DNA of 64,000 nt from Craspedostauros australis (taxonomy: Eukaryota; Bacillariophyta; Bacillariophyceae; Mastogloiales; Achnanthaceae): assembly GCA_026770025.1 (NCBI GenBank), contig JAMXDE010000016.1, forward strand, positions 1,488,001-1,552,000, given 5' to 3'. The notes beneath the pieces were generated by a model. It worked only from the letters and a program-made list of their open reading frames with translations, was not told the origin of the DNA and did not search any database. The translations under genes and the position numbers were made by a program. This document shows, in pieces, positions 1-64,000 of the stretch (position 1 is its first letter; every line of letters starts with the position of its first letter).

Positions 1-837
1 CCCAGTTGCGTCCGTGCCTCTCGTTCGCGAGCTGCATCAGCCAGTGCGACATCTGCGCGTGCTGCTCATTCACCTCGTTCAGGCCGGCATCTTCATTTGT
101 GCCCCCTGCTTCTCCGCGTTCGACTTGTTCACTCCGTACGAGTACAGCGGCGATCCCCATCTCGTGCACGTCGGCATCTCCAATCCTTCGTCGCTCCAGA
201 CCGCAACCAGATAGATGCGGTCGTTCTTCCACGTCGTCAATCCCACATTCTTGAATGCCGGTCTGGCTGCGGCCATGAGAGCGGATGCCGCCGCCAACAA
301 TCGTCACGCGACATGCAGAATGAATGGCTAACATCTCAGCCAGATGGTTTGGTCGTTTTCATCTGCGTCATGTTGGGCATCCTCATCATCGTTTTGCTCT
401 TTCGGTTGATCAACGTCATTATCAATGTCATTATCAACGTTATTCTCAACGTCGCCATTGACAGTCTCGCTTGACCGTTTCCCGTTGTTCTTGTAATCAT
501 ACTGGCCAATCGTGGGGATTGGATCGCCTCTTCCCGATGGATCGGCGTCGATCGTGCCCAAATCAAAGCACCGCATCGGATCCGAGATCATCTCGTGCGA
601 AATTCGGAACCATCGGAAGCGTGTGGTCGACTTGCGACCGGGTCCTCTGTGCATGAAGGAACGCCCCGCGCAGGAGCTCGTCGTGTAGCAGTCCTCACGC
701 TCGTTCAGCACCGCGCAGATGTCGACAGCTGGCGGATCGATGCGACCTGCGGACGACTTGTCCCGTTTGCCCAGGCATTGCGCCTTGGCATTTTCGAAGT
801 CGTTGAATCTCCGTTTCTGCTGCAGGTGAGACGCCAT
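1..837 (-). pseudogene. TYW3: TYW3-like tRNA wybutosine-synthesizing protein, damaged, runs off left edge
   Basis: TYW3 methylates a wybutosine precursor at position 37 of tRNA-Phe (known for the family). The frame from ATG 837 begins MASHLQQK and shows the family core: a lysine/cysteine segment (NAKAQCLGKRDKSSAG), IDPPAVDICAVLNEREDCY and the hallmark TTSSCAGR. After an Asp/Asn-rich insert, the conserved PFILHV block follows, then GLTTWKNDRIYLVAV and LEMP, and in another frame a C-terminal helix ending ANERHGRNW. Three lesions are visible: TAG at 330-328 immediately before PFILHV, TGA at 306-304 just after it, and a shift that a one-base change in the five-C run at 102-106 would repair. The N-terminal half is open and well conserved, so decay is recent, or the lesions are assembly errors. 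Assignment to TYW3 is confident; functionality is doubtful. Confidence 0.8.
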
Positions 838-1720
838 CACTTGATGCTGTTTTGTCTGCCTGATTAGTTGCCTGTCTGTGTCTATCTACTCTATGGATGG
901 TGCGTGTGTTGGTTACGTATGCGAGAATAGGAGTCTTCTCCACCGCGTGTCGTTCTGAGAGGAGGTCGGAATGGCGGAAGAATGATGGAAGAATGAGTGG
1001 TTCTGACGTGAGTTGGTTGGTTGGTTGGTTGTTCGGCGTTTGGGTTCTGATTTATGGGGCATGCGGTGGATTGATTCATTATTCGTACATTTGTTGTGGA
1101 TGTGCCATGAACGGACGCCGTAAAGACGTATTGGAGAGTCATGTACGACTCAGAAATTGCGTGCATCACGTCGCGACCATTCGCGCGATCGTGCACCACA
1201 AATTCACGAACAACCTCACACGTCTGATGACGCTCATGTGTTGTGTTTGCGTCGTCGCAGCATAGTGACAAAGGAGGATGCCAAAGCCAACATCTCTGGG
1301 ATGGGATCTACGGAGCCAAAAGCTGCTTCCTTGCGTTGACATGCCGACCACGTCGCACTCTGCCACACGCCTCACATTGTTGATTGGTGATAGTCTCGGT
1401 CAGGGAGCTTTGGGTAGCTGAGTATACAATGATAGAAAAGTACCATACACCATGGAACAGACGTACTTGAACGTTGGGTGTACCAGCATCAAGCCAGGAG
1501 TCTGCATACCCACGGCGCCTGTTACGAAAGTGTGGACGCTGTCATAGAACAAATACAGTGACACCAAGTCCTACTTCGGCCAGGCAACCAGCTGCTTCAT
1601 CCACCCTGAACAGTGACACCTCAAGGGAAATAGCCCATCCTTGCATGAACACAATGGGGAATCCAAGTATCGCCTTATCAAGCCAGTGCACCTGTGAGAC
1701 CAGCGATGAGCTGACGGAAC
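838..1720. other. Intergenic, no gene recognised
   Basis: This stretch lies upstream of the TYW3 reading frame and before the Copia LTR. Open frames on both strands (for example 897-1265 plus and 891-1271 minus) overlap each other and show no recognisable domain. A short GGTT repeat lies at about 1013-1030. I see no coding gene. Confidence 0.5.
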
Positions 1721-2506
1721 TGTCGAGATGTACATGTGAGTATATGTCAAGATGTACGTGTATATGTGCATCGTTCACCCGTTATTCTCCCATATGCACG
1801 TGGACGGTAAAACTACATTCGTGTTGATAGTATGCTGTGATTCGTCAGAATTACAGTGGAAATGGAACACACGAAAATGAGCAGAATTTCTGGAGGAAAT
1901 TTGCAATCGACGATTTCTGAGAGAATTGGAAGATCGTCCGTCCATCCATCAATGGTACCAAGAGAATCTCAAGGTAATTCCCAACTAAACCTCAGATGAC
2001 AATATCATCTGACAGACTCCTGCATCACCAATGGAACATGACATCTGGAGAGCAGAAGGACGCCTACTGACGTCAACAGGATGTCATTGTGTCACCACGT
2101 CGACATCTGTCTCCAAGTCAGAGCAGGAGGCAAAGATCCGATGACCGAAGAGCATCAAGATCATGGATACAGAAGGTGAATTTCAAATGGTAAGTACTCA
2201 TGGAGTAGGAACCAGTAGTGAATGAACGGAGTGTCGAATGCGGAGCACGCATCGAACATGAGGTATCGTGCAATACGAGGACATGATATTGAGAGAGAAT
2301 ACGAAGAGTGGCGAGAGAGCATCTCGCCCACCGACTCATAGTTGGAGACTGAACCTACAAGACAGGACAAACGCACCAAGAGCATCGGGCAAGAGAACAG
2401 ACACCGAGAGGATCGGGGTGCCAATGTAATGAAATAGCAAACGAACGACTATCAACCAACACCATCTTCCACGATCGTAGGCTTCCATAAGCGAAACTTG
2501 CCAACA
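1721..2506 (+). repeat. 5' LTR of Copia-type retrotransposon
   Basis: The segment begins TGTCGAGATG and ends CTTGCCAACA, a TG...CA-type LTR of about 786 bp. It is identified because a near-complete reverse-complement copy occurs at 3561-4371, and because it is followed directly by a leader and a gag frame in the same orientation. Blocks visible in both copies include TGTACATGTGAGTATATGTC near the outer end, the ACATCTGGAGAGCAGAAGGA region, and the GAACTTGCCAA terminus. Many point differences separate the two copies. Confidence 0.7.
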
Positions 2507-2991
2507 CGTTTATAAACAATAGATCAGGGCGAGCCTGTGGATCGGATCGTACGAGGAAGACGACATCATTCAAGAGCAGCAGGCTGAATGAGCAAGGAAG
2601 AGGAATTGAGAGACATCCCTCTGTCCAATCCGGCTATCAAGCAAGAAGAAGGTGCGAGTGAGACTCGACTTCAACAACAGAAGGAAGCGGGTGCGCCCAC
2701 TGTCCTGTCTAGCGCAGAAGCAAGCGCAATCGACAAGACCGACGAGGAACGGTTTGGGAGACTACATCGCAAGGAGGAGAGCATTCTCAAGGCGATCAAG
2801 CAAGAGGAGACTGGTGTGACGGAGAGCATTCACACAGCCAAACAAGGTGGGAAAAGTGAGACACAATTAGGAGGAGAAATTGTGAGGAAAACAATCTCCG
2901 CGAAACAACTAGCAAAAATCGAAGAAACGACAACACAGGAACAGACGGAAATCAAGGGCGTGCGCGCACCACCAACAAAAAACAAGTCAAG
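2507..2991 (+). mobile_element. Copia leader with upstream acidic/Lys-rich ORF
   Basis: This is the internal leader between the LTR and gag. It includes an ORF from ATG 2588 rich in Glu, Lys and Gln (starts MSKEEELRDIPLSN) that runs past the gag start in another frame to 3121. The ORF has no recognised domain; it could be an upstream gag extension now out of frame, or leader sequence. A primer-binding site should lie just after 2506 but I could not assign the tRNA. Confidence 0.4.
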
Positions 2992-3560
2992 ATGGCGACA
3001 TCAGCCAACACGAACAAGCGACGCATCAAGGTGCCGATATTCAGCAGTGAACAGGAAGACTACAGCGCATGGGAGTCCCAAGCAAAGGCGTACGCTCGTA
3101 CACAGAAGACGAGAGACGTGATGTTGGGCCAGACAAAGATCCCAACGATGAGCAAGATCGGAGCAGCCACTGACGATGCCAAGGAAGTAATGGAGGAGAC
3201 CCACAAGCTGGCAGCCGACTGCTTCAGCGATTTGATCCTCATGATGGATGCAGAGAAAGGAAAAGGCAAACAGGCCATCCAATACATCAACCAATGCATC
3301 TCCGACGATTACCCTGAGGGGAATCCACATGTGGCATGGAAAGTTCTCACGGAGAAGTTCTGGCCATCCAACGCAGCAACAAAATCAAACTCAAGTGTCA
3401 ATTCAACAATGAGAAGATGAAGAGAGACACAGACCCCGATGTGTACATCACACGACTTGAGCTTCTACGCTCACGTCTCCACGATGTCAAGTACTCGATC
3501 ACAGACGAGGAGATGATCATGCAGATCCTCAGCACAGTGAGCAACGAATACAAGACACTG
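2992..3560 (+). pseudogene. Copia gag fragment, frameshifted and interrupted
   Basis: Gag of a Ty1/Copia element of the kind abundant in diatoms. From ATG 2992 the frame reads MATSANTNKRRIKVPIFSS and contains the typical W-x-x-Q-A-K-A and AWKVLTEKF segments (UBN2/gag-like helical region). At about 3378-3386, in an A-rich stretch, the reading shifts by one base: the frame opened at 2992 stops at 3420, while the continuation (KIKLKCQFNNEKMKR, then VYITRLELLRSRLHDVKYSI) is in the next frame. At 3560 the gag is cut by an inverted LTR and resumes for only a few codons after 4371. No protease, integrase or reverse transcriptase follows, so the element is dead. Confidence 0.75.
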
Positions 3561-4371
3561 TTGGCAAGTTCTGCGCACGGAAGCCTACGATTGTGGAAGA
3601 CGGTGTTGGTTGATAGTCATTCTGTTTGCTATTTCATTACGTTGGCACTCCAATCCTCTCGGTGTACGCCCGTTCTCTTGCCCAATGCTCTCGGCATGTC
3701 TCTCTGTTTCGTAGATTGGTCTCCGACTATGAGTCAGTACGTGAGATGCTCTCTTGCTGCTATTCATATTCCCTCTCTCTCACTCTCTCCCAATATCATG
3801 TATTTGCACCACATGATACTCCGTATTCGATGCGTGCTCCGCATTCAACACTCCGTTCGTTCACTACTGACTTCTACTCCATGAGTGCTTGCCACTTGAA
3901 CTCCTCTTCGTGCATCCATGATCTCGATGCCCTTCGGTCTTCGAATCTTCACCTTCTGCTTCTGACATGGAGACAGATGTCGACATGGTGACACAATGAC
4001 ATCCTGTCGACGTCAGTAAGCGTCCTTCTGCTCTCCAGATGTCATGTTCCATCAATGATGCGATGGTCTGTCAGATGATATCGTCATCTGGGGATTAGTT
4101 GGGAGGTACATCGAGCTTCGCTCGATGCCATACGTCTCCATTGATGGATGGACGACCGATGTTCCTGATTCTCTCAGAAATCGTTGATTACAAATTTCCT
4201 CCAGAAATTCTGCTCATTTTCGTGTTCCATTTGTGGTGTGATTTTGACAAATCACAGCATACTATTAACACGAATGTAGTTTTACCGTCCAAGTGCGTAT
4301 GAGAGAATAATGGGTGAACGATGCACATATACACGTACATCTTGACATATACTCACATGTACATCTCGATA
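3561..4371 (-). repeat. Solo LTR inserted in antisense into gag
   Basis: This block is the reverse complement of the LTR at 1721-2506, beginning TTGGCAAGTTC and ending CATCTCGATA. It is flanked by the same five bases, CACTG, at 3556-3560 and 4372-4376, as expected of an LTR-element target-site duplication. Reading across the junction with one CACTG removed, the gag frame continues in phase for several codons. This supports insertion of a related element into gag followed by LTR-LTR recombination to a solo LTR. The exact ends are ambiguous by two or three bases because TG/CA ends overlap the duplication. Confidence 0.7.
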
Positions 4372-4623
4372 CACTGTTGCCATCAAGTGTCTATCCACAG
4401 AGTACGTATACCAACACACACACTCTCTCTCTCTCGCTCGCTTCTCTCTCTCTGCTTCTGGAGAGAGATTTCAAACAATGCTGGCTGGTTGACTTGGTTC
4501 CTCACTCATTGATCGCCCAAACACAGAGACAGCCACAACCAGAAGAATCACAGAAACGGTGGCAATGACAAAAATGACGTGGTTGATGCATCAAAAGAGT
4601 ATGATCGGCGTCATCCACATTGC
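4372..4623 (+). repeat. Residual gag edge and CT-rich microsatellite
   Basis: A few gag codons follow the solo LTR, then a (CA)n/(CT)n low-complexity tract at about 4414-4456 (ACACTCTCTCTCTCTCGCTC) ends recognisable retroelement sequence. The tract may mark the break that removed pol. Confidence 0.5.
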
Positions 4624-5040
4624 ATGGATGGTGGTGGCAACGAACTCACTGACGTCACCATCCCCATCATCGCCGTCATCCTCACTCCAACACCTCAGCG
4701 AAGCAGCAGTAGCAGCAGCAATGGGAGTGGGAGTGGGAACCACCAACCAATACGGAAGATCGCAGTCATCGGTGGTGGCATCGCTGGTCCCTCCTTGGCG
4801 CATGCTTTCTGGAACAACAGCAATAATGACAACAATGACAATGGCAACAGCCACAATGGCAAGAATGAAAGCAACAACAATAGCACTGCGTACAACATTG
4901 CACACATTGTCAATGTGACATGCTTTGATGCTAGACCAGAACTGGATGTCATTGCAGGTGCGGGCATGCAGCTCAATGGCAACATGGTGGCATGGCAGTG
5001 CTGAAGATCAGTAGAGAACATCAGGCTTCTTCCACAGAAT
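4624..5040 (+). pseudogene. FAD-dependent monooxygenase N-terminal fragment, frameshifted
   Basis: The frame contains the FAD-binding Rossmann signature RKIAVIGGGIAGPSLAHAF (GxGxxG type), then, after an Asn/Ser/Gly-rich insert, a second strand ending with an acidic residue (VTCFDARPELD) and the AGAGMQLNGNM motif of UbiH/salicylate-hydroxylase-like flavoprotein monooxygenases. The original frame stops at 5004. A one-base shift near 4985-4992 gives GMAVLKISREHQ, which is the expected family continuation, but that too stops at about 5040. No further monooxygenase domain is seen. Start taken at ATG 4624; the frame is open upstream without ATG, so an earlier exon is possible. A low-complexity (AAY)n insert splits the Rossmann fold, which is unusual. 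Confidence 0.6.
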
Positions 5041-6495
5041 AGTTTGAACGCAGTTTGATACAGCCCGGATGGTGACTGCATCAACAAATTCACCCATGGC
5101 ATGAGCATGAGATGAGTGACCAGTCTTTGCGACAGTGTAACAACAAGTGTCAATGATTTCAGCTGGAGAACGTGATCAGGGAGCGGTGTTTCCTAGTGTG
5201 GATAGTGCACAGCAAAGCAACAAACAGAACTTGCAGTTTGTACATCTTTGGAGGAAGTGAGGTTCGAAGACCAAGACTGTATAGACAGGTGCAGGAGAGG
5301 ATACTGTGTTGATTGAAAGCAACGGCAGGATGATCCGATGTCATGGAAATTCACAACATTGCATGAAGTAGAGAGACTCAGGCGAGCAACACAGTACGAA
5401 TCAACAATAAGTACAAAGCACAACAATTTTTGGCACAAACTTTCAGATGTTGACAAATTGATGATCATGGCTGCCACAAGCATTGTTGACTTGCTTCAAA
5501 CACACAAGGCAGCACACAAAAGCATTTCAGACCACTGACCAGCACACCACCCAAAGCAGAATGAAGTGTTGAATTCCGCCATGACATCAAATTGGGAATC
5601 TGACGAAACAGAATTGGATGCGGGTCTTTGGAAGGCCGTCGGTCGAGATTGGACCAAAACGCAACAAATTTCTGTACCAGGATGTCGTAGACTCTCAGCA
5701 GTTAGCAATAGGTGGCAACGATCATATTGCGGGTATTCGTCTGTGCGTCGTCCGTATGAAAAAGGCCGATAAAGGGTTAAAAGATACATCGAGATGAACA
5801 GGAAGCGGAGACTATTTGCCTACAATGAACGCATCAACAGAGAGCTCTCACTCTCCTCTTTCCAATGATGTGAGGATGTCAGGAAACGACCATCAACTCG
5901 TCGAATGGCAGCTTGTGCCGTCGGCGATAGGCCAATGGTTGCCAAAAAGCGCCTAGACACGCTAGTTTGTAGACTGTCGCATGCAATCCCGTGACATGTT
6001 GTTTCATGAATCCGTCATTCGTCGGGTTGATGGTGGTGGTCGCCTGGCTCGGCATTGCGCGCCTGCCAGCGACTGCTGTCCATGTGGCTGACACTGCGCA
6101 AGTGACGAACAAAGGGGGAGAGAAAATGACGACGAACGGAACACCATCACGCACCAGCAATGCAGGAGGCGCGTTCACAAACAATCAATCAAACACGAAT
6201 GGAGGCAGTTCCAACGCCATCTCTCCTCCTTTCTTCATTTCCTCTCCTCACTTCGCTCCTTCGCGCCTCCCACCACTCATGCAGACAGAGCAATTGTGAT
6301 TGTCCTCTCATTGCACCTGTGAAAGCGTCGAGATCACAGAAGATCACAGCAGATCAGTTCAACCAAGCAACCACAGTCCGTTGGAGTGGTCGCACGAGTA
6401 TTGCCTTCGATCCATCCTCCACTCTCGAGCAGAACCTTCTGCGAGCTCAAGCACACAGTTGCAGCTGTTGGCATTGTGAAAGCGACCATCTCTCA
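5041..6495. other. Intergenic; small unassigned ORFs
   Basis: No gene is supported here. A 66-codon ATG frame at 5338-5538 (MSWKFTTLHEVERLRRATQ) and a 102-codon frame at 5991-6299 with one hydrophobic segment have no recognisable relatives. The 5' part could be the decayed remainder of the flavoprotein gene; the 3' part is probably the promoter and leader of the epimerase gene. Confidence 0.4.
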
Positions 6496-6557
6496 TCGAA
6501 TCCAATCAAATCGAATCCAATCCAATTGAATTGAACCGAATTGAATTGAATTGAAGA
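6496..6557 (+). repeat. AATTG/AATCC short tandem repeat in the epimerase leader
   Basis: Imperfect five-base repeats (AATCC, then AATTG: ATTGAATTGAATTGAAG) fill the roughly 60 bases directly before the epimerase ATG at 6565. Directly visible; function unknown. Confidence 0.8.
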
Positions 6558-6564
6558 AGACAAG

Positions 6565-8171
6565 ATGACGGTGCCAACGAGCAACGGTTCGCCGCCGCGA
6601 GCGATGCATCCCGAACATCAACGCAAATCGATCAACCTCGTGATGATCTGCTGCGTGCTGTCGTGCGTTGGAATCCTCGCTGGCAGAGGCATGATCCTGG
6701 GAGACGAAAGCATTTCGTCCGTGCAGGCCAAGCCGATGCCATTCTCCGTCGAGGACCACCTGCAGAACGCCTACAAGATCAAGAGCAAGCCAATGACGAA
6801 GGCCCGCATTGAGCAGCTGCGCGGCCCCAGCGGTCCCAAGTACAACGTCCTCGTCACGGGCGCGGCGGGGTTCGTCGGAATGCACACCTGCCTCGAACTG
6901 GAACGGCTGGGGATGAAGCCGGTGGGATTCGACAGCATCAACAGCTACTATTCGACGGACCTCAAGGAGATGAGGATAGCGGAGCTCGCGAAGCGGAACA
7001 TTCCGCTGGTGCGAGGTGATGTGTGCGACACCGACCTCTTGGAGAAAACAATTCGGGACAACGGCATCACGAGGGTGATCCACCTGGCAGCGCAGGCGGG
7101 GGTGCGGTACAGTCTGGACCACCCCTACGATTACACGCGCAACAATGTGGAATGCTTCGTCAAGCTCCTCGAGACCTTGGTCAAGCTCGACATGAAAGAG
7201 ACCTTGGTGTACGCGTCGTCGTCGTCCGTCTACGGCAACAACGTCAAGGTCCCGTTCTCGGAGACGGATCGCGTCGAAGATCCCGCCTCGCTCTACGCTG
7301 CGACGAAACGCGCGGACGAGCTCATCGCGCATACCTACTTCAATTTGCACAATGTATCGAGCGTAAGTTCCTTGTCTGTCGTTTCGTGGGGATGTTGCCA
7401 ATCTGGGAGGTTGGACGATATCGCTGGATCGTGGATCATGCAACAATGATACTGCATTGTATTGCATGGTATTCCATGACATGTTTTGTTGTGGCATTGC
7501 CCCAGCACCTACAAGCAGTTTCCTGCAATTGCTTGCATTACCGACACCGATGCTGATACTTCCTCGTTGCTCACACTGTTCTTCCTTTTTGCTCGCGCTG
7601 CAACGACACACCATACATCAACGACGATCATTGAACTCGGGATTTCCGAAATCACTTCCCGCTTTTCCATGACAATGTGCCGCCACTCCCACAACTTAAT
7701 CTAATTCAATCCAAACAGGTCGGCCTCCGCTTCTTCACGGTGTACGGTCCATACGGCCGACCCGACATGGCCCCGTTCATATTCACGGACAAGATCAGCC
7801 AAGGCAAGACGATAAAGATGTACAACCACGGCCATTCCAAGCGAGACTTCACGTACGTGGACGACATCGTCCAGGGCGTCGTCAACGGCCTCTTCGTCAC
7901 CACCCACCAGCCCGAGATTATCAATTTGGGCAACGGACGGCCCATCGTGCTCGCGGATTTCATACGGCTCGTCGAGCGATCCGTGGGACACAAGGCCGTC
8001 ATTGATTCGGTCGGCATGCAGAAGGGCGACGTGCCTGTCACGTACGCCGACATTCGCAAGGCGCAGAGGCTGCTGGGTTACAACCCCACCACGCCCATCG
8101 AGCAGGGGATTCCCCAGTTCGTCGAATGGTTCCGAAAGGAAGATGCTGGCAAATACCGCATGGCAACATAG
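6565..8171 (+). CDS. GAE: UDP-glucuronate 4-epimerase, type II membrane form (two exons)
   Basis: Interconverts UDP-glucuronate and UDP-galacturonate, supplying galacturonate for acidic polysaccharides; plant homologues are Golgi type II membrane proteins (family knowledge). Exons 6565-7362 and 7719-8171 give 416 aa. Visible features: a hydrophobic anchor at about residues 23-46 (INLVMICCVLSCVGILAG), the NAD-binding VLVTGAAGFVGMH near residue 95, HLAAQAGVRYS, SSSSVYG, the catalytic YAATK pair (Y244, K248), and GLRFFTVYGPYGRPDMA followed by SKRDFTYVDDIV, which distinguish glucuronate epimerases from UDP-glucose epimerases. The splice restores the conserved run across the junction. Start is the ATG just after the AATTG repeat. 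No damage seen. Confidence 0.92.
7363..7718 (+). other. Intron of the epimerase gene (356 nt, phase 0)
   Basis: Donor GTAAGT at 7363 and acceptor CCAAACAG ending 7718. Removing it joins NLHNVSS to VGLRFFTVYG, as expected of the family, whereas read-through stops at 7449. Confidence 0.9.
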
Positions 8172-10077
8172 AACATGAAAGCTGCCCGCGTTGATGCGGA
8201 TGCTCCATGTGGTGGGGTGTGTTGAGACATGGCCGGCTCCTCCTTCTCCACAAGTGCAGAGCATGGCGCAACGTTAATCCCTCTGCTCCTCTGTTGGTAT
8301 GCGCTTCGGCACGATGTTACAATAGCACACAATACATACGATAAGTCGCATGAGCGAGAATGAGCAACTCATTGGTTTGGACTGTCGATTTGAAGTGGAT
8401 CCATCAATCGAAACAACCGATTCACGCTCAATTGTATTACAGACGACAACATAGCGATGGCACTATTGCGGGTACCATACGTAGTAGTAGTCGTATTGTA
8501 TTGTACTATTGTTTGTACATGCTCATAGAATACGATGCGATCAGCTATTCCAAAGCGTTGGAGAATCAGAACATTGAAGCAATCTATGCACAATGTGAAG
8601 TCTACAATTGCATCCGTCGTAACGGGACTGGACTGAAACGTCAAGCACAGAATCGCGCCAAAACGAACACGCAAGAGAAACGCCGCCTTCTTTGTGCACA
8701 GCGACGACGATGATGGCGAACTGACGCGAGGATGGTCGGACAAATGAGAACCCCATCATCCCCGTCCGTCCAGCTTGTGTTCTTCAGACTCTTTTGGAAT
8801 TCGTTCCCCTGTCAACAGAGAAGGTAGGGTTCGCGTGTGCCACGATACGACTGCGATGCGTGTTGTACGAGCACGAGTGCGCGTGTGTACGAATGGTCCT
8901 TGTCCGCATCGAAACGAAAGGAGTTGATTGGGCTCACGTCTGTGCGTTGTTGGGGGGATGTATCCATTGTCACGGGTGCGAATCCTCGTGGTGTGTGTGG
9001 TGTCGTGTTGTTGTTGCAGTTCTCTGTGGGTGGTCTCCTCCACCCCAATCTGGTTGCCATCACCGCGATCATCGCTGCCGCTTTCACAGAAGCGTGAAGG
9101 TTCACACCAAATCGACGGAACCCATTTGATTGCGCCCAAATCAGAGCAACGGTTGAGAATTCTCTGCGAAGCTGACATCCTTCTCGTCCGCCATCGCTCT
9201 CCCTCACACCACACACGCACACACATCAATACCAACACCCTCTCTCTCGCACGCGCAGCTTGGCGCACCCCGTTGCTACTCCCTCGAGCACGATCCATCA
9301 GAAACAGACAGAGCACCACCACAAGAAGATCGAAATAGCCATCTCCAATCAGAACACGCGAACCGTTTCGCCTCGCCACAAACACCCCTCTCCATTGTTC
9401 TGTGGCGGCAAATCCAATCCGATTCCACAACAGCCTCAACAGCAAATGTGAACACTCTCCATCTCTGCGAACACACACCCATCATCACCACATCCAAGCC
9501 ATCACTTGATCGAACAGAACAAGGCTCATCATTTCATCAGCTCACGTCTCTTGGAACCAAATCTCAACCAGGCAAAGTCAAAGTCAAAGACAGAGCGGCC
9601 AGTGATTGATTCAACCAGGCAATCAACCAAGCAGCCAAGTAGTCCATCAACGAACTCATCTCCTCCCACTGCCTTGTCAGCGACAATCAGGCAAACACAA
9701 GCGTGTTCCACAACAGACAGCAACGCCCAGCACCAGCAGGCTGCCTTGAGAAGCACCTCGCACTCGCCCGCAGCGTCGGCAAAGACATCTTTCGGAAGGC
9801 TGACTGCTCTTTTTGGGTGTTCGCATCATCGTGACCCAAACATCAAGGCACGCCATCAAACTCCCAACATCAGAGGACAGCGAGAGCCACAAACTCCAGC
9901 GCCCGCACAATCATCCGTCCGTGGCCACAGAAGAGCCGCACATCATCCAAAGACAGCATCCCACATCATAGTCGCCATTCCCATCCCTGTCGTCGTCATC
10001 ATCACACACTTCAGCGCCACGGTATCTTTAGCATCAGCGTTAGCATCAGCATCACCACAGGCACTGACGTTGCCACC
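8172..10077. other. Intergenic / HSF leader; no supported gene
   Basis: Long overlapping frames exist on both strands (8756-9478 minus, 8360-8713 plus, 9506-10081 plus) but show low complexity and no domain. The plus frame 9506-10081 ends with TGA overlapping the HSF start (ATGA) and may be an upstream ORF in a long leader. (CA)n/(CT)n tracts lie near 9205-9250 and a TTAGCATCAGC repeat near 10025-10055. Confidence 0.45.
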
Positions 10078-11913
10078 ATGAACACATCAAACATCATGGC
10101 GCCTCCGGCACCAGCAAGCAGCAGCGGAAAGAACGAGGTTCCCACTGCGCTGAGCACCCAAAACGCCACGAATGCGAACGCGAACGCCGCCGCTTCTCAA
10201 CTGAATGTTGCTGGCCAATTCGACAACACAACCAACACAAAGACGGAGGACGGCAACACAAACAACAACAACAATTGCATGGCCGGATTCAATCGCTCTG
10301 GCTCACCATTCCCGTCCTACGTGTGGGCCAAGGTGACGCCTCCTTCGTGCGCCGTGGACTCTCCGGCATCACCGCAGTCCGTCGAGGGAGGCTTGGGGAT
10401 GTCAGCGACTCCAACCACGTCGGCGACCACGGTCACCCTGTCTCCGTTGAACTCGAACCAAGCATCAGCGCCCGCAGCCGAACCGATGAGTTCCCACAGC
10501 GGGGGAAATGAGACCCCCAAGAAACGACGCACATCTTCGACAGGATCCAACCGCAAGCGCGGCGTCCCGCACGTCTACCACGACTTTGCTCACGAACCAG
10601 AACCCGTGGCATTCGTGCGCAAGAAAACAGGAGGCGTCTCCCAGCCCTTCCCCGAGAAGCTGCACGAGCTACTGGACAGCGAACGCACGAATGTTGTCGG
10701 TTGGTCGCCACACGGAAGGTCCTTCATCGTTCGCAAACCCAAGGACTTCACGAGGGACATCATGCCCAAGTACTTCCGTCAGACTAAGCTGACGTCGTTC
10801 CAGCGGCAGGTGCGTACAGTTTCGCCTTTTCGGGCAATCTTGAGAACTTCGGTCGGTCAACTGTTCGCACCCTGTTTGATCTCGTGGTGGCATGTTGCGT
10901 TCTCTTGCGTTTGTTGTTTGTTGCTGTCGCTGTTGCCCGGTACACGAGGCCACCCCGTCGTTCCTGTGAATCTTGATCGCAACTTGAAGCCGACCCTTCA
11001 ATGTTCTGATGCTTCGGTTGCTCACCAAGACTCCTACATCTCCCTCGCGTTGCTGCAACACGCTTTCTTATGTGAACGAGCGATCTCTCACTCTTCATCG
11101 CTGCGCAACATACAACATACCATACAACATGTACACTCTTACGCTTTTGCGCTCTGTGCCCGTTTGGACGCACAGCTGAACCTGTACGGGTTCCGAAGAA
11201 TAACGCAGGGGGCCGATGCGGGCGCCTACTATCACGAGCTCTTCCTCCGCGGCAAGCCTCAGCTCTGCATGCGGATGCAACGGCAGAAGGTCAAGGGGAC
11301 GGGGCACAAGCAACCATCGGATGCTCGGACGGAGCCCAACTTCTACGAGATGTCACCGTCCAACCCCATCCAGTCCATTTCGTCGCCCTATCCCAACCAC
11401 AACAACGGCCAAGCCCACAGCCCAAGCACGCCCACCCCCATGCTGCAGCTTGGCAACAGCTTTGGTCTGGGCACGGCTATGCCACCGGCGCAGCAGTCCA
11501 AGATGTTGAACATGAGCCCAGGCCTGCAAGGGGTGCATAGCGCGGCTCATCTTCTCAAGGGGATGGCAGCAGGGGTGCCCGCGGCCACGCTCAACTCGAC
11601 CATCCCCTTCTCCTTGGGAGTGCAGAACGGGAACCCTGCTGGAGTCAACATGAACTTAACGCCACACCACATGTTCTCGGCACCTCAGTTGGGAGGGACG
11701 TCAACAAATGGTGGTGGCAATGGTGGCGGCACCAACATGGGGGCTTCAGCAGGAGGCATGGTGAGCAACGGTGGTGCCGGGCCAGGAATGAGGTTTCCTT
11801 TCTCGGCCGCCGCTCTCCAATGGCCGCCTCCTTCGCAGAATCAAGTTGGGGCACCGTCACCTCACCAGCAGGGGCCAGCTGGGGTGCAGCAATCGAGGCA
11901 AAGCCGATTCTAA
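10078..11913 (+). CDS. HSF: Heat shock transcription factor (two exons)
   Basis: Nuclear DNA-binding protein of the HSF family, greatly expanded in diatoms (established knowledge). Exons 10078-10809 and 11176-11913 give 489 aa. A low-complexity N-terminal region with KKRR and RKR basic patches precedes the winged-helix domain at about residues 189-285: PFPEKLHELLD, VVGWSPHGRSFIV, MPKYFRQTKLTSFQRQ joined by splicing to LNLYGFRRI, then AYYHELFLRGKPQLC and RMQRQKVKG. The C-terminal half is rich in Asn, Gly, Pro, Gln and Met; I see no clear HR-A/B heptad repeat, as in many short diatom HSFs. The start has a perfect gccaccATG context. Confidence 0.92.
   Translation: MNTSNIMAPPAPASSSGKNEVPTALSTQNATNANANAAASQLNVAGQFDNTTNTKTEDGNTNNNNNCMAGFNRSGSPFPSYVWAKVTPPSCAVDSPASPQSVEGGLGMSATPTTSATTVTLSPLNSNQASAPAAEPMSSHSGGNETPKKRRTSSTGSNRKRGVPHVYHDFAHEPEPVAFVRKKTGGVSQPFPEKLHELLDSERTNVVGWSPHGRSFIVRKPKDFTRDIMPKYFRQTKLTSFQRQVRTVSPFRAILRTSVGQLFAPCLISWWHVAFSCVCCLLLSLLPGTRGHPVVPVNLDRNLKPTLQCSDASVAHQDSYISLALLQHAFLCERAISHSSSLRNIQHTIQHVHSYAFALCARLDAQLNLYGFRRITQGADAGAYYHELFLRGKPQLCMRMQRQKVKGTGHKQPSDARTEPNFYEMSPSNPIQSISSPYPNHNNGQAHSPSTPTPMLQLGNSFGLGTAMPPAQQSKMLNMSPGLQGVHSAAHLLKGMAAGVPAATLNSTIPFSLGVQNGNPAGVNMNLTPHHMFSAPQLGGTSTNGGGNGGGTNMGASAGGMVSNGGAGPGMRFPFSAAALQWPPPSQNQVGAPSPHQQGPAGVQQSRQSRF
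10810..11175 (+). other. Intron splitting the HSF DNA-binding domain (366 nt, phase 0)
   Basis: Donor GTGCGT at 10810, acceptor GACGCACAG ending 11175. Splicing joins TSFQRQ to LNLYGF, the invariant recognition-helix region. The intron length is a multiple of three and contains no in-frame stop, so retention would give a 611-aa protein with 122 extra residues inside the DNA-binding domain. Confidence 0.9.
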
Positions 11914-13297
11914 GGTTTCGGGTCTGGTGTCAGGCTACGTGCACCTCCTGGCACCGGGCACTGAATGATTCAGGATCCGTCCCTTGTTGGCCCCTTTCCG
12001 GCCCATCAATGTTCACGAAGACGTCATCAGCCGGCATCGATCTCCTGCCAAGCTCAGGCCGTCATCACACGCACACTCATTCACTCGATCATTTTCATGT
12101 ATCCGTGGCATGAAGATCATTGATCTACTCTAATCCTGGGTGCCAGGCTCCGCCAGGATGCCACACCGTGCTGTTCTCACCAAGCCTCCAAGAAGGACAT
12201 TGCAAGTGGTAAATGCGTAGAGCGCATATACCGTGAGCAATGCCTTGTCACCAAGAACTTCACGAGCACGCTCATCTCTCCTGATTGTCCGCCTGGAGCT
12301 TGGGCGCAGCCACATCCATAGTCACATGGGGTCTGTGACTCAAGGTGCCTCCGGCGTTAGATGTTGCCCGGAGCACAACCATGCTCCTCCCTGCGCAACA
12401 GACGGACTCCAGCGTGACGTCGGCGACTCCATCCATACAATCGAGTTTCATCAGATGCAATATCCAAGACTTTCTCCACCGGCGATCCGGGGACGCGTCC
12501 AAGCCTGCTCCCATCGCGTTCTTGCGTCTTCTTCGATCCTCTTCATACGTACGAGTGATAATCTCTACTCTCTTCATATTCTGAATATGTTTCCATCCAT
12601 GCTATCGGTATAGATGTAACATATTCAGACGATACACAGCCTCCGTAAAATTAAAAGCAAAAACATTCATAAGGCCATCGCATCTGGCTTGGTTGGTCGC
12701 TGCCAAGTCCGTTCCCAATACGATCTGCTTGTACCATTTAGACCAAGACGGAGACCACAAGACTGCTGTCTTTCTGTGCATCAGTCCAACGTGTCGAGCG
12801 AAAGATACCTCTGGATGTTGTGGTAAAATGATTAAGTTCTGTACTTTACTACACAGTGTGGTTGACTTTGAGATGACTTTCATTGTTCTAGTCGAGCGTG
12901 TATGCAATTACGGTGTTTACTGAATGCACCGCTGATACCACATCAAAGCGCATGAAACACCAACCACAGAATTTTGGTTGTCCATCGCCGTTCAGACATC
13001 AACTGTTCCATGGTTTCGCTCAGCGGCACTGCCTCAATCAATCAGCTGCGCAGCAACTCTCTGCGAGTACTCGGCCACCACTGAGAAGAACAACTGGTCC
13101 TCTCTGGGAGAGAGACATCTTGCGTTGCCAATCGCAACCTCAATCACGACACAAACCAAGACCAAGGAGGAGAGATTGAGTTCGATCTTCACGCACAGTA
13201 CTTTACACAGTAGAAAAGGCAGCTTATCGACCCCATTCACGTCGCATCACATCATTCCGCAACGCATTACGGGTATTGAGACAGACGACGTCCAAGG
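11914..13297. other. Intergenic; nothing recognised
   Basis: Three-prime region of the HSF gene and upstream region of the plastid protein gene. Only short overlapping frames without domain signatures are present. Confidence 0.5.
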
Positions 13298-14083
13298 ATG
13301 GTCCGCAACAACCTTCAAAGGATGATATGCATCTGTTCCACAGCAGCCATCTTGTTGGCGCTGGCAGCCCACCAGACGGAGGGGTTCTCCATGCATCCGT
13401 CAGTTCCAAACACAAGGACGGCATCGCAGACGACCTGCTTCGTGCGAAAGCAACGGACGGGCGGTGGCAAGAATAAGAGCAAGTCCAAACCCCCCACCGC
13501 AGCGCCCGGTGGTTTCGGCAGCTCCAGCAAGGGCGACGCAGATTCCTTGCAAGGCAAGATACGCTCCGTGTCGGGACACCGTGGCAGCGGAGAAAAGCCA
13601 TTGCGCGCCGCCGCGAACACCTTCGATGCCATCCGCAAGGAGCATGGCAAAGAGTGCTGCTCCGATGTCTACTGCCGCAGCCCCTTGAACGACCCGCAGG
13701 TCTACTGGTTCGTCGGAAAGGTCGCGGTGCGGCCCGACACCGTCGCCACCGCCACGCAGGCCGTCTTGTCCCAGAAGCGCGTCATTCTGGAGTACGCCAA
13801 GCGGGAATTGCGTCCTCAGAATCTGGGCGGCAACTACGCGACGGCACTGGAGCTTTGGTTGGCGCCGGGCGACAGCGAGATGGATTGCGTGCAGAACAAG
13901 ATCACGTTGGAGCCGGTGGTCGGCGCGGCAAGCGATCTGCACGAGGACTTCCGCGTGGCGGATGTGGGGTACAATCCAGAAATCTACGTCGGCGATGAGA
14001 TTCGAGATGGCGGATTGCGGGTCCTGCGAGACGAAGAAGGCAAGCCCATCAAGCCAGTATTTGACGTGAACGAATCGTTGTAG
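13298..14083 (+). CDS. Plastid-targeted conserved protein of unknown function
   Basis: A 261-aa intronless gene. The N-terminus has a signal peptide (ICICSTAAILLALAAH, residues 10-25) followed by EGF-SMHP, an ASAFAP-like site with Phe at residue 30, and a basic Ser/Thr-rich transit-like stretch; together these indicate import into a complex plastid. The mature part, about residues 110-261, has conserved-looking blocks YWFVGKVAVRP, KRVILEYAKRELRPQNLGG and LELWLAPGDSEMDCVQN and ends with acidic residues. I do not recognise a named family. It converges on the gene at 14413-15084. GTAGAG repeats follow the stop codon. Confidence 0.8.
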   Translation: MVRNNLQRMICICSTAAILLALAAHQTEGFSMHPSVPNTRTASQTTCFVRKQRTGGGKNKSKSKPPTAAPGGFGSSSKGDADSLQGKIRSVSGHRGSGEKPLRAAANTFDAIRKEHGKECCSDVYCRSPLNDPQVYWFVGKVAVRPDTVATATQAVLSQKRVILEYAKRELRPQNLGGNYATALELWLAPGDSEMDCVQNKITLEPVVGAASDLHEDFRVADVGYNPEIYVGDEIRDGGLRVLRDEEGKPIKPVFDVNESL

Positions 14084-14412
14084 AGTAGAGAAGAGTAGGG
14101 TTGAGTAGAGTTGGGTGGACTGACTGTGTATCACATTCCATCGCAAGTACTTGTACTCGTGGACTGCAGCCTCTATGTTACGACTGTGCACAGCACAACT
14201 GCACTCTGCATTGCCTACATCATCGCCGTTATCGCTTTTCAAACTGGCCAATCATGATCGATGCCTGTTCTGCTGAGGAATGCAAACTATTATGCTTCCC
14301 TGGTAGCCACGGACGGCATCTATTATTATGCTATCTCCGTTGGCTTTTGTCTCAAACTATTCTATACAGCACTCTGTAATAGAATACCTCAGTTGCACAT
14401 GTGCTCCATACT
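14084..14412. other. Short convergent intergenic region
   Basis: Shared 3' region of two convergent genes. It opens with GTAGAG/GTTGAG repeats at about 14081-14117. No gene seen. Confidence 0.5.
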
Positions 14413-15084
14413 CTAAAACAGCGCACCTGACACACGTTCCGTAATGGACGTGATTAGCACTCCGAGCGAGATCAAGGCCGTCGCGGCCAGCACTGGATTG
14501 TCACCCGAATTCCATTTGGCGTCCTTGAGGATGGGCAAGGCCGGCTCCTTCTGCCGTCCTGGCTTCGATGGTTTGTCACTCTGCAACCAATCCGTGAACA
14601 GCCACCGTTCAAAGGCCCGCGATGGCTCCCCATCATTCGTCTCCGACGATTGCATCGCGGCGGTACCATTGACGACCGCCACCATCTCGTCTCCTTGCCG
14701 ATCTCCGGCATCCTCCAATTCCTGCAGATAATCTCGCAACGGTCCTTTCTTCTTGGACATGGCCAAATTCGTGCGCGATACGGGCACCACCTGCGTCTGC
14801 CAGTACCATGCCGTGATGGCGCACAGCACAACGATGACCGCCATGCCGACGAGCGTTTGCGTGGGCGGTGCCACGGCCTCGAACTGCTGCTGTGGTTGCA
14901 ATGCCTCCGCAAGCAGGATGGGTGCTTGTATCGAGACAACATCGGCAGCGTGGTCGTTGTGCGTCACGAGATCGCAGGCAAAGGCGGGCGATGGCAGCAT
15001 CATGGCATGGCTGCGTTGCCGAATGGAGTTGGTCGCGATGAAGGCCGACATGTGACCGGATTGTTGCAAGTTGGATGGTGCCAT
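14413..15084 (-). CDS. Two-helix membrane protein, unknown function
   Basis: A 223-aa intronless frame from ATG 15084. Hydrophobic helices lie at about residues 78-98 (TLVGMAVIVVLCAITAWYW) and 198-216 (LAATALISLGVLITSI). Between them is a charged region with RDYLQELEDAGDR and the compact motif RWLFTDWLQ, then KEPALPILKDAKWNSGDNP just before the second helix. The dense motif conservation style suggests a genuine protein, perhaps organellar, but no clear signal peptide is seen and I do not recognise the family. Confidence 0.7.
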   Translation of the reverse strand: MAPSNLQQSGHMSAFIATNSIRQRSHAMMLPSPAFACDLVTHNDHAADVVSIQAPILLAEALQPQQQFEAVAPPTQTLVGMAVIVVLCAITAWYWQTQVVPVSRTNLAMSKKKGPLRDYLQELEDAGDRQGDEMVAVVNGTAAMQSSETNDGEPSRAFERWLFTDWLQSDKPSKPGRQKEPALPILKDAKWNSGDNPVLAATALISLGVLITSITERVSGALF

Positions 15085-16603
15085 GGTCGTTCACAACTGG
15101 TCGGTGATGCGGTGGACTGGAGAGAATGTGACAGGAATGGCCAGAGAAGTATGGTGCGAGCCACGAGTACGTCTTCGAATCATGTGAGTGGGGAAGGCCA
15201 TGAGCACATGATGGGAGACATGCTGCGATGGCGCACATGAATGCGTGGCCGCATGAGTGTAATGATGAGCAAGGCCGATGATGTGGTTGCACCGCACACG
15301 ATACTCCACTCCACTCGTACGAGTACTTGGCACAAGTGCAGTGGCCAAACTCATTTCCACAGAAATCCACCAACGTCAGTCGCCATCTCTTCTCATCTGA
15401 TTCGTGATTCGACTCGATCGACGTATGCACCAAGTCGTGAGAGAACAACGACGCCAACCATTCGTGGCATCAATCACGTTCGGTCGGTCACAGTGACCAA
15501 GGATTCTTTGTTGGGTTGGATGGGATTCAACGATACAATGACCATTTTCCGTGTGAAGCGGGTTGCGACTTTTGCACGCTTTGTTTTTCGGAACATGTGT
15601 GTCGCATGGCGCAGAATGGAACCGGCCTCTTCGCGACAGTGGCGTTATTCCGTTTCGTGAGAGGAGGGGCTTTGTTGTCTGTTGGTGGTGGCAAAACGCG
15701 CGACGACAGCAAGAAAGACAGAGAGAGCAACAAGAGGCGACCACGACCAGAGACAAGAGAGGCAAGAGAGGCAGGCAACAAAACGAATCGAAGAGCCGCA
15801 CGAAAGGATCAGTCTCCTTCCATCTCCGTCTCTCTGCTCCTTTGGGATCGACAACGAAGAGGTGCCTCATACCCATCATCCATCGAAGTTGCATTCATAT
15901 TCACATTTGCATCTCTGTGATCAACGCCATCCGCCATCGTTGAATGCCAGCTGCTGCGCAATTATAACGACAGAAAAGACAAGACGAGGAAGCAAGACAG
16001 CGACGCAGAGCAACGCGCAGTACTGATAGAGTGGATTGCTGTACGCATTTTACGAGTACAAAGCCATCATTCGAACAGTTGAACGAGCACGAGGGACAAG
16101 GCAGAACGGCAACCAGAAGCAGAAGCAGAAACAAGCAGAGAGGTCAGAGGGAGAGGGGTGCAAACGAATCCTTCACATCCGCCTCCGCGAAAGAAGAGAG
16201 AATCAACCGAACTGCCTTCTTCGCGACGTTCGCCACAATTGCAGCAGAAGCAGCGACAGCGACAGCAGAGGAACGTCGTTCTGCTTTGACTGCTATCAGT
16301 GCAGACACCCTGCGCTGTGACCATTGAGACCAGGCCCTGGCGTTATACTCGAACTGTCTTACCCACAGCAGACTGTGCAAGAGGTCGAACAAACCATCTT
16401 GGCAAGATACTAAGACTCTCTGGCATCTGATCCAGATTGGCGAACAGGTGGATCGATAGATCGATAGATAGAGGGCAGAGAGAGGAGACAGGAAGCTGCA
16501 GGCTCATCCTGATTATCAGCAACGGCGGGCAGTGGCAGCAGCAACAGTGGCAGCAACCGAACAACGCACTGAGACCAATCCATCTGCGCATTCGGAACGG
16601 GCG
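15085..16603. other. Intergenic / cyclase leader; nothing recognised
   Basis: Overlapping open frames on both strands (for example 15376-15894 minus, 15516-15920 plus) are low-complexity and mutually antisense. A polypurine stretch at about 15710-15800 and 16080-16160 (AGAGAGG, AGAAGCAGAAGC) is probably leader of the cyclase gene. Confidence 0.45.
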
Positions 16604-19600
16604 ATGGGTCCACAATTTCGCGACCAAGGAACCAGAATGCAGCAACCAGCCATGTCATCGGGACACCACCAGCAACAACAGCAACGCCAGCAACAACACC
16701 AGCAGCATCAGCAGCAGCAACACCAGCAACAGTACCGGTCGGAACAACCATCATCAAGGATGGCGCCCGTCCCACCTCCATCGCCCATGTCGCAGCATCC
16801 GCGGAATCCAGCACAAGGTTCGTATTCGCAGTCGAACGCACGCACCAACACAGCCTTGCATTCCAACGCACCCACAGAAATGAATGGACACGCTCCGATG
16901 AACAACGCCACCAACAACATGCGGCGGGGCAGCGGCAGCGGCAGAAACTCCAACGCAAGAACCTATCCCAGGCTCCCATTCCAGCGCAAAGCGTCAACCT
17001 CGCGTGTCCATCACAATCCGCAAAATCCTCCCTCCATGATTAACTCCGGCCACGGAATGCGCGGAAGCCAGCACACCGCAACAGGAGCCTCGATCGTATC
17101 CTCATCAACACCGCCGAGAGCCTCCAGGCTCAACTCCGCAACCAACTTCGATCGCTTCGACCACGAAGAGCTCTCCATCGTCGCCTCCGACGAGGGCAGC
17201 TCCTCGCATGATTCGGAATCCGCGGGCTACAGATCGGATGGCCATTCCGTGCACGGCTCTCGCTTCTTGGGATTCTTCTTCCCATCGCGCAGGCACCGCA
17301 GATCGGGCAAGTACGGCAGACGCCACAAACGCGGCGACAAGCAGGAAGATCGAGACAACGAGGTCGTCATGAAGCTCGTCCGCAAGGAGATCGCCATCGT
17401 TGACAAGCTGCGCTACGTAGTCGTCGCGGTCCTCATCCTCGTCCCCATCGTCTTTGCCGTGCTCATGTGGGATCTGGCGAGGGACAAGGATGAGCTGCGG
17501 GATGACATCAATGCAGCCAGCGCCGGTACCACCAACAACGGCGACGCAACCACGTCTCCCCTCTGGTTGGATTCATTCGCGCACTCATTTCAACATCTCT
17601 GGACGGAGCAAAACCAAAACATCCTTTCCTCCCTCTTCACCGTCTCCGCGATGTACACGTCGGCCAGTCTCGATGCCACCCAAACCAGTCCCAACGACGG
17701 CAACTCTGGCATTACGAATGACGATGGGGCATTCGTCACGTTGGACAACCTCGAGGCTATCGTCACAGGCATCTACCAAACCCTGGCACCACAGTATGTC
17801 ATCTTCGCCCCCCTGATATTCAACGTCCCCACCGCCATCGAACAGTACACAAACTACGCGGTCACGCAGCAGCAGCAAACATGCTCCCTCATCGGTTGCC
17901 AAGTGGTCACCGAGATCACGACACCGCCCGGTGGCGACGACGATTCCTTCCTCCTCAACCCCGTGTGGCAAATCGTTCCGCCGTTCATTGGCAACAATGC
18001 CAACAGCACGTTCGTCCTGCAGAATCAAATGAACCAGGACATTCAGACCGTCGTGTCCAACAAGATTGGCTATTGGAGCTCCTTCGACATTAGCAGAGCT
18101 GCGGCGAACGCAAATGAACAGCAGCAACCGACTACCACCACCTACTATCCCGTCTTCGAAACTTTCCAGCAGAATGACATGATCGGAATCGTCTCCCTCG
18201 TCTTCTCGATAGAGCGCTTGCTTCAGACCGCCGTCGCCCTTCCTGATAACGATGACAACGCCAACCCTGATCTCGATGCAACAGCGCCGATCATCTCGTT
18301 AAATGTGCAATTCCAATGCTCGAATGCAAGTGCGACGGCCGGTGCGGAGGCAGATATTCACCAATACGATGTGTTCGTGAATGGCACCGTCCAGTACGCT
18401 GGCGGTAACCAAGATGCGAGAAAATCCATCAACCAGAACTGGGACAGGACGCTCACTATCCCGACCGCATTCGCGTACAGCGAGTTCGAAAAACCATTTG
18501 CTGGTGCGGACGGTGCGGTGTGCCCGCTCACGGTGCGTATCGTGCCGCTGCAGAACCTCGAGCAGGAAACCACAGCCATCGAATCCGTGGACGATCCCGC
18601 CGTTCAGGAGACGATAATATACCCCATCATCGCTGGCATTGCCATGTGCATCCTCATCTCCGCTTTCGCCGTTTACGACTGGTACGTCGAGAAGCGCCAA
18701 TCGGTCGTCGTCAACGTCGCCACCAAGTTCTCCGCCGTCGTCTCCAACCTCTTCCCAGAGCAAGTGCGCGATCGTATGTTGCAGAACGTCGGGGACAACA
18801 AGAACAAGAAGGGGGATCACGCCGGCGCTTCTGCCGGATCGTCCTTGCCCATCCTCAACAACACTTCAACGTCCGGTGGCATGGGGGGCAGCGGGAACGG
18901 CGCCAACGGCAACGGCACAGGTCTGGGTGGCACCGGCAGTTCTAAAAGCAGCGCCCTCAATGCCGCGGGTTCATCCTCCAAGAAAGCCCTCGGCAACGGA
19001 TCTGCAGACCAGAACAACGGCGATGGCAGCGCCAATGGAGACGGTGCCAATGGCTCCGGCAAGAACGGCAACGGCAAGAATGGAAAGCCTTCGGGAGGTC
19101 GCAGTAAAACAAAGAACGGCGGACCCAGATCGAAGAAGCGGCTCAACGGCGCTCCGGGAGGTGGTTCGGTGTCGATCAAGCAGTTCCTCTCCATGCCCGA
19201 GACCTCCACCGATCTATCGTCCGAACCGATCGCCGACTTCTTCCAGAACACGACCGTCCTCTTTGCGGATATCGCTGGATTCACTGCGTGGAGTTCGCAG
19301 CGCGAGCCGGCGCAGGTGTTCACCCTCCTGGAGACGCTCTACCGCAGCTTCGATGTGATCGCGGCAAAGCTCAAGGTCTTCAAGGTCGAAACCATCGGCG
19401 ATTGTTACATGGCAGTGACAGGGCTGCCGAATCCAGATACCCACCACGCCGTGCACATGAGCCGATTCGCGTACCAATCGTTGCTGGGCATGCAGGAACT
19501 GATCAAGGAGCTGGAGGCCCATCTCGGGCCAGGTACCAGCGACTTGGCACTGCGAGTTGGATTGCACTCTGGTCCGGTCACTGCCGGTGTGCTGCGTGGT

Positions 19601-21526
19601 GAGAAGTCGCGATTCCAGCTGTTCGGTGACACCGTCAACACCGCGTCGCGTATGGAGAGTACCGGTGAACGTGGGCGCATCCAGATCTCGCAGGAAACGG
19701 CGGATCTGCTGATCGCAGCAGGCAAGAACCATTGGCTGAAGCCCAGAGACAAGCTCGTGGTTGCCAAAGGCAAAGGCGAACTCAAGACGTTCTGGTTGGA
19801 CCCAACAAAGAAGCGCCGCGCGACGAAGACCACCAAAGAGATCCGCGTCACCACCGACATCAATGTGCACAACAACCTGGTGGACCGTTCCGGCGGTTCC
19901 AATGCCAACGGCGCAATCGAAGCGCCCGCCAAGATTCCCGGCGTTGCCGCATCGCCGCATCGTCCTATGGGTGGCAGCATGCATGTTGGTCGCAACAGCA
20001 GCAGCAGCGGCAACATGACGGACGATCCAGGTTTCGACGAGAAGTACGCTCGACTTATCGACTGGAATGTGGAGCTGCTTCTATTCCACTTGGCGCGAGT
20101 CATCTCGTTCCGAAGCCGTTCCCCATCTCGCGGATCCATGGTCAATCACAGCGCAGAGGTTGCGCTGCTGCCATCTGCCGTCAACGATGTCGCAGAGGTG
20201 GTGGCACTGCCGCCGTTTGATGCGGAAGCCTCGAAATACCGTCGCGAACGACCGGATACCTCCATGATGAACCAAACACGTTCCGACCTGAGGGACTACG
20301 TCCGCCTCATCGCCGCGATGTATCGCGAAAATCCGTTCCACAGCTTCGAGCATGCCTCTCACGTTACACTGTGTGCCAACAAGATGCTGAACCGATTGAT
20401 CACATCGGACGAGTACGAAAAGGAGGAAGAGCTACACAACGCGACGTTCGGAATCAGTTCCGATCCGCTCACCCACTTTGCCATCGTCTTCGCGGCGATC
20501 ATCCACGACGTGGACCACACCGGCTTGCCCAACGCGCAGCTGGTGAAGGATCAGCACGAGCTGGCCGTCAAGTTCGAAAACAAGAGCGTCGCCGAACAGA
20601 ACTCGGTGCACATTGGATGGGAGCTGCTCATGGATCCGAGGTTCGAACGTCTGCGCAAGTGCATCTACCAAACCAACGTCGAACGCAAGCGCTTCCGACA
20701 GCTGGTCATCAACTGCATCATGGCAACGGACATCGCATCGCGAGAGGTCAATCAAACCCGCGAGCAAAAGTGGAACAAGGCCTTCCGAAGGCCAACTCCC
20801 GTGCTGGGACATGTCACGGCGACGGGACAAGTCACATCCGCGTTCCAAATCCAGGAGGACATGAACCGCAAGGCCACCGCCGTCATCGAGCACATGATCC
20901 AAGTCAGCGACGTGGCGCACACCATGCAGCACTGGCACATCTACCGCCGATGGAACGAGCGCCTGTTTCACGAGATGCACAATGCCTATGAGGCCGGTCT
21001 TGCCGCTGTGCATCCGGCAGAAAACTGGTACCGTGGCGAGCTCGGTTTCTTCGACTACTACCTCCTGCCGTTGGCAAAGAAGCTTCTCGACTGCGGCACC
21101 TTCGGTGCCTCCGGGCACGAGTACATCTCGTACGTGATGAAGAACAAGCGAGAATGGGAGCACAAGGGCCCGAAGGTCGTGGAGGAGATGGAGGTGCTGT
21201 ACAAGGATGCCGTCGAAGATACGGAAGACGAGTCTTCGTACATCGATGAAGACGAGACCGACTCGGAGTTGGATTCGGATGACATCGGGTATGATTCACC
21301 GGGAGACTTGACGAGCTCGGACGAATACGATGACCGTTACGACGATTACGATGGTGATTACCAGGGCGATTACCAGGGTGATTATCATGATGATGCCGAG
21401 GGCAGCATGTCCGAAAGCAGCGAGGAAGATGACGATTATGACGGAGAAGACGAAGGCGAAGCAGCATCCAGAGAACGTTACGATTACGACAACTACGGCG
21501 GCATGCCCGCACCAAGGCCTACATAG
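16604..21526 (+). CDS. Receptor-type class III nucleotide cyclase fused to cyclic-nucleotide phosphodiesterase
   Basis: Single-exon gene, 1640 aa from ATG 16604. Order: Gln/Asn/Ser-rich cytosolic N-terminus; TM1 about 269-292 (YVVVAVLILVPIVFAVLMW); extracellular sensor of about 380 residues (CHASE-like position); TM2 about 672-694; a LFPEQVRDRML coupling helix; Gly/Asn/Lys linker; class III cyclase about 884-1063; PDE about 1244-1526; Asp/Glu/Tyr-rich tail. The cyclase keeps both metal aspartates (FADIAGFT, IGDCYM) and NTASRMES. Its KVETIGDCYM glutamate matches guanylate cyclases, but the second base-selecting position (RFQLFGDTVN) is Gln, so nucleotide choice is uncertain. The PDE shows FHSFEHASH, HDVDHTG, AEQNSVH, ATDIASR and SDVAHTMQHW. 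The residue aligned with the usual nucleotide-binding Gln appears to be Glu (GELGFFDYY). It would make and destroy the same messenger at the membrane. Confidence 0.93.
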   Translation: MGPQFRDQGTRMQQPAMSSGHHQQQQQRQQQHQQHQQQQHQQQYRSEQPSSRMAPVPPPSPMSQHPRNPAQGSYSQSNARTNTALHSNAPTEMNGHAPMNNATNNMRRGSGSGRNSNARTYPRLPFQRKASTSRVHHNPQNPPSMINSGHGMRGSQHTATGASIVSSSTPPRASRLNSATNFDRFDHEELSIVASDEGSSSHDSESAGYRSDGHSVHGSRFLGFFFPSRRHRRSGKYGRRHKRGDKQEDRDNEVVMKLVRKEIAIVDKLRYVVVAVLILVPIVFAVLMWDLARDKDELRDDINAASAGTTNNGDATTSPLWLDSFAHSFQHLWTEQNQNILSSLFTVSAMYTSASLDATQTSPNDGNSGITNDDGAFVTLDNLEAIVTGIYQTLAPQYVIFAPLIFNVPTAIEQYTNYAVTQQQQTCSLIGCQVVTEITTPPGGDDDSFLLNPVWQIVPPFIGNNANSTFVLQNQMNQDIQTVVSNKIGYWSSFDISRAAANANEQQQPTTTTYYPVFETFQQNDMIGIVSLVFSIERLLQTAVALPDNDDNANPDLDATAPIISLNVQFQCSNASATAGAEADIHQYDVFVNGTVQYAGGNQDARKSINQNWDRTLTIPTAFAYSEFEKPFAGADGAVCPLTVRIVPLQNLEQETTAIESVDDPAVQETIIYPIIAGIAMCILISAFAVYDWYVEKRQSVVVNVATKFSAVVSNLFPEQVRDRMLQNVGDNKNKKGDHAGASAGSSLPILNNTSTSGGMGGSGNGANGNGTGLGGTGSSKSSALNAAGSSSKKALGNGSADQNNGDGSANGDGANGSGKNGNGKNGKPSGGRSKTKNGGPRSKKRLNGAPGGGSVSIKQFLSMPETSTDLSSEPIADFFQNTTVLFADIAGFTAWSSQREPAQVFTLLETLYRSFDVIAAKLKVFKVETIGDCYMAVTGLPNPDTHHAVHMSRFAYQSLLGMQELIKELEAHLGPGTSDLALRVGLHSGPVTAGVLRGEKSRFQLFGDTVNTASRMESTGERGRIQISQETADLLIAAGKNHWLKPRDKLVVAKGKGELKTFWLDPTKKRRATKTTKEIRVTTDINVHNNLVDRSGGSNANGAIEAPAKIPGVAASPHRPMGGSMHVGRNSSSSGNMTDDPGFDEKYARLIDWNVELLLFHLARVISFRSRSPSRGSMVNHSAEVALLPSAVNDVAEVVALPPFDAEASKYRRERPDTSMMNQTRSDLRDYVRLIAAMYRENPFHSFEHASHVTLCANKMLNRLITSDEYEKEEELHNATFGISSDPLTHFAIVFAAIIHDVDHTGLPNAQLVKDQHELAVKFENKSVAEQNSVHIGWELLMDPRFERLRKCIYQTNVERKRFRQLVINCIMATDIASREVNQTREQKWNKAFRRPTPVLGHVTATGQVTSAFQIQEDMNRKATAVIEHMIQVSDVAHTMQHWHIYRRWNERLFHEMHNAYEAGLAAVHPAENWYRGELGFFDYYLLPLAKKLLDCGTFGASGHEYISYVMKNKREWEHKGPKVVEEMEVLYKDAVEDTEDESSYIDEDETDSELDSDDIGYDSPGDLTSSDEYDDRYDDYDGDYQGDYQGDYHDDAEGSMSESSEEDDDYDGEDEGEAASRERYDYDNYGGMPAPRPT

Positions 21527-22083
21527 TAGTGCATGCTGAGCGCGCCGTGATGGGAGCAGGTGATCGGATGGCGAGGGTGTCAAGAGGATGCGGTGTGACC
21601 TTTCCACGTGTACGCGCACACGTACGTGCACGAAATAACAACAACAACACCAGCAGCTGCAACAGCAACAGTGGCACCACTGAACGACGCACCACACATC
21701 AAATGCATAATTATAGATTGCTCGATTATCATGTCGATCTGTTGGAATTGAAACATATGAGGACTGCCAAACTCTGGAGTCGAGATGGAGATGGTGAGCA
21801 GCCCAGAGCAAACATGGTCTGTGTCAAGGCGAGTATGTAAGACTTTGTTTTCTTCTTCTATTGTTTATGGTGGGTTGATCGTGTGCGATCTCCCACCCTT
21901 TCCTTTTCAAATACAACACTGATCACGTCTTCCCTGATGTATCATACGTACATCCGCACACATTCGTGTGTCGTATGGCACAGTACATGCTTGGGATGCA
22001 ATGAGACACAATAAACACATGTATAATACGGACTTGTGATGAACAACAACCGTGGCGACTGCCAACTCGTGCGCATCCTCCTC
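21527..22083. other. Convergent intergenic region
   Basis: Lies between the cyclase and 5-phosphatase stop codons. An ACGTGTACGCGCACACGTACGT-type palindrome-rich spot occurs near 21605-21632 and an AAC repeat near 21637-21670. No gene seen. Confidence 0.5.
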
Positions 22084-23781
22084 CTACTTCTTGTCGGATT
22101 TGAAGTAACCCTTGGCGCGGCTGAATATACCCTGCTTCTTTTTGGGATTCGCCGCTTCCTGGTTGGACGCGAGGTCCGAGATGGTGACATCGAACTTGAT
22201 CCTGCCCGTGGGCTTGCCGTACTTGAGCAGGGGCCGGTCGACGACGACCTTGCGCGTGTGATCTCGCATGGAATCCCGCATGAGCTTCCGGATGTTCAAG
22301 GGCAGCGTGCACATGAGATCGTCCTGGCTGGCGGCATCGTAATCCATGACGGTGATGAAGAGGATGGCGTCAGTGCCGACGAGAGTGTCGACGATGAGAC
22401 CGACCTCTTCGGACCACACCGGATTGAGCGTCTTTGGTTTCGTTTTGGTTCTGGGCCACTTCGACTGCGATCCCATGAGCGTGCGCCGTGATTTGCCGCT
22501 CTCCCCGTCGCTGCTCATGTTGGCGCCGTCCCAGATGAATTTGATGTACGGATCGGACGAACCGCCGACGTCCATGACGGGCAGGTCCGTGCAGCTCATG
22601 TTGGAGAAGACAAGTCGGATGGAATTCGGCAAGGTCTCTTCGTCCGAACCGCTGTTGCCAATGCCTTCGTTGAGACGCAACGTGAAGGCACCTCGGATCG
22701 GTTTGTGATCGGACGTGGTGAAATCCGGACACGGTTCGTACGCCAGCGGCTTGAGGTATTTGCTCATGCCATCGGCGGCCTTGAAGAGGATTCGGTCCGT
22801 GTAGCTGGGCACCCGCTGATCCTTGTAGACGAAGCCCTTCTCTCGCAGCATTTTGAAGGTGGGTGGGAAATTGCATGGCAGCGTCATGAAATTGACCAGC
22901 AGCTCGCCGTTCTTGATGCCCAGCTGCAGCTCGTCGTAGGCGTACAACGACAGGTAATCCTTGGCGTTGATGAGGTTCATGGCCTTTTCGAATTTCTCCT
23001 CATGCTCGAGATCCCCGTACTCGCCGAATTTGGATCTGAAGTTGAGATCGCCCAGGATGAACATGTAATGCGACGAGATGGCGGCGTCGAACTTTTCGAA
23101 CGTCTTGGCGCCCCTGAGAATCTCTTTGATGTTGTCGCAACGCGCCGTGTAGTACTGCTCTCCTTCGTGCGCCGCAAGATGCGCCGAGAGGAAGGTGATG
23201 CGCGTCTTCTTGTAGGTCAAGGTGGCGACGATGCCACCCTTGTTGGCCAGCACGCCGCCGATCCCCGTATTCTCGCCCTTGATGACGATGTCCTCCGGTT
23301 CGATGTCGTCGGCCAGCACGTCGCGCACCCACATGTGCAACCGCATCTGACCTCGCTGCTGCTGGCCAATGAGCAGGTATCCGTCACCCAGCGCCTCCTG
23401 GAACATGCGCTTCAACGCCACCGAGTCATGCGCATCCTTGCCTTCGAGCATGCTGAGCGAACTCGCCGAGCGCTTCATCTTGCGGTCCGAGGGCGGCGGG
23501 GCGACCGACACGGTGACCTCCTCGCCAACCTCTTTGTCTTCCTTGCTCTCCTTGCGTTCCATCTTGGACGGCTTCTTCCACGTCGATTCCTGCATGCCAA
23601 TGACGACCATGTCGAACTGGCCGGATGCGAGCTTGTCCTTCTTGATTCCTTGCAGAGGCGTCACCTGATCGCAAGCTCCATCCGTCGGCACCCAGGCCCG
23701 GATGCTGTCCATGTCGGGTTCCGCATTGCCGATGTTGGCGGAGCACACCAGGATCTTCAGAGAGGGTTTGTTTTTGTTCAT
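22084..23781 (-). CDS. Inositol polyphosphate 5-phosphatase with C-terminal C2 domain
   Basis: 565 aa from ATG 23781, no intron. Removes the 5-phosphate from inositol phosphates or phosphoinositides (family knowledge). The catalytic fold is marked by GMQESTW near residue 62, NKGGIVATLTYKKTRITFLSAHLAAHEGE, the active-site GDLNFRSKFG near 243, PSYTDRILFK near 326 and SDHKPIRGAF near 358. A C2 domain follows at about 380-535 (LVFSNMSCTDLP, SSDPYIKFIWD, KTKPKTLNPVWSE, ITVMDYD), with aspartates able to bind calcium, suggesting calcium-dependent membrane recruitment. The C-terminus is Lys-rich (ends YFKSDKK). Substrate class cannot be fixed from sequence alone. Confidence 0.92.
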   Translation of the reverse strand: MNKNKPSLKILVCSANIGNAEPDMDSIRAWVPTDGACDQVTPLQGIKKDKLASGQFDMVVIGMQESTWKKPSKMERKESKEDKEVGEEVTVSVAPPPSDRKMKRSASSLSMLEGKDAHDSVALKRMFQEALGDGYLLIGQQQRGQMRLHMWVRDVLADDIEPEDIVIKGENTGIGGVLANKGGIVATLTYKKTRITFLSAHLAAHEGEQYYTARCDNIKEILRGAKTFEKFDAAISSHYMFILGDLNFRSKFGEYGDLEHEEKFEKAMNLINAKDYLSLYAYDELQLGIKNGELLVNFMTLPCNFPPTFKMLREKGFVYKDQRVPSYTDRILFKAADGMSKYLKPLAYEPCPDFTTSDHKPIRGAFTLRLNEGIGNSGSDEETLPNSIRLVFSNMSCTDLPVMDVGGSSDPYIKFIWDGANMSSDGESGKSRRTLMGSQSKWPRTKTKPKTLNPVWSEEVGLIVDTLVGTDAILFITVMDYDAASQDDLMCTLPLNIRKLMRDSMRDHTRKVVVDRPLLKYGKPTGRIKFDVTISDLASNQEAANPKKKQGIFSRAKGYFKSDKK

Positions 23782-26222
23782 GATCACTTCTCAACTGTGA
23801 AGAGCTGTGCGTTGTGATTTGCCGTCGTCGTGCGACCGATAGAGCAGAGTGGAGTCAACCCTCCAATCCTGTATTGCGGCTATGTACGCGTACAAAGTTC
23901 TAAGTGCAATGTTTGGCCTGGAGCCTTCGCTCGGAAGCTTCGCTGCTCGCGGTTTGGAGTCTTTCGCCCGATGCTGCCCCCAGTTTGCGCCCGATTCGTG
24001 CTTGCCTGCTTGTGGTTGGACTCGTCGTCTTCTGATGTGGCTGTCACCGCTTGCGTCACTATGGTGTGAATGTGTGGATACCTGAGAGAGTGGATTGCAG
24101 ATAAGTACGCTACGCATGCACCTGTTTGTTGTGATCACTTGGAGACTCCAGTGCGTGCGCTTGTCGATTGGTGGCCGTTGGGGTTTTTGATGCCAGAGTC
24201 ACGATGTGTGTGTGTGTGTTTGCGTCTTTGTGTGTTTTTGCAGAATGCAAACTCAGAGCAACACCAAATGGCGCAAATGTGCGGCGTTCGCCCCTTGCAT
24301 CTCCTTGGATTTTTGTTTCGGGTGATGTCATGTGATGTTCCATTCCTCGGTGTTCCTTGCCACGACCAAAGCATGACTCGGCAGAAGTGCTACGAAAGTC
24401 CACGCGAGCCGCCTACACAACTTTCACTTTTTGAAGCGAAGTCGCAACAACAGCGATCAAAGTGATGATGTGTCGTCACAGACATTTCGTACCAATGATA
24501 TGAGCTATACCGATGCGCGTTGGATGTAGAGCATCACCCACAGATGGGAGACACAATGTCAAGTCAACCATCCGGACATGCCCACATCATTGCACAGTCT
24601 TCCACTTATGTCAGCTGCACATCGTTGCAATGGAGCGGCCAGGATGCCCTACCAGGTGGACGTCCATCGGAGTAAAGACCAATCGATGACTGAGTTGCAT
24701 GGCACTTGTGTTGTGTAGACCGTATGGTATGGTACGCCCCAATCCTGACTCCATTGTATGATACAATAAATATGTACATGAGAAGTTATGGACACAACAT
24801 CAATAGTGATTGCACAACACTAGTCTGTGGAGCGAACAAGAGAGAGAGAGAGAGAGAGTATATATACATTTGTGAGCTGACCTCATTGCTTGAACGATTG
24901 ATTGAAGCAAACGATGGGGCAACAAACAAAGCATGGTAGCCACAGGGTACTTGCTGGTGTTTGCTGGCCCTATCCTTGAATGGAGGTCTCGCAACAGCTG
25001 ATTCATAGCACATCAAGCATGGACATCATGATGTCATGCAATCAATTACGCTCGAGCTCATTTGGTACATCAATCAGGTCCAACTAATGAGACTGGCCAC
25101 TTGCGCAGCAGTTGCCTACATCCAGGAAAACTTGAGAGAGAGGCAGCGAGTTAGGTGCATGGATGTTGCAAGCATTGCTGATGTTGTTAACTGTGCTTGC
25201 GCAAAGGTTGCTGCTGTTGGCCACAATGGACGAGCATCGATCTGTTGGAACTTGCAAAGGAATGCGCCAGTGCCCATGAACCTCTTGTCAGGACGTAGAT
25301 TCTCCTGGTCTGTGCGGCAGAAGCAGCAAAGATGGAACAGCATCAGTTGCCTGCTTGCAGTGTGGAATGTGTCAATCCATTTCGACATGCAGTGCGGTGT
25401 TGGTTTTATCTCTTGAATGCCTGCTGTCCATGTTTCAATTCTGATCATTAATGCAACAGGAAAATAGACGGTCAACTCCACAGCAGGTGGATCCCAACTG
25501 ATGTGATGCAACCAGAATAGCAACTTTCATGATTCCAGGCTTTGGTTCACACCTCAATTTGCTGCCAGTGATGGCAGGTCAACTGGTGTCAATGATCTTG
25601 GAGATGCAATGATGATGTATCATCAGAGAAAAAGCGAAGCCTTTGGTGCACATGATGGTGGTGGCAGTTTTCCTTCCTGCTATCTCTCTTTGGACACCTT
25701 TATTTTGTGATCTTTGGATGGATGCTTTGTGGTGGACACCAAGGTGGTGTTGGTTGTGGCAGATGTTGCGGCTGGAGCCCAAGTTGTTGGTTGTGGTCGA
25801 TGTCGCTGGTGGCTGACGGTCGTTGAGTTTCCTGAATGGTCCTACGAGTCGAAGATCCTCGTTTTCAAGGATGCTCGCAGAACACGCTTCTTCCTTCTTT
25901 CTTCTTGTTGTGTGTGTGCATTTTCGTGGTTGGTGGGAACAGAAGGATCCAAACCACACGAACCAGAGGGGTGCGATCAAGAGAAGGAGAGGACCATGCG
26001 AACAAGACAACAACACACACCACTCAACCCCATACTCGAGCACATCAACAACAGACATCGAGTTACCACACAGTGTATGATACTCATACAAATACAAGCT
26101 ATTGAAGACACACCATCGATATCTCTGCCATAGGTAACTCGAACTACACTCTTCCTCGACAGCCAATCCAACGTCAATCGCCCAACGTCAATCGTCCAGT
26201 AATCATCGACCATCCTCTCAAA
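23782..26222. other. 2.4 kb without a supported gene
   Basis: Open frames at 25036-25416, 25116-25523 and 25579-26166 overlap antisense to one another and show no domains. Simple repeats: (GT)n at about 24206-24240 and (AG)n running into TATATATA at 24839-24866. A trinucleotide-free, AT-richer composition than the flanking genes suggests decayed repeat DNA in 24.4-25.6 kb, but I recognise nothing specific. Confidence 0.4.
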
Positions 26223-28031
26223 ATGCCGAATGTTGCGAACGAACAACTCTTTGCTGCTGTCATAGCAGGTGACTTGTCGGTGTTGAAGGAATGGAAGACG
26301 CAAAGTGAAGGAGTTGATGTCGACTGCAAAGACAACAATGGTCCCACTCTCCTTCATGTGGCATGCGTTACCGGCCAGCTGGAGTGTGTGAAGTACCTCA
26401 TCGAATCATGCAGGGTTGACACCAACTGCAAAGACAACGATGGTTGGACTCCCCTTCATGCGGCATGCGGTACCGGCCACCTGGAATGTGTGAAGTACCT
26501 CATCGAATCACGCGGGGCTGACATCAACTGCAAAAACAACGACGGTGACACTCCCCTTCATGCGGCATGCCAAAACGGCCAGCTGGAGTGTGTGAAGTAC
26601 CTCATCGAATCATGTAGGGCCAACACCAACTGCAAAGACAACAATGGTCTCACTCCCCTTCATAGGGCATGCGGTACCGGCCAGCTGGAGTGTGTGAAGT
26701 ACCTCATCGAATCACGCAGGGCTGACATCAACTGCAAAGACAACAAAGGTCTCACTCCCCTTCATCTGGCATGCGGTACCGGCCAGCTGGAGTGTGTGAA
26801 GTACCTCATCGAATCACGCGGGGCTGACATCAACTGCAAAGACAACGATGGTGACACTCCCCTTCACGTGGCATGCATTCCCGGCCACCCGGAGTGTGTT
26901 GCGTACCTCGTTGCATCAGCCAATGCCGATATTGACATCCAGAACAACAACAACAAAACGCCCCTCGACATGATCGATGCAAAACTTCAAATCAAGATGA
27001 TAAACAGTCTCGATCATCTGAGTCACTGCAACTCACAACTGCAGGAGCAGTTGAAGGAGAACGAGCAGGAGACCAAACAACTGAAACGGCAGTTGGAACG
27101 GAAGGAGGAAGAGAAGAAACAGAAGGAAGAAGAGAACGAACAGCTGAAACAACAGTTTGAACGGAATGAGCAAGAGAAGAAACAGAAGGAGCAGGAGAAT
27201 GAACAACTGAAACGGCAGCTGAAACAACACCTCAAGATCAGCATCGACCAAGATCGTCGCGCCGCTGTTCGTGCCGAGGCCATCGCAGACACTTCCTTCC
27301 TGTGCGGACAAGGGGACGAACAACAATCAATCAAGGCAAACTCCGGAGTCCTCATTGTCACTGTTCCATCCATTCAGACATTGATCAACTCCGGAATCCA
27401 ACATCAATGCGCTCACGATGGTGCTCAAGATGGAACTGAACCCATCCAAACGACCATCCCTCTTCCCAACCTTCAACCAAAACATGTCCGACATGTCCTC
27501 CAATGCATCTACACAGGTGAGATGTCCTTCGACAACAGCGCTCATGAAGACAACGCCAATACCGGTGACGCAAACCAACCAACTCCCACCCTCAATGGAC
27601 AGGACGATCTGCAACAGCTGATCCTTGTGGCCAACGAGTTCGGCTTCTGGCGACTCAAGCTTGTTCTTGAAGCAGAGTTGGCCTGCAAGCATCTCACACA
27701 GACCACCATGATGGATGTGTTGATATTCGCTGATCAACACAACAGCGTGGTGTTGAAGGATGCAGCCATGAGGTTGGCCGTTGGATATGAACAAAATCTG
27801 TTCACTCATCCAGATTTCAAGAAACTGTTTCCACACATTCAACTGATGACGGAGACCCAGGCGTTTTGCAGTGGGGAAGCGGAGAGCGATGACATTGGTG
27901 ATGAGTACAGCCGTATGTCCATGATGGAGCTGTACAAGGTCATAGATGAGGATGAGGGCACAGCACAAGTGGACTCATACATGGATCGGGCGACACTCGT
28001 GGACCTCGTCCGCTCCATGAGAACCAATTGA
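26223..28031 (+). CDS. Ankyrin repeat / coiled-coil / BTB-like protein
   Basis: 602 aa, no intron. After a short N-terminal segment resembling a degenerate ankyrin unit, six tandem ankyrin units start at about residue 35, each beginning CKDNxG-TPLHxAC and ending YLIESxxADIN, followed by a diverged unit. Residues 265-338 are Glu/Lys/Gln heptads, a strong coiled coil. The C-terminal part resembles BTB/POZ plus BACK: LIVTVPSIQTLINSG, PLPNLQPKHVRHVLQCIYTGEM and LILVANEFGFWRLKLVLEAEL. BTB proteins commonly act as Cullin-3 adaptors; with ankyrins as the substrate-binding part this is a plausible, inferred role. The N-terminal BTB strands are poorly conserved. Confidence 0.85.
   Translation: MPNVANEQLFAAVIAGDLSVLKEWKTQSEGVDVDCKDNNGPTLLHVACVTGQLECVKYLIESCRVDTNCKDNDGWTPLHAACGTGHLECVKYLIESRGADINCKNNDGDTPLHAACQNGQLECVKYLIESCRANTNCKDNNGLTPLHRACGTGQLECVKYLIESRRADINCKDNKGLTPLHLACGTGQLECVKYLIESRGADINCKDNDGDTPLHVACIPGHPECVAYLVASANADIDIQNNNNKTPLDMIDAKLQIKMINSLDHLSHCNSQLQEQLKENEQETKQLKRQLERKEEEKKQKEEENEQLKQQFERNEQEKKQKEQENEQLKRQLKQHLKISIDQDRRAAVRAEAIADTSFLCGQGDEQQSIKANSGVLIVTVPSIQTLINSGIQHQCAHDGAQDGTEPIQTTIPLPNLQPKHVRHVLQCIYTGEMSFDNSAHEDNANTGDANQPTPTLNGQDDLQQLILVANEFGFWRLKLVLEAELACKHLTQTTMMDVLIFADQHNSVVLKDAAMRLAVGYEQNLFTHPDFKKLFPHIQLMTETQAFCSGEAESDDIGDEYSRMSMMELYKVIDEDEGTAQVDSYMDRATLVDLVRSMRTN
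26325..26936 (+). repeat. Six 102-bp tandem repeats encoding 34-residue ankyrin units
   Basis: The word TGCAAA starting each unit recurs at 26325, 26427, 26529, 26631, 26733 and 26835, an exact 102-bp spacing. Units are nearly identical at DNA level in the first five copies, including synonymous sites, which points to recent unequal exchange or conversion. The period encodes 34 residues instead of the usual 33. Confidence 0.9.
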
Positions 28032-29533
28032 TCTGAAGTGATTGAGGCAGACGGCACTGCCACTGATGACTTGAACCCAGATCACTCTACGGCCATGACA
28101 TTCTTGCCATGGCTGTTGGTTCTGTTGTTGGCGCTACGATTGCCCATATACCAAGATCTTCTCTACTCCGGAGCAGTTGGTTTGATATCTTCCTTTCTGA
28201 TGTCGCTGAGCGATGCGACACATTTGGGATCGCTGTTCGTCACTGCTCGCCATTCACCATCATCATCGGCATCATCGTCGTCTTTTGCCATGGTCGCCTT
28301 CGTTGATTCTGGTTGGCGTGCCATAATTTGCGCAGCCGCTGCTTGCTTGATCACGTCATTGCTGCGTTTCTTTGTCGCGTGACGGACAATTTCCAGTACT
28401 GGCTGATATCTCCATCAATATAAACACATTCATACCATTTCATCTCTCTTTCTTTCTCACTTTCTCTCCGGATGTGTTGATGTTGTTTGATGGATCATGT
28501 ACGAAGTCGAAGATTCGTCATTTGTGTGGTGTCAAGAATTGTTGGCACGTTTGGTGAGTGCTCATCCGTCTGGCATCCGCGGTTCGTTCAACCTCACGTA
28601 GTAGTAGTCGTACGCACCTGCCGCAAACAACTTCAGTTTGTGGAGTTGGGAGAACTTGGTGGTTGTCCACGACGGCATACGTACACAAACAATCACAATG
28701 AACGTCACCTCCCTGTTGTCTTCATGCACACAGATGAGGTTTGATAGAACACAGACAAAAATGGGTACTTACCTCGAGATTGGGAGTGATCAGGTCCGTC
28801 AAATGAAGTAGAGTGAAGCTAGTAGGAATTGTCAGTGTGCTCTGAGTGGTTAATTGATGTTTAGATGATGTTAGCTGGCCCAATTCAGAACTGTTGGAGT
28901 CTGAATTGTGAGCAGATGGAGATGAAATGATGAAAAATGATGCTGAGGCAACATGTGTTGCAACACACAGCAGAGCATGAAGTGCAGTGCATGAATTACA
29001 GTGCATGAAGTGGAGAGCATGAAGTGGAGAGCATGAAGGTGTTGTCAAGTTTGCAAGACTGAGGAGGTTCATGGCACCTCCAAGACCTTTCTTGCTTCTT
29101 GGAACAACAATGATGCATACAGCAAATCCGATCATTGCAGAAATGCGATCTTGCCAAATTTGATGGGATTGATGAGCTTGTATCTGAGCCAAGATGCTCA
29201 GATACATTCACTCAACAAGACAGTAGACATGCCCTGTGAAGGTGGATTCGCAGGGATGCAGACATAGATGTTCAGGTGCACATAAGGAGGATGACAGGCA
29301 GGGCCTGACATCCATCCTTCAACTCATTACCACCTTCAGATACCAAGACAGGTATCTGAGCGCCGTTGGGAGTTGCGGGATATGAGGTCAACAGAGAAAG
29401 AGAAAACGGTTCATGACCAAAAGTCTCATGCGTGACCTGACACAATCTACGGAGAACAAGACTAGACATAGACTAAGGTGAATATAGACTTTTGATCTGA
29501 TAAGGTTGTCACCAATCTTTTTCTGTTCGATTA
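28032..29533. other. Mostly non-coding; possible small ORF 28095-28382
   Basis: A 95-codon plus-strand ATG frame (28095-28382) encodes a hydrophobic protein with two or three possible helices; the antisense frame 28354-28163 encodes a hydrophilic acidic peptide. They mirror each other, so at most one is real. Short repeats of CATGAAGTGGAGAG at about 28975-29037. Nothing else recognised. Confidence 0.35.
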
Positions 29534-29535
29534 TA

Positions 29536-29652
29536 TCCGTAAGGAATTTTTTGTGTGGGCGTTTTCGTAAGTGGACTCACCAGTCCACTTACGACCACAA
29601 AAAAAGTAGTCGAATTTCGCTCATCTGAGAAAAGACTACTTTGACCACTCCA
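29536..29652 (+). repeat. Left terminal inverted repeat
   Basis: About 117 bp. Contains one CGTAAGTGGACT / AGTCCACTTACG palindrome (29566-29593, spacer CACC) then AAGTAGTCGAATTTCGCTCA and AAAGACTACTTTGACCACTCC. Matches the reverse complement of 34511-34702. Confidence 0.8.
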
Positions 29653-29916
29653 CCTTCTCCAAATTCCCTGTTTCTCTCGGTTGCGTTCTGGTTGTGATGC
29701 TGGCTTCGTATTTTGTCGCGTTGATTTACGTGTCGTCAACCGCATCCTTCGACTTCAATAGACTTGTAGACGGTAACACAACAACTTTGTGTGTAACCAC
29801 AAGCTTTTTATCGTAATTGTCGCCCCCTTCAGTACCATTAACGTCTCTCATCATCAAATGTTCCTCTAATATAACACTGTTTAGGTTCCCACCAGCTTCA
29901 AGAAGCTTGTTTCATC

Positions 29917-30363
29917 GTGAGTACTTTGCCTGACATCGCATCCCTCATCGAGCACATAGCAGACGCCACCAACCACAGCGACAATGACACCGACAGTTCA
30001 TATGAAGACTGGGTTATTGATACCCCAATCGATCTTGACAGTGGCAACAATGATGACATCCTTGGGGTCCACAACGAAAGCAATGTTGACGCCAACAACG
30101 TCGATACTGGAGTCTACCCTGTTGGCAATGCTCATGTGGTCAATGATGCACCAGCAGCCATACTGATTGCTGACATTGTTGCTGCTGCCAACATCATCAT
30201 CCCCAATGATGCTCGCACTAACACAACTACAACCAGCACATCTGCAACCGGCACATCCGGAACTGTTGAACAACTAGCTCTGACAGAACCAGAACGAGTG
30301 GCTTCTATGGGCCTGCAATGGAAGATGCTGGATCCCAACACGGCAGAGTTTGTGTTGCTGTGA
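29917..30363 (+). pseudogene. Transposon cargo ORF, Thr/Asn/Ala-rich
   Basis: A 148-codon frame opening with GTG, no ATG start, rich in Asn, Asp, Thr and Ala. It ends just where an overlapping frame (30318-30728, containing RKALLDAKVHYKQLTNEQ) begins, so the two may be one protein broken by a frameshift near 30318-30363. No domain recognised. Confidence 0.35.
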
Positions 30364-30728
30364 GAAAGGCCTTGCTTGATGCAAAGGTGCACTACAAGCA
30401 GCTCACAAATGAACAAGACAACTCATCGAAATTGGAGGCCAACCTACAAGCCTCTGTTGCGCAATGGTCAGAGGATGACTGCTCACCAGAAAGTCTGCAC
30501 CTGTCTGCGCTCGCGCAATGGAAACAAGCGTCCAGCCAAGACGTTGCAAAACAAGCTCAGCCTCACCCTGAGCACCCATGGAAAGGCAAATCGCAAGCAC
30601 TGCATGATGCCGCCAAACCGTTTTCAAGGGCTGTGCATGAAGCAGCTTTCAAAGGACATGGACATCCTCTACAAGACTGCAATGATGGCTGCTTCAACCA
30701 ATGCAAGCCATTCCATCCCATCTCCTAG
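30318..30728 (+). pseudogene. Transposon cargo ORF, helical Gln/Ala/Lys-rich fragment
   Basis: 136 codons of amphipathic, Gln/Ala/Lys/His-rich sequence (VAQWSEDDCSPESLHLSAL, HPWKGKSQALHDAAK). It overlaps the end of the preceding frame. No recognised domain; likely part of a decayed element protein. Confidence 0.3.
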
Positions 30729-31586
30729 CCAGACGACAAACAACTGCAGGATTCGCATGGCATTGCCTGTGAGAAGGGAGTCAGTGTTGCCCAGGCTGCT
30801 GCAACCCAGCAGTCAAGTGATGCTGCAGCCAGCATCAACCGCAACTCTGGCAGGTATACAATTGCACCTAGTACATGCAGTTGTTGTGCCTCCCCTTCAT
30901 TCACATTATCCGCATTGATGTCTGCCACATCAGCTCCTCCTCCATCCACATCTACAACGCACAGCACGAGGTCATCTGCTTCTAGATGGACGAGGCCATC
31001 TCGACTCACACCAGCATCAAGGCGCACAAAGTCCGTCCACTGCCATCAAGGACAATCTTTGTCTGCTCGGCAGACTTGAACATCTACAACTTCAGTCGCC
31101 AGCACTTTCGCTCTCCCTTCATCTCCAGCTCAATCCTCCATATCTTCAAACTTCGGCATGCAACACACACCCCACTGAAGAAGCCGCAGCTGCGGCATCT
31201 GCGCCCAAGACTTCAGGCTCACCTGCCTCACAATCCACATCGTCCACATTCAACACACCAACCCCTTGCACATCAGGCACGCCAGCTTCCGGCACTGCAG
31301 CATTGAGCACATCTGCCTCTGGTCCACCCACTACTGCCACATCCGTGTCGAATGCAGGTGCTTCCAGTAGAGCAGAGACTCCGGGCACATTGGCATTCAC
31401 TGACATGTGCCCGCCAGATGAAAACACTACTGCGCATGATAACAGAGGTAGCTCAGAGCACAGCAATCTTTCATCCCCATCCAACAATGCAGACTAAGCC
31501 ACAGCAGCAACAAGGAACAGTACCTCCAGTCTCCAGACTGATACACAAGGGGAACGCAATGAAGTGATGGCACTGTATCACTCCAG

Positions 31587-31964
31587 TTGCTGGGACTGCA
31601 GCAACAGCTTGCAAAGACAGCTTTGCAGGCATGGTTCATGAAGGCCTGGCATGATAAATCCTATGCCTACACACGTCTGGGACACGCAAACGAGGAACTA
31701 CTGATGAGAGCAGCCATGAACTGCGAACATGTGGGTAGAATCAACACGACCATCAAGGCCGCATTTCATGCTGGTGTCGTCCGGAAACAGAGCAAAAGCT
31801 ACGTACGTGCCTCCATCGATTTCCTGAGCATTGTGGGGGATCCAACCAATGATGCACACAATGAGGTATTCATTGTAGAGATGAAGATGAGAACAACTCA
31901 GAACACAAAACTGAAAGGGGAGTCGCATCGGAAATGTGGAACATGTGCACAATTTCCCAACTAG
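31587..31964 (+). pseudogene. YqaJ/PDDEXK nuclease-like fragment in the transposon
   Basis: The frame reads FMKAWHDKSYAYTRLGHANEE, then VRASIDFLSIVGD with an Asp at codon 78, then FIVEMKMRT with the E-x-K pair at codons 98-100. This G-x-x-N-E ... D ... E-x-K layout is that of the YqaJ-like branch of the PDDEXK nuclease fold, found in phage recombinases and in some eukaryotic transposons (family knowledge). The frame stops at 31964, and coding-like sequence continues in another frame (NAQDETYRSLFRADEE at about 31980-32030), so it is broken. Similarity is judged by eye only. Confidence 0.45.
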
Positions 31965-33059
31965 CACCCATCTATATCTGAATGCACAAGATGAAACATA
32001 TCGCTCACTCTTCCGGGCAGACGAAGAAATGATCCAGGTGCTTCACCATGCATATGTGTCTATGGTGTGAGAGGAGCTCTGATTGTGATCGGTAAGTGCG
32101 CCTTGTGGCAAATGCAACACAGGTTCTCCATGTCCGAATGGCTTCACTTTGTTCCGTACCAACCTCATCTGTCTTCTCACACAACTGTGGATCCCTTTTC
32201 CACAACCACTGACTCACATGAACGCTCGATTGGGTGACAAGAGACAAAAAGGGAAACATCCTGTGCATTGTAGGAACGGGGTTTTCCCTTGGCCTCTTGC
32301 ATCATTCTGAGAACGTTCCTGAAGATGCATCCCATTTGCTCTTGGCGTTTGCCTTCCCCAAAATTCCAGAGGCAGATCAGCAATCATCCAAGGCGCTCCA
32401 TACAGAGTTTCTCAAGCTGAACCCAAAGACGAACAAGTTCTGCAGGGCAAGCAAGAACCTGCGGAACATCACAGGGGATGGTGTATTCCATCACAAGAAG
32501 ACTTGACAAACCCACCACAACATGCTTGCTTTCCCAGTACCTCCAGTGAAGACATTCCTCCCCTGAGCTGTGCTGTATGGAACTGCCTGAATTGTGGGTC
32601 TGACATAACAACAAAGCTCATCCAGCAGCACAAAGCGTCCCCACTCATTGCAACAATCCATTGCATAGCAGTCGGTTGATAGCTACAAACCATGGTTGTG
32701 GCACTGCATTGATTGATTCACTACGCAACAGAGGCACACTCCGATCATGAAATTGAAGCAGGCCACACTGGCACCATCGAACATTATCCCAGCAGAGTAA
32801 ATCATGAGTGAAGCCTGAACAAGTTGATGGGATGAATCATTGCTCGGTTGCGCAAGTTGCTCGCAGTCATGGCTGCAGACGAAAGAAAGGGCAAGAAACA
32901 AAAGGGAGGCATGGAGACAGCGATCCACAACACTGATATCATTCCACCAGGCGGGTCAGCCGTCGAAGATGGCGAGATGCAGCCACGGGGATGCCCCGAG
33001 GACCATCAAAATAAAAAGGAATGCTTGCCAGCCTATCCACGATGGATCCCAAGGAGGAG

Positions 33060-33194
33060 ATCAAAATGACAAAATGATTGCGGCAGGGTGAGCATGCAGC
33101 AAGGTACTGTCCAGACATGAGGGGAACCTGTGTTGCCTGCTCAGTGTGTAGACACTGGATCTGTCCAGGATGCAACTTGTATGCTTGCTGATAC
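33060..33194 (+). pseudogene. Cys/His cluster fragment in the transposon
   Basis: Reading from 33090 gives HAARYCPDMRGTCVACSVC followed by RHWICPGCNLYAC and a stop. The spacing of cysteines (C-x2-C-x2-C-x4-C-x2-C, plus His) looks like a small zinc-binding C-terminal module, as seen at the ends of several transposase families. No adjoining intact domain is found. Confidence 0.4.
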
Positions 33195-33330
33195 ATCGAA
33201 GCTGACAAACAGGAGTGGCTCACGACATGTGGCATTGCCCTAACCATGGCAATAAGAAACATCGCAAAAGAGCGGACGCAATCATTGTTCACAACTTATG
33301 TCATCGACTTGTGCACAAGGAGCCTGTTGA

Positions 33331-33672
33331 ATGGGTAGAGAAGGTGAAGGCCCAGCATCAATGAGAGAAGCCACCACAATGAACGCTTTTATCAGCACAA
33401 ACACAGATGAGACAACCACCACAGCTACAAATGCAGTAACAGAGATAGCAAGAGAGATGAGCAACGAAAGTAATGACAACGCCGACGGTGAAGCCACCAC
33501 TGCCAAGGAACATCAAACAAACATGGCCACAATAATTAGCTCAAGGGTGCCTGTCCTGAATCTGGAAGCAGCAATACAAGCTGCGCACAAGGCAGCCGCC
33601 AAAGCCAGGATCCAGAGCAGAGATACATGGGTCATAACTCACGGTCTGTACGGAAGGAAACGGAAACGATGA
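33331..33672 (+). pseudogene. Unassigned cargo ORF, Thr/Ala/Asn-rich with basic tail
   Basis: 113 codons, ends with a basic tail (LYGRKRKR) preceded by an Ala-rich helix (LEAAIQAAHKAAAKARIQSR). No domain recognised. The basic end could be a nuclear localisation signal. Confidence 0.3.
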
Positions 33673-34146
33673 TATACTATACGAATTATGTACACCAACG
33701 TATTCCACGCATAAGAGGCTCGCAAGGATGACTGTAGCATAACAGTAGCATAACAGTAGCACAACAGTATCATAACAGTAGAGAAAGACAATATAATGCA
33801 GAGTAGAGTCAGTGTTGATTGCTGTTATTGTGGGGATGGAGAGAGTATTTGTGTAAGGAAGGAACGGAGGAGGTGCGTCTCAATGCAAAATCGCTGTGTG
33901 CACAAGTTTACACGCAACACCACGAAGAATCCAAAAAATGTGACAGGGTGGGTGCCTTATGCCGGCGTACGATTGATGTTGTATTTTTTTTTACGAATGA
34001 TGTTGTACTTGATACGATTGAGGTTGTTGTTGTGGATGTAAGACCAAATTATGATTACTTGAGCTATCTCTCTCTCTTCTGCTGTCTGCACCTCTTGGTC
34101 GATTGTATTTCAAGATGATTCGGTTTCCACTTCTCCCAACCCGATC

Positions 34147-34203
34147 CATTCTCTATTAGGTTTCTCTATTAGGTTTCTCTATTAGGTTTCTCTATTAGGT
34201 TTC
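34147..34203 (+). repeat. Four 13-bp tandem repeats inside the transposon
   Basis: TCTCTATTAGGTT is repeated four times head to tail, ending in TTTCTCG. Confidence 0.85.
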
Positions 34204-34261
34204 TCGTTTTGGTTGGAGGTCAATGGTTGAAGAAGTGTCTTCTCATATGCAAATATTTACA

Positions 34262-34405
34262 TACGATTAAGTCTTGACTAATCAGACTTCCAGTTGGATT
34301 CTTGACTCATCTGACTTCAGTTTGAGTCTTGACTAATCCGACTTGAATCTTGATTCACGACTCGTCAGTCTTGATTGACTGTTAACACGACTCGTAGGTG
34401 AGACT
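34262..34405 (+). repeat. Subterminal CTTGACTAATC/GACTT repeats
   Basis: Variants of TCTTGACTAATCAGACTT recur (TCTTGACTAATC, TCTTGACTCATC, TCTTGACTAATCCGACTT, TCTTGATTCACGACTCGTC) about every 25-35 bp, shortly inside the right terminal repeat. Many DNA transposons place transposase-binding repeats in this position. Confidence 0.6.
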
Positions 34406-34510
34406 GACAATGTGATTGCTTGGGTGACATTATTCATGACTAGTATCTATTGTGCACAAGTCTAGGTCTTGTGTCACCAATAGTCTATCTAGCCAGCCGT
34501 CTAGGGCAGT

Positions 34511-34702
34511 GGGGTGGTCGAAGTGGTCTTTTCTCAGATGAGCGAAATTCGACTACTTTTTTGTGGTCGTAAGTGGACTCCTCAGTCCACTTACGGTAAC
34601 TGGACTGAGGAGTCCACTTACGAAACAACAAAAATGGTAAGTGGACTGAGGAATCCACTTAGCCGTAAGTGGACTCCTCAGTCCCGAAAAATTCCTTACG
34701 GA
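34511..34702 (-). repeat. Right terminal inverted repeat with extra palindromes
   Basis: Inverted match to 29536-29652, but the CCGTAAGTGGACT/AGTCCACTTACGG palindrome is amplified to several near copies between about 34567 and 34684, including GTAAGTGGACTCCTCAGTCC and the reverse. Confidence 0.8.
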
Positions 34703-34704
34703 TA

Positions 34705-35300
34705 TCCATCCTCTCGTATGTGATAGCAACATCCAAGGCTGCAGATGAACCATGTGGTCTTGTCTCGCTTGCATGTTGCCTTCGTGGCTCGACTGGAGCG
34801 AGATTGGAGCAATCGACGGGTTCGAATTGAAAATTGGCGTTTGCACTAATACATGTTGTTGTGAATTCACCACAACTCCACGGCCCTTCCGAATTGTTCC
34901 AGTTCGGAAGAAACGATTGTAGTCGCATGAGTCGTTATTGGTCAAACAGAGAACACGTCATGTCGCTTGTGTCTTTGTTCTGTCGCCTGCACAACCGCAT
35001 TCGCTTTGTTTTGGGGAGTTAAATAGTGCATTGACAAAATGTCTGCCAGCGCGCCTAAGCCTATGATGACTGCGCTGCTTCTGTGGTTGAGGCACTTTTG
35101 GTTCATTCCTGGGAGCCATGGTAATATAGATAATTTCCCTCAGGTCTAAAAGCAAAGACCCAACGGGATTTATTCGAATTGGCAACCACACAAACAAAAA
35201 TCACGACAGGCAAAATGGGTCTCCTGCGCGATGCATTGTTCATACGTGTACAACCAATTGCTCTGCTCTGCTCTGCTCTACTTGTTTAGTCGCCGTCTCT
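34705..35300. other. Flank between transposon and DDE gene; nothing recognised
   Basis: Only short frames. A GCTCT repeat occurs at about 35261-35280. Confidence 0.45.
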
Positions 35301-36443
35301 CTAGTAACTGACTTGGAAAGGCTGGAAGAAGCCCTCATCAATGGACAGTTGTGTGATCATGGCAACCACCTTGAACACTGTCTTGTGAAGCTTCATGTTG
35401 TGGCGAAATGGTTCATACAAGATCTTCCATTTCTTGAAGAGACGATTGATGGTTTCGTGTCTTGCTCTTGCTTGCTTCTTGCCATCCCTGTCTGCGTGAG
35501 TAATGTAGTCCTTTGGTTTGCGTACAAGAGGGCCACCGTACCCTCCGTCCGCTTCCACCATTTCACCAGGAGCAAGTTTCCCCGCAAGCGAACGGTTGAA
35601 GATCTTTTGGTCAGGCCATTCACCACAAGGGAATGGACCATGGCACCAAACGATGTCACCAGTTTGAATGCAAATCGCCACCTCGTACCGCAGACCAGCG
35701 CCCTTGTATTTGTGACTGTACCACTTCTTCGAAAAGGGCTGAGGTTCAAGGATGCGAAAGTCAGTCCCATCCACTGTGACTTTGCACGTTCGCTGTTTGT
35801 CATTCTTCAAGCGATTCCTCCATTTAATCTGTTGTACAAATTACCGACAGCATAAGTATTCGAAAAGGTGATGTGAGTCGTCGTTATGTAAGTGTTATCA
35901 TGAGATGTATCAATCGGAAGGGTGTTCTTCACTTACCACGCCTTTGTATCCCTTCTGAATTTCATTCATCAGAAGCCAAATCCACTTCTTAAGCGTTTTG
36001 GGATCCGCAGACATTTTCGACGACAGCGCAAGAACACAATCGTAGTGTCGCAAGAAGTACAAGGTCCAATACAAATGCTTGGGATGACATTTCGGAACAC
36101 CACGAGCATAGCTCCACATAACTAGGCACATGCGCGGAGAAAGCCCATACAGAGAGATAAATTTCGTTTGTGTTGCTGGTTTCGCTGGGTCATATGATGC
36201 ATTATGCCCCACAATGTCCAATCCGATTCTGGTTATGTCTTTCAAGTCGTAGCGCTTTGATTGGTTGTTCCGCAAGTGCGCCGCGTCACAGTCAAAAGCA
36301 GCAGAGTGTGGTGTTGTGTGGCAGACAACAAAGGGTTCGTGTGAGGTTGTGTTTCCGGTCGCTGCGCTTTGCCTCGGTCCATCAAGCTCTGCGCACCACA
36401 TCACGTCGCCACACAAACAAACACCCATCACAAAACTCACCAT
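35301..36443 (-). CDS. DDE transposase, Harbinger/IS4EU-like (two exons)
   Basis: Exons 36443-35937 and 35828-35301 encode 344 aa. The catalytic core is visible in exon 2: VTVDGTDFRI (D189 or D192), the EPQPFSKKWYSHKYKGAGLRYE block, GEMVEADGGYGG (D263) and RARHETINRLFKKW (E294). The N-terminal exon carries a helix-rich region with SPRMCLVMWSYARGVPKC. Splicing joins GYKGV to IKWRNRLKND, matching the W-x-N-R segment that precedes the first Asp in this group of DDE_4-type transposases. No frameshift or stop is seen, so the gene may be functional or a young copy. Terminal repeats were not identified. Confidence 0.8.
35829..35936 (-). other. Intron of the DDE transposase (108 nt, phase 0)
   Basis: On the minus strand the donor is GTAAGT (36 down from 35936) and the acceptor ACAACAG ends at 35829. 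The splice preserves frame between the two open halves. Confidence 0.85.
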
Positions 36444-37366
36444 GATGCTTGTTGCAAGTGATGTTGCTTTTCGTTCGATCAGTTGGTCTGCGGCTCGTTG
36501 CTGCAACTGCACTGCTGTTGCCTCCTCCTTTTACTGTTGTTGTTGTTGTTGTTGTTTATACTGATGCTACTGATGGAGTTGATGTCACTGTGGATGGTAC
36601 TGTGATGTTGATGCTATCCAACTGTTGTGGTAATGATGCAATGAGCACGGTCAACACCGACGCTGCTGTTGGAGTGTGCTTGGATTGATGTTGTTGCAAG
36701 CTTGCCTGGTGACCCACTGTGCTTGTACGTATCGTGGATCTGGCTGCTGCTGACGTGATACAGTTGCAAACGATGGCTGCCACGTTGTCATCTCTTTCGC
36801 TCTGTTGGCTCTGATCGGTTGATTGGCCGAGTAGCTCACGATCATCACATGTGACTACGAGTACTCGCTGTATTCTACTCTGATCTGCGATACCGTATTG
36901 GCGAGCCAACATCGCTGGGCTAGAGCACAGCATACATTCAGGGATAACTACCATGTCGCCACATGCAGCAGCAACACAACAACGAACAGCTGCGACTGTA
37001 ACGAACAAGCACTCTCCTCTTGCCATGCCTGTCCACACGAATTCGCAGCCTCCCACGGACAGTTGCAACTACTATTATTCAAATTGAAACAGAATACAAC
37101 TATACATACATGCAGAAGAGCATTCGTACAAGTGCTGTTGTTGCAAGCATGCTTGTGTGCCAGGTCTCACAGTGTGTGGGATGTCCTGCATGGTGCTGTA
37201 CTGATGGTTCGGCTGGATTGTGCTTTGCGCAGCATCAGGTGTTGCGAGCGGTGGGTTTTCGGGTGGGCCACATCAAAATGTGGCGTGGATTTGTTGTTGT
37301 TTGTGATTTGATGGATTTGTCTCACATGGACAACTGAGAGGAGGCATGCGAAGGAATCGAGTCATC
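36444..37366. other. Non-coding stretch with (TGT)n tract
   Basis: A (TTG)n run at 36535-36558 and GATGxTGATG motifs follow the transposase start. No gene recognised. Confidence 0.45.
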
Positions 37367-37534
37367 CACATGGGAAAACGAGCCAGCCGCGTGGGAAAAC
37401 GAGCCAGCCGCATGGGAAAACGGGCTTGCTCCATGGTAAAACGAATCGATTCCATGGGAAATCGAGGCTGTCGCATGGGAAATCGAGGCTGTCGCGTGGG
37501 AAATCAAGGCTGTCGCGTGGGAATTTTGATGCAT
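37367..37534 (+). repeat. Eight 21-bp tandem repeats (CATGGGAAA type)
   Basis: Units such as CGCATGGGAAATCGAGGCTGT repeat head to tail with a 21-bp period. Because 21 is a multiple of three, several frames on both strands stay open and read as seven-residue repeats (MGKRASR on plus, SHATASI or FPRDSLD on minus). Confidence 0.85.
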
Positions 37535-37600
37535 TGTTTCCCACGGAGTCCAAGACAATCGATCGTATAAACTGTACTGCCACCTACGTACGTCTCAAAC

Positions 37601-37725
37601 ACATGGGAAAACAGAACGCTGCGCTCCCATGGGAACACAGAAATATCCCATGCATGAAGACAAATTTCCCATGGAACGTTATTTTTTCCCATGGAACGTT
37701 ATTATTTCCCATGCGACACTTCTCA
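37601..37725 (-). repeat. Inverted TTTCCCATG copies downstream of the 21-bp array
   Basis: The array word recurs here mostly in the opposite orientation (TTTCCCATGGAACGTTATT twice, TTTCCCATGCG, ATCCCATGC), so the two blocks could pair as a long imperfect hairpin about a 60-bp unique loop. Confidence 0.6.
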
Positions 37726-38139
37726 TTTGGCATGCGTGTCCACATTTTCCCAAACTCACATTTTGCTTCCCACAGCCCACCCATCCGTCGGCGCGCGGGG
37801 AAAACTGCCGATGGACGCATCGATGAATGCCAATCTTGGCCTTGAATAGTGTGTGTAGATGTACCAACTGAATTGTTGATCGTGTTGCTCACTCGTAGTC
37901 TGCCTGGTATCCAAAGTAGGCATCCTGCAGTTTGTATCTGGAAGTGACAGTTGCTGTTGATCGCTGTTTTGAATTAGTTGACAGGACTGCGGTTTGAAAC
38001 GAATGAGCAGCAATGACAGCAGCTGATGTGGAGCGCGGCTGATTCGGACAGCACTGCCGTCTGAGGGTTGTCTTGTGTTGCCACTGCATGTGAGCAGAGC
38101 AAAGGTGTAGGCAAGTTGCAAGCCTCACATTTCGAGATC

Positions 38140-39783
38140 ATGGCTCCCACAACACCAGCAGCTGATAATCCATCACAGAAACCATACACCGAGTGGAAAG
38201 GTACCAGCGACGACGCAGCGTACATCATCGGTGGTCTCTTCCGCAACGAAATCGCCCCCAACTTCAAACAGTTCATCGCCAACCATCCTGACTGGATCCA
38301 GGCACCACCAGGCAAGAACTACAACCGCAACAACCTGCGTGGCAACTTCAGAACCTGCATCAATCGCCTCAAGCTACACAGGGAAGGGAAGAATCAACGT
38401 AAGTACACGAGTTGGATTGCTGTGTCACGAGCATGCCTGATCAAGCTCACATGCTGCTGCTGCTGCTGCTGCTGCTGCTTTCATCCTCATTCAGGCCTGC
38501 CAACTGACTTCAAACGCCGAGCTGGCCTCCCTGCTACACCAGACAGGAACAGGGACATCACAGCAACAGAGCGCAGTGGCTTGGCCATTCAACCAGGTGA
38601 CGCATTCGGAGAGAGCGACGACGACGACGACGACGAGAGCTTCATCGACAACGATCACGAAAGCGATATCAGCTTGGAGAGCATCGATCTCGATAGTGGC
38701 ACCACCAGCACCACTACCAACAACAACAACAGCAACAATAACAATAACAACAACACAGACCTCACTCCAGGGCATCTCACAACTCTTGGCAGCCCCATCT
38801 CCGAGACATCATTTGAACCAGATCCTCAAGCCAGCACACAGATCGCAGCAGCCAGATCCGTTCATTCTCCTGTTGTTCGTTTTTCTGAGACGCTCGTTGA
38901 CACCCCTTTGGTGACAGCGCCACCGCAAACCAATCCATCCAACAAGCGCGCGCGTTTCGAGGAGGACCATCGCGACACAACCCCCACCACCACCACCAGC
39001 CCACCAGCGAACACCAACGAACACGAATTGGGACCAAGGAAGATCGATTTTGGCGAAGTTGGCGAATTGACAAAAAATATGAAGAAGATGACCGTCAACC
39101 CGTTGGGCCAGGAATTCAAGGCCCTCGTCTTGGGGGGCCTGCATCTTGTCCCCATCAGTGTGGACGAACCAACCAAAACTGCGAATCAAGCTGATCAGCG
39201 TCGTGGCTTTTCAATCCACTACCACTGCCCGTACCTCATGCACTGGGAGAATGTGGCATTCCAAATTGTGGAGGAGAGTGCACGGCAATTCTTGGAGCTC
39301 TCCCTCAAGGTCGATGTGCGATTTTTCGATGCAGCAACTTACTTGCCACAGACAGATGAGAACACACAGGACAGCAAGCATGAAGTGGCCAAGATGTTCT
39401 CCAAGGAGCAGGCTGGAGTGCAGCTGTACTATGACAAATTGTTTGAAGCAGCAAGCATGGACTTCCCTGTGTCTGATGGCTTCATGTTTGTCAAGGTGCG
39501 CAAACTTTTCCCGTCCAAGGTGGTACCGAACTTCGTTGACCGCTTCGAGCAATACAAAGATGTTGCACATGACGAAGATCCGCTCGAGTGCACTGAGATC
39601 AACACAAACTTTGGATACAACGTGAAGAACGAAGGCGACGACACTGATCCAGTGTCTTTTGTCATGAACACTGCAACTGTGTTGTGCCCCAAACAGCAGA
39701 ACTCTGCCACCTCTGCGACTCCGAAGAGAAACACCAAACGCTCACTCAGACGCCCAAAGGCAGCAACCCCAATGGCACCTTAA
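38140..39783 (+). CDS. Unrecognised two-exon gene, acidic/Asn-rich middle
   Basis: Exons 38140-38398 and 38495-39783 encode 515 aa from ATG 38140. The N-terminal 80 residues form a compact module with YTEWKGTSDDAAYIIGGLF, ANHPDWIQAPPGKNYNRNN and LRGNFRTCINRLK; the W ... Y/N-x-x-N-L-R layout resembles a small, probably DNA- or protein-binding domain repeated in many diatom proteins, but I cannot name it. The middle has a run of six Asp and a run of Asn interrupted by Ser and Thr. The C-terminal 230 residues are ordered and distinctive (FKALVLGGLHLVPISVDEP, HCPYLMHWENVAFQIVEESA, KEQAGVQLYYDKLFEAASMD). A basic tail ends it. It could be a selfish-element accessory protein given its neighbours. 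Confidence 0.75.
   Translation: MAPTTPAADNPSQKPYTEWKGTSDDAAYIIGGLFRNEIAPNFKQFIANHPDWIQAPPGKNYNRNNLRGNFRTCINRLKLHREGKNQRKYTSWIAVSRACLIKLTCCCCCCCCCFHPHSGLPTDFKRRAGLPATPDRNRDITATERSGLAIQPGDAFGESDDDDDDESFIDNDHESDISLESIDLDSGTTSTTTNNNNSNNNNNNNTDLTPGHLTTLGSPISETSFEPDPQASTQIAAARSVHSPVVRFSETLVDTPLVTAPPQTNPSNKRARFEEDHRDTTPTTTTSPPANTNEHELGPRKIDFGEVGELTKNMKKMTVNPLGQEFKALVLGGLHLVPISVDEPTKTANQADQRRGFSIHYHCPYLMHWENVAFQIVEESARQFLELSLKVDVRFFDAATYLPQTDENTQDSKHEVAKMFSKEQAGVQLYYDKLFEAASMDFPVSDGFMFVKVRKLFPSKVVPNFVDRFEQYKDVAHDEDPLECTEINTNFGYNVKNEGDDTDPVSFVMNTATVLCPKQQNSATSATPKRNTKRSLRRPKAATPMAP
38399..38494 (+). other. Probable intron with a CTG microsatellite (96 nt, phase 1)
   Basis: Donor GTAAGT at 38399, acceptor CTCATTCAG ending 38494. 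It contains (GCT)9-10 just before the acceptor. Length is divisible by three with no stop, so retention would insert 32 residues including nine Cys. Confidence 0.75.
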
Positions 39784-40639
39784 CTACTCCACACATCAAT
39801 AGTCCCACACAAGTCAATCAACCACAATACGAACAAATGCACACTTAATCAGCAAAACCAGCAGTTGCCAACAACACAGGAGTGGTGCTTCTCGGGTTTG
39901 TGAGTTGCTTCGCTCTCCGCACTCCAACACTGGTTGCCCCGGTCATGCTATTCAGTCCAAGCCACCGTAGCGTACGTGTTTCATTTCAGCTTATTTTCCG
40001 ACCTATGGTAATTTTCATTTTTTACCGTTGCTCCCTGTGGAGTGGTCTGGAATTGTTGTACGGGTGCGTAGAGAAATGGTAGGTTTGGTACGGCTACGCC
40101 TCAGACGATGTTGACAAATTTCCAAACATCTTGCGATTGGCCCAACGCAGCAACGAAGGAGCGCGTCAAACAGCGCAAGAGGGAAAGAGGATGGGATCAC
40201 TTCGCTCGCGACGCAGAGCGGATGCCCGTTGGTTGTTGTGGCAAGTCGCTAAACGAAACCAATTTCGTTTGCACATCTGCGCTGCGCCAAACACCCAAAT
40301 AACTCGTGTTGGTCGACCCGCTGGACACGCAACAAGGCAAGATCTGTGGCAGAACTGCACAGATTTTCGCGCGGAGATCCAACATTGCGAGCACAACAAG
40401 ACAACACACACACTTGCACTCGCACACAGACGCAGCAAGAAACACCCCCCGCCAACCTCATCCTCTTCTCGCATACGACTAGTCGTAGTGGCAATACGAT
40501 CGAGTTGACACCAGAGACTGACACTCAAGTGGTCCACATTCATTCGCTTTCGCACGAAAAGGCAAAGGCAGTGGCACAGCACCCTGGCAATCTTAGTCAA
40601 CTCGCAAGCGACGCACAATCAACGCACAATCAACGCACC
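39784..40639. other. Intergenic / leader; nothing recognised
   Basis: The frame of the next gene is open upstream of its ATG (to 40346) but lacks an ATG and is low-complexity. A CTACTAGTCGTAGT-like palindrome region lies near 40475-40490. Confidence 0.45.
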
Positions 40640-41602
40640 ATGGTCTCCAACAGCCACAGCATCGATCCAATCGTCGCGGGACCTGTCACCGCGGGCATCT
40701 CGGCGGCAGCCACGACGTCCGCAATGGCCGCGGCCTCGACCACCATCCTGCATCCGCAGGAGCCGTCGCCGGAGACCGTCCAGACAACGTCCGACGACAA
40801 GAGCGTCTTCACCATGACCAGCATGTCCACGAGCCTCGGCAAGGACTCCAACGAGATCCGCTCGAGGCTCCTCAACCGCCTCGGCATCTACGGCACGGCC
40901 TCCACCGACAGGCAGCCAGGCCGCATGACGCACGTGCAGCCCATGACGGCGGCGCAGCACCGCAGGGTGCGCATCCTGCGGGGCATGGGCGTGGGTTACA
41001 CGATGATGCAGTCGCCGCCGGATGGATCCGTGCAGCGCGACATTCTGGCCGGCGTCGTTCCCTTTCAGGAGGAGCTCAAGACGCATGACTACGATGACGA
41101 CGAGCACAGCAATCCCGTCACCAGCGGCAGGGCGTCAACCACCCACATCTCCACCAATAACAACAACAACAACAAAGGCATCCTCTCACCCGAAGGCGAT
41201 GCTTCCACAGCACCATCCGACACCAGCGACACCGTGGCCACCAACGGCCTGCCGCCCAAGACGTCGAGGATAGCCTTCCAGGACGTCGTCGACGTCATGC
41301 CCATCCCCACGCGGCACGAGTACAGCGACCGCATCAAATCCAAAATCTGGAGCAACCGCCACGAACTGCAGGAGAATGCGGAACGCAACGCGGTGGAGTT
41401 TGCCAGCGAGGGATGGAAGTGGGAGAACGTCATCGAAGATGAGGGCATGTACATCTGTTCGGCGAGCGGAGAACTCGTCCATCCAGCGTGGGTTGGCGAT
41501 GTGCCCAGAGCAGCGTCGTCTGCTGCTTCGGAGACAGCAACGAATACATCAACGACCAATCAGCCCGCCATGGCGCAGGGAACTCCCATCAAGACCGCGT
41601 AG
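40640..41602 (+). CDS. IPTRHEYS-family protein A (candidate PP1-docking protein)
   Basis: 320 aa from ATG 40640, which follows an AATCAACGCAC repeat. Largely disordered (Ser, Thr, Ala, Asn). Two ordered motifs: RSRLLNRLGIYG near residue 74, and the block RIAFQDVVDVMPIPTRHEYS (210-229) continuing RIKSKIWSNRHE, NAVEFASEGWKWENVIED and GELVHPAW. The same layout occurs in the paralogue at 43639-44610. RIAF followed by hydrophobics fits the RVxF docking motif of protein phosphatase 1 regulators; I infer, not see, that role. No transmembrane or catalytic features. Confidence 0.75.
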   Translation: MVSNSHSIDPIVAGPVTAGISAAATTSAMAAASTTILHPQEPSPETVQTTSDDKSVFTMTSMSTSLGKDSNEIRSRLLNRLGIYGTASTDRQPGRMTHVQPMTAAQHRRVRILRGMGVGYTMMQSPPDGSVQRDILAGVVPFQEELKTHDYDDDEHSNPVTSGRASTTHISTNNNNNNKGILSPEGDASTAPSDTSDTVATNGLPPKTSRIAFQDVVDVMPIPTRHEYSDRIKSKIWSNRHELQENAERNAVEFASEGWKWENVIEDEGMYICSASGELVHPAWVGDVPRAASSAASETATNTSTTNQPAMAQGTPIKTA

Positions 41603-43638
41603 GCCATGTGCCGGCGGAGATGATGTTATCGCAACGAGCATACTCAACGTGTTTGGGAATGATGCCTCTATCAACCATCAGGATTCTCTGTCCTTGAGGC
41701 TGCCACCGCACAGGGCAGCGCAGAAAAGGTTCGTGGGCCTGCCATTGACGATCCGGTTGCAACTCTCTCTCTCTCTGGTTGATTCTGAATCGCTCTTCAA
41801 CGTGCTCGCCCACCGTGGTGGTGGAACGTGCAGCTTGCCGCACCCATCGATAGAGGAATGGTCATTCGGCTCCAGCAGCACAACAGCAACTGGTGATGGC
41901 ACAAAACGATCGCAGTTCGCGTTCAACAACGATCGATCATTTCATCCACGCGTCAATGCGACATGCGCACCTGATCTCAGATCATGACAAGAACAAGCAA
42001 GTTGGATGCTCTACATGCACCAATTCATGATACAGTCCAATTATATTCATATTGTAGGATATACAAGTAGCAAACCATCGTCGATGAACAATCGACGCGC
42101 ATGTGCATGTACCACAGAATAAGGTATTGCCGCACAATCCTGGATTCCTTAGGATCGCTTTGGAGTGCTCTCTGCTCTGCCTGCCATGGAAGCGGACTGC
42201 CGTGATGTGAACATAGTCATACACAACAACAACTTCGTACGCACGCATCAACACCTACCGCCTCCCTTCCCTCCGATGATGTCAACGATGTCAAGAAGAC
42301 GGTGTCAGAGACGTTGATCCACATCATGCACGCACCGCCTTGACGGGAGGAAAGATGATTCCCCGACAACGATTCGCGAGCTGTTGTCACATGGGCTGAT
42401 GTTGATCTATCTGATTTGGCTTGCGTCATCGTCAAAGCGCATCGATCGTATTCCTCTCTTGTGTGTGTTTGGGCTGTTGTTCGTCGCTGTTCGAGAGGCG
42501 ACGAGCAACGTGGCATGCTTGCAATCCATGACCACGCGACGCCTGTCGACGAACGCAACTCAGCGCTTGCCAGTGCTCTGGTGTCCCTTCGCAGACAAAC
42601 ATACAGCCCCGAATTACATAGCAAACGCGGCGAAGTTGTGCCCAGCTGACGTAGCCAGGTTCTCTCAAATGCGAAGTCCAAGACTTTTACATAAGGGCCT
42701 GCATTCGCTGGTACTGAAATATCAAGACAAATTACACATAACTTGTGGTGTTGCACGCTTGATGCAAGATTATCATCGTTCTGCGGCGACTGCACACAGG
42801 ATAAATCATTGGATGTTGTGTGTGGAATGGAAAAAGCACTGCGCACACATGATCGACAAATTCGGGGTAGGTAATTGTCCGTGATTTGACATTCCGTTGA
42901 CTCTTCAACAAGTTGTGGTGTGTTGTTGTGTAGAGCAATCGGACCATTTTAATGCTCTGCTCGTCTTCGTTCGGACAGCTTTGAAACCGCATTGGAACCG
43001 ACACACAACACAAAACACACAAAACACACAAAACACACAACAACATTCATCATCATCATTCACAAGTAACATCGCCATCCATCGGGACGTTGAAAAGAGC
43101 AACAGCGCAAGCAACTCTCATCCCTCCACAACTCTGCCTTCATCGGTTCTGATCACATCCGTCAAGACAAAGTATCAGCACCCCTTTGGAATCAGAAAGG
43201 TTCGCGTTTGCAGTGTTGAAGGACGGTGTCAATCTCGCCAACTGGGTGCCAAGCAGAGGAGGCCAGCAGGAAGGGTGAGTTCCTACGACTGCCGTTGGCT
43301 GTTCTGGACCGCTGCGCTCTCGTCGTATGTACCTGAGTCTCTGTATCTCCAACGCTCGATGACAAAACAACACAGGAACGAACGCATCCAATCAATTCCT
43401 ATTCTCACGTTCTGTCAGCGCTCGCTGTTCTATCGGTATTCACACGCACACGCACACGCACACTTCATGCGGACAGGATCGGTGCTGTATCGACGTGCCA
43501 GTTCCAATACGAGCAGAAGCACTGTTCACGTCTTGTGTCGGAAGCGATCACTCTCGATACTTGAGTGCAAGGACGAAAGATCGACGCAGACAAAGACAGC
43601 GCAGGGATCCAGCAAACAAGTGGAGGCAATCACACAAG
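41603..43638. other. 2 kb spacer between paralogues; no supported gene
   Basis: Frames at 42384-42884 (166 codons) and 42217-42846 minus overlap and lack domains. Simple repeats: CTCTCTCTCTCTC at 41764-41778, ACACAAAACACAC at 43002-43043, and CACACGCACACGCACACG at 43440-43462. The stretch from 42.9 kb probably contains the leader of the downstream gene, whose frame is open from 43495 without an ATG. Confidence 0.45.
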
Positions 43639-44610
43639 ATGATGACAACGACAATGACGATGACGATGGGAGGATCTGCTGCCAATCGGGCCGCCGATGG
43701 GAGGCAATGTCAACGGGCGAAGTCTTCCGAACATGACGAGTGCGATCATCAACCGCAACAACGGCAACAACAACAGCAGCAACAACGACGCTGTCACTTG
43801 TTGCGCCGACCTGTCACCGTCGTCGAGACACGCCGAAGATTGTTCAACCGACTGGGTCTCTTCATCCCGACGCCACCGCCCGATGGATGCAAGGCAAAAC
43901 AAGCACAACAATCTCCCAAGACGCACCACACGCTGAAGGGACGCCTCAATGACGCGCATGCGATCTACGAATGCGGTGACACCGACAGCGAGACGGTCAG
44001 CAGCGCTTCCACGACGCAATCGTCGCAAAGCGGCGTGCGATTCGATCCCACCGTCACCATCCTGCAGATCCCCACGCGTCATGAATACTCCAACCGCATC
44101 CGCCATCATCTGTGGACGACCGGGCATGAAATCCGCCGCATGAAGCAGCAAAATAAGCTGGAATTCGAATTCGAAGGTCGCGATTGGAAGAACGTGGTGC
44201 TGGAGGATGACATGAACTACGATGCCGCGCTGGGGCAATTCGTGCATCCCATCCACGCCTTGCGGCAGCGCCATCAGTCCTACAATCGATACAAACATCT
44301 GCGGCGGCAGCAATTGCAAGCGCGGCAAGACTATGAACGGCAACAGCAGCATGGTCAGAATCCTAACCCTCACCACACTGCCTCCAAAAGCCGAAGACGG
44401 CAGATCATGCCGCAGGTCCAACTGCAACAACAACAATACCGTGATGGCATCCCAAACAACGATTGTTTGCGAGGATATCCGGTGCACAATTCACACCATG
44501 CCCACACGTCCATCATGGACGACATCTTTGACAGCGATTGGAATCAGTTCCTTCCGTTGCGACGCAATCCAACGGTCGTCGGATGTGACGTCCTGTCGAG
44601 CTACAGATAG
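43639..44610 (+). CDS. IPTRHEYS-family protein B (paralogue of 40640-41602)
   Basis: 323 aa from ATG 43639 (first ATG of a frame open from 43495). A Gln-rich, basic N-terminus is followed by TRRRLFNRLGLFIPTPPPDG (R65 onward; compare RSRLLNRLGIYG in the upstream gene), then SGVRFDPTVTILQIPTRHEY (131-150), RIRHHLWTTGHEIRRMKQQN, LEFEFEGRDWKNVVLED and GQFVHPIH, all collinear with paralogue A. The docking-like triplet here is VRF without a preceding basic residue, so the PP1 hypothesis is weaker for this copy. The C-terminus is His/Gln/Asn-rich with polyglutamine tracts. Confidence 0.75.
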   Translation: MMTTTMTMTMGGSAANRAADGRQCQRAKSSEHDECDHQPQQRQQQQQQQRRCHLLRRPVTVVETRRRLFNRLGLFIPTPPPDGCKAKQAQQSPKTHHTLKGRLNDAHAIYECGDTDSETVSSASTTQSSQSGVRFDPTVTILQIPTRHEYSNRIRHHLWTTGHEIRRMKQQNKLEFEFEGRDWKNVVLEDDMNYDAALGQFVHPIHALRQRHQSYNRYKHLRRQQLQARQDYERQQQHGQNPNPHHTASKSRRRQIMPQVQLQQQQYRDGIPNNDCLRGYPVHNSHHAHTSIMDDIFDSDWNQFLPLRRNPTVVGCDVLSSYR

Positions 44611-44757
44611 CACGGTGCGAACGACGACCATCCATTACGATGCAATGCAACAACCCAACAAAAACCTGAAGGAAGTTGCGATAGCAATATAGATTCCATG
44701 TAACGTGGCGGACTTGAAGCTAAATTCATAAGCATTCCATTATGCAATTCCTTAGCA

Positions 44758-45672
44758 CTATAGCTGCTGCAGCAAGAGACGGTTCACCTCATGCGTTTGG
44801 CCCAAGGCGGATTCAAGATTCGATGGTGCCTTCATCTTGATGGTTCGCATCGTGTGCTCGCGTCGCCGTTCGTTGCCCAGCAACCAGATCTTGGCATTCA
44901 CCATCTCCTCGCCATCTTCATCCGTCGGCACCTGTTGCGCATCGCAGCTTGGATCGTCTGATTCATGATGAAATGCCTTCGACCAAAGCGAATACTCATT
45001 GGATCTATGCCATTGCTGATGACGTTCTCGATCTTGCTCGTCGTCCGCGACCCCACCAAAGAAATGTTCCACATCCAACGGAATGTCCTGCGGCGGCGCA
45101 TCGCCCCACGTGTTGAACAGTATCACGCTGCGGCCCCACATTTCCTCCGGCGTTTGCTGCGGCGCCCCGCGCACGAATGGCAGCATCCAGAAATTGTGCG
45201 GTCTCGGCACCGCGTGCAAGGTATCGCCTTGAAACCGCAACAGCCGCCCCTCGACGGCCGGCACGGTCACGAGCTGCACGGCATGCCGCACAAGATCGCC
45301 GCCGCTGCGCCGACCGGGAAAGACGCAGGTCGGACCGCGCACGTGCGTGCCGACGTTCAAGTACAGCACGTGGCCGCTTGTGGGGTAGCGGTACGGGACA
45401 GTGCCGGATGCATCGCTGTCCTTCGCCAGGCGTTCGTCGACATCCGCATGCGCCTCGATGGATTTCCATTCCAGCCGCGTCCAATACTCGACGTAGGTGG
45501 AGTTGTCCGACAGCTGCGTGAGGATGGAATCCAAGACGACCTCCATCTCGTTCAGCTCGTGGGCGGTTCTGTTTCTGGAGAACACATTGTGGATGGAACC
45601 CTTCTCCTTCGATAGATGATGCAATCGATTTGCCGTTGCTTCATTCAGCACTGTTGTGGGATAGCATGGCAT
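44758..45672 (-). CDS. Putative 2-oxoglutarate/Fe(II) oxygenase-like protein
   Basis: 304 aa from ATG 45672. The central region has the strand pattern of 2OG oxygenases: GHVLYLNVGTHVRGPTCVF, then GRLLRFQGDTLHAVPRP with the distal metal-type His, and about 30 residues on GRSVILFNTWGDAPP with an Arg positioned to bind the cosubstrate carboxylate. The expected proximal HxD pair is not obvious (LNVGTH is a candidate), so activity is uncertain. N-terminal region is helical (LHHLSKEKGSIHNVF, ELNEMEVVLDSILTQLSDN). No intron evident. The upstream region carries ATGGC/ATGGG pentamer repeats. Confidence 0.6.
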   Translation of the reverse strand: MPCYPTTVLNEATANRLHHLSKEKGSIHNVFSRNRTAHELNEMEVVLDSILTQLSDNSTYVEYWTRLEWKSIEAHADVDERLAKDSDASGTVPYRYPTSGHVLYLNVGTHVRGPTCVFPGRRSGGDLVRHAVQLVTVPAVEGRLLRFQGDTLHAVPRPHNFWMLPFVRGAPQQTPEEMWGRSVILFNTWGDAPPQDIPLDVEHFFGGVADDEQDRERHQQWHRSNEYSLWSKAFHHESDDPSCDAQQVPTDEDGEEMVNAKIWLLGNERRREHTMRTIKMKAPSNLESALGQTHEVNRLLLQQL

Positions 45673-45705
45673 GGCATGGGATGGGATGGCATGGTACGGT
45701 GCGGT
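45664..45705 (+). repeat. ATGGC/ATGGG pentanucleotide repeat at gene start
   Basis: GCATGGCATGGCATGGGATG and neighbours form about eight imperfect five-base units spanning the start region of the minus-strand gene. Confidence 0.8.
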
Positions 45706-46487
45706 ACCAATGTGTGTGAAGTTAGGCACGGAGGCAAAGGGATGGGCAGAGCAAAACAAACAGACGCAAGAAGAGAGCGTGCATGGTAGTATATTTGTGA
45801 GACAGTGCCGTACGACTACGAGTACCCATCCAAAGAGCGACGAACTCCATCAATAGAGCGACTCACCATTGTCCCACACAACGCAGTTCGCTGTACGGAT
45901 GGAATCAGATGGCTTGGAGGGAGTTGCCAACGAATGAGCCACAACCAACAGCGCGAGAACCGTCGCGATGAACAGATCGAAGTGGATCATTTTCAAAAAG
46001 GATTTCTGCAGCGCAGTTCCTGCCGATGGGTGGATTGGATAGGGTTAGTCTCGAGTAGTTTGCGATGCCCTGGGATCACATGGGATGTGCACAGATCGCG
46101 GTGGATGGAGGAGCCGAGATCGGCAGTTTCTTTCTCTCGTTGGCATTTGCGTGTGACGTCTTGTTTGATCAAAAAGTGGTCGTGATGTTTCGTGATTCAT
46201 TCGTGAGTGAATTGTTTGAAAACGGGGACACCCGGCAAAAAGGGTCGAATTAGTCGATATTGGAGATGACTGGCCCAGCCAATTAAAACTTGTTGTAATG
46301 GCGATGACAAATATTCCCGCGAAAAGAATGCTCTCGACTCATATTGTTGTTCTCAGGAACTCTTCGTGGGTCATAGCTTCGAGTTTCACTGTTGGGAGAA
46401 TCATGGAGAAACTCCGACAATGACCCTGAAGCACAGCCTCGTGATTTAATCCCGAGAAGTCGTGCAACAACCAAACCCATGATTTTA

Positions 46488-46690
46488 ATAGCCGTCGTTC
46501 GACTCAAATAGCCGTCACTCGACTCAAATAGCCGTCATTAGATTTAAATAGCCGTCATTCGACTCAAATAGCCGTCATTTGATTTAAATAGCCGTCACTC
46601 GACTCAAATAGCCGTCATTAGATTTAAATAGCCGTCACTCGACTCAAATAGCCGTCATTAGATTTTAATAGCCGTCATTCGACTTATTTA
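46488..46690 (+). repeat. Satellite array 1: ten 20-bp AAATAGCCGTC units
   Basis: Ten head-to-tail copies of AAATAGCCGTCATTCGACTC-type units with an exact 20-bp step. Copies alternate between ACTCA and ATTTA linkers, a 40-bp higher-order period. Ends with GACTTATTTAG. Confidence 0.9.
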
Positions 46691-47150
46691 GTTAGTCATC
46701 TGTTGCCTTCACGGGATACGTCTCCACCACTATTTTAGTAATTAGATCACTCCCTCACACCCCACAAAACGCAACAGCCGGCCATCAACCACCGCTCACC
46801 CACACCAAGCAACACAGGAAGCTCAACCTTGGCAATCGGTCAACGCTCATCAACACTCATGCGAAGTTCAATGCTGCGATGAAGGTGTCTAGTCCATCTT
46901 GCATTGGCTTCCCTAACATTCAATTTTTCGACTTGGCAAGGCTTCACATTCATAAGATAGCAATGAAATTTGAACGGTGATGACAACACTCCAAACGCAC
47001 ACCCGTCTCTGTTGTGATTCTTTGAGAGCAGAACAGAGCAGCGAAGAGCCATCAATTTGTGGTTTCGTTGGGAGACCAGGCGCATTTACCTGGGTTGATT
47101 AATTTCCCAACTTGTCAACTTGGATCACGAGTAGAAAGCACTGCGAATAA
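46691..47150. other. Spacer between the two arrays
   Basis: 460 bp with an 81-codon minus frame (47085-46840, MRLVSQRNHKLMALRCSVLL) that I do not recognise. Could be element-encoded or chance. Confidence 0.35.
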
Positions 47151-47354
47151 AATAGCCGCCGTTCGACTCAAATAGCCGTCATTCGATTCAAATAGCCGCG
47201 ACTCGACTTAAATAGCCGTCATTTGATTTAAATAGCCGTCATTCGATTCAAATAGCCGCGACTCGACTTAAATAGCCGTCATTAGATTTAAATAGCCGTC
47301 ACTCGATTCAAATAGCCGTCATTTGATTTAAATAGCCGTCATTCGAAATATTTA
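47151..47354 (+). repeat. Satellite array 2: ten 20-bp AAATAGCCGTC units
   Basis: Ten copies in the same orientation as array 1 with the same 20-bp step, but with a three-unit (60-bp) higher-order pattern: ATTCA, ACTTA, ATTTA linkers in rotation, the second unit carrying GCCGCGACTCG. Ends with GAAATATTTAG, similar to the end of array 1. Confidence 0.9.
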
Positions 47355-47845
47355 GAATGTCGAACTGCATGGTTTCTTAACTGACGGGACTCGATCAAGC
47401 CGGCGAGCTGCATCGTTGCCTCGCTGTGTTTATCCGAAGTAGGACCAACAGGATGCCTCCATAAGTTCTTCGAAGGAAGACTTGTTCTTCATCGATGTCA
47501 AAACGTCGCATGTGGCTTTCTCGTGTCTGAGTGACAAAATCGTTCTTGGGTGTCGAATTAGTCGTACTAGTCGATTTTCGTTTCCGTTGCTTTTTGCCGG
47601 GTGTCCCGGGTTTCTGATCAACTGGACCAGACGAGTTGGTTGTCGAAACTTCGGCGATGTTCGAAATGATTCTGCTTTGGCCGTTGTCTCTTTCCTGTTT
47701 TTGGTGCAGTATCATCGCCATCCTCGTCGCCGCTCTGGCATCGCCATCCTTGTCCCACCCTCCTCCACAATCCAGCATCCACCAAAAGCAAGAGTGCGTC
47801 ACAGCTCTCAATACTCGGACGACACCATACCAAGACTCGGACACC

Positions 47846-48739
47846 ATGGCAACGACAGAACGGAAGGAAGAGACGAAGCCGGAAGCTGCGGCGGTCGTTG
47901 CGTTGGAGACGAGCAACATTCAAGTGCGGTCATTCGCAGCATCGTTGCCACCCAGCATCACCCACAGCGTCGAAGAGGACGGCGGCAGCAGACCAGCGCC
48001 GAAGGTCGACGTGATTGGCATGTTCGGTGACAACTGCATCGTCGGGACGGTCATGACCATGAAGAAGACCGCCAAGATATGGGTTGGCTGGGGCAAGGTC
48101 GATGCGTCGATAGGAGGTGTTGCAACGACTGCGGATGCTCAAGAACAGACGAGCAGGGTGGGATCAGGTGAGCGCAATGCGACCTCTGCAATATTACACT
48201 CAATATTTGAGTTTATTGTTGTGTCACGTTGCTATTATACATTGTCGGAACGTGAACCGTTTGTTTGCATTCTACTGGAGTTGTCCACACGGGTGCACTT
48301 TCATCAATGACCGCATACACCTCACCACCACTTGGCGCCATTCGCTTGAACAATATCGCCAACCGCGGTCGCAACCGCATCCTCCACCAAATTCTCAAAC
48401 ACAGGCGCACCCGCCATGGGCAACCTGGTCGTCGCCATGCCGCGTTCCAACTTCCGCGGCGCCTTTTCGACAAGTTCCGCGAACGATCTGCCCAGCTCCA
48501 GCCTGATCGGGACGGACAGTTCGGAGGACCACATCCTGGCCTCGCAGATGGCCTCGCGGTTGGCCAAGCGATCTGGCAGGGCCGTCTTCGTGTCATGCAA
48601 CCTCATGACGGGCGGCGATGGCCTTGCCGATGCGGGCAGCAGCGACGCGTGGATGATGGGGTTGAGTCAGGATCTTGTGGCGCAACGTGCTGCGGCCATC
48701 GCGGAAAAGGAGATTTGGACAATATTATCGCAGGGTTGA
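47846..48739 (+). CDS. PSMG4: Proteasome assembly chaperone 4 (two exons)
   Basis: PSMG4/PAC4 pairs with PAC3 to guide assembly of the 20S proteasome alpha ring (family knowledge). Exons 47846-48167 and 48405-48739 give 218 aa. Family features: IQVRSFAASLPPSITHSV, then IGTV-like strands TVMTMKKTAKIWVGWG, and in exon 2 MGNLVVAMPRS, SSSLIGTDSSEDHILASQMA and RLAKRSGRAVFVSCNL, matching the human LAVAM, TSLLGDTSD and QRLARKTNKQVFVSYNL stretches in order. The N-terminus is extended by about 30 Glu/Ala/Lys-rich residues and a Gly/Ala insert lies between the halves. It begins about 240 bp beyond the satellite element. Confidence 0.85.
48168..48404 (+). other. Intron of PSMG4 (237 nt, phase 1)
   Basis: Donor GTGAGC at 48168, acceptor CTCAAACACAG ending 48404. 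Splicing forms a Gly codon across the junction (TSRVGSG-APAMGNLVV) and keeps the family order. Confidence 0.8.
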
Positions 48740-49152
48740 GTGGGATTGCGAATGCTATGCGTTGACGGAGAGCAGGCATTGAAGCGGTTGCTGCAGCATG
48801 ATGCGAGAGGGACAGTTGCAAGAGTTCGACTTCGCAGGTTACGGAATCCAGATCGTCATGAAAAGCAGATCACATGGAATTGCAAGACCACGCAATGAGC
48901 ACAAGTGATCGCATGTTCATGTCCACGCTCGTCAATGGACAATCAAGTGGCCAGACGCAACCAAGCAATAGAAGATTGCGACGTATTCAAACACGTGGAT
49001 CAACACATAAGAGCGCATAGACACGCACTCTAGCACCGTTACCATGCAAGTGTCAGGATTGTGTTGTTGTCTATTAAGAAATTATATCTGTATCCCTTTC
49101 CAGGTGGTGCGAGCACTGCAGATACTTGCCGCGAAGCAGATTATTATCCACT
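48740..49152. other. Convergent intergenic region
   Basis: No gene recognised; shared 3' regions of PSMG4 and the membrane protein gene. Confidence 0.5.
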
Positions 49153-50433
49153 CTACAGAGTCTTCTTGGCGACGCTGTTCTTGTTGTCCACATCCCGCAA
49201 CACGAGCGCCTTGGCCGAATGGCGCATGACGAGACCTTGCAACGTCCAGGCGACGCACAACCAGGAATGCAGCAGGGTGTTGATGGCACCCAGCGACATG
49301 TCTGTGTACTGCACGAGCAACGGGTACATGGGCAGCAACGGCGCATTGAGGATGAAGGCGATGGAACCCACCATCTGCGACCATGGCTGCATGTGCTTCT
49401 GCGGCGAGAAGAGGAAGAAGATGGTGAAGTAGAGGCTGGACGGGACCTGCGTGATGCCGGCGATGAAGATGTCGCAGGCCGGTCGTTGGAAGGACATGCC
49501 GCCGTAGACCAGCACGGCCGTGACGGTGAGTCCGAACAGGTACCAGAACGATGCCGGGACGATGGGCATGGCTCGGATGACGGGGTGGCAGTCGTCATGC
49601 AGCTGGAACCGCCGCACGACCTCGGAGCCGCTGAGGCCCATGAAGGTGGAGGCGCCCGTGACGGTGCCCACGCAGATGGTCCACAGCAGGCGGAAGGACC
49701 AATGGTTGCGCAGGGCCACGCTCGTGTAGAAGTGGTGCGAGATGCCACCGGCCAGGACGGAAGCGGCGTAGGAGGCCAGCAAGATGGAGGCGCTGTTGCA
49801 GAGCTTGTCCGACACGTCTGGTTTGGAGACGCGCCAGGTCGACCAGGCCAAGGTCGACATGACGATGGTCAGCGCATAATCCGTTCCGTAGGTCCAGACG
49901 GAGTTGTCGAAGATCGATTGCGCCTCGTTGTAGACGTAGAACGCCTTGTCGTAGGTGTTGGTGGCCGCCTCGAAGGAGAGGAAGAATGGGAACCACAGCG
50001 AGAACAGCACCATGACGATGGCGATGACCACGCCTCCTGCGTTCCACATGATGTGCTCTGCGATGGACAGCGGCCGCTGCTGCTTCTGGTACAGGCTGGC
50101 AGCCTGCGATCCGTCGGCATGCAAGCGCTTGGAGGCGCTGGAGAGGTGCTGCTGTCCTGGCAGTGCGTCGCCGAAATCGGAGGAGGCGTTGCTGGAGGAT
50201 TCCGAGTTCGCCAACGATTCTCGGTACAGTCCGGGTGGGACGCTGCTGCTGTCTGACTGGCACATCTTGCGATCTGTCTTGCTACCGATGCTCCTATCTC
50301 TGCTTCTGTCGGTGTTGATGTTGGTGTGGTTTCTCTTGACTAGGATTGTTGTGAGACTCTGCGAGACCAAGTGCGTATTGGTGCTTGATTGCTGGAAGAT
50401 TGCGACTGCGAGGGTGCTTCGGAATAGCTGCAT
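49153..50433 (-). CDS. Polytopic membrane protein, unknown function (about eight helices)
   Basis: 426 aa from ATG 50433; an in-frame ATG at 50265 would give 370 aa and is equally likely, since the extra 56 residues are polar and unremarkable. The hydrophobic profile shows about eight helices, including GGVVIAIVMVLFSLWFPFF, YALTIVMSTLAWSTW, ASILLASYAASVLAGGISHH, LLWTICVGTVTGASTFMGL, FWYLFGLTVTAVLVYGG and MVGSIAFILNAPLLPMYPLL. A conserved-looking WTYGTDYALT and GGISHHFYT with paired His lie at helix ends. It loosely recalls other seven/eight-helix families with membrane-edge histidines, but I cannot assign one. Confidence 0.75.
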   Translation of the reverse strand: MQLFRSTLAVAIFQQSSTNTHLVSQSLTTILVKRNHTNINTDRSRDRSIGSKTDRKMCQSDSSSVPPGLYRESLANSESSSNASSDFGDALPGQQHLSSASKRLHADGSQAASLYQKQQRPLSIAEHIMWNAGGVVIAIVMVLFSLWFPFFLSFEAATNTYDKAFYVYNEAQSIFDNSVWTYGTDYALTIVMSTLAWSTWRVSKPDVSDKLCNSASILLASYAASVLAGGISHHFYTSVALRNHWSFRLLWTICVGTVTGASTFMGLSGSEVVRRFQLHDDCHPVIRAMPIVPASFWYLFGLTVTAVLVYGGMSFQRPACDIFIAGITQVPSSLYFTIFFLFSPQKHMQPWSQMVGSIAFILNAPLLPMYPLLVQYTDMSLGAINTLLHSWLCVAWTLQGLVMRHSAKALVLRDVDNKNSVAKKTL

Positions 50434-51721
50434 GGGTCAAGAAGAGGCTCTTTGATAGATCAGAGGCAGAGGCAGCGACAATGAGAAAATGAGAAGAAGG
50501 CAACGAGATGGAATACGAGGGACGAAACAGGAATGCTGCGCTTTCTTTTGTGTGACGGTTGTCGGGTGTAGTTCAAATTGGATTTTGTGTTTCGAGTGGT
50601 CGACGGAATTGCAGATGTGGTTCGACGTGACGAATGCCGACTTGATGTTCGGGGAGTCCGCTTCGACGCTTGCCGACGTGTTCGACATCATCACGCAAAT
50701 GGAACTTGATGATTGGCTCAATTCCAAATGTCATCTGCAAACTTCCTCTGATTGGTTGGCCGTGACGAGCGAACGTGTGCACATCTGAAAAAGCGTGACT
50801 GGAATCGCGAGAACGAACGAAGCAATGATTGGTGGGAACGACACGAAAGGTATCATGATCTTGACATGATGGTGTCAGGTCCTGATGTGACAAATTCGAA
50901 GATTCCCACAAGGATCCGATTTCAACGACGCCATCAGTCCAAGCGAATTAGTACTTCCGACTACAAATACGAGCTCCAGATCGCAGTTGATGCACTCACG
51001 ATAACACTAGTTGTGGAGTTTTGGCCCCTTGTTGCCACTGGTTTGCTTGCTTTTGGGAGAATCGGCGATTGGATATTTAGAGCTATTGTGTGTTTGCTCT
51101 CGCTGATCCGTCTTCTACGTCACAGGGAACGTATTCCACGTCATGAAAAACGAGTCACAACAGAGGAAGAGACATCGTGTGACTCTTCCTCCACAAGACA
51201 ACATGATGACTGCACGCGGCAACAACAGAATGTGCCAGGCCAGGACAGCCAACAACACTCCACGTTGACCAGTCTCACAATGGAAACCAGCAACATCCAA
51301 TCGTCTCGGAATACGACGAAGCGCATTGGCGATCTGTACGACGCAGACGACAGTGCTTCGCCAATCACCACAACATCGTCTTCACCTCGGCTGCCAATCC
51401 TGTGAATGCTGCATGCACAGCTCAGCCAATCCACATTCTTGCCACTGTTGCTGTTTCCATTTTTTCTCCGACAACATGCGTTGCGCACATGATCAACGTG
51501 GTACGGTATGCATCCTGCGCAACCGTGCAGCACGATCCTCTTGCAAGAACGCCAAGGCGCAAGGGACGACATCAACACAACCAAAAGTACCGATCCAGCC
51601 ACGAGTGTGAAGGAGCCTCGAAGCAAATACGAGCAATAGTAAACCGCTCGTCCAAATTCGAGAGGAAAGAAACAGCATTCCAGCAAACCACAACCAAGCA
51701 AAGATCACGTGGAAACCGAAG
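50434..51721. other. Region with one weak ORF (50866-51405)
   Basis: A plus-strand frame from ATG 50866 gives 179 aa with one or two hydrophobic helices (TLVVEFWPLVATGLLAFG, IFRAIVCLLSLIRLL) and a polar Ser/Thr/Gln tail. It is divergent from the membrane protein gene. No family is recognised and coding status is uncertain. Confidence 0.3.
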
Positions 51722-54467
51722 ATGCTCAACTTCAAGGCAGCGATCATCACGGCGATCTTGCTTGCCGAATGCAAGACAATCGATGCCATCCTTCGCGGCT
51801 GTAGATTGGTTGACCCAACCAACGAACTTTATGTCGCGATGCAGGCAACCAGACTGCTGAAGGCCGACGGTGGTTTCATCCCTAAGAACTTCAAGGGTAA
51901 CAAACAGACGGGAGCACCGTCCAACAATCCGAGCAGCAATCCCAGTGTGGCACCAACCAGTTTGCCTACCAGCTCTCCTACATTGGCACCAACTGTGTTG
52001 GCCAGAATAATGACAACAACACCGACTTCTACACCAACCTTGCCACCAACTGGGGCACCAACTTCAAGGCCAACTGGGCGGCCAGTTGCCTCACCGACCA
52101 GCAATCCAACCTTGAGGCCTACCTCATCACCGACCAATCAGCCAACAGGTGGAGCAACCAGCATGCCGACGCGAGATCCAACTTCCATGCCGACATTGGG
52201 GCCTACATCTGCATCAACTACCGCCTCGTTTGTATTTGATTCCAGCATCTCCGTGGCCTGCGAGCCAGATGTTGCGCCGCCATGCTTTCCGCCTGATGCA
52301 TTCGACCCAAATGCCATCATCTGCAATCCATCCAAGACTTCGTGCCGCGAGGCCGTCACTGCTGTTCGAAGCACACCAGGATTGCAGAATTACTTCGCAT
52401 GCGCTGGCCTCTTGACCAAGGGGGATGTGCGCAAGCTATTCAACCGATATGCATCCAACCCCTTGCTAGCTGAGGAGCTGACGCTATTGTCCGTCGCCGG
52501 CACCACTCTGCTCACAGCTCTTGGTGGTGAGGACATCTACTACGCGTGCCAGGACGCCGGGGCTCCATGCTGTGCAGAGGAGTATCACTGTACCAGCGCC
52601 GACGGTTACAGTTTCATGACCATTGCCACCACTGCCTGCATTGGGTCTGGATCTTGCGACAGGATGGGACTAAACCCATTGGTCCTGGATTCATCCTGTA
52701 CCAGCAAAGGGGCATGCGCCGGCATGAACTCTCTTTATGTTTCCGATTGCTATGGTCCTCACCCAACGTACGGTGTCACCTTCATTGGTCAACTGGCCTG
52801 CACTGATTATCTTTCCTGCACCGTCGCTGATGAATATTCCTACGGAGACGCCATCACACAAAGCGGCGCCTGCGTTGGGCCCTACGCCCGTGCGGACGTT
52901 GGCTTCCGCATTGAACAGAACGGGGCCAGCCACTCCCGGAGCCACGTCAGAATTGGGTCCAACGCATGCCTTGGTGATCATGCATACGGCGGAGCACATG
53001 CGAGCTTTTACTACGACTGCACATGCACACCGTCGCCGTCAGCTGGGAAGATTCAGGGCAGCTTGATCATCAGCGACAATGCCTGCGCCGCAGCCTACGC
53101 TTGCGCAGGATTGGGATTTGGTGACTCAGCGACGACTGACATCATTGTGCCAGAATATGGCTGTGACAGCGGCGGCGCGTGCTACGAATGCATGACAAAA
53201 ACCAACTGCGACAGCAACGAAGTCTTCATTATCTACGATGCTGCCGTCGCCTGCCCCAAAGACGTGGATGGTTATGTAAGGGGCGAAAGGGTCGATCAAT
53301 TTTGCATCAACAAAGATCAACGCCCAACAGATTGCCCGGCTTTCGCCCCCTTCTCCGCTGGCAAGCGATACCCCAACGATGATTCCGACAGAGCAGCCAT
53401 CCAATCTGGCAACTTTTGTTCGAACAAACTCCCCAACCATCAACAAGACCACCCTGCAGACCCTTTGCTTGAATGAGGCTGGGGAGGTTGCTGCGGGCTT
53501 CACCTCCGGACCAATCGTCCTCTGCGATGATGATGTGGGCACATGCGCACAATTCGTCAACAACATCGAGTCTCTCCCAACGAACAAGGACAGGTTCGTG
53601 AAAAGCATCTTCGGATGCGATGACGACCAAGGCAGCCAGGCATCGCAGCAACAGGCGCAGGTGCGATTTGATCGCATTAAGAATGACCCCCAAGCAATCG
53701 CAGCCATCCTCACTGCTCTTGACGGCGATGGCATCCTTCTCACTGCGAACGCTGCAAGCCTATCCACGAGATGCGGTGCTGTGGGCGGGGCCTGCCGCCG
53801 AGGAACTCTCGGTTGGACTCTCAGGAGCGACATCACCATCACCCTGGACTCATGTGCAAGCGATAGTTCCTGCAAAGAGGTTTCGAAGGATGCCATCATC
53901 CTCAGCAGCTGTCTGGGACCAAAATCCTGCAAGAATATTGGATCTTTTTCCAGCCCTCCCAGCCCCACGGCCACCATTGGCTACCAGATCATCGGGCCAG
54001 TTGCATGCACCAGCACAAACAGCTGCGAGAATCTTGGGCAGAACATCTACGGCAACATCCGGATGAAAAGCGGAGGACGCAATGGCGTGGATGGCTGCAA
54101 AGGCCATGGAATTTGCGCTGCCCAGTCTGCCAGTATCTCCACGCCTACGCTTGCCAACATCGACGTGGGGACGAACGCTTGTCAGGGACAACGCGCTAGT
54201 CAGAATGTTCATGCTGGCCCGTTCAAGACTCTCGGTGGTATCACCATCGGCAGTGGCACATGCTTGTCACAAGACAGCTGTAACGGTGTTGCAAACTCCA
54301 ACTTGGCGGTTGATGATCTGGTCGTGGCAGCAAACACCTGCGCGGCTCCAAGCAACTGTCAGGACTGCGTGGCAACAGACATATGCAGCGGCTCTCCTGG
54401 CCGGACCTACACCATCGACAGCCCATCCAACGACTTCCCTGGACAAAATAACGATGCATGCTCTTGA
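51722..54467 (+). CDS. Secreted Cys-rich protein with PPT linkers, one frameshift
   Basis: Two adjoining frames (51722-53476 and 53379-54467) fit one protein of about 914 aa. It opens with a signal peptide (FKAAIITAILLAEC) and a Pro/Ser/Thr linker of PT-x2-PT type, as in diatom cell-wall and adhesive proteins. Then follow two halves of the same architecture: a helical part with a CDDDVGTCAQF or NPSKTSCREAV start, and strand repeats of the form I-x-ACxGxxSC (TACIGSGSCDRMG, NACLGDHAY, NTCAAPSNCQDCVATDIC), suggestive of a disulfide-rich beta-helix. The halves are joined by PSPLASDTPTMIPTEQPS-type sequence in the second frame. The shift lies in the five-C run at 53346-53350, where one base fewer would fuse the frames. 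Confidence 0.75.
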
Positions 54468-54969
54468 AAAATGAAATGGCAGACCGCACTCTCAGGGCGC
54501 GAACAGGAGTGGGAGTACAAACATCATGACATGTCCACATGTACGCCCATGCTCATACGGTCGCATCTTCCACAGCAGCAAGACAGCACGGATGCGATCC
54601 ATATTCAGAACGAATGGCTCAACTCAACTCCATCGTTGCATATGGCACGATGATCGAAGAATAGAATACATGTTACAATACGGTCGTGGAACAATCGTTT
54701 GCATCCTGTGCTGCGCCGCGCCTTGCCAGTTGTGCATTCTCGTACTTCTATGTACTAGTATAGCATGATATGGTACCTTCCCCCACGACTTCAAGGGATC
54801 ATATCCGAAGATGAACCACACAACTTGGCTGCAGTCTCAACCACTCTGTCCAGAAGTTCATACGAAGGCACTGGCGTTCTCGCCGTACAACTCGCCGAGT
54901 ACTTCAAACTTGTCCTGTCCGAGGCCAGCTCATCGAGGAAACGTTACGTGCGAACTAAAACGAAGACTC
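54468..54969. other. Intergenic; nothing recognised
   Basis: Short frames only. The upstream part of the open frame 54811-55212 has no similarity to the acetyltransferase fragment that follows. Confidence 0.45.
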
Positions 54970-55212
54970 GGTGATGCCATGCTTGGCTACCTGGAACGTC
55001 TGTGTCTGCAGGAGGGGGCGTCCTGCATGTTCGTCTTCAGCATGCAGACGACGGAATGGTTCATCGAATGTGGACTTGACAAGGTCGATGTCAGCTGGCT
55101 GTCACCCAGCCATCACACCACGTACGATACCAAGCGCAACAACATGATTTGCCTGAAGAAGATCACCAACGTTCATCATCTGGATGCCTCCGAACTGTGG
55201 TGGAATAGATAG
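54970..55212 (+). pseudogene. C-terminal fragment of N-acetylglutamate synthase (GNAT domain)
   Basis: N-acetylglutamate synthase makes the first intermediate of arginine synthesis. The last 80 codons of the frame match the end of its GNAT domain: GDAMLGYLERLCLQEGASCM (acetyl-CoA loop and helix), FVFSMQTTEWFIECGLDKV, an S-x-HHTTYDTKRNNMICLKKI segment that fits the Y-x-x-x-R-x-S-K region of the family, and the C-terminal DASELWWNR. The amino-acid-kinase-like domain and the first half of the GNAT fold are absent upstream, and no splice acceptor is evident, so this looks like a truncated duplicate. Confidence 0.6.
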
Positions 55213-55953
55213 ATTACACAAGAAAGGTACAGCAGGTGCAATGGGCACAATACATAGTCGCATGTAACGTATTATAGGAGCTGCACTAGCACATCACAAC
55301 ATAGCATAGTATAGCATACGAGCATTGTATGGTGTGTATTCATTGCGCTCTACTCTACTCTGCTCTGCTCTACCAATACATGGCGATTGTGCCAGTGGCC
55401 ATGCCGCTGACAGGGCACGAGCAGAGATGAATGATCACAGGATGCATCGTTGGTGCTCCAGTGACGAGTACAGACGCGTGGACTTGATGGCAGCAAAGAT
55501 CGCGAGGGTTGCACATGTGTGATGAAAAGGAAGTGGAGTACTGGCATGGCATGATGTGGTACAGATGTACAAGTGCGGTACCAACAAAGAGGAGCCTTTG
55601 CCATTCGATTGGTTTGTGCAACACACACCGATTGTGCTGGCGCTCCGATCGACGCAGTTGAGGCCTTGGAGCGTTTTTGTGTGTGGTTCGGCTGGAATTT
55701 TCCGATCAGAGCAGCACAACACAACGCGGTGGCTCCACGACGCACACCATTCACGACACAAAAATAACGGTCCTCGTCACAAAAATCACATCACTCATCA
55801 CAAAACACAGAACACAGAACACAAAACACAAAAACAACTCAAACACAACACATCACATCACAATCCTCCATGCCATCAAGCAGACGATGCGCACACCACC
55901 ATTCGAACCACAGGTGTACCTCCAACATATAGTTCTACTACTACGATTTGCAG
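55213..55953. other. Flank of mariner-like element; nothing recognised
   Basis: Contains ACTCTACTCTGCTCTGCTCT at 55348-55372 and CACAGAACACAAAACACAAA at 55801-55845. Low-complexity frames only. Confidence 0.45.
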
Positions 55954-58500
55954 TTACATCTCTGCTGTGTTGGTATCCTGCTCTGCTTTGCTGTGATGCT
56001 CGTCCTTGCCAACGAACATGGCCACTTCGAATGTGTTCATGGTGGGTGCTGCTTCGGCTTTGCTGTTGTTGTTGCGAGGCTCAATGATGTGGGCTTTGCT
56101 CTTGCTGGGTTGCTTCTTTCTCTTCTCGTCTTTCTTCTGTTGCTCAGCCTCCTCATTGGCTCTGGTTGTCGCAACGATTTGCTTCTCCAGCAACGGAATG
56201 AGGCTGCTGGTTGTTGGCAGGTTCGTTTTCAGACACTGCAGTCCACTGACAGCCATCACCTTGAGCGCATCATTGTACATACCTTTGATGTCGGGCTTGG
56301 CGTATTTGAAGCCAGCTGATTTGCCTTTGTTGCCTGTTGCAGTTGGTTTCTTGGTGGTCGCGTGGGTTGCCTCATCCTCCTCCAACACGAAGTCCGTGTG
56401 AGACACGGTAACGCCGATCTCGTTGCCCTCCTTGTCGAATTCAGTGGATGTTTGTTTCCGCACATTCATGTGCAGTCCCTTGCGCTCCGTCACAAATTCG
56501 TCACCTCCTTCCGCAGCACAAATTGCGTAGGCGATCTGATGGTGGCGAACATACGCGCTAGCCACCTTGTCCAGCCCAAATTGCTCCCAACAGGTTTCAC
56601 AAGCACCCCACAACGCCTCGGTGGTAAGCAATCGGCTTCCGTGGTGCTCACCTTGATATGATGACACGTGTTTTGACATCGCTGGGAATATCGCATCGTC
56701 TTTCACATTCGTGATGGGAGAATTTGGTGGTTGCAGTCGTAAGTGCCATCCACGACTGTGGAACTCCTCCTTGATGAATCTAAGTAGCTCTGTGTCTCTG
56801 TGTGGCCCTGCGCCATCCATCTGGTACCGAATCACCACGTTCTTGCCCGTTTCGGCCTTGATTTTGCTGGCGAGCGAATCCAGTGCAGGGATTTCTTTTT
56901 CGCGGAAGAATTTCTTGAGGCTGTACTTCGGCTTGGGCTTAACACGATGACCATCTGTTTCCTTGCTGCCCGTGATTTCCAGTGGTTGGAAGTACAGTTC
57001 ACCCTTCTTGCGAGAGATTTTCTTGGGATCAGGAAGGTGCTTGTACTTGGTCGGCAAGACCCAAGTTCGCTTGTACGTGGTCTTCTGCGCTCGGACCATG
57101 CGCCCAACACGTTCGAAGTTCACCTTATACGCCTTTCCTCCTTTCGCAAAACAGTTATTTGTTGGGGCAAATGCTGTTGATGCAATTGCCATGGTCTTGT
57201 CAATGTGACACTTGTGATGCACAGTCTGCTTCACAGGCTTAACTCCCATCTGGGGCACATGTTTCAGATGCTTGCAAGCGACAATGGAGTAGAACCACTT
57301 TTCGTCCATGTGGACAACAACAACTTGTGTATTCTCAAACTGCTCGGCTGCTTCCCAGAACACACAGAAGTCCTTGGCCCAGATGTTGCGCTTTGCTGTT
57401 GTGGTGCCATTGATCAGAGGGAGTATTGTTGTAGAACAGTACTCACTGCCTTCCAATCCCATGACGAATTTGCGGATACACTTCGGACCAACAACTTGCG
57501 GGTTTCCGCTGCCTGCCAGTTTCCATGCAATTCTGTCCCACGAGATTGCGCCATTGCACCGTCGCAACACATCCTGGAGCTCAATTTGCAGGAAGGGACC
57601 ACGCTCCAACCACAAATCAGCCAGTGCTTTTGCGGATGCCAGCTCTTCCAGCGAAGCAGAGGCATAGGCAGAAGCGATTTCGTCATTCTTCAACTGTTGC
57701 TCTGGATGTCGAAGACGTAGTTGTTTCTCGAAGGCTGCGCGTGGCGTGAAGTACTGTCGTTGCTTGATGGGGCAGGTGAAGATGCTGCTGCCTGCGTCAC
57801 TTCGCTTCTTGCATTCGAGCGTCTCCGTTTGGAATTTCACAATGTTGCGCCCTACTGTGGTGCGGTCGATACCCCATGCATGGGCGATCAATTTCATGTT
57901 GGCTGGAATCCCACCCAAATTGAAATAGAGAACAGTGTAGTTCCGATTGTCTTCTTTGTCAAGGCGCTTGCAAGGATCACCAGGCTTAGCAATACTACGC
58001 CCTCCATCCTTTCGCAACCATCCTTTTGTTTTCGCGCCTTTCTTCATCTGCTTCGTGAGCTGGGCGATTGCTGTTGCTTTCTGACGCCGCGAGACCTCGA
58101 GAAAAGCGGCGATTTTGGCTTCTTGCAATTCTGTGGTAGTTGGGGATGGTGTGGGGGGCTTAGCCTTGTTGTTGACACGCGTGGCAGCGACGGAGTGATG
58201 CTGGGGAGAAAGGAGGGAAGGCTTAGCAAGGCCTCCAGCAGTGCGAGTCCGTGCGAAGGTAGCGAGGCTGTGTGGTGTGCACAGATCCTCGCGAACAACA
58301 TACATTCGGCTCTGCCCCATCACTGGGGTCACCATGACCATTGCCACCTCTCCTGGTGCAAGAGGCCCATCACGTTTGACTGTAGCGCTGTCCGTGGTCT
58401 GCTTCATTGCAAAATCAACATGACATACGCCCAGGTCATGGACCCTGCCGCTTGAGCTCTGGTGGGATGCCACCTTCACACAGTCACCAGCGCGCAGCAT
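55954..58500 (-). CDS. Mariner-like (IS630/Tc1 superfamily) transposase, intact 848 aa
   Basis: Uninterrupted frame from ATG 58500. The N-terminal third has a helix-turn-helix-like region (PANMKLIAHAWGIDRTTVGR). The DDD catalytic triad is readable: VVVHMDEKWFYS (D399), VIRYQMDGAGPHRD (D562) and LQPPNSPITNVKDDAIF (D601 or D602), a 38-39 residue spacing as in plant mariner-like DD39D transposases; the usual SPDxN is SPIT here. A Lys-rich loop of about 100 residues between the first two aspartates (KKISRKKGELYFQPLEI) and a C-terminal Lys/Glu/Asn tail make it longer than typical. Absence of stops over 2.5 kb suggests recent activity or constraint. Element ends were not located. Confidence 0.85.
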   Translation of the reverse strand: MLRAGDCVKVASHQSSSGRVHDLGVCHVDFAMKQTTDSATVKRDGPLAPGEVAMVMVTPVMGQSRMYVVREDLCTPHSLATFARTRTAGGLAKPSLLSPQHHSVAATRVNNKAKPPTPSPTTTELQEAKIAAFLEVSRRQKATAIAQLTKQMKKGAKTKGWLRKDGGRSIAKPGDPCKRLDKEDNRNYTVLYFNLGGIPANMKLIAHAWGIDRTTVGRNIVKFQTETLECKKRSDAGSSIFTCPIKQRQYFTPRAAFEKQLRLRHPEQQLKNDEIASAYASASLEELASAKALADLWLERGPFLQIELQDVLRRCNGAISWDRIAWKLAGSGNPQVVGPKCIRKFVMGLEGSEYCSTTILPLINGTTTAKRNIWAKDFCVFWEAAEQFENTQVVVVHMDEKWFYSIVACKHLKHVPQMGVKPVKQTVHHKCHIDKTMAIASTAFAPTNNCFAKGGKAYKVNFERVGRMVRAQKTTYKRTWVLPTKYKHLPDPKKISRKKGELYFQPLEITGSKETDGHRVKPKPKYSLKKFFREKEIPALDSLASKIKAETGKNVVIRYQMDGAGPHRDTELLRFIKEEFHSRGWHLRLQPPNSPITNVKDDAIFPAMSKHVSSYQGEHHGSRLLTTEALWGACETCWEQFGLDKVASAYVRHHQIAYAICAAEGGDEFVTERKGLHMNVRKQTSTEFDKEGNEIGVTVSHTDFVLEEDEATHATTKKPTATGNKGKSAGFKYAKPDIKGMYNDALKVMAVSGLQCLKTNLPTTSSLIPLLEKQIVATTRANEEAEQQKKDEKRKKQPSKSKAHIIEPRNNNSKAEAAPTMNTFEVAMFVGKDEHHSKAEQDTNTAEM

Positions 58501-58768
58501 GCTTGCAAGGTGAAGAGTTCAGTGGTTGTGGGATGATACAACTACGTCCAATGTTGGTGAAGGTTGATAGAACTGTGTTATTGTGTGTGCTTGTTTGAAG
58601 TGATGGTTTACAAAGTTAAGTTTGTTGAGATTATGAGCTCATCAATAAGAGCTCATCATCTTCCTGTTTTCTACTTCTTGGCTCCACTAATGGTGCTATT
58701 CACCATTGTCCATCGTGTTGTAACCATGCCAAACTGCTGGTTACTCCTGCTAATTAGTGTATCTGCGT

Positions 58769-58796
58769 CCAAACATGTGCTATGACACATGTTTGG
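58769..58796. repeat. Perfect 11-bp hairpin CCAAACATGTG-CTATGA-CACATGTTTGG
   Basis: Eleven-base arms pair perfectly around a six-base loop, about 270 bp upstream of the mariner-like transposase start. Could be a transposon-end palindrome or a terminator-like structure. Confidence 0.7.
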
Positions 58797-59089
58797 AGGT
58801 CGAATAGAGTCTCTTTGATCCTCTTGGATCATCTTCCTAATTTTGTCTTGGGTCTGAAACTCGCATCACATTTTCCGAATTCTATCGAGTAGTTTTCTTG
58901 GATCTTTCGAATCGAAGTGTGATTGACACAAAGGACTCAAAACTCGAACAACGATTGGATTGATTCAGCACACATGGTCTAACAACAAGGGAACTCATGG
59001 TGAATACTAGCTGTGTGCCAATAGAGGTTGCAAGCTGATTGTACAAGATTGGCTGGTCATGACACACACCAGGCACACAAGGAGAACAG

Positions 59090-59122
59090 CACAGCACAGC
59101 ACAGCACAGCACAGCACAGCGC
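59090..59122 (+). repeat. AGCAC pentanucleotide microsatellite
   Basis: Six to seven copies of AGCAC in tandem (ACAGCACAGCACAGCACAGC), ending at GCGCATC. Confidence 0.9.
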
Positions 59123-61087
59123 ATCACCAGTCATCGACGTGCAGCATGGCGCAGCACACCACAGAACGGCATGGACAACACAGGAGGATGGTCACAAGGT
59201 GCCTTGTACCATCCACTCTTTCCTTTGTGGGAAGGTCACAGTCATTCTACATTCTGTGTAAGCTATGACTACAAGCAGCAGAGAAACAGGAGGAACTCGT
59301 TTGAGATGTGCTGTGTTTCCTCTGTCGACTTTGTGAGGAGGATTTTGTGCCTCCGCTGTGTCGTTGTGGAATGGATTCGCAATTCGGGACTCGCAAAGTG
59401 TTCTCATTGGTTGGCGCATTCGGCAGAATTGTGGTTAATCTCCATGGCCCCCAACAGCAAAAACTGTTTGAGAACACCAAACACAACACAACAACACGAC
59501 AATGGAGAAACACAACAAAACTCCTCAAGCGCCGTCGAACGGCATCGATGGCACTGCCACAACCAGCGGTCCAGTGCAAGATCTGAGGGCATAGGCGGAA
59601 CCGCCATGGAAAGTTTGGTGGATGAGCGAGAGCGGGATGTCATCTTGGCTTATTTGGGGCCGTGGCAGGCCCACGCGCACACGGCACGATTCGGAGGAAA
59701 ATATGCTCATTGGATATGGTCTCTGCCTGGAATGCACAGGCCATTCCAACGACCATGGATGGGCAAGACGTATCCAAGAGGATCCGGTGAAGATGCACAC
59801 GAAGTTTGAGGGTCGGGGGTGGCCTGGAAGGTGCCCTCCGCAAGAAACAAGTGGCGGGCAAGAGTTTTTTGGCGGGTGGCGGCGGACACATCACGTGACT
59901 TCGCTGGTGATGGGCGCCATTGAAAATTCACCCATATCGCCAAGCCACCCATTCAAGATGTGTTAAGAATCAACTCAAGATGGCCATGGCGAAGTATCCT
60001 GCGCAGATACGGTCTGGAAGAGGCTGCAGCCTGGGATGCACACGAAAGGGATTTTTTTGGGTGTCGGAAAAACATCATGATGGCATCATCACATGGAGGT
60101 GCACCTTTGGAGGTATGAGCGCCCCACCCATTCTGAACACATCAGTGTGTCGCCAGAGAATGTGGGAACGCATGAGGGGCATGTGAAGGAGCTGCAAGGA
60201 TCGTATCGACGAGATACGGATCCAAATCCGAACGGCATCCGTGTCGGAATCGGGTGTTCGAAAATTCTGCGTTTCAGTGCAGGGACAGTTTGGAGTATGA
60301 GATGCGGCTATCTGCGCAGGATCTTCATGGAGTGGATAGATGGGGGGCATCCGGAGCCAGTGTGGTGCGCAGATTGTGAAAATGCCAGGGATGATAATGA
60401 TGATCATGGGTGCTGAAGGTAGGGCAGCATGGTGCCATCGAGAATTTTTTGCACCCACCACCTGACAGACAGCAAGCCAAAACGACATTAAAAATAAAGT
60501 TCATACAAATTTAACTGAGATATTCAGAATAAACGATAGCCAAGCGTCCGAATGAACTGTCTAGTTTTAATTTTAAATGGTGCGTTGTTGAGATATAACA
60601 TCATAAGCAGTTGTTTGGATGGTTTTTGGTGTGCTCTAATTTAGTCTACTTTATCACGACTCATCACGAGTAAAACTCAAAAAACACTCCACAACTAGTG
60701 TTATCGTGAGTGCATCAACTGCGACCTGGAGCTCGTACTGGTATCTTCAACTTGTCGACATCAATACTATTCTACGATCTAGTACACTTGTACAGTCCGA
60801 GCACTTGCCCATCATTCCAAGAGCTCGCCAATGAGCAGAGAATCTGATCCTACATCTATGCAGGCATGGATGGAAGACAGAGGAGTGATACATAGACCGC
60901 GAGGATGCAGTAGCTGTTGAAAATCGATCCTATCACTATACTCGTGCAGTCGCACCTGACGACTCTACCATAAGGTGCTGCGTTTATTCTCTGTCCAGGA
61001 TTGGATGGCATCAGTCAAATGCGTAGCAGCATTCTATTTGCAGGAACGCAGTTGATCAGCCGAGAAATCTACAATACCATGGTGCGC

Positions 61088-62161
61088 CTATCGGAACCAA
61101 CCAGCGACGTTCTCCAGAGCATTCTCGACAGCCGAATCCAACTCTGAAGGATCAAGCGATGCGTAGACCGCCTCACATTCCTCCAGAGTCGGCTTGGTAC
61201 CCTGCGTCAGAAGTTCCTTGGGTTGTCCGACCTTGGGCTTGCGTGCCAAAACCCAATCACCGGGATACGCTCGGAACAGCAGGCAGTCAGGCGCCACCTG
61301 TTGCGGTGCGGCGGCCAGGCTGAAGACCGGCTCAAACTCCTCCGTGAACAGCTTTTCGGCTGCCTCCGTTCCAAAGTTCTCCACCTTGCTGAGGCGAGCA
61401 TTTAGCAGCACGACCAGCGTTCCCATGCCAACCTCCGAACATATCTTGTCAATAGCCACGAGCTCCTTGGGACCTGGTGCCACGAACAGCGCCAATTCCG
61501 TGTTGTCCGGAAGCTTGAACGGGCCGCTCCTATTGGGTCCCACGTCGTCTATCTCGGCTGCCATCTTCGCTGCGAATCCTTTGGGCCTGGCGCTCTTCTT
61601 CTTCTTCTGGATCTTCTTGTTCCCGCCGCGGTTCATCGCCATGATCTTGGATGACGCGCTCGCATCGCCCTTCCATCGCTTCTTGGCGGCGTCCGACGAT
61701 CCTTCGTCATTGAACACGACGCAGATGTTCTCGCCGCCCAACGGCTGGAACATGTCGACGAATAGCCGCGCCAACTCGCGGTCGGAACGATCGAAATCCA
61801 TCTGCGTCGGCGTCTCGTTGTCGCCTCGCTTCTTCTTGACCTGCTTCTCCACGCCGAACTTGGTGCCCACGGGGAATTCGATGTCCATGCGCGACGTCTT
61901 CTGCTGCAGGGCGTCCTGCACGGCCTGTCGGCATCGCGATACGGCGTCCTTCACGTCGCGCGGCAGTGCTTCGTTTTTGGCGGAGCCGCCGAGGCCGCCG
62001 AACGAGATCATGTTGAGTGATGTCGATTTGGACATGGGGGATGCGTCGATGAGGGACGCCTGTCGACGATGGTGGACGTTTGGTTGAAAGGCGTCGCAGC
62101 TGTGCACCATCACGGTGGTCGCTGCCAACAGAGGCAACAAAGTGGAGGGGAAGATCGTCAT
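61088..62161 (-). CDS. Plastid-targeted DUF1995 protein, LPA3-like
   Basis: 357 aa from ATG 62161, chosen because it opens a signal peptide (TLLPLLAATTVMVHSC) with the ASAFAP-like cleavage site DA-FQP (Phe 25), followed by a basic Ser-rich transit region, as expected for a diatom plastid protein. The mature part fits DUF1995: ALPRDVKDAVSRCRQAVQDA, RMDIEFPVGTKFG, RELARLFVDMFQPLGGENI, FVAPGPKELVAIDKIC, TLVVLLNARL and FRAYPGDWVLARKP. Plant LPA3, which helps photosystem II core assembly, contains this domain (established knowledge). A Lys-rich insert (KKIQKKKKSARPKG) interrupts it. No lesions seen. Confidence 0.8.
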   Translation of the reverse strand: MTIFPSTLLPLLAATTVMVHSCDAFQPNVHHRRQASLIDASPMSKSTSLNMISFGGLGGSAKNEALPRDVKDAVSRCRQAVQDALQQKTSRMDIEFPVGTKFGVEKQVKKKRGDNETPTQMDFDRSDRELARLFVDMFQPLGGENICVVFNDEGSSDAAKKRWKGDASASSKIMAMNRGGNKKIQKKKKSARPKGFAAKMAAEIDDVGPNRSGPFKLPDNTELALFVAPGPKELVAIDKICSEVGMGTLVVLLNARLSKVENFGTEAAEKLFTEEFEPVFSLAAAPQQVAPDCLLFRAYPGDWVLARKPKVGQPKELLTQGTKPTLEECEAVYASLDPSELDSAVENALENVAGWFR

Positions 62162-62828
62162 CGCTTCTGACAATATTGAATGTTTACAATGGGTTGCTCG
62201 TTTCCGACGTTTCACTACTGCTGTGAGATGCGAGACGCAAGACGTGAGATATTCAATGGATAGTTGTATGGTGTGACTTCTGATGAATGTGGGGGTCAGC
62301 AATGAACTCTCCGGAAGTATGGCGCATCTTGTTGCTCTGTTGTCGTTGATGTTTGGTGGTGGTTGGCGGCTGTTGTTGAAGTATCAGAAACGACGATTTC
62401 TTTGGTCGTATTAGTCGATTGGCACAGAGTTTGGCACCTGATCCGCAAAAGACCCAAAAATGGCGCCAAAACACACACAGACACCACAGAGGTTGAAAAG
62501 AAGACGTGTGTCGACGATCACAAAGAGGAAATGCAACAAGAGGCGAACACATCATTCATACTCGTACGAGCTGCAGTGGTTGACCATCCGCTCTTGCATT
62601 CATCCCCGGACTTGTGCTATGAATCAATCTCCATGCAAATAGATGAGAGAGGGAAAGGAGAACTGCCGTTGCTTCCAGGACAGTCCTCTCTATGGGATCA
62701 AAAATAGGGGAAGAATCGAGGACGCTATCGACGACATGATGGAAACTCCCAGCGCCCAAGTTCGACAAGGCTGCTCAAGCAATGCAACGGGCACCAAACC
62801 ACGAGCAGCCAATGAAGGAAGGGGAACG
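62162..62828. other. Divergent intergenic region
   Basis: Lies between two divergently transcribed genes and probably holds both promoters. GTCGTATTAGTCG at about 62405-62417 resembles the TTAGTCG motif inside the 46-47 kb element. No gene seen. Confidence 0.5.
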
Positions 62829-64000
62829 ATGATGTGCCGCCAGTGGTCAAAGAGGCATCGCGGGATATCCATGATAGTGATCTCCATCACAATATGCGCC
62901 GCCGTTTACTGTGTCCAGTTCGTGGCCATGATCACGATGTTGCGAACCAATCCAATTGGCAGCGAATCTGCGAAGACTTCGGATCATGCTCATGCTCGTG
63001 GTGAAGACGCTCCCAATCATACTTCGCATCCACCATTTTCCATCACGTCGCCGATAGCCGCCAATTCCACCACGATACCAACCTGGATGTCGGACTACTT
63101 CCAATGGCACGCGCAGCAACTGAATGAATTGAACGATCCGCACGTGGATTGGGATGCGCACCGATTTCTCATCATGCGCTGCGCCACACAGGATCGGTGC
63201 GGTGGGACGTCCGATCGATTAAAGTCATTGCCGCTGTTCCTCCTCATGGGTGCCATCTCGAATCGAATCCTCTTCATTCGGTGGCAACGTCCGTTTCCGT
63301 TGGAAAACTTCTTGCTTCCAACCGCGACGTTCAACTGGACTGTGCCGAACAACCTTCAGGTGCTTCTGGATGGTTCGGAACCGCAAGTTGACGGTGCACA
63401 AGGAGACGTCGCAACATCGACACATTCCAGCACTCCACCACAACGGTCACGATCCTACGATAATGGCATCAAGGTGAAGAACCTGTTGAAAGACAACCGC
63501 GATGGCAGCATCTGGCTGGTCGAGGGTAACGTCCAAAGCGGGGGAGCTGCCGAATTCAGGCAGCAGATCGACCTCCAAACGAAGCATGGGATCCTGAAGG
63601 ACCAGCCAAAGGCGGATGACAACTATCTGGGATTCTACCACGACATGTTCCACACCGTCTTCCATCCATCTTCGCACATCGAGCAGATGGTCGTCGCGTA
63701 CATGACCCAACTCAAGCTGACGCCAAACGAGTACACCGTCGCCCACTACCGATCGACCTATCCAGGCGAACCCTACCGTGAGACCAAGAACGTGACGATC
63801 CTCCGCGACACCATGTGGAATGCCATCAACTGCGGGCTGCAACTGAATCCGGGATATCCCGTGTACGCTGCGGCGGATACCGTTCTCGCGTTGCAGATGG
63901 CGGAGACCTACAACTACACGGAACAACGACATGCACAAAGGCAATCGAGCAACAACGCGGAGGTCCGAGTCGTGTCGCATCTGCATGCCACGCAGTATCT
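62829..64000 (+). CDS. Fucosyltransferase-like type II membrane protein, cut by right edge
   Basis: Open frame from ATG 62829 (a second ATG follows directly) to the window end, at least 390 aa with no stop. A short basic cytosolic tail is followed by a signal anchor at about residues 13-36 (GISMIVISITICAAVYCVQF), then a Ser/Thr/Asn stem and a luminal domain. The block CGGTSDRLKSLPLFLLMGA-ISNRILFIRW-RPFPLENFLLP-TATFNW-TVP matches the nucleotide-sugar-binding start of O-fucosyltransferase / alpha-fucosyltransferase-like enzymes (GG-x-x-DRL, NR-x-x-x-I-x-W, P-x-x-L-x-x-FL-x-P). Later, YTVAHYRSTYPGEPYRE and PVYAAADTVLALQMA fit the H-x-R and Y-x-A-x-D elements of the second Rossmann half. Acceptor unknown; Golgi location inferred. 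Confidence 0.75.
   Translation, partial: MMCRQWSKRHRGISMIVISITICAAVYCVQFVAMITMLRTNPIGSESAKTSDHAHARGEDAPNHTSHPPFSITSPIAANSTTIPTWMSDYFQWHAQQLNELNDPHVDWDAHRFLIMRCATQDRCGGTSDRLKSLPLFLLMGAISNRILFIRWQRPFPLENFLLPTATFNWTVPNNLQVLLDGSEPQVDGAQGDVATSTHSSTPPQRSRSYDNGIKVKNLLKDNRDGSIWLVEGNVQSGGAAEFRQQIDLQTKHGILKDQPKADDNYLGFYHDMFHTVFHPSSHIEQMVVAYMTQLKLTPNEYTVAHYRSTYPGEPYRETKNVTILRDTMWNAINCGLQLNPGYPVYAAADTVLALQMAETYNYTEQRHAQRQSSNNAEVRVVSHLHATQY

Follow-up and report, generated by a model that had tools for sequence, protein, structure and literature searches.

An internally deleted copy of a TA-bordered DNA transposon family in Craspedostauros australis whose longer relatives encode a DDD-type protein with a nuclease-like domain

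We describe a DNA transposon family of Craspedostauros australis starting from one of its members, which lies in the 64,000-nucleotide stretch of contig JAMXDE010000016.1 that was analysed here (hereafter, the window). The copy in the window, one of many broken ones, derives from this family by internal deletion and is non-autonomous; intact relatives are present in the same genome. For the family itself we favor, at a probability of roughly three in four, the reading that it is a piggyBac/IS4-like lineage that targets TA and has a nuclease built into its transposase, mobilized by its DDD core together with that nuclease, and that the window copy descends from it by deletion.

Ends and target site of the family

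The window element and its terminal structures are as follows:

29534..34704, + strand: whole element including the two TA target-site bases (based on the inverted ends, the 73 such ends in its own genome, and the borders and empty sites of sister copies)
29536-34702: element proper, without the target-site TA
29534..29551, + strand: left outer terminal inverted repeat with TA
34687..34704, - strand: right outer terminal inverted repeat with TA
29565..29594, no strand: left subterminal palindrome, arm 13, a probable transposase binding site
34568..34684, no strand: right cluster of palindromic units (34568-34595, 34595-34620, 34636-34661, 34664-34684)
29600..29653, + strand: inner inverted-repeat arm, partner 34509-34562

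The initial annotation had proposed that the two ends are inverted with respect to each other and contain self-palindromes, and both points hold: there is a perfect inverted repeat of 19 bp (29533-29551 / 34687-34705; tip with border, TA|TCCGTAAGGAATTTTT), complementarity between the inner arms is 94%, and the element ends contain the GTAAGTGGACT...AGTCCACTTAC palindromes. The genome search for the same ends elsewhere that it had suggested returned 73 places matching the end pattern TATCCGTAAGGAATTTTT with at most two mismatches, against none for a reversed control pattern. One of the 73 (TTTCCGTAAGTAATTTTT) resembles a chance match. Counting perfect palindromes with an arm of at least 9 and a loop of at most 8 in ten elements, we found 23 in 4,000 bp of ends versus 2 in 46,775 bp of interior; the remainder of the window holds 4 in 58,500 bp. 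At the same threshold there are none in the right end of L030 and none in the two most divergent of the ten elements, C29 and C24, which have shorter inverted units only, along with ATATCC ends and A|TA..TA|T borders.

Borders of the form A|TA...TA|T occur at all 23 insertions read at both ends, namely the window copy and 22 others, a count from which one-end loci were left out. At one of these one-end loci, L037:8858, the end is preceded by G. For six of the 23 insertion sites, all belonging to sister insertions and none to the window's own, we found paralogous empty places spanning the site, and the empty site contains a single ATAT in all six alignments (one example per site). The TA duplication first read from the borders of the window element is borne out by these borders and empty sites, and the expected empty sites with a single TA (inside ATAT) exist for the six sister insertions. 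A four-base duplication of ATAT is indistinguishable from one of TA and equally compatible with the aligned empty sites, which rule out both an AT duplication with ATCCG ends and insertion with no duplication. With respect to known groups, the aligned empty sites display the TA duplication that is a trait of Tc1/mariner; the TTAA duplication of piggyBac and Kolobok is absent (one ATAT in 6/6), as is the AT duplication at A|AT|T of ISL2EU.

The window copy and its longer relatives

The interior of the window copy contains the following remnants, described relative to L019, a longer relative from the window copy's own subfamily:

29875..30363, + strand: remnant of transposase exon 1, N-terminal part only (162 aa frame; aligns with L019 up to position 1139)
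30365..30371, no strand: internal deletion junction (1.6 kb, L019 1139 to 2742; D1 and D2 motifs and intron 1 lost)
31563..31964, + strand: remnant of the PD-(D/E)XK nuclease-like domain, 133 aa open frame (E, D and E-x-K retained in the alignment)
32323..32679, + strand: broken remnant of exon 3 with the third-D motif, NCGSD (open frame; compared with spliced relatives by eye)
33102..33188, + strand: CRD-like Cys cluster (read from the sequence; six Cys invariant in six spliced relatives)
33331..33672, + strand: C-terminal remnant of exon 3 (open frame; resembles the L019 C-terminus)

The 1.6 kb deletion has removed the first two catalytic-aspartate motifs. The interior had initially been described as carrying a nuclease-like domain and a Cys cluster instead of a DDD transposase; both features are indeed present (at 31563-31964, with E, D and E-x-K kept, and at 33102-33188), but they are the leftovers of a DDD protein that has lost its first part by deletion. 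This copy lacks the DDD because of that deletion; the family as such does not lack it. Read against the L019 frame, all 12 copies compared, the window copy included, have a set of lesions in common: the exon 2 part has one shared stop and two shared frameshifts and exon 3 has five shared stops and two shared frameshifts, which makes six stops and four frameshifts in total. A protein search of the genome with the nuclease core matched window positions 31797-32096 (E 1.2e-10), with two stops inside the match. Weak Pfam matches to I_LWEQ and Nuc_N at 33331..33672 fell below cut-offs and were set aside.

Longer relatives, including L019, L031, L036 and members of the divergent families, contain a three-exon gene, with GT-AG introns at matching places in 6/6 genes (acceptors were picked by eye so that the frame stays open). 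The six spliced proteins share 195 invariant columns, among them DDDKVH, DRG, KGGSD, the nuclease E, D and E-x-K, and the six Cys of the cluster. By eye, the DDD motifs follow the piggyBac order (DDDKVH, DRGY/F, N..KGGSD, and then the C-terminal Cys cluster), and the PD-(D/E)XK nuclease-like domain sits between the second and the third D. A W-D pair in exon 2 is likewise invariant and is an alternative candidate for the third catalytic residue. The D2 part and the nuclease core share one open frame of at least 610 aa at 37 loci (counted by hand from search listings, with C24 and C25 read directly); at four more loci the match contains a stop. One long open frame that crosses a stretch of N was set aside. 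Searches of viral contigs, prokaryote genomes and phages found no relatives.

The nuclease-like domain

When the window copy is aligned with 13 relatives, residues G37, E41, D83, E103 and K105 do not vary, and the E...D...E-x-K set of PD-(D/E)XK nucleases is thereby conserved. Values of dN/dS for the nuclease are 0.14 (L063/L055), 0.27 (L019/L026) and 0.10 (L062/L059, with saturated dS), several further pairs being saturated; the 0.78 obtained for L019/L026 in the D2 part is not reliable, since the segment taken from L026 starts outside the homologous part. At 13 loci the match extends only to a point just short of the D and E-x-K motifs of the nuclease, and these loci are missing from the nuclease-core listing. 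Two places in the genome match the YqaJ profile (PF09588), neither of them at the family's listed loci; a weak YqaJ match lies elsewhere in the genome. A PDB profile search with the nuclease returned one sulfurtransferase (0.44), which we read as chance. Weak Pfam matches below cut-offs were set aside: RE_HindIII and zf-HIT, Endonuc_Holl in L058, and Viral_alk_exo in L063, the last of these outside the nuclease block.

Relationship to known transposases

Compared with Pfam, two spliced proteins matched neither piggyBac (PF13843) nor YqaJ at E <=1; in the whole genome PF13843 gives 160 matches, and among the matches listed none lies at the family's places. Profile-profile comparison (hhalign) with piggyBac aligned D2 with D2 at a probability of 4% (P 0.0099), a score reached by 0/60 column shuffles; the parts alone gave P 0.034 for D1-D2 and P 0.26 for D3, and the correspondence of D1 and D3 was made by eye. 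For the IS4-type profile DDE_Tnp_1 (PF01609), three family loci are at or just over the curated cut-off of 23 bits, among 71 matches, and 2 of 14 exon 2 proteins match at E <=0.05 (best 9.5e-5). A PDB profile search with exon 2 gave no match, and one with the D2 part gave seven, of which a designed ankyrin scored best (3.6e-4), although no individual stretch was significant; we read these as chance.

In piggyBac, according to the available portion of PMC7351741, the helix with D447 comes after G444 and G445, an insertion domain precedes that helix, and the CRD binds a palindromic internal repeat. By eye, the family resembles piggyBac in its order of D1, D2, insertion, and D3 after a GG pair, and also in its C-terminal Cys cluster and subterminal palindromic repeats, these two traits being present at motif level only. 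It differs in targeting TA in ATAT rather than TTAA, in the absence of a PF13843 match from the two spliced proteins, and in having several hundred residues with a nuclease-like domain ahead of the presumed D3. Kinship with piggyBac is suggestive and not proven, the Pfam model and the target being at odds with it and the similarity of the profiles being weak. A stronger claim, that the family is a member of piggyBac proper whose target choice has drifted and in which a degenerate insertion, the nuclease-like block, plays a purely structural role, would accommodate the motif order, KGG-x-D, the Cys cluster, the palindromic subterminal sites and the 13-locus subgroup that apparently lacks a D/E-x-K core. 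We consider it unlikely, given that E, D and E-x-K are invariant in 13 relatives and the window copy, that PF13843 is silent at the family's places among the matches listed, and that the target is TA, not TTAA.

Still less probable is a relationship to ISL2EU or KolobokE, published groups in which a DDD/E transposase is combined with a nuclease of the YqaJ or lambda-exonuclease-like kind. ISL2EU (PHIS superfamily), in the available portion of PMC4482050, is like the family in combining a DDE transposase with a nuclease (a YqaJ exonuclease) and in its 2-bp AT-rich duplication, but it has the nuclease in a separate, second ORF, a THAP domain and an AT duplication at A|AT|T, and is reported there only from animals. 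KolobokE, as presented in the available portion of PMC9587614, likewise joins a transposase to a PD-(D/E)XK, lambda-exonuclease-like nuclease, but has a TTAA duplication and carries the nuclease downstream of the transposase domain. The family here duplicates TA, at A|TA|T, and has its nuclease ahead of the presumed third D. Hardly credible, finally, is the initial proposal of a Tc1/mariner-type element mobilized in trans by the mariner-like ORF at 55954-58518: it would fit the TA duplication and the DEKWF motif of an 854 aa frame in the window, but the sequence of the element's ends is matched just twice within the window, both times at the element, no such inverted repeat pair is listed around the ORF, and the longer relatives encode their own, different DDD-type protein, with other motifs and with no mariner-type Pfam match in the two spliced proteins.

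Discussion

The family inserts at A|TA|T, with TA duplicated. Under the favored reading of a TA-targeting lineage with a built-in nuclease, the single three-exon protein of the longer relatives comprises an N-terminal part, a piggyBac/IS4-type DDD core, a PD-(D/E)XK nuclease-like domain placed between D2 and D3, and a C-terminal Cys cluster. Binding to the ATATCC tips and the subterminal palindromes would fall to the Cys cluster and the core, cutting and joining of the 3' ends to the DDD core, and the nuclease would either cut or trim the other strand or act on the donor site; TnsA-like strand cleavage and donor resection seem to us about equally likely roles. In Tn7, TnsA is a PD-(D/E)XK nuclease that works with the DDE transposase TnsB, the two being separate bacterial proteins, whereas here we are dealing with one eukaryotic polypeptide whose function is predicted from sequence. 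The window copy was probably moved in trans by the enzyme of relatives such as L019. The ends, the target, the deletion, the lesions held in common, the structure of the gene and the conservation of its motifs are observed here, whereas the catalytic roles, the activity of the nuclease and mobilization in trans are predicted. Ac/Ds-type pairs consist of an autonomous element and internally deleted copies amplified in trans; the family here is similar in its internally deleted copies and differs in its transposase.

The family is possibly a new superfamily. In its full form this proposal is tentative, and we lean against it: the superfamily, of eukaryotic DNA transposons, would be set apart by a single-chain piggyBac/IS4-like DDD core with a PD-(D/E)XK nuclease between D2 and D3, by the A|TA|T target, and by subterminal sites that are palindromic even though their sequence differs between subfamilies, and its two active sites would cut both strands as a counterpart of TnsA plus TnsB.

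In the published eukaryotic pairings that we found (ISL2EU and KolobokE), the nuclease, in the available portions of their descriptions, either has a second ORF to itself or follows the transposase domain. A nuclease inside the catalytic region, as predicted here for 37 loci of one genome, would allow a direct test of how strand cutting is divided in a DDD transposase, and would reveal that a whole enzyme can be accommodated at the insertion position of such transposases. The deletion derivatives and empty sites present in the same genome are material for such tests.

Copies and ends of the element

The inverted ends, palindromes and TA borders described in the initial annotation are all present in the window sequence, and a genome search for the ends recovered many further copies. 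The features of the window considered here are:

26106–28031: 641 aa frame with ankyrin-like repeats (by eye), upstream of the element
29534–34704: the transposon, TA borders included
30365–30371: junction of a deletion within the transposon
55954–58518, minus strand: open frame of 854 aa that contains a DEKWF motif

The window genes include an HSF-type factor and PT repeats as well, which suggest a diatom host.

In the host genome, which comprises 74.8 Mb in 90 contigs, we counted 73 occurrences of the end TATCCGTAAGGAATTTTT with at most 2 mismatches and 0 of its reversed control; the left end used as a DNA query gave 98 matches. Besides the window copy, 17 insertions of the window type were retrieved, as 20 loci (L009–L028). 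With the exception of L019, copies having both ends and no nested insert are 4.5 to 4.7 kb long and about 95% identical to the reference copy L009. L019 and L026/L027 retain a larger part of the gene, with interior identity of about 82 to 85%, and L025 is alignable over 1.1 kb only (92% identity). Because L017 and L018 are 99.7% identical and have the same bases preceding the end, they may represent a single insertion present as two assembled copies. Two copies (L026:5474-9901 with L027, and L010/L011) are interrupted by roughly 8.3 to 8.4 kb of inserted DNA with a 16 bp repeat at the two borders; the insert of L026/L027 contains long frames resembling, by eye, a reverse transcriptase and an endonuclease.

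The window, L036 and L031 types all have palindromes at similar distances near the tips, those of the L031 type differing in sequence from the other two. The elements that contain the divergent genes C29 and C24 measure 5,258 and 5,243 bp and have ATATCCACGG... at their ends; their inverted units are shorter, and their border is A/TA..TA/T, as in the window type. No ATATCCACGG-like ends were found in the stretch examined around a third gene, C25.

A full gene in longer relatives

Three long frames are present in each of L019, L031 and L036, the latter two located via shared ends. Protein searches of the genome gave 74 matches with the middle frame of L036, 101 with a compact family member and 90 with the nuclease core. 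Six genes could be spliced. Their GT-AG introns, 94 to 179 bp long, occupy matching positions (we picked the acceptors by eye so that the frame is kept); in one of the genes, C25, exon 3 is interrupted by an in-frame stop. The six proteins align with 195 invariant columns and share one order of motifs: DDDKVH; DRG(Y/F) and GTHKR; WD; a variable stretch; a nuclease block (GHxxExPLM, SxDFL, VEMKTR); N-x-x-KGGSD; and a Cys cluster. DDDKVH, DRG(Y/F) and KGGSD hold the presumed catalytic aspartates D1, D2 and D3.

As read from the search listings, a single open frame of 610 aa or longer spans both the D2 part and the nuclease core at 37 loci; at four more the match is interrupted by a stop. At 13 loci (for example, C11:1177214-1178773), the transposase match reaches no further than residue 528 of 652, falling just short of the nuclease D and E-x-K motifs, and none of the 13 is among the loci listed in the nuclease-core search. 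On this comparison, these loci argue against the nuclease being universal in the family; they may represent either a variant that naturally has no nuclease or a further deletion family.

The window copy as a deletion derivative

Relative to L019, the window copy lacks 1.6 kb (L019 1139 to 2742). Intron 1 is gone, together with the latter half of exon 1 and the beginning of exon 2, and with them DDDKVH and DRGF. We compared lesions in 12 copies (window, L009, L012–L018 and L022–L024), leaving out L019, L025, L028 and copies with nested inserts. Pairwise identity is 93.2 to 99.7% (66 pairs). All 12 share one stop and two frameshifts within the exon 2 part; in exon 3 they share five stops and two frameshifts. 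Other lesions occur in 3 to 11 copies, and a further 36 are confined to one or two. The lesions common to all 12 indicate that an already broken copy was amplified. We infer that the window copy moved in trans, and give a probability of roughly 0.9 that it is a non-autonomous deletion derivative mobilised in this way. The 854 aa frame, proposed in the initial annotation as a possible source of mobilisation, matches no Pfam profile at thresholds up to E 10; its DEKWF motif is mariner-like.

Target site

In all 23 insertions for which both ends could be read (the window copy and 22 others), the TA borders are preceded by A and followed by T; among loci with a single end found, which are outside this count, G precedes one end (L037:8858). 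The joined flanks of the 23 sites were used as queries in the search for empty sites, and the best 40 candidates were scored per search. Paralogous empty places were found for 6 sites (L009, C64, L022, L029, L031 and L045), a number that may be exceeded given this scoring, each with a single ATAT in one aligned example; for the window's own site, the candidates scored yielded just the two flanks of that site itself. The empty sites are compatible with a TA duplication inside ATAT or with duplication of all four bases, ATAT. AT duplication, or none, is ruled out by the aligned empty sites.

Separately, the copy at C16:1384500-1400300 and L036 both directly adjoin the same sequence, ATATCCCTAATGAG. 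It could be an end of a further ATATCC element, in which case insertions might each supply fresh ATAT targets.

Kinship and the predicted nuclease

Against Pfam, two spliced proteins gave just two chance-like matches (E 0.09 to 0.1). DDE_Tnp_1 was matched by 2 of 14 exon 2 proteins (best 9.5e-5), and three family loci stood at or above the cut-off in its genome scan. The classical piggyBac profile, PF13843, has 160 matches in the genome, none of those listed at places of the nuclease-bearing family; by profile, classical piggyBac elements coexist with it. An hhalign comparison with five piggyBac sequences (three from this genome, two from the PDB) placed D2 on D2 (score 28.3, P 0.0099, probability 4%). 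Run separately, the D1–D2 part gave P 0.034 and the D3 part P 0.26, the latter placing KGGSD on the piggyBac GVD motif. Under another setting the score was 32.0; the best of 60 column shuffles scored 27.4, and the reversed comparison 12.4.

The closest published pairings recognised are those of ISL2EU with YqaJ (PMC4482050) and of transposase with nuclease in KolobokE (PMC9587614). No description of the present arrangement was recognised among the paper listings from the open-access literature searched. YqaJ (PF09588) itself has two matches in this genome, outside the nuclease-bearing family. The predicted nuclease is somewhat more likely than otherwise to be active and used in transposition, where it would serve in second-strand cleavage or donor-site resection, with about equal odds.

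According to PMC7351741, the piggyBac residue D447 lies in a helix that follows G444 and G445, the fifth strand is followed by an insertion domain, and the CRD binds a palindromic internal repeat; by eye, the present family shows something similar to each. The family's enzyme is quite probably a DDD transposase of the piggyBac/IS4 type. We conclude that, by a likeness of kind rather than established membership, the family probably works in a piggyBac/IS4-like way.
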